A DNA stretch of 37,474 nt, from assembly GCA_011523635.1 (NCBI GenBank), contig WTGI01000008.1, forward strand, positions 1 to 37,474. The letters run 5' to 3'. The translations under genes and the position numbers were made by a program. Position 1 is the stretch's first letter. Every line of letters begins with the position of its first letter. The DNA is from Acidimicrobiia bacterium. GTDB lineage: Bacteria > Actinomycetota > Acidimicrobiia > Spongiisociales > Spongiisociaceae. Under the pieces are notes generated by a model. The model ran no database searches, was not told the DNA's origin, and saw only the letters and a list, made by a program, of their open reading frames with translations. Shown piece by piece: positions 1 to 37,474 of the stretch.

Positions 1-528
1 GTCTGTGCCCTGCCGCTGGTGTGGTTCGCCTATGCGCTGTGGCGCGGGGTGGGCGGTTTCGAGGTCAGGGACAACGGCGATGTGGTGGCCTCCACCATCC
101 AGTTCGCCCAGCAGGCGCCCTTCAACAACGTGTGGCTGATGCTGGTGTTGATCTGGATCCAGACCGGCTTCACGATGGTGATCTTCTCAGCGGCGATCAA
201 GGCCGTTCCGTCCGATCTGATCGAGGCGGCCCGGGTGGACGGCGCCTCCGAGGCGCAGGCGTTCTGGCGGGTCATCATTCCCCAGATCGCGCCGACAATC
301 GGGGTGGTGATCACCACGCTGATCGTGCTGGTCATGAAGGTGTTCGACATCGTGAAGGTGATGACCAACGGAAACTTCGGAACCCAGGTGATCGCCAACG
401 AGATGTGGCAACGCGCCTTCACCGAGCTGAACTTCGGGCTCGGGTCGGCGCTGGCGGTGGTGCTGTTCATCGCCGTGCTGCCGATCCTCTACGTGAACAT
501 ACGCCGGATGCAGAAGGCGGCGAGCTGA
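1..528 (+). CDS. Carbohydrate ABC transporter permease (MalF type), 5' end missing
   Basis: This is an inner-membrane permease subunit of a sugar ABC importer. The frame is open from base 1 with no start codon that fits the family, so the N-terminal part lies outside the window. The visible 175 codons carry the EAA loop (EAARVDGASEAQAFWRVIIP, encoded near 223-282), which docks the ATPase. Hydrophobic helices lie on both sides of it. The stop codon overlaps the start of the next permease (TGATG), as is typical of paired MalF/MalG-like genes. The binding protein is presumably upstream, outside the window. The substrate cannot be read from the sequence; the glucosidases at 7.4-10.3 kb suggest an oligosaccharide or glucoside, which is inference. 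Confidence 0.93.
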   Translation, partial: VCALPLVWFAYALWRGVGGFEVRDNGDVVASTIQFAQQAPFNNVWLMLVLIWIQTGFTMVIFSAAIKAVPSDLIEAARVDGASEAQAFWRVIIPQIAPTIGVVITTLIVLVMKVFDIVKVMTNGNFGTQVIANEMWQRAFTELNFGLGSALAVVLFIAVLPILYVNIRRMQKAAS

Positions 529-1478
529 TGACCACCCTGAACAGCACGGGCGGCCCGGGCCTCGGCAAACGCACCTATGCCTTCCTGAGGTCCATTCCCA
601 CCTGGGTGCTGTGGATGCTGGTCCTGCTGTGGACCATCCCCTCGCTGGGACTGCTGGTCAACTCCTTCCGGACCCGTAACGCCCAGCGGTCCAGCGGCTG
701 GTGGGCCGTTGTCGCCGAGAACCCGTCGGAGACGCTGACCCTCGACAACTACGTCGACATACTCGCCGCCGGCGCCCAGGGCGGCCTATGGAGAGCCCTG
801 CTCAATTCCCTGGCCATCGCCCTGCCGGCCACGGTGATCCCGATCGCCTTCGCTGCCTTCGCCGCGTACGCGTTCGCATGGATCGACTTCAAGGGACGTG
901 AGTGGCTGTTCATCGCCACAGTCTCGCTGCTGGCCATCCCGGCTCAGATGTCGCTGATCCCGCTGCTCCAGCTCTACAGCGGCGGTGGTCACCTGACCCT
1001 CCCTATCCTGGACAAGACCCTGACCCTGTTCCCCGATCTCGACCTGGCGGGTAGGCACGTATCGGTCTGGCTCACCCACACCGGCTTCGCGCTGCCGTTC
1101 GCCATCTTCCTGCTGCACAACTACATCAGCGGGTTGCCCAAGGACATCTTCGAGTCGGCGGTGATCGACGGGGCCGACCACTTCAAGATCTTCTGGCGGC
1201 TGGTCATCCCGCTGTCGGTCCCGGTACTGGCAGCCTTCGCCATCTTCCAGTTCCTCTGGACCTACAACGACTACCTGATTGCGGTCACCATGCTGGGAGG
1301 CGCGGGGCAGAACTTCCCGGCCACTGCTCGGATCGCGGCTCTCGCCGGCGAATTCGGCCAGGCCGAGCACCTCCTGACCGCCGGCGCGTTCCTCTCGACG
1401 CTGCTACCGATCATCGTCTTCTTCGCGCTGCAACGTTTCTTCGTCACCGGCATCCTCGCTGGCTCTGTGAAAGGCTGA
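528..1478 (+). CDS. Carbohydrate ABC transporter permease (MalG type)
   Basis: This is the second membrane subunit of the sugar importer, 316 residues, the normal size for MalG-like permeases. The ATG at 528 overlaps the stop of the preceding permease, which implies translational coupling. Six hydrophobic segments are visible. The EAA-type loop (ESAVIDGADHFKIFWRLVIP) lies near residues 212-231. The periplasmic region between the first two helices is long, as usual in MalG relatives. No ATPase gene follows; actinobacterial sugar importers often share a single MsiK-type ATPase encoded elsewhere (established for the family). It ends 6 nt from the stop of the convergent dehydrogenase gene. Confidence 0.95.
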   Translation: MTTLNSTGGPGLGKRTYAFLRSIPTWVLWMLVLLWTIPSLGLLVNSFRTRNAQRSSGWWAVVAENPSETLTLDNYVDILAAGAQGGLWRALLNSLAIALPATVIPIAFAAFAAYAFAWIDFKGREWLFIATVSLLAIPAQMSLIPLLQLYSGGGHLTLPILDKTLTLFPDLDLAGRHVSVWLTHTGFALPFAIFLLHNYISGLPKDIFESAVIDGADHFKIFWRLVIPLSVPVLAAFAIFQFLWTYNDYLIAVTMLGGAGQNFPATARIAALAGEFGQAEHLLTAGAFLSTLLPIIVFFALQRFFVTGILAGSVKG

Positions 1479-1484
1479 GCCAGG

Positions 1485-2558
1485 CTAGACCAGCACCTCG
1501 GTCATCTCGACGAGGCGGTTTTCCTCTATCGAGAGTTGGGCGGCCACGCCCATGGCTACGGCCAGGTACCCGTCGTAGGCGCTGACCTGGGGCGGGGTGC
1601 CGTTGCGGATGGCGCTCTGGAACTCCAGGTGCTCCAGGTATGACGCGCCGTGGTGGCCGCCGGTGTGGGCGATCCGGCCGTCGGTGGCGGTCTCGACCAT
1701 CGGGGAGAACCACTCCCCGTCCCGGAGACCGGTGAGCACCAGGCCGGACGGGAGGCGGGCCTCCACCTTGCCGCGGTCGCCGACCGCCACCAGTTCCTCC
1801 TGGTTCTCGCCGCCTTCGGCGAACATGCACAGGTCGAGCATGGCCCGCTGCCCGTCCCGGTAGTCCACGATCACGTAGGCGTTGTCGAGGATGTCGGGCC
1901 GGTGCCCGCCGTAGCGCTCGTCCAGGTGGTTGACCGCCTGGCTTCCGGAGGCGTAGACCCGCACCGGGGGGTTACCGATGATGTGGTTCATCAGGTCGAA
2001 GTGGTGGCAGCACTTCTCCACCAGGGTTCCTCCGGAGTTGGCGTTGAACCGGTTCCAGTCGTTCACCTTGGGCAGGAACGGGAAGCGGTGCTCCCGGATG
2101 GCGAGCATCTTCAGGTCGCCCACCGTGCCCCGCCGGACTTCGGAGATCAGCCGGGCGGTGGCCGGCATGTATCGGTACTCCATCCCTACCCAGAGGACCG
2201 GTTCCCGTTCCCGCTGGGCCTCCACGACCCAGCGGCAGTCCTCGACCCGGGTGCAGAGGGGCTTCTCGACCAACAGGTGCAAGCCCGTCTCCATGAGGTC
2301 TCGCAGCAGATCGATGTGGGTCATGTTGGGGGTGGCCAACACCACCGCATCGCACAGCTCGGAATCGATGAGGGCGCGGTGGTCGTCGAAGTCCGCCAAG
2401 TCCTGGTCCGCCAGCGCCTCACGGGCCGCTTGCCGGGAAGGAGGGTGCGGATCCGCCACCGCCGTCACCTCGGCGCCGGGCAGGGCCCGGATGTTCGCGA
2501 TGTGTTCGATACCCATCATCCCGGTGCCGACTACCCCGTACCGGACGGTCACGCTCAT
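1485..2558 (-). CDS. Gfo/Idh/MocA family NAD(P)-dependent oxidoreductase
   Basis: This is a predicted sugar or cyclitol dehydrogenase of 357 residues. The N-terminal Rossmann fold shows GVVGTGMMG at residues 8-16. The conserved EKPLCT motif, whose Lys acts in catalysis, is near residue 100. The C-terminal part matches the alpha/beta substrate domain. I start it at the ATG at 2558 because the Rossmann strand begins a few residues later and a GAGGATGGGGG stretch lies upstream. An in-frame ATG at 2630 would add 24 Arg/Pro-rich residues with no domain match. It converges on the sugar permeases and may act on the imported sugar. The exact substrate is unknown. Confidence 0.9.
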   Translation of the reverse strand: MSVTVRYGVVGTGMMGIEHIANIRALPGAEVTAVADPHPPSRQAAREALADQDLADFDDHRALIDSELCDAVVLATPNMTHIDLLRDLMETGLHLLVEKPLCTRVEDCRWVVEAQREREPVLWVGMEYRYMPATARLISEVRRGTVGDLKMLAIREHRFPFLPKVNDWNRFNANSGGTLVEKCCHHFDLMNHIIGNPPVRVYASGSQAVNHLDERYGGHRPDILDNAYVIVDYRDGQRAMLDLCMFAEGGENQEELVAVGDRGKVEARLPSGLVLTGLRDGEWFSPMVETATDGRIAHTGGHHGASYLEHLEFQSAIRNGTPPQVSAYDGYLAVAMGVAAQLSIEENRLVEMTEVLV

Positions 2559-2712
2559 GGGCCTGCCCCCATCCTCGCGGCGGCTGGGACTCCGCTTCGT
2601 CATCGGACGGATGATCGGGTCCACCATCACCTGCCAAACCCGTTCATCGAATTCTCAACCTCGCGCCACTAGCACCTAGGCTTGCACACCCCGTAGCGGA
2701 GAAGGAGCGGAG

Positions 2713-4659
2713 ATGGCAGTTGTAAGACATAGGCGAACCTTGGCGATCCTTGCCGGGCTAGCGCTACTGGCCGGGATCCTGGTGTCAACACCCTCGGCCG
2801 GGATAGCGCAGGATACAGGCGACGAGGGATTCACCCTTACCATCCTGCACAACAACGACGGCGAGTCGAAGCTCCTTCCCGACGAGAACGCCGATCCCGG
2901 CGTAGCCCGGTTCGTGGCGCTCATGAAGCAGCTGCAGGCCGGGGCTTCCGGGACGGGAGTGGTGACGCTGACCTCGGGGGACAACTTCCTGGCCTCCCAG
3001 GAACTGGGCGTGTCCCTCGCCCGTGAGGGTGCTCTCTATGACTCCATTGCCTTGAGCGGTATCTACGACGCCATGGCCCTTGGCAACCACGACTTCGACC
3101 TGGGCCCCGAGGTCACAGCCCGTTTCGTGACCGGTTTCTCGCCGGCGGTGACCTTCCTGTCCGCCAACGTGGACTTCTCCGGGGAGCCGATGCTGCAGGC
3201 GCTGGTGGACCAGGGCCTCATCGCGGGTAGCACGGTTATCGAGACCGGCGGCGAGCGGATCGGCGTGATCGGCGCCGTCACCCCGATGCTGCCCAACATC
3301 TCCACTCCGCGGAACGCGGTCGTGTCCCCGGTCCTGCCGGCGGTGACAGCGGCGGTGGAGAGCCTGACCGGCCAGGGAGTCAACAAGATCATCCTGGTCA
3401 GCCATCTCCAGGATGTGGCCGAGGAGATCGAGCTGGTCGGGAGCCTTTCCGGGATCGACGTGGTGATCGCCGGAGGAGGCGACGACCTCCTGAAGAACGA
3501 AGGCGACACCTGCCTGGCAGACGAGGACGCCGTGGCGCCCTACCCGATCATGGCGGAGGATGCCTCAGGCACGATGGTGCCGGTCATCACCGCCCCGGGC
3601 GGGTACCGCTGCATCGGTGAGCTGAACGTCACCTTCGACGTCGCCGGCAACGTGACCGCGGCGGTTGGACGGTCGATCGGGGTGGGCTTCGACGTGGAGC
3701 CCGATCCCACCGTCCAGGCCGAGGTCATCGAGCCCCTGTCGGCGGCGGTGGCGCTGATCGACGCCCAGGTGATCGGGACCAGCGAGGTGGCGCTGGACGG
3801 CCGCCGCCCGCAGATCCGCATCATGGCGACCAACGAGGGCAACCTGATGGCCGACGCGCTACGTGCCACGGCTGCCAACCTGGCCAAGTCCTTCGGTATC
3901 CCGGTAGCAAACGTGGCGATCCAGAACGGCGGCGGCATCCGCAACAGCTCGCTGATCCCGCCGGGTGATATCACCACCGGGACCACCTGGGACATTGCGC
4001 CGTTCAGGAACTTCGTCGTGGTGGCCGAGGTGTCACGGGAGACCTTCCATGTCCTGCTGGAGCAGGGCCTGGACCGCCTGCCCGGCGCCGGGGGCCAGTT
4101 CGCCCAGGTGTCGGGATTCACGCTCACCTACGATCCGTCCGCTCCTGCCCGGGAGATCGCCCGCGACGGCGACTGTTCCCTGGTCGGAAACGCCGGGGGG
4201 CGGGTGAGAGAGGTCGTCCTCGATGACGGCACGGTCATCGTCAGCGATGGGCAGGTGGTTGCCGGGGGTCCGGTCGTCCTAGCCACGATCGACTTCCTGG
4301 CGAACGGCGGGGACTGCTACCCGCTAGGCGACATCGCCTTCACCAAGCTGGGCGTCAGCTACCAGCAGGCGCTGGCCAACTACATATCGATGGACCTCGG
4401 AGGCAAGATAACGGCGGCGGACTATCCGGCAGGCGGCGGCGGCAGGATCGTCGCTCTCGAGCCCGAGCCCGAGACCACCGCGGTGACCGTCCGGGCAGGA
4501 GACACCCTGCGGAAGATCGCCATGGACCACCTCGGGGACGAGAACCGCTGGCCCGAGATCTTCGCCCTCAACGAGGGGCAGATACAGGCCGACGGCCGGT
4601 CCTTGACCAACCCGGACCTGATCCACATCGGCTGGGTCTTGAAAGTACCTGCCATGTAG
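2713..4659 (+). CDS. Secreted 5'-nucleotidase/metallophosphatase with C-terminal LysM domain
   Basis: This 648-residue exported enzyme of the UshA/5'-nucleotidase family removes phosphate from nucleotides or related esters outside the membrane. It has a signal peptide (residues 1 to about 33, cleavage near AGIAQ), a metallophosphatase domain (about 40-270), a 5'-nucleotidase C-terminal domain with the NGGGIR substrate motif (about 350-545) and a LysM domain (about 590-648) that would bind peptidoglycan. GAAGGAG lies just before the ATG. The metal-site motifs are partly unusual: HNNDGES (46-52) replaces the usual D-x-H motif and GGGDD replaces the later GH-x-H/Q motif, while GDN and GNHDFD are kept. 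The nuclease gene downstream suggests joint use of extracellular DNA or RNA. Confidence 0.9.
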   Translation: MAVVRHRRTLAILAGLALLAGILVSTPSAGIAQDTGDEGFTLTILHNNDGESKLLPDENADPGVARFVALMKQLQAGASGTGVVTLTSGDNFLASQELGVSLAREGALYDSIALSGIYDAMALGNHDFDLGPEVTARFVTGFSPAVTFLSANVDFSGEPMLQALVDQGLIAGSTVIETGGERIGVIGAVTPMLPNISTPRNAVVSPVLPAVTAAVESLTGQGVNKIILVSHLQDVAEEIELVGSLSGIDVVIAGGGDDLLKNEGDTCLADEDAVAPYPIMAEDASGTMVPVITAPGGYRCIGELNVTFDVAGNVTAAVGRSIGVGFDVEPDPTVQAEVIEPLSAAVALIDAQVIGTSEVALDGRRPQIRIMATNEGNLMADALRATAANLAKSFGIPVANVAIQNGGGIRNSSLIPPGDITTGTTWDIAPFRNFVVVAEVSRETFHVLLEQGLDRLPGAGGQFAQVSGFTLTYDPSAPAREIARDGDCSLVGNAGGRVREVVLDDGTVIVSDGQVVAGGPVVLATIDFLANGGDCYPLGDIAFTKLGVSYQQALANYISMDLGGKITAADYPAGGGGRIVALEPEPETTAVTVRAGDTLRKIAMDHLGDENRWPEIFALNEGQIQADGRSLTNPDLIHIGWVLKVPAM

Positions 4660-4680
4660 GACCTCCCGGACTACGGGATG

Positions 4681-4709
4681 GGGTGCCCCGGCCGCCGGCC
4701 GGGGCACCC
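4681..4709 (+). terminator. Strong GC-rich hairpin after the 5'-nucleotidase gene
   Basis: A perfect 13-bp inverted repeat (4681-4693 pairing with 4697-4709) with a 3-nt loop lies 21 nt after the stop codon. It would form a very stable RNA hairpin. The downstream tract (TCCGTCTGCGG) is not a clean U-run, so it resembles the L-shaped terminators common in GC-rich actinobacteria. It separates the phosphatase from the nuclease gene, which has its own leader. Confidence 0.7.
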
Positions 4710-4824
4710 TCCGTCTGCGGACTCTCCGGAAGTGACGACCGTCGAGATCCGGGCGCGTTCCTTCCGCGATCGGAGTCGGTCTACGATCTAAGCCGCTCAT
4801 ACACCGGCCGGGGGAGACTCTGAC

Positions 4825-7404
<2,580 letters not shown>

Positions 7405-7423
7405 CCACTTCAAGAGCGTCGAG

Positions 7424-8755
7424 TCAGATGGCGTTGCGGGCGATGACGTCCCGGTACCAGTAGGCCGATGCCTTGGGAGTCCGCCGCTGGGTGGCGTGGT
7501 CCACGTGGACGAGGCCGAAGCGGCGCGAGTAGCCGAAGCTCCACTCGAAGTTGTCCAGCAGGGTCCAGGCGAAATAGCCCCGAAGCGGTACCCCGTCATC
7601 CATCGCCCTGGCGGCCTCGACCAGGTGCCGCTCCAGATACGAGCGGCGATCCTCGTCCTCGACCCGGTCCCCATCCCGGATCGTGTCGGGATAGGCGGCC
7701 CCGTTCTCGGTCACGTAGACGGCCCGGGCTCCGTACCCCGCCAGCATCCGGAGCATCGCGCCTAGGCCTTCGGGCGTCACCGGCCAGCCCATCTCGGTCA
7801 CCTCGGGAGCCGGGTCCCGCAGCGGCGGCGGCCGGTCGCAGTCCCTCAGACCCGGGTGTTCGGCCACCTCGGTGCGGTAGTAGTTGAGGCCGATCGAGTC
7901 GGGCGGCCGGCCGATGATCTCGAGATCGCCATCGGCGACCACCGACGCCGACCAGCCGGTGAGCGCCACGAGGTCTCCCGGGTACCGCCCGAGAAAGAGC
8001 GGGTCCAGGAACCACCGGTTCATCAGGCCTTCCTCCAGAGCGGCCGCGTCCCGGTCCAGCGGATGATCCGAGCGCGGGATACGGGGCTCCAGGTTGAGAG
8101 CGATGCCTACCTCGTGGCCGGTGTGTCCGGCCCGCAACGCCTGGGACGCCAGCCCGTGTCCGAGCAGTTGGTGGTGTATGACGTCGAGTTCGGTGCCCGA
8201 GCCGACCAGGCCGGGGGCGTGCTGACCGGTGCGGTGGCCGAGGTGGGCCACCACCCAGGGCTCGTTGAGGGTCATCCAGTGCCGCACGCGATCCCCGAGC
8301 CGCGACTCCACGGCCGCGGCGTAATCGGCGAAGGCATGCGCCGTGTCCCGCACTCGCCACCCGCCCTCATCCTCGAGGCACTGAGGAAGATCCCAATGGA
8401 ACAGGGTGAGGAACGGCTCTATGCCCGCCTCCAGCAGCCCGTCCACCAGCCGGTCGTAGAAGTCCAGGCCTACCTCGTTGACCGGACCCCTACCCTGCGG
8501 CACCACCCGGGGCCACGCCACCGAGAATCGGTAGGCCGACAGTCCCAGATCCTCCATGATCCGGATGTCCTCGCGCCATCGGTGGTAGTGATCGCATGCC
8601 ACGTCACCGGTGTCGCCGTTGAGCACCCGTCCGGGAGTCCGGCAGAAGCGGTCCCAGACGCTCTCCGACCTCCCGTCCTCGGCCACCGCTCCCTCGATCT
8701 GGTAGGACGCGGTCGCTGCGCCCCATAGGAATCCGTCCGGGAACCGGCGGGTCAC
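7424..8755 (-). CDS. Beta-glucosidase, glycoside hydrolase family 1
   Basis: This cytoplasmic GH1 enzyme of 443 residues hydrolyses beta-glucosides and related disaccharides with retention of configuration. The family signature FLWGAATASYQIEGA is at the N-terminus. The acid/base Glu is E165 in TLNEPW and the nucleophile is E350 in VTENGAA. No signal peptide is seen, so the substrate must be imported. Its start overlaps the GH13 stop by 4 nt (ATGA), so the two glucosidases form one translationally coupled operon. Length and motifs are complete. Confidence 0.96.
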   Translation of the reverse strand: MTRRFPDGFLWGAATASYQIEGAVAEDGRSESVWDRFCRTPGRVLNGDTGDVACDHYHRWREDIRIMEDLGLSAYRFSVAWPRVVPQGRGPVNEVGLDFYDRLVDGLLEAGIEPFLTLFHWDLPQCLEDEGGWRVRDTAHAFADYAAAVESRLGDRVRHWMTLNEPWVVAHLGHRTGQHAPGLVGSGTELDVIHHQLLGHGLASQALRAGHTGHEVGIALNLEPRIPRSDHPLDRDAAALEEGLMNRWFLDPLFLGRYPGDLVALTGWSASVVADGDLEIIGRPPDSIGLNYYRTEVAEHPGLRDCDRPPPLRDPAPEVTEMGWPVTPEGLGAMLRMLAGYGARAVYVTENGAAYPDTIRDGDRVEDEDRRSYLERHLVEAARAMDDGVPLRGYFAWTLLDNFEWSFGYSRRFGLVHVDHATQRRTPKASAYWYRDVIARNAI

Positions 8756-10335
8756 GAACCCAGCACCGCTCCGTCGAGACCATCCAGAGCCAGGACGCCG
8801 CCGACGGGACCCTCCGCGCCCGTGCGGGTGGCCGCCAGCATGGTCCCTTCCGCCGGGAGCCGGACCTGTTCGTCACCGAAGTTGAGGTAGACACACACCG
8901 CTTCGCCTCCGGCGTGGCGACGGTAGGCGAACACCGTCTCCGGCAGGCCTTCGACGGCTTCGTAGGAACCAGATCGGAGTGCCTGGGAACCCTTCCGTAC
9001 CTCGATGAGGCGGCGGGTGAGGCTGAGCATGGAGGCCGGATCGCCCAGCTGAGCCTGGACGTTCCTGGTTCCGTCGGGGTCGATGGTGGCCAGCCACGGC
9101 CGGCCGCTCGTGAAGCCGGCGTGCTCTCCGGAGGTCCATTGCATGGGGGTGCGGCACCCGTCCCGTCCCAAGCCCGGTTGGCGGCGACCCCACGGATCCT
9201 GCTGTTGATCCGTCGGGATGTCGGCCTGGAGCATGCCGAGTTCGTCCCCGTAGTAGAGAGTCGGGGTTCCTCGCAGGGTGAGGAGCATCAGGGTGGCGAG
9301 GCGGGCCCGGCGCTCGCCGTACCGTGTCGCGATCCGGATCTCATCGTGGTTTCCCAGGACGTAGTTGGGCCACGCGCCCTGCGGTAGGACCGCTTCCTGG
9401 GTCTCGACCACCCGGCGCGCCCACGAGGCGGTCCAGTCTCCGTGAAGCATCCCGAAGTGGTAGGGCATGTGGAGTTCGTCCCCGGTGCCGTAGTAGGAGG
9501 CCCACTCCTCGCCCTCGAGGTGGATCTCCCCGACCGAGAACCGGGGCTGTCCCGCCGAGAACCCGTCGAGCACCGCCCTGACCTCCCGGAACAGACCGTG
9601 GATGTCGGGGTGGCCCCGGTCGTAGACGTGATCGAGGGAGTCGTACTCGCCGAGGTTCTTGTAGCCATGCCTGGGTCTTTCGAGCACCGGGTTGGATCGG
9701 TACAACGGGTCCTTCATCGCGAAGTGGCAGGCATCCAGACGGAAGCCGTCCACCCCCCGGCGCAGCCAGAAGCGGAGCGTGTCGAGCATCGCCGCCCTGG
9801 TCTCGTCGTTGCGCCAGTTGATGTCGGGCTGTTCGGCCAGGAAGGTGTGGAGGTAATACTGGCCGGTGTGCTCGTCGAAGGTCCAGGCGGGGCCGCTGAA
9901 GACCGAGATCCAGTTGTTGGGCGCCGAGCCGTCGGGCGCAGGGTCCTTCCACACGTACCAGTCGCGCTTTGGATTGTCACGGGAGGACCGGGACTCCAGG
10001 AACCAGGGGTGCCGGTACGAGGAGTGGTTGGGCACCCAGTCGATGATGACCCTCATGCCCCGTTCGTGGGCACCTTCCACCAGGGCGTCGAAGTCGGCCA
10101 GCGTGCCGAACATGGGATCCACATCGGTGTAGTCGGCCACGTCGTATCCGAAGTCGGCCATCGGGGAGGGATAGAAGGGCGAGATCCACAAGGCATCGAC
10201 GCCGAGCGTGCCGGACAGGTAGTCAAGCTCGGAGGTGATACCGGCCAGGTCGCCGATCCCATCCCCGGTCGAGTCCATGAAGCTGCGGGGATAGATCTGG
10301 TAGAAGACAGCCTCCTGCCACCACTCGTATGTCAC
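8752..10335 (-). CDS. Alpha-glucosidase, glycoside hydrolase family 13 (oligo-1,6-glucosidase/AglA type)
   Basis: This cytoplasmic GH13 enzyme cleaves alpha-glucosidic bonds of maltose-, isomaltose- or sucrose-like sugars. With the chosen start it has 527 residues. The nucleophile is D201 in GFRLDACHF, the acid/base is E270 in SVGEIHLEG and the third acid is D331 in LGNHDE. The N-terminal VFYQIYPRSF motif is typical of the alpha-glucosidase subfamilies. I prefer the GTG at 10335 because GAAGG lies 5 nt upstream; a GTG at 10359 would add eight residues without a ribosome site. It is the first gene of the GH13-GH1 unit. The exact linkage specificity cannot be fixed from motifs alone. Confidence 0.94.
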   Translation of the reverse strand: MTYEWWQEAVFYQIYPRSFMDSTGDGIGDLAGITSELDYLSGTLGVDALWISPFYPSPMADFGYDVADYTDVDPMFGTLADFDALVEGAHERGMRVIIDWVPNHSSYRHPWFLESRSSRDNPKRDWYVWKDPAPDGSAPNNWISVFSGPAWTFDEHTGQYYLHTFLAEQPDINWRNDETRAAMLDTLRFWLRRGVDGFRLDACHFAMKDPLYRSNPVLERPRHGYKNLGEYDSLDHVYDRGHPDIHGLFREVRAVLDGFSAGQPRFSVGEIHLEGEEWASYYGTGDELHMPYHFGMLHGDWTASWARRVVETQEAVLPQGAWPNYVLGNHDEIRIATRYGERRARLATLMLLTLRGTPTLYYGDELGMLQADIPTDQQQDPWGRRQPGLGRDGCRTPMQWTSGEHAGFTSGRPWLATIDPDGTRNVQAQLGDPASMLSLTRRLIEVRKGSQALRSGSYEAVEGLPETVFAYRRHAGGEAVCVYLNFGDEQVRLPAEGTMLAATRTGAEGPVGGVLALDGLDGAVLGS

Positions 10336-10544
10336 CGCTGCCTTCAAGAGAGGCCACACGTTACCGTCTTATCGGTCGGATGCAGGATGTGCCGGCCGGC
10401 TTGCGGTCAGGGTGGAGTTCGGCCGTTGCTCGTAGCGATGGCGTCAAGTTGCCGAGCCTGTGGAGGGTCGGGGCCGGTGGCAAAGGAGCAGGACGGTGGT
10501 CACAAAACCCCGCGACATCTGACGGCTGGAGCCTCGGCTCTTCC

Positions 10545-11201
10545 TCAGCCGGCCAGATCGACATCGACCCGGATCGACCCACCCATGCGGCTGACTTCTC
10601 CGATACGCACGGCGCGTCCATCCGTGAGGGTCTCCCACCGACCCCCGAACATGGGAGAACCGACACCTCCGGCCAGTAGCGGGCCGTAGTAGAGGACAGC
10701 CCGGTCGATCAAACCGGCATCGAGGAACGAGCGGAACAGGCCGGCCCCACCCTCCAGCATGATGGTTGCCATCCCAAGCGAGCCCAACCGGTCGAGGCCG
10801 TTGGCGAGGTCCACGCGGTCACCCGTCGGGTCGGGCGCCACGATCAGGCGCCCGGGCAGGTCCACCTCCCTCGGCGTCAGCACGACGGGATCACGGCGGA
10901 ACAGCTGCGCTGCGGCCGGAAGCGGGCCCGACCCGGCCACGATTACCGGGACCGGTTGCGCCACCCCCTCACCGCTCTGCGAGGGCAGCCTGACCGTCAG
11001 CCGGGGATCGTCGGCCCGGACCGTCCCGGCGCCGACCATTACGGCATCGACTTGTGCCCTCAGCCGGTGGGCATCCCGGCGTGCCTCCGGCGAGGTGATC
11101 CACTGGGAGGTTCCGTCCGCCGCAGCCAGCTGCCCGTCGAGGGTCATGGCCGCCTTCATGATGACGGTAGGCCGCATACCGGAAGGGTAACGATCAGACA
11201 T
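10545..11201 (-). CDS. RibD C-terminal-domain reductase (dihydrofolate reductase superfamily)
   Basis: This 218-residue NADPH-dependent reductase has the RibD_C fold. The core begins PTVIMKAAMTLDGQLA, followed by VDAVMVGAGTVRADDP, the cofactor-binding signature of the family. No deaminase domain is fused, unlike in bifunctional RibD. Stand-alone members either perform the riboflavin pyrimidine reduction or supply dihydrofolate-reductase-like activity (known for mycobacterial homologues). No rib genes are nearby, so the role stays open. The start may be the ATG at 11201 or at 11177. About 185 bp between this gene and the GH13 start show no clear gene. Confidence 0.85.
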   Translation of the reverse strand: MSDRYPSGMRPTVIMKAAMTLDGQLAAADGTSQWITSPEARRDAHRLRAQVDAVMVGAGTVRADDPRLTVRLPSQSGEGVAQPVPVIVAGSGPLPAAAQLFRRDPVVLTPREVDLPGRLIVAPDPTGDRVDLANGLDRLGSLGMATIMLEGGAGLFRSFLDAGLIDRAVLYYGPLLAGGVGSPMFGGRWETLTDGRAVRIGEVSRMGGSIRVDVDLAG

Positions 11202-11219
11202 CCGGCCTAGCGACGACGG

Positions 11220-11831
11220 TTACGGAGTCCGGGCGGCGGCGATGACCTTCTCGTGGTCGAGGAGGAGCCGTTTGCGGTCGAGGCCCCCGGCGTATCCGTG
11301 AAGCCGTCCGTCCGAAGCCACCACCCGGTGGCAGGGTAGGACGACAGGGATCGGGTTGGCACCCAGCGCTCGCCCGGTGGCGCGAGCCGCCTTGGGGTTT
11401 CCGGCCAGGGACGCCACCTGCCCGTAGGTACGGACCTCGCCCAGCGGGATGGCGGCGGTAGCGGCGAGCACCTTTTCCTGGAAGGGCGTGATCAGGGAGT
11501 GATCGAGGCCGGGCATGGGTTGGGGACGGCCTCCGAAGTAGGAGTCGAGCCAGGAACGCACCTTTCCGATCGCCGACGGCGCCCGGACGATGCTCGGGGA
11601 CACCTTGGTCGCCACCGACTCCATGATCCGATCCAGGTCATCCGTCTCGAACGCGAGAGCGAGGAGGCCTCGTGGAGTCACCAGGGCGGTCAGATCGCCG
11701 ATGGGAGACTCCACCGCGCTGTAGGCGACGCGGGCCGATCCCTCCTCGATTGCGCGGCGCGCGAAACGGTCCACGGCGCCCGTGTGATCGTCCGATGGCA
11801 GGTTTCTGATCCGGTCGGCAACTTTGCTCAT
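11220..11831 (-). CDS. ogt: Methylated-DNA-[protein]-cysteine S-methyltransferase
   Basis: This suicide repair protein transfers alkyl groups from O6-alkylguanine to its own Cys. It has 203 residues. The acceptor is C167 in VVLPCHRVV, preceded by the helix-turn-helix region TYGQVASLAGNPKAARATG. It carries about 35 extra N-terminal residues before the usual N-terminal domain. I start at the ATG at 11831 because it overlaps the sigma factor stop by 4 nt (ATGA); the open frame extends further upstream only as a shadow of the sigma gene. Coupling to an ECF sigma factor is unusual and puts it where an anti-sigma factor is often found. Confidence 0.93.
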   Translation of the reverse strand: MSKVADRIRNLPSDDHTGAVDRFARRAIEEGSARVAYSAVESPIGDLTALVTPRGLLALAFETDDLDRIMESVATKVSPSIVRAPSAIGKVRSWLDSYFGGRPQPMPGLDHSLITPFQEKVLAATAAIPLGEVRTYGQVASLAGNPKAARATGRALGANPIPVVLPCHRVVASDGRLHGYAGGLDRKRLLLDHEKVIAAARTP

Positions 11832-12286
11832 GTGAGGTCCTTTCGAAGAGAGGCCAGCCCGGCGCGGACGTTCTGGCGGGCGGCCGGCTCGCTGGTGGAC
11901 ATGATCGAGGCTATGTCCGCATAGGGCAGATCGCCCAGGTACCGCAAGGTGACCGCGGTTCGCTGCTTGGTCGGTAGGCGGCCCACCCGGTCCCAGAGGT
12001 CGGTATCCCGGATGGTCTGGGGTGGCGAGGGACGGTCGGGGGGAGATGGAGAGGGTATCTCCCTTGCGTACCGCCGCACATGATCGATGCCTTTGCGGTG
12101 GGCGATGGTGAACAGCCATCCCCTCAGGTTCCTGTCGTGCCGCAGCCCCTCGTAGGAGCGCAACGCGGCCAGGAGGGTCTCTTGGAGGCAGTCGTCGGCC
12201 GCCACCGGGCCGACCATTCCGCACAGGAACCGATACAGCGGCCTGGCGTGCTCGTCGACGAGCGTTTGGAAGGGAGGCAGGTTCAT
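11828..12286 (-). CDS. ECF-type RNA polymerase sigma factor
   Basis: This 152-residue sigma-70-family protein has only region 2 (about 5-75, containing DDCLQETLLAALRSYEGL and the -10-reading helix) and region 4 (about 98-150, RLPTKQRTAVTLRYLGDLPY plus helix-turn-helix). The short Pro-rich linker between them is typical of ECF factors. AGGTAG stands just before the ATG. It overlaps the start of the ogt gene by 4 nt and is transcribed divergently from the zinc operon across a 123-bp region. No anti-sigma gene is adjacent, so its control is unknown. Confidence 0.9.
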   Translation of the reverse strand: MNLPPFQTLVDEHARPLYRFLCGMVGPVAADDCLQETLLAALRSYEGLRHDRNLRGWLFTIAHRKGIDHVRRYAREIPSPSPPDRPSPPQTIRDTDLWDRVGRLPTKQRTAVTLRYLGDLPYADIASIMSTSEPAARQNVRAGLASLRKDLT

Positions 12287-12351
12287 CTACCTATTCAACG
12301 GTAGAGGCTCGCGATTCGTGAGACCGATTCGATCTGCACTACGGAGAACAC

Positions 12352-12373
12352 TATAATGAGAATGATTCTCATT
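12352..12373 (+). promoter_or_regulatory. Zur-type operator overlapping the -10 of the zinc operon
   Basis: AATGAGAATGATTCTCATT (12355-12373) is a perfect 9-1-9 palindrome fitting the actinobacterial Zur pattern TGAnAATGATTnTCA. A consensus -10 hexamer TATAAT (12352-12357) overlaps its left edge, so bound repressor would block polymerase. A weak -35 candidate (TTCGAT, near 12328) lies 18 nt further upstream. The zinc-binding lipoprotein starts 37 nt downstream, so an ATG inside the box (12356) is not a plausible translation start. Fur-family boxes resemble each other; zinc is inferred from the genes controlled. Confidence 0.85.
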
Positions 12374-12409
12374 TTCATTTTCCCCTACGGACTGGAAAGG
12401 AAACGTGGA

Positions 12410-14812
12410 ATGTTGACGGTGCGAGATCGCAGCATAGGTTTTGGACCTCTGGCCCGGGCATTGACTGTGGGCCTTCTCATGTTCGGTGTGGCTTTACTGG
12501 TTGCCTGCGGAGGTGACCAGGACACGCCGACAACGGAAGCCCCACAGCCGACTGCTGCCGCGGAGAGCGCAACAGTTGCCGGGGAGGGTGCCACACCCTC
12601 CGGGCCGCCGATCCAGGTGGTGGCAACCACCAACTTCGTGGCCGACTGGGTTCGAGAGGTAGGTGGAGAAAGGGTCGAGGTTTTCGGCCTACTGCCGGCG
12701 GGTGGCGATCCGCACTCATTCCAGCCTGGGGCCCGCGACGTCGCCAGGGTGGCGGATGCGGATGTCGTGTTCACCGTCCGTCTCGAACTCGAGGCCGCTT
12801 GGCTGGAGGATCTCTTACATAGCGCCAGTGCGGATGAGTCGCGAATAGTCGCGCTTGGCGACGTTGTCGATCCCCTGGAGTTCGCCGAGGCCGGTATGCA
12901 CGACGATCATGCGGACGACCACGCCGATGATCACGCCGATGACCATGCGGATGATCACGCCGACGATCACGCGGATGACCACCAAGGCGAGATGACCGTG
13001 GGGCGCCTGCTCGTTGCGGATTCGGCAGAAGCGCACCTCTCCGTCATCGATCTGTCGACCGATGACGTCGACAGCGGAGTCTTCGAGGTCGCCGCCCCCG
13101 GCGCCACCGTGTACCCCAGTCCCACCCACCGCTACGGCATCGTCCTCGCCCGGGGGCCGGAGGATGACGACGATCGGATCCACGTCTTCGACGGCGGCGT
13201 CTTTCTCGTTCCGCACGGCGATCACTACGACCTTGTCCAGGAGCCGGTCTCTCGCCATGCGTTGGAGATCGCCGAAGAACAGCCGATCCACTACGTCAAC
13301 ACCTACGGCTGGACCACGATCTTCGCCGACACCAACGGCCACGTGATCCTGATCAACGAGCAAGATCTGACCGACTCGACGGGCGACTATGAACCAATCG
13401 TGCTCGAGGTCGGGCCGCAACATGGGGCAGCTCTGGTGATCTCTGAGGGACACGTCGCCGTCTCGACTCCGCATCCTGAGTACGCCGAAAACCCCGGCTT
13501 CTGGAACATCCTTCCGGAAGGTGTTGAAGTGCGTACGTTTGGCAACGAACTCGTCTTCGACGCGGGAGCCTGCTCTCGCCTGCACGGCGAATCGCATAAC
13601 GCGCACGGCGCCGTCTTCGGCTGCTGGGACGGGACGCTCTTCCTGCACGCGCACGACGGCGAGTACGAGCGTGAGCTCATCCCCTATCCACCGGAGGCCG
13701 GTGAATACGGAGAGTTCGCGATCGGCCAGTACTTCGGTCATCATCACAGCGAGCACTTCTTCGGCCAATCGACCCTCTTCCCCGGCGGAGAGTGTTGTGT
13801 TCAGGGCGGCGTCTGGCTGGTGGACGTGGGCCACGGCGAAATGAGCGAGGTGTTCCCTGAGCCCAGTGCTGCAGCTGCGTTCTCAAGCGACGGCGGAACC
13901 TTCTACATGCTCGCGGCTGACGGCGTTCTGCGCGCGTTCGATGCTCACGACGGCGAGCTGATCGGCACCATGCAGTTGGTCGACCCGTTCGAGATGGTGT
14001 TCGGGAGTCCCTCGCCCGCGATTGTCGTCGTCGGCGACATGATGTACGTCGCCGACCCGAACAGCGGCCATGTCCTCGGGGTCCATCTCACGCACATGGA
14101 GATCGAAGAGGAATGGCACGTCGGCGGCGCCCCGTCGAGCCTGGCGTTCGTCGGTGTCGCCGACTCGGGCGGCGCGCCCGATCAAGGCCACGATGATCAC
14201 GCCGACCACGATGATCATGCCGACCACGATGATCATGATGACCACGCGGACGAAGGGGACGGCCACGCTCACCACCATCACGGCACTCATGATCCGCACT
14301 TCTGGTTCGATCCGATCCGGGTAAAGATCGCGGTCAACGAGATCGCCGCTCGGCTTGCGGCCATAGACCCCGAGAACGCGGACTTCTACCGTCAGAACGC
14401 CTCGGAGTATGGGAAGAAGCTCGACGAGCTTCACGCCTGGACCCGAGAGCAGGTCAGTGCGGTGGCGCCGGAGCGCAGACTGCTGGTTACGTCGCATGAC
14501 AGCCTCTCCTACTTTGCCGAGCTCTATGGGTTCGAGATAGTGGGCCTGGTGATACCGTCCTTGGCGACTGATGTGGAGCCCTCTGCGGCGCACATTGCGG
14601 GACTTGTCGATGTGATACGGGAACACAACGTGCCGGCACTGTTCGGTGAGACGACAGTCAGCGACAAGTTGGCGCAAGCCGTTGCAAGGGAGACCGGCGC
14701 GACGGTGGTCCAGCTCTACTCGGGCTCCCTCGGGGAGGAAGGCAGCGGCGCTGACACGTACCTCGGCATGGTACGGAGCAACGTGGAACGCATCGTTGAG
14801 GCACTGAAGTGA
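12410..14812 (+). CDS. aztC: Zinc ABC transporter substrate-binding lipoprotein (AztC/ZnuA type) with inserted AztD-like beta-propeller
   Basis: This 800-residue lipoprotein looks like a zinc-binding protein nested around a chaperone. Residues 1-33 form a lipoprotein signal with LLVAC (Cys33). Residues 67-160 are the N-lobe, with DPHSFQP giving ligand H102. An Asp/His loop of seven 4-residue units follows (165-192). Residues 197-586 are a propeller resembling AztD (HGAALVISEGHVAVSTPHP; the ACSRLHGES and FGCWDGTL segments). A second Asp/His loop (594-624) leads to THDPHFWFDP (H630) and the C-lobe (635-800) with H696 in TSHDSLSYFAE and E747 in FGETTVSDK. Normal AztC/ZnuA proteins have about 300 residues. 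AAGGA precedes the ATG at 12410. Its TGA overlaps the next gene's GTG. I am sure of the binding-protein frame; the AztD name is recognition from memory. Confidence 0.88.
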   Translation: MLTVRDRSIGFGPLARALTVGLLMFGVALLVACGGDQDTPTTEAPQPTAAAESATVAGEGATPSGPPIQVVATTNFVADWVREVGGERVEVFGLLPAGGDPHSFQPGARDVARVADADVVFTVRLELEAAWLEDLLHSASADESRIVALGDVVDPLEFAEAGMHDDHADDHADDHADDHADDHADDHADDHQGEMTVGRLLVADSAEAHLSVIDLSTDDVDSGVFEVAAPGATVYPSPTHRYGIVLARGPEDDDDRIHVFDGGVFLVPHGDHYDLVQEPVSRHALEIAEEQPIHYVNTYGWTTIFADTNGHVILINEQDLTDSTGDYEPIVLEVGPQHGAALVISEGHVAVSTPHPEYAENPGFWNILPEGVEVRTFGNELVFDAGACSRLHGESHNAHGAVFGCWDGTLFLHAHDGEYERELIPYPPEAGEYGEFAIGQYFGHHHSEHFFGQSTLFPGGECCVQGGVWLVDVGHGEMSEVFPEPSAAAAFSSDGGTFYMLAADGVLRAFDAHDGELIGTMQLVDPFEMVFGSPSPAIVVVGDMMYVADPNSGHVLGVHLTHMEIEEEWHVGGAPSSLAFVGVADSGGAPDQGHDDHADHDDHADHDDHDDHADEGDGHAHHHHGTHDPHFWFDPIRVKIAVNEIAARLAAIDPENADFYRQNASEYGKKLDELHAWTREQVSAVAPERRLLVTSHDSLSYFAELYGFEIVGLVIPSLATDVEPSAAHIAGLVDVIREHNVPALFGETTVSDKLAQAVARETGATVVQLYSGSLGEEGSGADTYLGMVRSNVERIVEALK
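12902..12985 (+). repeat. Seven tandem 12-nt units encoding Asp-Asp-His-Ala
   Basis: These are seven in-frame units of the form GAy-GAy-CAy-GCn (the last ends in CAA) forming the first half of the metal-binding loop. Synonymous third positions vary between units, so they are not very recent exact duplications. Related units recur at 14189-14281. Confidence 0.85.
14189..14281 (+). repeat. Second Asp/His-rich repeat tract of the zinc-binding protein
   Basis: The codons encode HDD, HAD and HHHH clusters and form the second half of the loop, after the inserted propeller. The word GATGATCACGCCGA is shared with the first tract at 12902-12985, so the propeller coding region is flanked by direct repeats. 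Confidence 0.8.
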
Positions 14813-15564
14813 TCGCCGCGCCGATCTCTCACAGGGCGAGCATGTCCCTTCAGGACGTGTCTGTGGAGATCGGCGGGCACCTAGCCCTGAGCAACGTCAC
14901 TTTCGACGTGGAAGCAGGGACCCTCATGGGCGTCGTAGGACCTAATGGAGCCGGCAAGAGCACTCTCTTCAATGCTATTGCCGGCCTCCTCCCGGTTCGC
15001 CAAGGCACGGTAACCCTTCACCGTGCGGGACAGGAGAGCGGAGGGTTGGCATACGTGCCTCAACGAGAGAGCGTCAACTGGCGGCTCCCGGTGACCGTGA
15101 TGGACGTTGTAATGATGGGCCGTTGCTGCAGGCTGGGATGGTTCCGGCGGCCCGGGAGGCGAGATCGAGAGATCGTGAAGGCGTGCCTGGGCCGTGTGGG
15201 CCTGTGGGATCATCGCTCCGCTCTGATGACGGAGCTGTCCGGAGGGCAGAAGCAGAGGGTATTCGTCGGCAGGGCACTGGCCCAGGAGGCAAGCGTGCTC
15301 CTGCTGGACGAGGCTTTCAGCGGGGTTGACGTCGCCGCCCAGGAAGCCCTGGTCGAGGTCCTCCAGACCCTACGGGACGAAGGGCGAATCGTGCTCCTGG
15401 CGACGCACGACCTGACCAACCTGACCGGTCGCTTCGACCAGGTGCTGTGCCTGAACCGCCATGTGTGCGCCTGCGGGCCTCCTGAGCAGGTTTTCACACC
15501 CGAGGTCATGGAACAGATGTACGGCGCCCACGGCGTGCGTCTCACGACCGACGGAGAGCGTTAA
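14809..15564 (+). CDS. aztA: Zinc ABC transporter ATP-binding protein
   Basis: This 251-residue cytoplasmic ATPase energises zinc uptake. It has Walker A GPNGAGKST (44-52), a Q-loop in YVPQRES, signature LSGGQKQR, Walker B VLLLDEAF and the H-loop ATHD. The Q-loop segment VNWRLPVTVMDVVMMGR is typical of the manganese/zinc/iron chelate family. The GTG start overlaps the binding-protein stop by 4 nt, so translation is coupled. A later in-frame ATG (MSLQD) is possible but would lose that coupling. It sits between the binding protein and the permease and belongs to the same Zur-controlled operon. Confidence 0.94.
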   Translation: MIAAPISHRASMSLQDVSVEIGGHLALSNVTFDVEAGTLMGVVGPNGAGKSTLFNAIAGLLPVRQGTVTLHRAGQESGGLAYVPQRESVNWRLPVTVMDVVMMGRCCRLGWFRRPGRRDREIVKACLGRVGLWDHRSALMTELSGGQKQRVFVGRALAQEASVLLLDEAFSGVDVAAQEALVEVLQTLRDEGRIVLLATHDLTNLTGRFDQVLCLNRHVCACGPPEQVFTPEVMEQMYGAHGVRLTTDGER

Positions 15565-15574
15565 CAAACTCGAC

Positions 15575-16393
15575 GTGATTGATCTTGTCGTCGCGCCACT
15601 AGAACACGGGTTCATGGTGAGAGCCCTTATCGGCGCGATCCTTGTGGGCGTGATGTGTCCGCTGGTCGGCTCGTACGCCGTCACCAGGAACCTCGCCTTT
15701 ATCGGCGACGCTCTCGCCCACGCCGTGCTTCCGGGAATAGTGCTCGGGTACATAGTCGGCATCAACCCGGCGATAGCCGCAGTCCCGACCGGTGTCGCCG
15801 TCGCCCTGCTGGTCAGGGCAGTGAGCCGGCGTGCGGGCCTCAGTTCGGATACTTCCATAGGCATTCTGTTTGCGACCATGTTTGCGCTGGGACTAGTCAT
15901 GCTGGCAAGGTCAACGACGATTAAGGTCAACATTGAAGACCTGCTTCTCGGTCAGATCCTGGCAATAACCCCCACCGGCATCTATGTGTCCCTCGGGATA
16001 ACGGTGATGGTCATCCTGGGGCTGTTCACCTTCCACCATTGGCTGCTCTTCGCGAGCTTCGACCCCCTGGGAGCGCAGGTAAACAGCACCCGAGCCAACG
16101 TTGCCGACTACGCCTTCCTGGTCATGCTCGCCCTCGTCGTGGTAATCGGGATTCAGGCGGCGGGCATCGTTCTCGTCCTGGCAATGCTGGTAACACCCGC
16201 CGCCACCGCGTACCTGTTGGTGAGGCGCTTTGTCTCGATCATGATTACCGCCGCGGCTTTGGGGGCCGCGGCCGCCGTCACAGGCCTCTATGTCTCCTAC
16301 TACCTCAACCTGTCGGCCGGTCCCGCCATGACCCTGGTGGCGAGCGGGGTTTTCGCACTGGCGCTCGCATTCAAACGAAGAGCCCCGGCCTGA
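15575..16393 (+). CDS. aztB: Zinc ABC transporter permease
   Basis: This 272-residue membrane protein of the ABC-3 family forms the zinc channel. Eight or so hydrophobic segments are visible. The family motif is clear near the start: a short amphipathic segment ending HGFMVRALIGAILVG, then GSYAVTRNLAFIGDALAHAV. I start at the GTG at 15575, which gives the usual N-terminus (VIDLVVAPLEHGFM) and lies 10 nt after the ATPase stop. The open frame reaches back to 15461 only as an overlap shadow of the ATPase. It is the last gene of the operon and converges on the LivK-like gene. Confidence 0.93.
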   Translation: MIDLVVAPLEHGFMVRALIGAILVGVMCPLVGSYAVTRNLAFIGDALAHAVLPGIVLGYIVGINPAIAAVPTGVAVALLVRAVSRRAGLSSDTSIGILFATMFALGLVMLARSTTIKVNIEDLLLGQILAITPTGIYVSLGITVMVILGLFTFHHWLLFASFDPLGAQVNSTRANVADYAFLVMLALVVVIGIQAAGIVLVLAMLVTPAATAYLLVRRFVSIMITAAALGAAAAVTGLYVSYYLNLSAGPAMTLVASGVFALALAFKRRAPA

Positions 16394-16457
16394 GAATCTC
16401 TCTTCTCGAGAGTGGAGCGCCCTTACCTCCCGCGCTCTGCTGAAGGGTGCGCCGGTG

Positions 16458-17729
16458 CTACCGGTCGCCGGGCCCGGCCTCGTAGACCACGCTCTGGCGG
16501 GTGGCCTCGATGTCGGTGGAGTCGAGGTGCTCGTGGATCACCACCCCCGCGCCACCACAGTCCCCGAATTCGTCGCAACTCAGCACCCCGGTCACGCCCT
16601 GGAATCCGGAGAGGTTGTCCAGGTACTCGCGCACTCCGGCCCGGTCGATTACGAGCGTCCCATCGTCCGACCTCACGTAGGAGGCGGCGCGGATCGCATC
16701 GAGTAGCAGGACGGTGGCGTCGTAGGCATGGCCCCAGTACGTCCCGGTGGGTGACCCTCCCACCGTCTCCTCGAACCGGGCCCGGAGGCCGGGCGCGCTC
16801 TGGCCGGTGGTCTGGTTGGTGTTGTTCCCGAAGCGGCTGTCGGGGCCGGACACGTAGGTGCCCTCGCTCTGCGGCAGGCTCAGGAAGTCGTCGTTGAGCA
16901 GACCGTCCGCCGTCGCGTACACGGTCCCGGAGAAGGCGGGCATTTCCGCGGCCTGTTCCACCAGATAACCGCCGGTCGGCCAGAAGATAGGAAAGAACAG
17001 GGCATCGGGACTGCCCGCTGCTATCTCGGTGAGCACCGGCACCAGATTCTCGTCCTCGCGGTCGACCTCCCACGTACCGGTGATGACGCCTCCGTGTCCG
17101 GCGAACGCGTTGGAGAAGGCGGTGGCCAGCCCTTGGGTGTAAGGACCGCCGTCGTGAACCACCGCCGCGCTCATCACGCCCTTTCCGGACAGGAAGTGGG
17201 CCACGGATTCGCCCTGGATCAGGTCGTTGTGGGCTGTCCGGTAGTAGCCGGCGAAGTGGTCTTCCCCCTCGTTGCCGGCCAGATCCGAAGTCAGGGACGG
17301 CGCCGTGTTGCCCGGCGAGATAAGGACCATGCCCGCCTTGGTGATGAGGGGCGACGCATGGGCCGCCGCCACCGAGCAGTTTGTGCCGACGACACCGACT
17401 ACATCCCCCTCCGCCACCACCTGTGACCCGGTGATCATGCCGCCTTCGGGCGAGCACATGTCGTCGAGCCCGACTCCGAGGTTTACGGCGAACCCGTGGA
17501 TGCGACCGTAGTCCGCCACGGCGAATACGATGGCACGCTCCGCCGAGTTACCGAACAACGTGAGGTCTCCGCCGTTGGTGTAGACGGAGCGGATCTGGAT
17601 CCCCTCACCGCGGGCAACCTCCACAGTGCCTAGCGAACCGTCGCCCAGGCTGTCTCTCGGCGTATCGGCGCAAGCCGCGGCCAGCAAACCGAAGGCCGAG
17701 ATGGAAACCAGCAGCAGCCGCCAGGACAT
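16458..17729 (-). CDS. LivK-like (type 1 periplasmic binding fold) lipoprotein behind a Zur-type box
   Basis: This 423-residue lipoprotein has signal residues 1-20 ending LLAAC (Cys20). The mature part matches branched-chain amino acid type ABC binding proteins (Peripla_BP_6): VVGVVGTNCSVAAAHASPLI, a central AAVVHDGGPYTQGLA strand-helix pair and a GTYWGHAYDATVLLLDAI helix. Several Cys (in DDMCSPEG, GTNCS and LSCDEFGDCGG) could form disulfides. The ligand is unknown and no permease or ATPase adjoins. I use the ATG at 17729, since starts at 17777 or nearby lie within or upstream of the operator. The Zur-like box 24 nt upstream and the convergent zinc operon suggest a role in zinc acquisition; this is inference. 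Confidence 0.85.
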   Translation of the reverse strand: MSWRLLLVSISAFGLLAAACADTPRDSLGDGSLGTVEVARGEGIQIRSVYTNGGDLTLFGNSAERAIVFAVADYGRIHGFAVNLGVGLDDMCSPEGGMITGSQVVAEGDVVGVVGTNCSVAAAHASPLITKAGMVLISPGNTAPSLTSDLAGNEGEDHFAGYYRTAHNDLIQGESVAHFLSGKGVMSAAVVHDGGPYTQGLATAFSNAFAGHGGVITGTWEVDREDENLVPVLTEIAAGSPDALFFPIFWPTGGYLVEQAAEMPAFSGTVYATADGLLNDDFLSLPQSEGTYVSGPDSRFGNNTNQTTGQSAPGLRARFEETVGGSPTGTYWGHAYDATVLLLDAIRAASYVRSDDGTLVIDRAGVREYLDNLSGFQGVTGVLSCDEFGDCGGAGVVIHEHLDSTDIEATRQSVVYEAGPGDR

Positions 17730-17752
17730 GCCGGGCGTAGGAGTCAGGGTAC

Positions 17753-17767
17753 TGATAATCATTCTCA
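17753..17767 (-). promoter_or_regulatory. Second Zur-type box, upstream of the LivK-like lipoprotein
   Basis: On the minus strand this reads TGAGAATGATTATCA, fitting TGAnAATGATTnTCA and identical to the first box except at one arm position. It lies 24 nt before the ATG at 17729. The spacing suits a repressor site at the start of transcription. No clear -35/-10 pair can be assigned. Confidence 0.75.
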
Positions 17768-17848
17768 TAACAACCATGCTACGTAACTCAGTGGTCTATC
17801 GGCGCCTTCACCACCGGCGCCTGGGCTGGGTGCCCAAAACAGACTCGG

Positions 17849-19027
17849 CTACCCGAGCGAGGCTTCGAACTTCGACACCGCCTCGTCGGTCTCGTCCTCC
17901 GTGATTACCAGGGGCGGAGTGAAGCGCACGGTGTCCGCGGTCACGTTGTTGACCAGCAACCCGTTGGCGAGGGCTGCCGCGTTGACCTCGGCGGCCCGGG
18001 GGGAGTCGAGTACCGCTCCGAGCATCAGCCCCCGGCCCCGGACAGCGCTGACCCCAGGGATTGCGCTCAGGAGCGAGACGAACTGCCGGCTCCGTTGCCG
18101 ACAGTTGGTGAGGAGATCGCGCTGCTCGATCTCGTCGATCACGGCCAGCGCCGCCGTGGTGACCACGGGGCCGCCGCCGAAGGTGGTGCCGTGATCCCCG
18201 TAGTCGAACACCGCCGCCCGCTCGGTCGAGAGGCAGGCGCCGATCGGCAGGCCGTTGGCCAGGGCCTTGGCCAGCGTGGCGATGTCGGGTTCGATCCCCA
18301 GGTCCTGCCAGGAGAACCACGATCCGGTGCGTCCCATACCGGCCTGGATGTCGTCGAGAATGAGCAGCACGTCCCGTTCGTCACATAGCTCCCGCAGCTC
18401 CCGGAGGTAGTCCGAGCGGAGCGGACGGATTCCGCCCTCGCCCTGCGTCGTCTCGACCATCACGGCCGCGGTCCGCGGACCGACCACCCCGGCCATGGCT
18501 TCGATGTCGTTGGCCGGTACCTGGATGAACCCTGGGGGAAGGGGCTGGAAGACCGCCTGCTTCTTGGGTTGGCCGGTGGCGGCCAGGGCGCCAAGCGTGC
18601 GGCCGTGGAACGAATCCAGCAAGGACACGACCTCATAGCAGTCGGGACCTCGGGTCTTCTGGCCCCAGCGCCGGGCGAGCTTGATGGCGGTCTCGTTGGC
18701 GGTGGCCCCGCAGTTGGCGAAGAACACCCGGTCCAGTCCGGAGAGAGCCGTGAGCCTCTCGGCCAACTCGACCTGCGGGACCATGTAGTAGAGGTTGGAC
18801 ACGTGGACCAGCCGGGTCATCTGGCGCGCCACCGCGGCGGCGACCGCGGCGTTCGCGTGCCCGACGGAGGCCACCGCGATGCCGGCCAGGCAGTCGAGGT
18901 AGTCATTACCGTCCTCGTCGTACAGGCGGCACCCGTCGCCGCGCACGAAGGTCACCGGGGATCGGCCGTAGGTCTGGATGATCGAAGCGGCCTCCCGCTC
19001 GGCGATGGTCGGGACTTTGTTCACCAT
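17849..19027 (-). CDS. argD: Acetylornithine aminotransferase
   Basis: This PLP-dependent class III aminotransferase of 392 residues converts N-acetylglutamate semialdehyde to N-acetylornithine in arginine synthesis. GATANETAIKLARRW, SFHGRTLGALAATGQ and the segment LLILDDIQAGMGRTG (usually DEVQTG) are visible. The PLP Lys is in ATLAKALANGLPIG. The ATG at 19027 overlaps the argB stop by 7 nt, so argC-argB-argD form one operon. About 120 bp separate its end from the LivK-like gene start region; no further arg gene follows. Confidence 0.94.
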   Translation of the reverse strand: MVNKVPTIAEREAASIIQTYGRSPVTFVRGDGCRLYDEDGNDYLDCLAGIAVASVGHANAAVAAAVARQMTRLVHVSNLYYMVPQVELAERLTALSGLDRVFFANCGATANETAIKLARRWGQKTRGPDCYEVVSLLDSFHGRTLGALAATGQPKKQAVFQPLPPGFIQVPANDIEAMAGVVGPRTAAVMVETTQGEGGIRPLRSDYLRELRELCDERDVLLILDDIQAGMGRTGSWFSWQDLGIEPDIATLAKALANGLPIGACLSTERAAVFDYGDHGTTFGGGPVVTTAALAVIDEIEQRDLLTNCRQRSRQFVSLLSAIPGVSAVRGRGLMLGAVLDSPRAAEVNAAALANGLLVNNVTADTVRFTPPLVITEDETDEAVSKFEASLG

Positions 19028-19926
19028 CTGTTGTCTCGTGTGATCATGGTTCCGATTCCTTCCGGGGTGAAGACTTCCAGGAGCACGGCGTGCTGGATCC
19101 GGCCGTCGAGTATGTGGGCCTGGGGAACGCCGTTCTTCAGCGCCTCGAGGCAGGACTGGAGTTTTGGGAGCATCCCCGCCGAGACACTACTGCTTCCCAA
19201 CAGGTGCTGTAGTTCGTCCATGAAGATGGCGTCGATCAAGCTGTTTTCGTCATCGAGGTCGCGGTACAGGCCCTCCACATCAGTCAGGTAGATGAGCTTG
19301 CTGGCCTTCAGCGCCGCGGCCAGCGCGCCGGCCGCAGTGTCCGCGTTGATGTTGTAGTGGTTCCCGTCCGCGCTGCCAGCCAGGGGCGCCACCACCGGCA
19401 CGACGCCCCGGTCGAGCGGATCCTCGACCAGATCGGTGCGCACCTCGACGATCTCACCCACGAAGCCCAGGTCGGAATGGAGTTGACGAGCGACCAGCAA
19501 GTCGCTGCCGAACTCGGTGAATCCGCTTGCCTCGGCACCATGGTCCTTTAGAAGCCGAACGATGTCGGGGTTTATCGTGCCTGCCAGTGTGGCCCGGACT
19601 ACGCCTAGGGTCTCCTCGTCGGTGACCCGCAGGCCGTCCACCCAGCGAGGCTCTATCCCCGCCCGAGCCATCGCCCTGGAGATGTGAGGGCCGCCGCCGT
19701 GAACCACCACGGGCCGGAGACCCAGCAGCCCGAGGAGGGTGATATCACGGGCGAAGCTCGACCGCAGAGTGTCATCCACCATCGCCGAACCGCCGTACTT
19801 GATCACCACGGTCTTGCCGGCAAACTGCTGGATGTAGGGCATGGCCTCGGTGAGGACCTTGGCCTTGGCCATGGCGGAGGCGATGCGCGAGCGGTGCGGG
19901 GTGGGAGCGGTGTGGCCGGTCGTCAC
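19021..19926 (-). CDS. argB: Acetylglutamate kinase
   Basis: This 301-residue enzyme phosphorylates N-acetylglutamate, the second step of arginine synthesis and the usual target of arginine feedback. It shows KTVVIKYGGSAM (phosphate binding), PVVVHGGGPHISRAM, and NINADTAAGALAAAL for substrate and ATP. The N-terminal helix before KTVVIKYGG (about 30 residues) is the type linked to arginine-sensitive hexameric forms. The GTG at 19926 overlaps the argC stop (GTGA). The longer open frame upstream is a shadow of argC. Confidence 0.95.
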   Translation of the reverse strand: MTTGHTAPTPHRSRIASAMAKAKVLTEAMPYIQQFAGKTVVIKYGGSAMVDDTLRSSFARDITLLGLLGLRPVVVHGGGPHISRAMARAGIEPRWVDGLRVTDEETLGVVRATLAGTINPDIVRLLKDHGAEASGFTEFGSDLLVARQLHSDLGFVGEIVEVRTDLVEDPLDRGVVPVVAPLAGSADGNHYNINADTAAGALAAALKASKLIYLTDVEGLYRDLDDENSLIDAIFMDELQHLLGSSSVSAGMLPKLQSCLEALKNGVPQAHILDGRIQHAVLLEVFTPEGIGTMITRDNRW

Positions 19927-20942
19927 GGCAACCACCCGACCGCGGTCAGCCCGCTTGCCTCGGGCAGTCCCAGGGCGAGATTGGCGCACTGGATCGCCTG
20001 GCCGGCGGCGCCCTTCCCAAGGTTGTCGATCGCGACGGTGATGATGGCGCGTCCGGTGGGCTTGTCCTCTGCTGCGTGGATGAGGGCGCGGTTGGAGCCC
20101 ACCACCCACCGGGTCTGGGGTGGTATGTCGAGCACGTCCACGAAACTGGAGCGGTCATAGGCGTCCCGAAGGGTCGAGTCGACCTCCCCGGCCTGGGTGA
20201 GCGTGGCCGAACAGGTGGAGAGGATGCCGCGCTGCATGGGCACCAGATGGGGGGTGAACTGAACCGGTGCGTGGGCACCGGTGGCAGCCTCCAGCCCCAT
20301 CTCGATCTCGGGACGGTGGCGGTGGGTGGTCACCCCGTACGCCTTGACACTTTCGTCGACCGCTCCGTAAAGGAGCCCGGCCTTCAGCCCGCGCCCCGCT
20401 CCGGTAACTCCGGACATGGAGTCCACCACGATCGGACCTGAGATCAGGCCGGCGGACAGCAGCGGGGCCAGGCCCAGCAGCGCCGAGGTCGGGTAGCAAC
20501 CGGGGACCGCCACCCGGCGAGCGCCGGGGAGGGTGTCGCCGAACAGTTCGGGCAGCCCGTACAGCCAGGAGGGCAACTCGGCGGGAAGGGGGTGAGGGCT
20601 CCCGTAGGCGGCCTCGTATCGCTCGGGCGTGTCCATCCGGTAGTCGCTCCCCAGATCGAACACCGCCACTCCGGCCTCGGCCAGGAGATGGGCCGGCTCC
20701 CATGACGAGCCGTGCGGCAGGGCGAGGAAGGCGAGGTCGATCCGGTCCGGGAGGTCGGAGCGGATCGGCTCCAGCCGGCGGGCGGCGCCACCAAGGTGCG
20801 GGTGGACGTCGCCCAGCCGGGATCCGGCCCGGCTGTGCGCGCCGAGGTAGGCGATCTCCATCTCCGGATGGTCGTCCACCAGCCGGATGAGTTCACCCCC
20901 GGCGTACCCGGAGGCTCCTAGTACCGCGACCTCGATCGTCAT
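19923..20942 (-). CDS. argC: N-acetyl-gamma-glutamyl-phosphate reductase
   Basis: This 339-residue NADPH-dependent reductase makes N-acetylglutamate semialdehyde. It has the Rossmann start VAVLGASGYAGGELIRL, LAFLALPHGSS and the catalytic Cys in VAVPGCYPTSALLG. The C-terminal part carries NLGKGAAGQAIQCANLALG. I start at the ATG at 20942, which begins MTIEVAVLGASG. A TATAAT hexamer lies only 9 nt upstream, so the message may be leaderless. It is the first gene of argCBD. No argJ lies between argC and argB. Confidence 0.95.
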   Translation of the reverse strand: MTIEVAVLGASGYAGGELIRLVDDHPEMEIAYLGAHSRAGSRLGDVHPHLGGAARRLEPIRSDLPDRIDLAFLALPHGSSWEPAHLLAEAGVAVFDLGSDYRMDTPERYEAAYGSPHPLPAELPSWLYGLPELFGDTLPGARRVAVPGCYPTSALLGLAPLLSAGLISGPIVVDSMSGVTGAGRGLKAGLLYGAVDESVKAYGVTTHRHRPEIEMGLEAATGAHAPVQFTPHLVPMQRGILSTCSATLTQAGEVDSTLRDAYDRSSFVDVLDIPPQTRWVVGSNRALIHAAEDKPTGRAIITVAIDNLGKGAAGQAIQCANLALGLPEASGLTAVGWLP

Positions 20943-20945
20943 GAC

Positions 20946-20980
20946 TGCATGATTATACACATTAGATGCATAAGAATACA
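20946..20980 (-). promoter_or_regulatory. Tandem ArgR (ARG) boxes and -10 of the argCBD operon
   Basis: Two 14-mers fit the ARG-box core TGNAT-N4-ATNCA: on the plus strand TGCATGATTATACA (20946-20959) and TGCATAAGAATACA (20967-20980). Their centres are 21 bp apart, the arrangement bound by one ArgR hexamer in well-studied bacteria. The minus-strand -10 TATAAT (20952-20957) lies inside the proximal box, so ArgR would occlude it. The ATG follows 9 nt after the -10. Confidence 0.85.
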
Positions 20981-21000
20981 GCCGGGGAGGCCGGGGGCGA

Positions 21001-21966
21001 TCAGACCCGGTTGACGGCGGCAGGAACCGGCTCGCCCATCAGCCCGGCCACCACCGACTGGGCGATGTGCAGACCCGCCTTGTCCTGGGCCTCGGCCGTG
21101 GATGCTCCCAGGTGGGGGGTGAGCACCACCTGGGGGAGCTCGACCAGCGGCCCGCCGTCCAGGGGCTCGGTCGCGAAGACGTCCAGCGCGGCGCCGGCTA
21201 CCCGTCCCGAGCGGATCGCCGCAGCCAGGGCCTCCTCATCGATGATCCCGCCACGGGAGGCGTTGACGATCCGCACTCCCGGCTTGACCTTTCCGAAGGC
21301 GACCGCGTCGAGCAGGTTCTCGGTCTCCGGGGTCCTCGGGAGGTGGAGGGAGATGAAGTCCGACTCCGCCAGCAGCGAGTCGAGGTCCCGGAGCTCCCCT
21401 CCGGCCTGCCGGGCTTGGTCGGCGGTGATGTATGGATCGTAGGCCAGCACGCTCATCCCGAACGCCAGAGCCCGATGCGCCACCAGCGCACCGATCCTGC
21501 CCAGACCCACCAGGCCCAGGACCTTGCCGTCGAGTTCCACCCCGCGGAAGGCCGCCCGATCCCACCTACCGGCCCGGATGGTGGCATCGGCCCGGGCGAT
21601 GTTGCGGGCCTGGGAGAGCATCAGCCCGAAGGCGTGCTCAGCAGCCGACACGCTGTTGGCCAGCGGAGCGTTGGCCACCAGGATGCCGCGGCGGGTGGCC
21701 TCGTCGAGATCGATGTTGTCCACGCCTACGCCGGCCCGGCCGACCACGCGTAGCCGGGGAGCGGCCTCCAGGAGCTCCCGGTCGACCCTGGTGCCGCTGC
21801 GTACCACCAGCCCCTCGGCATCCGAGACCAGGCTCAAGAGTCGGGACCTGGGCTCCCCGGCGGCCTCCACCACATCGCAGGTGTCCCGCAGGTACTCCGC
21901 GCAACTTGCCGCCAGCACCTCGGCGATCACCACTACGGGTCGGGTTCCTGCGGCCACTTTCTCCAC
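21001..21966 (-). CDS. serA: D-3-phosphoglycerate dehydrogenase, short form without regulatory domains
   Basis: This 321-residue 2-hydroxyacid dehydrogenase is predicted to start serine synthesis from 3-phosphoglycerate. The motifs include VVGRAGVGVDNIDLDEA, the NAD site LGLVGLGRIGALVA, the Arg in NASRGGIIDEEALAAA and the catalytic His in LTPHLGAST. Most actinobacterial SerA proteins have about 530 residues with ASB and ACT domains; this one stops after the substrate domain (PAAVNRV), so serine inhibition through ACT is not expected. GGGGAGTGGAG precedes the ATG. Other 2-hydroxyacid dehydrogenases are possible, but the core is closest to SerA. Confidence 0.85.
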   Translation of the reverse strand: MEKVAAGTRPVVVIAEVLAASCAEYLRDTCDVVEAAGEPRSRLLSLVSDAEGLVVRSGTRVDRELLEAAPRLRVVGRAGVGVDNIDLDEATRRGILVANAPLANSVSAAEHAFGLMLSQARNIARADATIRAGRWDRAAFRGVELDGKVLGLVGLGRIGALVAHRALAFGMSVLAYDPYITADQARQAGGELRDLDSLLAESDFISLHLPRTPETENLLDAVAFGKVKPGVRIVNASRGGIIDEEALAAAIRSGRVAGAALDVFATEPLDGGPLVELPQVVLTPHLGASTAEAQDKAGLHIAQSVVAGLMGEPVPAAVNRV

Positions 21967-22411
21967 TCCCCTGCTCGCTGGTCGCGATTGTGCCCAACCA
22001 GCCTACGATCCACAACCCGGCTCCATGCCGTAGCCCCGATTATTCATGGTGCGGGTTTGTCCGGGTGACGAGAATGGATGCTGCATACTCCTTGGCCTGG
22101 GATTTTGGCCGTCCTGACAGCCCTTCTTCCGGTCGGTGCGGAATCAGCCGCAGGGTGAAGGGTGGCAGCTTGTGCAAATCATGTGGTTGAAGTGGCCTGA
22201 TCCGCGTTGGTGTGCTGGGAACAGGAACAATCAGGGCTAGGTACCGGCGGTGTGTCACGTCGCCGGAGGTGGGGAGCTGCCGGTGGGCGCCGTTGTCCGG
22301 TGCCGTAGACTGACCGGCGTGGCACCGGCGCGCGACCCCGAGGATGCTGAGGCGCGGATGGCGCGGGCACCCGTCGGTGCGGTCGAGCGCCGTCTGAGGA
22401 TGGCTTCATAA
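21967..22411. other. Intergenic region between serA and fhaB
   Basis: This 445-bp stretch separates the divergent serA and fhaB genes and should hold both promoters. No known RNA family is recognised. An 8-bp inverted repeat (22297-22304 CCGGTGCC with 22321-22328 GGCACCGG) encloses a TAGACT hexamer (22306-22311). A GTG 7 nt later (22319) opens a 30-codon frame ending TAA at 22411, directly abutting the fhaB ATG. This could be a leaderless leader peptide or chance. The remainder shows nothing I can assign. Confidence 0.4.
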
Positions 22412-22825
22412 ATGCCCGCGGCGATCCTGGTCGCTCTGAAGTTCATCTTCGTGGCCCTCGTCTACCTGCTGGTCTGGAGGGTGGCTACCGCGGTGGCCGA
22501 GCATGTCGGCGCCAAGCCCTGGAGGGTCCTGGGCGGTCCCGGTACCGGGCTGACCGTGGTGAGGAGCGATACCCAGAACGGGCTGGAATTCGATGTCCGC
22601 CGCCCGATCGTGCTGGGAAGCGGCAGCGAGGCGGACGTACGCATCGACGACGCCTACGCGTCGGACCTCCATGCCCGCCTGGATCCCGAGGAGGAATCGC
22701 TCACGCTGGAGGACCTGGGTAGCCCCAGCGGTACCTACGTGAACGGAAAGCGGGTGACCGCGGTGGTGGCGCTGAGCCGGGGTGACTCCATCCAGATCGG
22801 CAAGACCGTACTGGAGGTGAAGTGA
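22412..22825 (+). CDS. fhaB: FHA-domain protein with N-terminal membrane helix
   Basis: This 137-residue phosphothreonine-binding protein has an N-terminal transmembrane helix (about 4-24) and a C-terminal FHA domain (about 48-135). The FHA core includes VLGSGSEADVRIDD, SDLHARL and DLGSPSGTYVNGKRV, which bind pThr peptides. In mycobacteria the homologue FhaB/FipA links the kinases PknA/PknB to division proteins (established). It overlaps the phosphatase gene by 4 nt. The larger FhaA gene often next to it is absent here. Confidence 0.88.
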   Translation: MPAAILVALKFIFVALVYLLVWRVATAVAEHVGAKPWRVLGGPGTGLTVVRSDTQNGLEFDVRRPIVLGSGSEADVRIDDAYASDLHARLDPEEESLTLEDLGSPSGTYVNGKRVTAVVALSRGDSIQIGKTVLEVK

Positions 22826-23547
22826 GGTTCGTCTGGGCGTCCGGAACCGATACCGGCCGCAGACGTCCCAAGAACGAGGACTCGATCCATCCGGAGCATG
22901 ACGGCCGGACGTCCGGCGTGCTACTGGTGGCGGTGGCTGACGGCTTGGGGGGCCATCGCGGGGGTGACGTGGCCAGCAGCGTGGCCGTCAAGGAGGCGGT
23001 CAGCGCCGGCGGGACCCCCGAGGATCGGGTGCGGGCGGCCAACGAGGCCATCCTGGACGAAGTTCTCGAGCAACCCCAACTGGTCGGGATGGGGACCACG
23101 CTCACGGTCGCCGAACTGCGTCCCGACGGCGAGGTCACCGTGGCGCATGTGGGGGATAGCCGGGCCTACCGGTGGCATGCCGCCCGCTTCAAGCAACTCA
23201 CGGTTGACCACACCTTCGTCCAGGAGGAGGTCGATGCCGGACGGCTGGACCCGGCACAGGTTCACAGCCATCCCGAGCGGTCCGTCCTCACGAGGGCGCT
23301 GGGATTCGGTCACGGTCTGGAGGTCGACCTTGTGCGGCTGAAAGTCTCGGTGGGTGACCGCCTGCTGCTGTGCTCCGACGGTCTTACATCGATGGTCAGG
23401 GATGATCGGATCGCCGCCATCCTGGGGAGTGGGGCGCCATCGGAGGCGGTGTGGGAGCTGATCGAAGCGGCCAACCGGTCGGGAGGTCTGGACAACGTGT
23501 CCGTAATCGTGGTGGCGATCGCAGAGGACGAAGCGAGCGGGGATTGA
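22822..23547 (+). CDS. PP2C-type protein serine/threonine phosphatase
   Basis: This 241-residue metal-dependent phosphatase reverses kinase signalling in the division locus. PP2C motifs are visible: NEDS near the start, VAVADGLGGHRGGDVAS, VAHVGDSRAYRW, LLLCSDGLTSMV and DNVSVIVVA. The GTG at 22822 overlaps fhaB (GTGA). Mycobacterial PstP has a membrane helix and an external domain, about 510 residues; this protein ends after the catalytic domain and should be cytosolic. The partner kinase is encoded at 26250. Confidence 0.93.
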   Translation: MRFVWASGTDTGRRRPKNEDSIHPEHDGRTSGVLLVAVADGLGGHRGGDVASSVAVKEAVSAGGTPEDRVRAANEAILDEVLEQPQLVGMGTTLTVAELRPDGEVTVAHVGDSRAYRWHAARFKQLTVDHTFVQEEVDAGRLDPAQVHSHPERSVLTRALGFGHGLEVDLVRLKVSVGDRLLLCSDGLTSMVRDDRIAAILGSGAPSEAVWELIEAANRSGGLDNVSVIVVAIAEDEASGD

Positions 23548-23614
23548 ACGGATCACCCCGTCCGCTCCCGATGGTCCCTGGGGCATGGCGCGGACGTCCG
23601 GAAGGCCCGACCCG

Positions 23615-24871
23615 ATGAGCCGTCCGGCGGAAATCGTATTCGTCTGCGCGTCAGGTGGCCTGGCCGCCTTCGGAGTCCTGCTCGTCAACATGGCCCGCGA
23701 GGAGGTCCGGGCCATGCCGGCACTGGCGGCGTTCCTCGTGCTGGCCGTGGCGTTCGGGTTGTTCCTCGTGGCGATCCGTGCGTGGGCGCCGGACGCCACC
23801 CCCCTCCTGATTCCCGCCGCTTCCATCCTGGCCGCGGTGGGCTTCGTCACCATCTATCGCTTGGACGAGAACCTGGCGAGCCTTCATGGCTGGTGGCTGC
23901 TGCTCAGCGCCACCATGTCCGCCCTCTGGCTCTACGCCGTCTCGGAGAAGGGTCTGGGCCATCGGGGCGGTGGATGGTGGCCTCTCCTGGCCCTCGCGGC
24001 CGGATTGGTCGCGGTCCCGTCCTTGGGCGCGGATGGTGGCACGATCTGGGTGGCGTGGAGGTCGGCTCCGGCGGTGGTTCTCAACCCCGGCGAGATCGTC
24101 AAGTTTGTGATGGTGGCCCTATTCGCCATCCTCCTGGCCGAGAGGCAGGCTTTTTTCTCCGCCGGAGGTCGGTACACGGCCCCGCTCCGCCCGGCCCGGG
24201 TCACGACGGTCTGGCAATCCATCCTGCTGCTGGGACTCGTCCTGGTCGGCGTCGCCGTTCGGGATTCCGCAACGGCCATCATCGTGGTGGGGATGTTCTG
24301 CGTGATGGCCTACATGGCCACCAACCGGTCCGCCTACCTGGTTGGCGGGTTCGGCGCCGGAGTCCTCTGGCTGGTTGCCGGTCCCTGGCTGTCGGAGGGT
24401 CTCCAGACCCGGATAACGGTATGGACGGATCCGTGGACCCAGCCGGAGGGTCCGGGTAACCGGCTCGCCGAGGGCCTGTTCGGGCTGGCGGCGGGCAGCC
24501 TTTCGGGTACCGGCTTCGGTCTTGGCGACCCCGACCTGATACCGGGGTCCACCACCAGCCTGGTGTTCGCGGCCCTGGGCGAGGAGATGGGCCTCGCAGG
24601 GACCGTGGTGGTGCTGGCCGCGTACGCCCTGATGGTGGTCACCGGGTTCGGAATCGCGCTGCGGGCGAGGGAGGTGTTCCACAAACTCCTCGCAGGCGGG
24701 CTGTCGCTGCTCCTTGGTGGACAGGCCGTGATGTCCGTGGCCGGGGTGGTGGGGCTCCTGCCTGGCACCGCCATGCCGATTCCTTTCCTGTCGTACGGGT
24801 TGTCCCTGACGATGGCCGGCTTCGTCATTCTCGCCGTTCTGGCCCGCGTGAGTCACGAGGAGCGGGTATGA
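23615..24871 (+). CDS. rodA: SEDS-family protein (RodA/FtsW-like) with altered active-site motif
   Basis: This is a polytopic membrane protein of 418 residues with about ten hydrophobic segments. Family features include LNPGEIVKFVMVALFA, RITVWTDPW, the GTGFGLGDPDLIP segment, ALGEEMGLAG and PIPFLSYG. Active SEDS glycosyltransferases carry HTD-F-I-F or NTD-F-I-F after the DLIP-like segment, with an essential Asp. Here the equivalent reads GSTTSLVFA, with Ser (residue 315, codon at 24557) in place of Asp. Enzyme activity is therefore doubtful. I use the ATG at 23615 with GGAAGG upstream; an ATG at 23585 is also in frame. It overlaps the transpeptidase-like gene by 4 nt. Confidence 0.88.
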   Translation: MSRPAEIVFVCASGGLAAFGVLLVNMAREEVRAMPALAAFLVLAVAFGLFLVAIRAWAPDATPLLIPAASILAAVGFVTIYRLDENLASLHGWWLLLSATMSALWLYAVSEKGLGHRGGGWWPLLALAAGLVAVPSLGADGGTIWVAWRSAPAVVLNPGEIVKFVMVALFAILLAERQAFFSAGGRYTAPLRPARVTTVWQSILLLGLVLVGVAVRDSATAIIVVGMFCVMAYMATNRSAYLVGGFGAGVLWLVAGPWLSEGLQTRITVWTDPWTQPEGPGNRLAEGLFGLAAGSLSGTGFGLGDPDLIPGSTTSLVFAALGEEMGLAGTVVVLAAYALMVVTGFGIALRAREVFHKLLAGGLSLLLGGQAVMSVAGVVGLLPGTAMPIPFLSYGLSLTMAGFVILAVLARVSHEERV

Positions 24872-25998
24872 ACGGGCCGATCCGCCGGGTGGTCCTGGTT
24901 CTCGGCGTCGTCTTCCTGGTTCTCGTGGTGGACCTCACCTACTGGCAGGCCATCGCCGCCGACCGGCTTCGCGAGAACCCGCGGAACCCGCGGGTGGAGC
25001 TGACCCGGTCGGGTCGGGAACGCGGCGAGATCCTCTCCGCGGACGCGGTGGTGCTGGCCAGATCCGTGCCCGATCCTCTCGATCCCGGCGCTTACCGGCG
25101 CGAGTACCTGTACGGGTCGGTATACGCGCACGTGGTCGGCTTCTCGTCGGCCCTGTTCGGGGACCGGGGTGTGGAAGCCGCCCACGCCTCGCTTCTCAGG
25201 TCGCGCCGCGACCTGACCACCTCGGGGATTATCAACGCGCTGCTCGGCGACGACCTGCGACCCCGATCGATCCAGCTCACGCTGTACCACGAACTCCAGG
25301 CGACCGCTGCCCGAGCCCTCGGCGATCGGCGGGGCGCGGTGGTGGCCCTCGATCCTGCCACCGGTCAGGTGCTGGCGATGGTCAGCTCGCCGTCGTTCAA
25401 TCCCAATTCCCTGGTCGGGACGAACGCCGCGGTGGTTTGGGACGCCCTGACCGAGAGCACCGACGGCCCCCTCGACAACCGCGCCATCGCAGGGTCATTG
25501 CCCGAACTGCTCACCTCTGAGGGAACGATCACTCTCGACGAGATGGATCCGCTTTCGGCGCTGGGGATCGCCTCGCGGGTGGCCGCGGCCGGCCAAGACG
25601 GGCTGATGATGCGCCCGTACCTAACCGCTGGGGTGTTCGACGCCGATTCCAGTCAGGTCTCGCGAACGGATCCGGAACCCATGGCCGATACCTTCGGCTA
25701 CGAAGCAGCCCTGTCGCTCTACGGAGAGAGCAGCCCGGTGGCGGTCGGCGGCGCCTCGCAGGATCGGCCGCCGGAGGCGGTCGGCAACTCCGGAGTCACC
25801 GAGACCAGTGCGGGCGAGCCGGCCGGGTGGTTCTTCGGCGTCTGGCCCGCCACCCGCCCCACCATCGTGGTGGCGGTGGTCGTGTATTCCGACGGGCCCG
25901 GCGGGGGCGGGCCGAGCAGAGCGGCGGCGGCCTCCGTCGGTCGAGCAGTGCTGGCCGCCTGGATCGAAATGATCCCCACCGGCGTCCCAGACGGGTAG
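24868..25998 (+). CDS. pbpA: Class B penicillin-binding-protein-like protein lacking the catalytic motifs
   Basis: This 376-residue protein has one N-terminal membrane helix (about 6-24), a pedestal-like region (about 40-125) and a shortened transpeptidase domain (about 150-370). GAVVALDPATGQVLAMVSSP and DNRAI match PbpA-type enzymes directly before the active site. The PPGSTFK (SxxK) segment and the following SxN region should come next but are missing, and the protein jumps to a late region (MMRPYL). The KTGTAE motif is replaced by GNSGVTE (about 305-311). The reading frame is clean. PbpA of mycobacteria has about 490 residues. It is most likely a non-catalytic partner of the SEDS protein, with which it overlaps. 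Confidence 0.85.
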   Translation: MNGPIRRVVLVLGVVFLVLVVDLTYWQAIAADRLRENPRNPRVELTRSGRERGEILSADAVVLARSVPDPLDPGAYRREYLYGSVYAHVVGFSSALFGDRGVEAAHASLLRSRRDLTTSGIINALLGDDLRPRSIQLTLYHELQATAARALGDRRGAVVALDPATGQVLAMVSSPSFNPNSLVGTNAAVVWDALTESTDGPLDNRAIAGSLPELLTSEGTITLDEMDPLSALGIASRVAAAGQDGLMMRPYLTAGVFDADSSQVSRTDPEPMADTFGYEAALSLYGESSPVAVGGASQDRPPEAVGNSGVTETSAGEPAGWFFGVWPATRPTIVVAVVVYSDGPGGGGPSRAAAASVGRAVLAAWIEMIPTGVPDG

Positions 25999-26138
25999 CT
26001 CCAAGTGGTCAGTGGTCAGCGAATGTTGTGACCCAGGATGACACGGACAATTTACCTCAAGGGCCACAGGGAACCTGCCTACCCCCAGATTGCCCCTGGC
26101 AACTGGCTACCGGCCACTGGCCCCTGGCCACTGACCAG
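25998..26138. repeat. Dispersed repeat, copy A
   Basis: This stretch of about 140 bp aligns with 29307-29465. Shared words include CCAAG-n-GGTC, GTGGTCAGTGG, TGACACG-n-ACAA, AAGGGCC and ACCGGCCACTGGCC. Its ends are inverted relatives of each other (AGTGGTCAGTGGTCAG at left, CTGGCCACTGACCAG at right), as in a small non-autonomous element or a folded RNA. It fills most of the space before the kinase gene. Confidence 0.7.
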
Positions 26139-26249
26139 ACCTCTCGACAAACAAACGCTAAGGGGCTCGCCCGTGGCAAACTACCTGGTATGAAAGTGGT
26201 CGGCCACCATCCGAGCCCCCATGTGCGCGGTCTAGTGGTGCATTCCTGA

Positions 26250-28367
26250 ATGGTTACCCCGAACTCGCTGGGCCGTTACGAATTGACCGCGCAGATCGCG
26301 CGGGGCGGCATGTCGGATGTGTTCGAGGCTCGGGATCGTCTCCTCGACCGCAAGGTGGCCGTCAAGATCCTGCACGACCGGTTTGCGGAGACGGATACCT
26401 TCGTGGCCCGATTCCGCAAGGAAGCCAGGGCGGTCGCCAACCTGAGCCATCCCAACGTCGTGTCGGTCTACGACTGGGGCGAGGAGGACGGCACCTACTT
26501 CATGGTCATGGAGCTGGTGAGGGGGCGGTCCCTGCGCGACATCATCCAGGCCGAGGGCAAGCTGCTGCCGCGTCGAGCAACCGAGATAGCAGCCGAGATC
26601 GCCAAGGCGCTTGACGCCGCTCACCGCAGCGGTGTCATCCACCGCGACATCAAGCCCGGCAACGTCCTCCTGACCACGGACGGCACCGTCAAGGTGACCG
26701 ACTTCGGCGTGGCCCGGGCCCGCAACGCCTCCGAAGGACTGACCAAGGTGGGATCGGTCATAGGAACGGCCACCTACTTCAGCCCCGAACAGGCCAGTGG
26801 CGACCCGGCCGACGAGCGGTCGGACATCTACAGCCTGGGAGTGGTGCTCTACGAGATGTTGGTGGGGCGTCCCCCCTTCAGAGGGGAGAGCGCGGTGTCG
26901 GTGGCGTACCAGCACGTCACCGCCGAAGTCGTTCCGCCGAGCCGGCTCAATACCGACGTGTCGCTAGAGCTCGAGAACGTGGTGATGCGGGCTCTCGACA
27001 AGGACCCTGATCGACGCTACGAGACGGCCGCCGACATCCACCATGACCTTCTCGTGCTGCTACAGGGCCGGTCTTCGCACAGCGGTCAGGCCCCGGTCGC
27101 TCCTCCCGCCCGCTCCCAAACCGCTCAGGACCTGCCGCCTCCCCCGCCCCGGGACGACGATGCCTACCGCCGTATGCGGGGCCAGCCCCGCCAGCCCTCG
27201 CAGCTTCCCTTCATCCTCACCGCTGTTCTCCTGGCGGCCGGAGTGGTGCTCGGCGCATACCTCCTGCTCAATAGCCTCTCGAACGATCCGGCGCCGTCGA
27301 CCACCGTGCCGGTCGTGACCATTGCTGTTCCCGACGTGACCGGCCAATCCGAGGAGGAGGCGCGCATCGTGCTCCAGGAGGCGGGATTCCTGGTCACGAC
27401 GAGCAGGGAGTCCAGCGAGGCTCCGGAGGACTCGGTGATCCGGACCGAGCCGGCGGCCGGAACGGTCGCCGAGGAGGAGTCACCGGTCAATGTGGTCGTC
27501 TCCGACGGGCCGGCCCTGCTGCAGATTCCCACTGTGGTCGGCTCTACCAGGGAGCGCGCCATCGGGCAGCTCCGGGGTCAGGGCTTCGCCTTCACGGAGC
27601 GTACCGCCCGCCACGACACGATAGGGGCGGGTTTGGTGATCAGCCAGGATCCGGCGGGCGAGGCCAGAGCCCCGGTCGGATCGGTGGTCGAACTGGTGAT
27701 CTCGGCCGGTCCGCAGCCCATCGAAATGCCCCGGGTGATCGGACTGAGCCGCGATCGAGCGGAGGGAATGCTCGAAGGCCTTGGTCTGGAAGTCTCGACA
27801 ACTCTGACTCGCAACAACGACGTACCGCCCGGGGTGGTGGCCCGCCAGGACCCTGCTCCCGGGGCGGACGTGAACCCCGGATGGAGCGTTCAGTTGGTGA
27901 TCTCCGAAGGTCCGGATTTGTTCGTACTCGAGGAACTGGCCGGCCAACCGGTTGCCGATGTGATCATCCTTCTCGGGGAGGCCGGCATGCAGGTCCAGGT
28001 CATCGAGGAGCCCAGCCCGAGCCACGAGGTGGGCGTGGTCATCCGCACCGATCCGCCGGGGGGGACGGAACTGCCGGTGGGCGACACGATCACCTTGTAC
28101 GAGTCCACGGCACCGGATCTGGTGGTGGTTCCCGACCTCACCGGTGCCACCCCTGAGGAGGCGGAAGCCACCCTGGCCGGGCTGGGTCTGATACTTGAGG
28201 TTGCAGCCTCCAGGGCTGCGGTCGATACGCCCGAGTTGGAAGGGAGGATCGCCCGCCAGGCTCCGGGTCCGGGCGAGGAGTTCTCGCCAGGCGAGACGGT
28301 GCTGGTGGTGCTCGGCGACTACACTGCCCCGGTGGTGGACTCCGAGACCGAGAGTTCGGAATCGTAG
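26250..28367 (+). CDS. pknB: PknB-like serine/threonine protein kinase with five PASTA domains
   Basis: This 705-residue membrane kinase senses cell-wall fragments and phosphorylates division and wall proteins. The kinase domain (about 9-270) is intact: VAVKIL (K39), HRDIKPGNVLL (D133), DFGVARA (D151). A single membrane helix follows at about 320-343. Five external PASTA repeats (about 354-705) should bind muropeptides or lipid II. The ATG at 26250 is immediately preceded by an in-frame stop, so no earlier start exists, yet no Shine-Dalgarno sequence is visible; translation may be leaderless. Unlike the SEDS and PBP-like neighbours, no key residue is missing. Confidence 0.95.
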   Translation: MVTPNSLGRYELTAQIARGGMSDVFEARDRLLDRKVAVKILHDRFAETDTFVARFRKEARAVANLSHPNVVSVYDWGEEDGTYFMVMELVRGRSLRDIIQAEGKLLPRRATEIAAEIAKALDAAHRSGVIHRDIKPGNVLLTTDGTVKVTDFGVARARNASEGLTKVGSVIGTATYFSPEQASGDPADERSDIYSLGVVLYEMLVGRPPFRGESAVSVAYQHVTAEVVPPSRLNTDVSLELENVVMRALDKDPDRRYETAADIHHDLLVLLQGRSSHSGQAPVAPPARSQTAQDLPPPPPRDDDAYRRMRGQPRQPSQLPFILTAVLLAAGVVLGAYLLLNSLSNDPAPSTTVPVVTIAVPDVTGQSEEEARIVLQEAGFLVTTSRESSEAPEDSVIRTEPAAGTVAEEESPVNVVVSDGPALLQIPTVVGSTRERAIGQLRGQGFAFTERTARHDTIGAGLVISQDPAGEARAPVGSVVELVISAGPQPIEMPRVIGLSRDRAEGMLEGLGLEVSTTLTRNNDVPPGVVARQDPAPGADVNPGWSVQLVISEGPDLFVLEELAGQPVADVIILLGEAGMQVQVIEEPSPSHEVGVVIRTDPPGGTELPVGDTITLYESTAPDLVVVPDLTGATPEEAEATLAGLGLILEVAASRAAVDTPELEGRIARQAPGPGEEFSPGETVLVVLGDYTAPVVDSETESSES

Positions 28368-28384
28368 ACGGATTGGGGGCTGCC

Positions 28385-29263
28385 GTGGCATCTGTCGAGG
28401 CCCGGAGCCAAGACGCTAAGGGGGCCGACGGACCGGCGGTGACGGTGCAGGACGCCGTGTTCCGCTACGGCTCCAAGACGGTCGTCGGGCGGTCCAGCGT
28501 CGACATCCCGGCCGGATCGATCACGGCGCTTATCGGCCCCAACGGCGCAGGCAAGTCGACCCTGCTCAATGCCTTTGCCGGACTGGTCCAGCCGGCGTCG
28601 GGCAGCGTCACGGTGGGGTCCAGGAACGGACGGACCTACCGCACTTCCTACGTGCTCCAGGAGACCAAGGTCAATCCTTCGCTACCGGTCACCGTCCGGG
28701 AGGTGGTCAGCATGGGCCGCTATGGGGGCCGCCGGCCGCTGCGCTTTCTTACCAAGGAGGATCGCCGGATGGTCGACGAGGCGATGGAGAGGACCAACAT
28801 CACCCACCTCGCCATGCGGCACCTCTCCCGGCTCTCGGGCGGGGAACGCCACCGGGTGCTACTGGCCCAAGGGCTGGCGCAGGACCACGACATCCTGCTG
28901 CTGGACGAGCCTGCCACCGGCCTCGATGTGGTGTCCATCCAGGCGGTCCGGGACACCATCTGCTCGGAGAACGAACACGGATGCACGGTCATCGTCACCA
29001 CTCACGACCTGACCGAGGCCTGGGATGCCCACTACGTGGTCCTCCTGGCAGGGCGCGTCGTTACCGCCGGGCCGCCCGCGGAGGTCCTGAGGGCGTCCCA
29101 CATGACGGCCGCCTACGGCTTGGGCCTGATGAACGTGGAGGGCACCCACCTGTTCCTCGATGATCCTCATCACGACGAGACGGACGGGCACCACTCCCAC
29201 GAACGATCCATCCACCTGGAGTCCGATCCGGTCGACCTTCACCACGACGAGCACAACCACTGA
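28385..29263 (+). CDS. Orphan ABC transporter ATPase (metal/chelate type) with His-rich tail
   Basis: This 292-residue ATPase of the iron-chelate/zinc family has Walker A GPNGAGKST, Q-loop YVLQETKV, signature LSGGERHR, Walker B ILLLDEPA and H-loop TTHD. After the usual end it carries about 35 residues rich in His and Asp (from LFLDDPHHDETDGHHSHE to HHDEHNH), likely a metal-binding tail. No permease or binding protein is adjacent. It begins 17 nt after the kinase stop and is probably co-transcribed. The GTG at 28385 is my start, with a G-run upstream; TTG at 28373 is the alternative. The substrate is inferred to be a transition metal. Confidence 0.87.
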   Translation: MASVEARSQDAKGADGPAVTVQDAVFRYGSKTVVGRSSVDIPAGSITALIGPNGAGKSTLLNAFAGLVQPASGSVTVGSRNGRTYRTSYVLQETKVNPSLPVTVREVVSMGRYGGRRPLRFLTKEDRRMVDEAMERTNITHLAMRHLSRLSGGERHRVLLAQGLAQDHDILLLDEPATGLDVVSIQAVRDTICSENEHGCTVIVTTHDLTEAWDAHYVVLLAGRVVTAGPPAEVLRASHMTAAYGLGLMNVEGTHLFLDDPHHDETDGHHSHERSIHLESDPVDLHHDEHNH

Positions 29264-29306
29264 GTGCGCCGCGGTCCGAGAACCGGGCCGCGGGCACTAG
29301 ACGATT

Positions 29307-29465
29307 AGTTCCAAGGGGTCTGTGGTCAGTGGTCAGTGAAGTGTTGCGGCGCGGGACTGACACGAACAACTCGACAGCCCTAAGGGCCGATGGGAACTTG
29401 ACTACCGCCGAGTCGCTCACTTGGCCGCTGGCGACCGGCCACTGGCCACTACAACTGGCAACTAG
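29307..29465. repeat. Dispersed repeat, copy B
   Basis: This is a second long copy of the element at 25998, starting TTAGTTCCAAGGGGTC and ending near ACAACTGGCAACTAGG. It is in the same orientation as copy A. Its right end supplies the stop codon of trpG (29462-29464). Together the copies bracket the kinase and orphan ATPase genes. Confidence 0.7.
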
Positions 29466-30028
29466 GACCGGCCGGTCAGGAAGTTGTCGAGTAGGGCCAT
29501 CCCCTCGTCGGTGAGCACGCTCTCCGGATGGAACTGCACGCCGTGGATGGGAAGCTCCCGGTGCCTGACTCCCTGGACGACATCGTCCTCACTCCAGGCG
29601 CACGGCTCGAGCACGTCGGGCAATTCGCTGGCCGCCAGCGAGTGGTATCTCGTAGCGACGAAGGGATTCCTCAGACCGGAGAAGACGTCCTTGCCGTCAT
29701 GGCGGATCGAGGAGGTCTTCCCGTGCATGACCTGGGGGGCGAGGTCGATGGCGCCGCCGAACGAGGTGACGATGGCCTCATGACCAAGGCATACGCCCAG
29801 GATGGGCACCATTCCGGCGAAGTGTTCGATGTACGACTCCGTATAGCCGGCGTTCTCGGGCCGTCCTGGTCCCGGTGAGATGACCAGCCGTTCCGGTTCG
29901 AACCGGGCGGCTGTGGGCGCGTCCATCTCGTCGTTGCGGACCACGGTCGGCTCGGCGCCGAGTTCGCCCAGATACTGGACCAGGTTGAAGGTGAAGCTGT
30001 CGTAGTTGTCCAGAACCAGCACCCGCAT
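29462..30028 (-). CDS. trpG: Glutamine amidotransferase, anthranilate/aminodeoxychorismate synthase component II
   Basis: This 188-residue class I amidotransferase provides ammonia from glutamine for anthranilate or 4-amino-4-deoxychorismate synthesis. MRVLVLDNYDSFTFNLVQYL and VISPGPGRPENAG are diagnostic. The catalytic Cys is in ILGVCLGHEAI and the His/Glu pair in GVQFHPES. No component I is nearby. A trpG/pabA gene beside pknB and crgA is a conserved actinobacterial arrangement (established in mycobacteria). It is divergent from crgA. The folate-versus-tryptophan role cannot be decided here. Confidence 0.93.
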   Translation of the reverse strand: MRVLVLDNYDSFTFNLVQYLGELGAEPTVVRNDEMDAPTAARFEPERLVISPGPGRPENAGYTESYIEHFAGMVPILGVCLGHEAIVTSFGGAIDLAPQVMHGKTSSIRHDGKDVFSGLRNPFVATRYHSLAASELPDVLEPCAWSEDDVVQGVRHRELPIHGVQFHPESVLTDEGMALLDNFLTGRS

Positions 30029-30118
30029 CGCCCGCCAAGCCTACCGAACCGTTCGTACGGAACACTGCTAGCAGGACGGGCCGTCCGGCTCGGGACCGGC
30101 GGTGGTAGCCTGGTCCGC

Positions 30119-30367
30119 ATGCCGCAATCCAAGGGACGTCGTAAGCCCAAGACGGCGGGTCGTCCGACACCGCCCAAGAGCGCCGCGAGCCGGGGGAAGA
30201 AGGCCAAGGAGTCATCGAAGCTCTACGTGGCCGTGATGTTCGGTCTCATGGGTCTTGGGGTTCTGCTGGTGGTGACCCGGTACGTGTTCGACACGCCTTC
30301 GTGGTTGTTGCTGGTCGGGCTGGCTTCGATGGGCGGCGGCTTCCTGATGACGACCAACTATCACTGA
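30119..30367 (+). CDS. crgA: Cell division protein CrgA
   Basis: This is an 82-residue protein with a basic N-terminus (about 1-33) and two membrane helices (about 35-53 and 60-76). The first helix region VAVMFGLMGLGVLLVVTRYV and the ending GFLMTTNYH fit the CrgA (UPF0233) family, which recruits FtsZ, FtsQ and penicillin-binding proteins at the septum in actinobacteria (established). A TAGCCT hexamer lies 7 nt before the ATG with no ribosome site, so the message may be leaderless. Its presence beside trpG supports the division-locus assignment. Confidence 0.9.
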   Translation: MPQSKGRRKPKTAGRPTPPKSAASRGKKAKESSKLYVAVMFGLMGLGVLLVVTRYVFDTPSWLLLVGLASMGGGFLMTTNYH

Positions 30368-30463
30368 AGGCCGGGCCGCTCGATCTTCCCGCGTGCTCTG
30401 GTTTCCCGCACGCGATCCCGTCGCCGATAGAGGAGTAGTCCCGACCGTTCCCTGAGTTGGGGT

Positions 30464-30573
30464 TTGTCCACGTGCGCGGCCTGCCACTGCGCCGGTCGAT
30501 GGGGGCACGCAAGGAATCGGGACCTAGTTACAGCCCTGTAGTTCTCCCCGTAGTTATCCACGGCTGTGGATAA
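30464..30573. promoter_or_regulatory. DnaA-like boxes downstream of crgA
   Basis: TTATCCACG (30554-30562) and TGTGGATAA (30565-30573) form an inverted pair of DnaA-box-like 9-mers; the second is an exact TTATCCACA box on the minus strand. The arms are a perfect 9-bp inverted repeat (GTTATCCAC/GTGGATAAC) with a 4-nt spacer. A third variant, TTGTCCACG, lies at 30464-30472. The region between crgA and the zinc-ribbon gene is only 240 bp, too small for a typical oriC. Confidence 0.6.
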
Positions 30574-30607
30574 CCGAGGCGTCGGGGAGCCGACAGTCCC
30601 GGCGGGC

Positions 30608-30853
30608 TCAGGTGACCGGTACCTCGTCCATCTCCTCGCGGCAGTGACGCGGCGGGTTGGATACGGTGGTGTTGGTGACCGTCATCGTGACCTCGGTGCC
30701 GCAGAGGCTGCACCGGAAGCGCCGGCGGGTCTCCACCACGTCATCGGGATCGACTTCCGGTGGAGGATTGGCCACTGCCCGGATCACCGCCATGGAGGCG
30801 GTCCAGATGGCGGCGCCGATCGCCACAGCGATGATGATGTTGAGTACCGTCAT
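30608..30853 (-). CDS. Small membrane protein with zinc-ribbon-like motif
   Basis: This 81-residue protein of unknown function starts with a membrane helix (about 4-27), followed by an acidic linker and a Cys-containing end: FRCSLCGTEV, then PPRHCREEM. The CxxC plus HC arrangement suggests metal binding on the cytosolic side. Similar small proteins are common beside housekeeping genes in actinobacteria, from memory. The gene lies between the DnaA-like boxes and a fragment of the dispersed repeat near 30861. I do not assign a function. Confidence 0.75.
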   Translation of the reverse strand: MTVLNIIIAVAIGAAIWTASMAVIRAVANPPPEVDPDDVVETRRRFRCSLCGTEVTMTVTNTTVSNPPRHCREEMDEVPVT

Positions 30854-30919
30854 CCTTCAGTGGTCAGTGGAGGGCCTTGCGGGGCTTGAGATGCCATCCC
30901 CGTGTTCTTCGGCGGCGTT

Positions 30920-32098
30920 CTACGCGGCCCGCTCGAGAATCATGGCGTTGGCCATGCCCCCACCCTCGCACATCGTCTGGAGTCCGTAACGAGCCTGCCG
31001 GCGCTCCATCTCGTGTACCAGGGTGGCGGTGAGCTTGGCGCCCGTCCCGCCCAAGGGGTGGCCCGTGGAGATCGCCCCGCCGTTCACGTTGGTCCGTTCC
31101 CAGAGGGCGTCGGGGTCGGACCCGCCGTTCTCTGCCAGCCAGATCCCGACCACGGAGGCGAAGGCTTCGTTCACCTCGAACAGGTCGATGTCGTCGATGC
31201 CCAATCCGGCCCGCTCCAGGGCGCGGGCGGTGGCCGGGATCGGTCCGGTGAGCATGCTGACCGGATCCACGCCCGCCATAGCGAATTGCAGGAAGTAGGC
31301 CTTGGGCTCCAGGCCTAGCTCCCCGGCCTTCTGCTCCGACATGATCAGCACGGCCGCTGCTCCGTCCGAGATCTGGGATGAGTTGCCGGCGGTGACCACG
31401 CCGTCCGCCTTGAAGACCGGTGGAAGCCCGGCCAGGACCTCCGGTGTGGTATTCGGACGGATGCCCTCATCGATGGTCATAGTCTCCACGGCGCCGTTCG
31501 CGCTGACCTCGACCGGGACGATCTCCCGGGCGAACCGGCCTTCGGCCGTGGCCCTCGCGGCCCTCATGTGGGAGCGGTGGGCGATCCGGTCGAGGCGCTC
31601 CCGCGACAGGCCCCACTTCTCGGCGATGAGCTCCGCCGAGATCCCCTGGGGCACCAGGCTGTTGGCGTAGCGCTCAACCATGCGTGGCCCGAACGGCCGT
31701 CCGGGTCCTTGCTGGGCGGTGATTCCCATGGGTACCCGGCTCATCGACTCCACGCCGGCCGCGATCGCCACGTCGTAGGCGCCGGCCATCACTCCTTGGG
31801 CGGCGAAGTGGGAGGCCTGCTGTGCCGAGCCGCACTGGCGATCGACGGTCGTGCCCACCACGTCCTCGGGGAAGCCGGCCGCCAGCGCCGCATTCCGACC
31901 CACGTTGAAACCCTGCTCGCCGGTCTGCGTCACGCATCCCATGATCACATCATCCACCAGGGCCGGGTCGATTTGGTTGCGCTCCACCAGGGCTCGCAGC
32001 GGGATGGCGGCCAGGTCGACCGGGTGGTAGCCATGTAGGCGCCCGTTCCGCTTGCCGGTGGGTGTTCTCACTGCGTCCACGACGACTGCCCGGTGCAT
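30920..32098 (-). CDS. Acetyl-CoA C-acyltransferase (thiolase)
   Basis: This 392-residue thiolase cleaves 3-ketoacyl-CoA or condenses acetyl-CoA. The nucleophile is C89 in DRQCGSAQQA, the His is in ISTGHPLGGTGAK and the second Cys is in CEGGGMANAM. I start at the ATG at 32098, which begins MHRAVVVDAVRTP and has GAGGGGAGACAGG upstream; the longer frame from 32140 adds an unlikely leader. The glutaryl-CoA-dehydrogenase-like gene upstream on the same strand suggests fatty or amino acid breakdown. Confidence 0.95.
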   Translation of the reverse strand: MHRAVVVDAVRTPTGKRNGRLHGYHPVDLAAIPLRALVERNQIDPALVDDVIMGCVTQTGEQGFNVGRNAALAAGFPEDVVGTTVDRQCGSAQQASHFAAQGVMAGAYDVAIAAGVESMSRVPMGITAQQGPGRPFGPRMVERYANSLVPQGISAELIAEKWGLSRERLDRIAHRSHMRAARATAEGRFAREIVPVEVSANGAVETMTIDEGIRPNTTPEVLAGLPPVFKADGVVTAGNSSQISDGAAAVLIMSEQKAGELGLEPKAYFLQFAMAGVDPVSMLTGPIPATARALERAGLGIDDIDLFEVNEAFASVVGIWLAENGGSDPDALWERTNVNGGAISTGHPLGGTGAKLTATLVHEMERRQARYGLQTMCEGGGMANAMILERAA

Positions 32099-32152
32099 AG
32101 CCTGTCTCCCCTCGTATGCGGATGACCTCGGAGTCCCCAACCCGGCGACCGG

Positions 32153-32225
32153 TGGAGGTGATCGGATTCGAACCGACGACCTCCTGGTTGCAAACCAGGT
32201 GCTCTGCCGACTGAGCTACACCCCC
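32153..32225 (-). tRNA. tRNA-Ala (anticodon UGC)
   Basis: The minus strand folds into a full cloverleaf: acceptor GGGGGTG pairing CACCTCC with one G-U pair, D-arm with GCTCAGTCGGCAGAGC, anticodon stem CCTGG/CCAGG with loop TTTGCAA (anticodon TGC), and T-arm with GGTTCGAATCC. The discriminator is A and the 3' CCA is not encoded. It lies between the thiolase and transporter genes. Confidence 0.96.
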
Positions 32226-32250
32226 GGGATCCTGCAGTCTACTTGGACCA

Positions 32251-33075
32251 CTAACCCAGGATGATCAGCGCGAGGGCGACGATCGCCACCCCGAACCCGG
32301 CACGCTGGATGCGGGTGGTGCGCTCTCCGGCGAAGAGGACCTGGAACAGGACCGTGACACCGTAGGCCATCTGGAAGAACAGGCCGGCCACGGCCAGGTT
32401 GACCTGGGCGGCCAGCGTGAAAGTCGCCAGCCCGATCCCGCCCAGGATGCCCACCATCATGGCTTGACTAGTGGTGCCCCGGTGGGGCCACACCGCCTCC
32501 TCTCGGATGAGGATCAGCAGCAGCACGAACGCCACGGCCACCACCCTTCCCGGCACTACCGGCCAGGTCCCGGCGTCATCGCCGGTCAAGCCCAGCAATG
32601 TGGCGGTGATGCCGAACATGACACCGGAGGTCAGGCCGTGCTTCATGGCGATGAGGTCCCACTCCGCTCCGGGGTCCTTCATGCCGATCAGCCACACGCC
32701 GACCAGCCCCACGACCAGTCCCGAGCCGACCACTACCGAGGGGAGGCCCGACACGATGGTGTCCACGCCGATCGGGACCACCGCTCCCGTTACTGCGGCC
32801 ACCGGTCCTACTATTCCCGTGCCCCGGGTGGTGTAGCCCCGGTAGAGCTGGATGAGACCCATGCCGGAGGACACCCCGGAGCAGCCGCCGAGCACCAGGT
32901 CGGGAACGGTGGGGCTTCCGCCCCACCAGACCGCCAGGACCAGCGTCGACAGCAGGGTGAAGACGTAGATCGCGAGCACCGTGGCCAGAAGGCGCCCGCG
33001 ACGGCCCACGTTGGTCCCGATGTGATCGGCCAGCCCGATGGACAGCGGGGAGAGGAGGCCGATGAAGATGGTCAT
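32251..33075 (-). CDS. EamA/DMT-superfamily transporter-like membrane protein
   Basis: This is a 274-residue membrane protein with about ten hydrophobic segments in two similar halves, the EamA plan. The first half ends near GVWLIGMKDPG and the second near ALIILG. The FFQMAYGVTVLFQVLFAGERTT segment matches the conserved end of the second half, where members have a basic residue before the last helix. The substrate is unknown; family members export metabolites or amino acids. It ends 25 nt from the tRNA and starts 19 nt after the acyl-CoA dehydrogenase gene, so it may be co-transcribed with that gene. Confidence 0.85.
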   Translation of the reverse strand: MTIFIGLLSPLSIGLADHIGTNVGRRGRLLATVLAIYVFTLLSTLVLAVWWGGSPTVPDLVLGGCSGVSSGMGLIQLYRGYTTRGTGIVGPVAAVTGAVVPIGVDTIVSGLPSVVVGSGLVVGLVGVWLIGMKDPGAEWDLIAMKHGLTSGVMFGITATLLGLTGDDAGTWPVVPGRVVAVAFVLLLILIREEAVWPHRGTTSQAMMVGILGGIGLATFTLAAQVNLAVAGLFFQMAYGVTVLFQVLFAGERTTRIQRAGFGVAIVALALIILG

Positions 33076-33094
33076 CTGGGTGGCCGCGGCCCTC

Positions 33095-34291
33095 CTACGT
33101 GAAGGCCTGCAATCCGGTGAGGGATTGGCCGAGGATCAGGGTATGTATCTCGTTGGTGCCCTCGTAGGTGATCACCGACTCCAGATTGTTCATGTGGCGC
33201 ATGACCGGATAGTCGAGGGTGATGCCGTTCGCACCCAGCACGGAGCGGGCGGTCCGGGCGACATCCAGCGCCATCCGGACGTTGTCGAACTTGCCAAGCG
33301 ATACGTGCTCGGACCCGGCCTGACCCCGATCCTTCATGCGGCCGATGTGGTGGGCGAGCAGCAGTCCCCGGTTGACGGAGACCATCATTTCCACCAGCTT
33401 GCGCTGGATGAGCTGGAAGCCACCGATCGGCCGGCCGAACTGCTCCCTGGTGGTTGCGTAGTCGAGGGCCGCCTCGTAGCAGGAGCGGGCGGCGCCCATC
33501 GAACCCCAGATGATGCCGTACCGGGCTTCGGTCAGGCAGGACAGCGGGCCACGCATCGAGGACACGCCGGGCAGAGCCGCCTCCCGGGGAAGCCGTACAT
33601 CGTCGAGGGTCAGTTCGGAGGTATGGGACGCCCTGAGGGAGAGCTTGCGCGGAATGTCGCGGGCTGCGAAGCCCGGAGTATCGGTGGGGATGATGAACCC
33701 ACGCACTCCATCCTCGGCTCGGGCCCACACGATGGCGACGTCTGCCACCGACCCGTTGGAGATCCAGGTCTTGGTGCCGTTGACGATCCAATCCGGACCA
33801 TCGCGGCGTGCGGTTGTGCGCATCGATCCGGGATCGGAGCCGGAATCGGGCTCGGTGAGGCCGAAACAACCCAGGGCCTCGCCGGTAGCCATTCGTGGCA
33901 GCCACTCCCGGCGTTGATCCTCGGACCCGTATGCCCGGATGGGGAACATGGCCAGCGAACCCTGGACCGACACCATGCTGCGGAGTCCCGAGTCGCCTGC
34001 CTCGAGTTCGAGGCAGGTCAATCCGTACTCGACCGCTGAGCCGCCCGGACATCCGTAGCCATCCAGGTGCATGCCGAGCAGGCCCAGCCCGCCCAGCTCG
34101 GTGGCCAGCTCCCTGGGCAGTATCCCCTCGTCGAACCAGTCGCTGACCGACGGGAGTACCCGGTCGCCCACCCACCGGCGAACCGTGTCCCTTAGGAGGC
34201 GTTCTTCAGGATCCAAGAGATGGTCGAGGTCGAGGAAGTCCTTCGGGTCGGGCGGGGCCGGCCGGTTGGCCTGTGACATGGCGATGCTCAC
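33095..34291 (-). CDS. Acyl-CoA dehydrogenase, glutaryl-CoA dehydrogenase-like
   Basis: This 398-residue FAD enzyme oxidises an acyl-CoA. The features point to the GcdH branch: SGLRSMVSVQGSLAMFPI, GCFGLTEPDSGSDPGSM, and the C-terminal ESVITYEGTNEIHTLILGQ, whose Glu in YEGT is the expected base. GcdH enzymes decarboxylate glutaryl-CoA to crotonyl-CoA in lysine and tryptophan breakdown (established). The thiolase at 30920 would fit as a later step. The GTG at 34291 or the ATG at 34279 could be the start. Confidence 0.9.
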   Translation of the reverse strand: MSIAMSQANRPAPPDPKDFLDLDHLLDPEERLLRDTVRRWVGDRVLPSVSDWFDEGILPRELATELGGLGLLGMHLDGYGCPGGSAVEYGLTCLELEAGDSGLRSMVSVQGSLAMFPIRAYGSEDQRREWLPRMATGEALGCFGLTEPDSGSDPGSMRTTARRDGPDWIVNGTKTWISNGSVADVAIVWARAEDGVRGFIIPTDTPGFAARDIPRKLSLRASHTSELTLDDVRLPREAALPGVSSMRGPLSCLTEARYGIIWGSMGAARSCYEAALDYATTREQFGRPIGGFQLIQRKLVEMMVSVNRGLLLAHHIGRMKDRGQAGSEHVSLGKFDNVRMALDVARTARSVLGANGITLDYPVMRHMNNLESVITYEGTNEIHTLILGQSLTGLQAFT

Positions 34292-34492
34292 GGTTTCTTG
34301 AGGCGGTTACGGGTCTCATTGTGGCAGGCGGAACCTCGGGCAAGTATGGCGGGTCCTCCATGCGCGGCGGTTCTCGGGCCGGGTCGGAGCTCGCGGGTCC
34401 GCTGTGGGCATCCGCGGGAGCAAGCGTGTACCGTTTGGCCTTCGGGCAGTACCCGCGATCGAGCCTAGGTTGGCTAGGCGGAGGAGTAGTCG

Positions 34493-35854
34493 ATGACGGA
34501 ACCGACCAAGATCCTGCTTGACGAGTCGGATATCCCGACCCATTGGTACAACATCATCCCCGATCTGCCGGCGCCGCCCCCTCCGGTGCTCCACCCCGGA
34601 ACCCTCGAGCCGGTGGGCCCGGGTGATCTGGCGCCGCTGTTCCCGATGGACCTCATCCTCCAGGAGGTCTCGCAGGACAGCTACATAGAGATCCCCGAGC
34701 CGGTCCGGGACATCTACCGCCTGTGGAGACCCACCCCGTTGTACCGGGCCCACCGGTTGGAGAGGGAGCTCGATACGCCGGCCCGCATCTACTACAAGTA
34801 CGAGGGGGCCAGCCCGGCCGGATCCCACAAGCCCAACACGGCGGTTGCCCAGGCCTACTACAACGCCCAGGCGGGTGTCAGGAAGCTGACCACCGAGACG
34901 GGCGCCGGCCAATGGGGGAGCGCGCTCGCCCTGGCCTGCCGTATGTTCGGCCTCGAGTGCGAGGTCTGGCAGGTGGCCGCCTCGTTCGACCAGAAGCCCT
35001 ACCGGGGCTCCATGATGCGCACTTGGGGTGCCGCGGTCCACTCCAGTCCCTCGACGGTGACCAATGCCGGCCAGGCCATTCTCGCCAAGGATCCCCACAG
35101 CACCGGCAGTCTGGGCATCGCCATCTCCGAGGCGGTCGAGGTGGCGGCCACCAACGAGGATGTGAACTACTCGCTCGGCTCCGTGCTGAACCACGTCCTC
35201 CTGCACCAGACGGTGATCGGTCAGGAGGCCGCCGCCCAGCTGGCCAAGGTGGGCGAGACGCCGGATGTGATCATCGGCTGCACGGGGGGCGGGTCCAACT
35301 TCTCAGGCTTGTCATACCCGTTCCTGCGGGAGAAGCTGGCCGGGAACATCAACCCCACCATCCGGGCGGTCGAACCGGCGGCATGCCCCTCGATAACCAA
35401 GGGCGAGTACCGCTACGACTTCGGGGACACCATCGGCATGACGCCGCTCATCAAGATGCACACCCTGGGCCACGGGTTCGTGCCGGATCCGATCCATGCC
35501 GGCGGGCTGCGGTACCACGGGATGTCGCCGCTGGTCTCCCACATCGTCGAACTCGGGCTGATGGAGGCGGAAGCGATCGGCCAGGTTGAGTGCTTCGAGG
35601 CCGCCCTGCAGTTCGCCAGGACGGAAGGGATCATCCCGGCCCCCGAGCCCACCCATGCGATAGCAGGGGCGCTCCGGGAGGCCGAGGAGTGCCGGGAATC
35701 CGGCGAGGAGAAGGTGATCCTCATCGCGCTGTGCGGCCACGGTCACTTCGACATGGCCGCCTACGACACGTTCCTGTCGGGCGAGCTCCACGACTACGAT
35801 TACCCGTCCGAGGCCATCGCGGCGGCGCTGGCGGAGGTGCCGGTGGTCGCCTGA
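34493..35854 (+). CDS. trpB: TrpB-like pyridoxal-phosphate enzyme (TrpB2)
   Basis: This is a 453-residue TrpB2-type tryptophan synthase beta chain, which joins indole and serine to make tryptophan. The PLP Lys is K113 in AGSHKPNTA. Other signs of the TrpB2 branch are the long N-terminal region (about 70 residues before the core), [11 protein letters not shown], and [13 protein letters not shown]. No trpA is adjacent, and TrpB2 enzymes often work without TrpA. GGCGGAGGAG precedes the ATG with good spacing. The gene stands alone between the acyl-CoA dehydrogenase and radical SAM genes. Confidence 0.95.
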
Positions 35855-35914
35855 TAGTGCGGTCCGGTCCGGCTGCTCGGGGGCTCGTCCCGCGGTCGGC
35901 CCGGAGCGCTCCGA

Positions 35915-36928
35915 TCAGGTGAACAGAGCGAGCTGGGCGTCGGGTTGCTTCGCGGGTGCCGGATCACGGGGCGGCCGGCGTTCCCGACCGGGGGCTCCAT
36001 GGGCCGTTTTCGAGCGGCGGATCATGCCCCCGAGACGCCGGCGCATGGCCGGGGGAGCGTAGGACCTGGTTCCGTAGGTGTGCCGGTAGAACCGTGACAG
36101 GTGGGGGTAGTCCTGGTCTATCCATTCCAACACGTGGTCCTTGAGCGGTCCCCGTACATGCAGGTATCCGCCCATGATGAACCGGGCCCCGGCCTCGGCG
36201 GCCCCCTTGACCAGTTCCTCCACCTGCTTCGGATGGTCGGAGATTCCGGGAAGGATGGGCATCATGAGCACGCCGGAGGAGATGCCGGCCTCGTTCAGCC
36301 GCCGGACCGCGTCGAGACGCTTGCGGGGGTGGGCCGTTCCCGGCTCCGAGCGCGACCACGCATCGGTGTCGAGGGTTCCGATCGAGAAGTTGACGCTGAT
36401 CTCGGCGGTCCTGGCGGCCCGGGTCAGGACGTCCAGGTCCCGGAGCACCAGGGGCGATTTGGTGAGGATCGAGAACGGATTGCCCCGCTCGGCGAGTATC
36501 TTGACGATCTGGCGGGTCAGCTTGTACTTGCCCTCGGCCGCCTGGTAGGGGTCGGTGTTGGTTCCCATCGCGATCGGATGGCCCGCCCAGCGCTGCGGGG
36601 CGGTCTCGTGGCGCAGGACCTCGGGTGCGTTGATCTTGACCACGATCTTGGTGTCGAAGTCGCGCCCGATGCCGAGGCCTAGATAATCGTGGGTGGGTCG
36701 GGCGAAGCAATAGGTGCAGGCATGGCTGCAACCGCGGTAGGCGTTGATGGTGTACTCGAAGGGCAATGCGGACGATTGCGGCACCCGGTTGATGATGGTG
36801 CGCGACTCCACGTGGAGGAACTCGAGGCCCCTGTAGGCGCCCCGACCGATCCGGCGCTCGACCACCGCGTCGAACAAGGCGCTCTTGTTGCCGGGCGCGT
36901 CGGTCGTGATCCAGCGAAGCTCTGCCAT
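35915..36928 (-). CDS. Radical SAM protein of the Rv2578c/SplB-like family
   Basis: This 337-residue radical SAM enzyme has the cluster motif CSHACTYC (C67, C71, C74) in YRGCSHACTYCFARPTH. The core barrel continues with AMGTNTDPYQ and SILTKSPLVLRDLDVL. It resembles spore photoproduct lyase-like proteins and mycobacterial Rv2578c; the substrate is unknown. The tail (about 300-337) is basic and Pro-rich, ending in AQLALFT. It converges on trpB2. Confidence 0.9.
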   Translation of the reverse strand: MAELRWITTDAPGNKSALFDAVVERRIGRGAYRGLEFLHVESRTIINRVPQSSALPFEYTINAYRGCSHACTYCFARPTHDYLGLGIGRDFDTKIVVKINAPEVLRHETAPQRWAGHPIAMGTNTDPYQAAEGKYKLTRQIVKILAERGNPFSILTKSPLVLRDLDVLTRAARTAEISVNFSIGTLDTDAWSRSEPGTAHPRKRLDAVRRLNEAGISSGVLMMPILPGISDHPKQVEELVKGAAEAGARFIMGGYLHVRGPLKDHVLEWIDQDYPHLSRFYRHTYGTRSYAPPAMRRRLGGMIRRSKTAHGAPGRERRPPRDPAPAKQPDAQLALFT

Positions 36929-37009
36929 GGAACCAAGGCAGTATAGACGAACACATGTTCGCTAAGAGGATTCTGAAAGATGTCCAGTTGGCCCGGAGGC
37001 CGGCTTCCG

Positions 37010-37228
37010 CTACACGGCTGGTCGAACCATCGCGGTGGGGGTGGGAGGCTGCTCGCCGGCGGCTTGCATATCACTGGCGACCTCGTTGACAAGCCGACGA
37101 ATTCCGGCCATTGCCTCGTCGATTGTCGGCGCCAACCAGGACAACGACGGGAACTCACTGCAAAGACCGACGTGCTCCCCGTCGTCCGGAGACCGGATTA
37201 CCCGGTATGTGTAGTGGTCAGTAGCCAT
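37010..37228 (-). CDS. Short HicB-like antitoxin domain protein
   Basis: This is a 72-residue protein with the partial RNase H-like HicB fold: YTYRVIRSPDDGEHVGLCSE, then FPSLSWLAPTIDEAMAGIRR. Relatives usually continue into a ribbon-helix-helix DNA-binding domain of about 40 residues; here the frame ends after PPTPTAMVRPAV. The ATG at 37228 has AGGAG just upstream; the open frame from 37342 is an upstream extension without family similarity. No intact HicA toxin is visible on either side, so it may be a solitary or decaying antitoxin. Confidence 0.75.
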   Translation of the reverse strand: MATDHYTYRVIRSPDDGEHVGLCSEFPSLSWLAPTIDEAMAGIRRLVNEVASDMQAAGEQPPTPTAMVRPAV

Positions 37229-37411
37229 GCTCCTGCAACTTTCTGATTGCCTTGGGACCTGTCGCACACCTTGGCAGGCCCACGAATCGGACACGCCGTC
37301 GGGTTGCGCATGGCCTTTGAGAATCGCCGCTGTGCTTCCCATACCATAGTGATCACGTTCAACGATACTTAGCTTCCTGATGCGTTAGGCGGTCAGCAAT
37401 ACCTGGACGCC

Positions 37412-37441
37412 GAGAACGCGAAAAACGAGAACGCGAAAAAC
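37412..37441. repeat. Two tandem copies of a 15-bp unit
   Basis: GAGAACGCGAAAAAC is repeated exactly twice in tandem. It lies in the last, apparently non-coding 246 bp of the window, with no gene I can connect to it. Confidence 0.8.
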
Positions 37442-37474
37442 GCCCGGCCACGCCCCTCCCCAGCGGGCCCATCC

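Follow-up and report, generated by a model that had tools for sequence, protein, structure and literature searches.

The SEDS protein and the class B penicillin-binding protein (bPBP) encoded next to the PASTA kinase in this acidimicrobial genome have both lost their catalytic residues, a double loss that is well supported. The pair is shown to descend from the RodA-PbpA synthase encoded in the actinobacterial fhaB-pstP-rodA-pbpA-pknB operon, and we regard it, at a probability of about 0.55, as a conserved double pseudoenzyme that was kept as a non-catalytic membrane scaffold or sensor complex docking or localising PknB. Since the active sites are lost while the genes remain under selection, the two proteins probably act as scaffold or sensor and not as enzymes, and a role in PknB signalling would be plausible. 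Pairs of SEDS protein and PBP are essential for wall synthesis and serve as drug targets; whether they also have structural or signalling roles beyond catalysis is difficult to examine in model organisms, as a dead SEDS protein is toxic there.

The window, i.e., the whole stretch of 37,474 nucleotides that was analysed, is an entire contig of a 3.15-Mb draft genome with a completeness of 97%. The order FhaB, PstP, SEDS, PBP and PASTA kinase is that of the actinobacterial pknB operon, and the following features were assigned:

22412-22825, + strand: FhaB with FHA domain (NF049868 and PF00498 matches)
22822-23547, + strand: PstP-type PP2C phosphatase (profile matches)
23615-24871, + strand: SEDS-fold protein, putatively catalytically dead descendant of the PknB-locus RodA (PF01098, AF2 model, alignments)
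24557-24559, + strand: Ser codon where active proteins encode the catalytic Asp, E. coli RodA D262 (phmmer, 119-row alignment)
24868-25998, + strand: degenerate class B PBP of 376 aa, descendant of PbpA (PBP_dimer_2 and partial Transpeptidase matches)
24868-25257, + strand: membrane anchor and pedestal of the PBP, residues 1-130, the fully constrained part (dN/dS, identity)
25483-25551, + strand: junction left by the deletion of about 110 residues, which include the SxxK-SxN part of the transpeptidase domain (alignments)
25549-25995, + strand: C-terminal transpeptidase remnant, relaxed (dN/dS)
26250-28367, + strand: PknB-type kinase with five PASTA domains (NF033483 at 630 bits, PF03793 five times)

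The SEDS and PBP genes overlap by 4 nt (24868-24871), as described before, and wherever the locus is whole in the genomes of the order that were read, the gene order is retained with an overlap of 1 or 4 nt. The kinase motifs of PknB are intact (HRDIKPGN, DFG). A non-coding gap of 251 nt (25999-26249), which varies in length within genus g1 up to several hundred nt, separates the PBP and PknB genes in the window, unlike in some intact relatives, where the two abut or overlap. This gap contains a 14-nt inverted repeat (26006/26124), and the search for promoters and terminators in these 251 nt before pknB gave none beyond chance. An ABC transporter ATPase (28373-29263) lies between PknB and a convergent TrpG/PabA-like gene (29462-30028); a similar ATPase is found 3' of PknB in genomes of the clade that shares the double loss, and it is unmatched in the outgroup loci read. 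The number of PASTA domains was considered as a trait altered together with the loss and was rejected, as 5-6 in the clade versus 4-5 outside is not distinctive.

The preliminary description had pointed to the segment PGSTTSLVFAALGEE of the SEDS protein, in which a Ser takes the place of the essential Asp, and the case proved stronger than first claimed. The segment is present as described. In the phmmer comparison with solved structures the Ser falls into the column of E. coli RodA D262 (8TJ3) and is also aligned with the Asp of the TD(F) motif in FtsW and in Thermus thermophilus RodA, and the 119-row alignment places it concordantly. The residue is Ser315 if counted from ATG 23615 and Ser325 if counted from the upstream ATG 23585; the former is the likelier start codon, because the orthologues begin with (V/M)(S/T)R.AE.

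Apart from this residue, the protein is recognizably a member of its family. It matches PF01098 with 154 bits versus a cut-off of 26.4, and its AF2 model (mean pLDDT 67, pTM 0.73) matches FtsW/RodA structures at Z 24-30, with the O-antigen ligase WaaL following at 13, so that the RodA/FtsW multi-helix fold is predicted to be kept. Cavity residues were compared at columns that are at least 93% conserved in intact relatives. The clade keeps the equivalents of RodA E114 (12/13), K117 (10/13), W102 (12/13), D159, S340, G342, E270, and E271; in the numbering of the SEDS protein E170 (12/13), K173 (10/13; RodA K117), W155 (12/13), D227, S403-Y404-G405, and the fold glycines are kept, and K173 is Arg or Leu in the remaining 3/13. 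The equivalent of D262 is lost throughout the clade, and Q111 (to Asn), L160, and G343 (to Leu) are lost mainly in the genus. As some residues of the lipid cavity have changed (Q111 to Asn, G343 to Leu), lipid II binding by the SEDS protein may be gone.

The claim that the partner transpeptidase lacks its catalytic residues was confirmed and extended. SxxK, SxN, and KTG, which define a class B PBP of the PbpA type, are all absent in 13/13 clade genomes, and with 376 aa versus about 485-490 in intact relatives the protein has, according to the alignments, lost about 110 residues of its transpeptidase domain. The transpeptidase profile is matched only in pieces, while the PBP_dimer_2 pedestal (PF21922, 47.6 bits versus 27) is retained and the transmembrane (TM) segment is aligned. 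Penicillin binding is not expected, because the Ser that is acylated is absent. The structural model of the PBP is poor (pLDDT 52, pTM 0.44), and its best fold match at Z 14.2 is therefore weak evidence; the pedestal is assigned from sequence. We thus classify the two proteins as a SEDS protein by fold and a bPBP by anchor and pedestal, and putatively neither as a SEDS glycosyltransferase nor as a functional transpeptidase, because the features defining the latter two were tested and are not there.

The joint loss put forward in the preliminary description was followed across relatives in an order set of 138 genomes, in which the SEDS-PBP pair was read wherever a match gave a readable locus. 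In genera g1, g2, and g3 of family f1 the catalytic Asp of the large outer loop is lost in 13/13 genomes (Ser in 11, Gly and Arg in one each), and the same 13 genomes have lost all three PBP motifs. G014, which represents genus g4 of the same family, has the Asp and all PBP motifs intact. Including G014, all remaining SEDS rows of the order (105/105) have the Asp, and every readable PBP has the motifs; in a sample from elsewhere in the class the Asp is present in 40/40 genomes and SxxK and KTG in every readable PBP, and the PBP of G282 reads SCD for SCN. The two losses occur together inside the clade, and neither occurs in the relatives read outside it. In the PknB tree the loss clade forms one branch with 100/100 support and G014 as sister, which indicates one change, in the common ancestor of these three genera of family f1, rather than many changes; being one evolutionary event, the co-loss provides no independent replication. 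The variety of residues at the site (Ser, Gly, Arg) accords with a loss rather than with the gain of a different catalytic residue. Genus g51 (family f3; G112-G117) carries a strongly diverged SEDS-PBP pair in the PknB locus, with TSDW in place of TDF and a SEDS dN/dS of 0.24; it was considered as a second case of loss and was rejected, as the Asp and all PBP motifs are kept. The named relatives are Acidimicrobiia metagenome-assembled genomes (MAGs), which, judging by their isolate names, presumably come from marine sponges.

Selection on the pair was assessed with simple Nei-Gojobori estimates of dN/dS, for which few pairs were available in the intact genera. In comparisons within genus g1 the SEDS protein has a dN/dS of 0.15-0.21 and the PBP one of 0.17-0.32, close to the values for PknB (0.14-0.18) and PstP (0.16-0.37). 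The kinase domain of PknB has a dN/dS of 0.05. The regions of the two proteins differ. In the clade PBP dN/dS amounts to 0.10 in the TM segment and 0.07-0.08 in the pedestal, versus 0.04-0.09 for the pedestal in intact genera, so these parts are constrained as in the intact genera, whereas the transpeptidase remnant shows 0.28-0.37 versus 0.02-0.11. Protein identity follows the same pattern: it is 0.37 in the remnant within the clade versus 0.53 within intact genomes, and it is retained in anchor and pedestal. For the whole SEDS protein dN/dS is 0.19-0.27 versus 0.04-0.10 in intact genera, the fast-evolving g51 aside, and 0.29-0.35 in the second outer loop. Both reading frames are open in 13/13 genomes despite a protein divergence of about 50%, and neither broken frames nor a dN/dS near 1, the marks of a pseudogene, were found. 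In known pairs anchor and pedestal are the parts of the PBP that touch the SEDS partner. The estimates indicate that selection preserves these SEDS-contacting parts while the transpeptidase remnant and the SEDS protein are relaxed, and that the two genes are not decaying and are held by purifying selection, beside an intact PASTA kinase. The earlier suggestion that the pair was retained agrees with this.

Wall synthesis had been proposed to have moved to paralogues, and intact pairs of both kinds were found in the genome. It encodes two further SEDS proteins with TDFIF, one in the order murD-ftsW-murG and one adjoining PBP2 and MreB, as well as intact FtsI- and PBP2-type PBPs (SxxK/SxN/KTG), one class A PBP, and a full MurJ; the locus studied here does not hold the sole SEDS protein. 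According to profile searches three SEDS proteins are present in 13/13 clade genomes. Among the loci fetched, every clade genome yielded an FtsW with TDFIF, and a RodA was read in 6 to 7 of the other clade genomes. Presumably, the intact FtsW-FtsI and MreB-linked RodA-PBP2 pairs carry polymerisation and crosslinking. FhaA, the other FHA protein of the known operon, was not found by profile search (PF12401) in the window's genome. It is missing in 9/10 genomes of genus g1, the window's included, and in G011, gives only 41-44 bits in G009, G010, and G013 and 82 bits in G014, and is present in 39/44 relatives outside the family. Because of this loss or erosion, the clade locus appears reduced to FhaB, PstP, PknB, and the non-catalytic pair. 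For M. tuberculosis FhaA an action on the lipid II flippase MviN via its phosphorylated pseudokinase domain was proposed (PMC11898655).

The scaffold or sensor reading would work as follows. Both active sites were lost together in the ancestor of the three genera; afterwards purifying selection held the fold of the SEDS protein as well as anchor and pedestal of the PBP, while the remnant and the SEDS protein, including its second outer loop, relaxed. The two dead proteins would still associate as a membrane complex, which probably still holds lipid II and which would dock or localise PknB and its partners where the wall is growing. With a dedicated dead PBP at its side, the dead SEDS protein would not sequester a PBP on which the active pairs depend. 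FtsW D297A still localises and binds FtsI and lipid II, and it is dominant-negative (PMC8765783). In M. tuberculosis, lipid II is bound by the outer domain of PknB, and this guides where the kinase is located (PMC6428115); PknB also phosphorylates PbpA in this organism (PMC3989709). From the binding by FtsW D297A, the lipid II binding by PknB and the operon linkage, presentation of substrate to the kinase, as proposed at the outset, would be a reasonable guess. More tentatively, the pair may be a naturally evolved non-catalytic SEDS-bPBP receptor, i.e., the substrate-binding shell of a synthase reused as a sensor of lipid II or wall status that reports to PknB; in that case it would be the first double pseudoenzyme among SEDS-PBP pairs.

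Several other explanations have to be weighed against this. The pair could be the remains of a synthase for polar growth that no longer has a function and is decaying slowly, being retained only because loss is slow. The erosion of FhaA, which is missing in 10 of 13 genomes and weak in the other 3, could be a sign that the module as a whole is on its way out; most intact genera have a SEDS dN/dS lower by a factor of 2-5, and the third SEDS protein is lacking altogether in some members of the order (G028, G034, G060, and G102 gave two SEDS matches only, so that the third is apparently gone; G034 is a single-contig genome). We nevertheless consider a relic rather unlikely, as the frames are open throughout the clade and pedestal and TM segment of the PBP are under the constraint seen in intact relatives. 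FtsW variants without activity act as dominant negatives although they still bind partner and substrate (PMC8765783), and a dead SEDS protein or a truncated PBP might accordingly serve as a decoy or brake that dampens the active synthases by binding to them, to lipid II or to MreC/MreD; the retention of a dedicated partner speaks against competition for active PBPs and makes this unlikely.

An activity could also have survived in another form. The RodA of the pknB locus was formerly called a flippase (PMC3989709), and the largely kept TM bundle and K173 would suit lipid II transport by the SEDS protein with the PBP only stabilising it, but a full MurJ in the same genome and the replacement of K173 in 3/13 members render transport improbable. 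Similarly improbable is an enzyme in which another acid has taken over catalysis. The sole candidate is D315 (ATG 23585 numbering; 24527-24529), ten residues upstream of the lost Asp, where an acid stands in 11/13 clade members and in only 7% of intact ones; the search within the clade found no replacement acid common to all 13. As position 315 is Ser in G009 and Arg in G011, which has Arg at the catalytic site too, relocation of the catalytic acid to it is unlikely, and the losses extend to further cavity residues and to the active site of the PBP. Of the two refuting conditions set in the preliminary description, another acid at the catalytic site and the lack of any other SEDS protein, neither was borne out. 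Finally, the genomes are draft assemblies and the named ones MAGs, yet an artefact of assembly or gene calling is refuted by the identical state in 13 genomes, with the G011 locus on a 3-Mb contig; neither chance nor assembly error can account for a loss in 13/13 clade genomes when 105/105 rows of the order and 40/40 genomes of the class keep the Asp.

Evolution has separated functions here, as catalysis is gone while the pair and the adjoining kinase stay. This offers a natural test bed for roles of RodA-PbpA toward PknB beyond glycan making, and it cautions that a SEDS annotation alone is insufficient to infer polymerase activity. No earlier description of an inactive or pseudo SEDS or PBP pair was found in the literature searched, which was mostly open-access full text with few subscription papers and hardly any preprints, and the novelty of the double pseudoenzyme pair is therefore provisional. 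With the actinobacterial RodA-PbpA of M. tuberculosis and C. glutamicum the pair has in common the operon membership, the SEDS fold, and the PBP anchor with PBP_dimer_2 pedestal; it differs by the loss of the Asp and of the three transpeptidase motifs, the deletion of about 110 residues, and the missing FhaA in this genome. E. coli RodA-PBP2 (8TJ3, Z 25.1) and T. thermophilus RodA-PBP2 (6PL5, Z 24.3) share the SEDS fold and the SEDS-bPBP pairing, but these are active polymerase-crosslinkers with Asp and transpeptidase motifs. In the laboratory-made E. coli FtsW D297A and T. thermophilus RodA D255A (6BAS) the same Asp is removed and the fold is kept, whereas the SEDS protein of the present locus is naturally dead, a state that is fixed in a clade and extends to the partner PBP.
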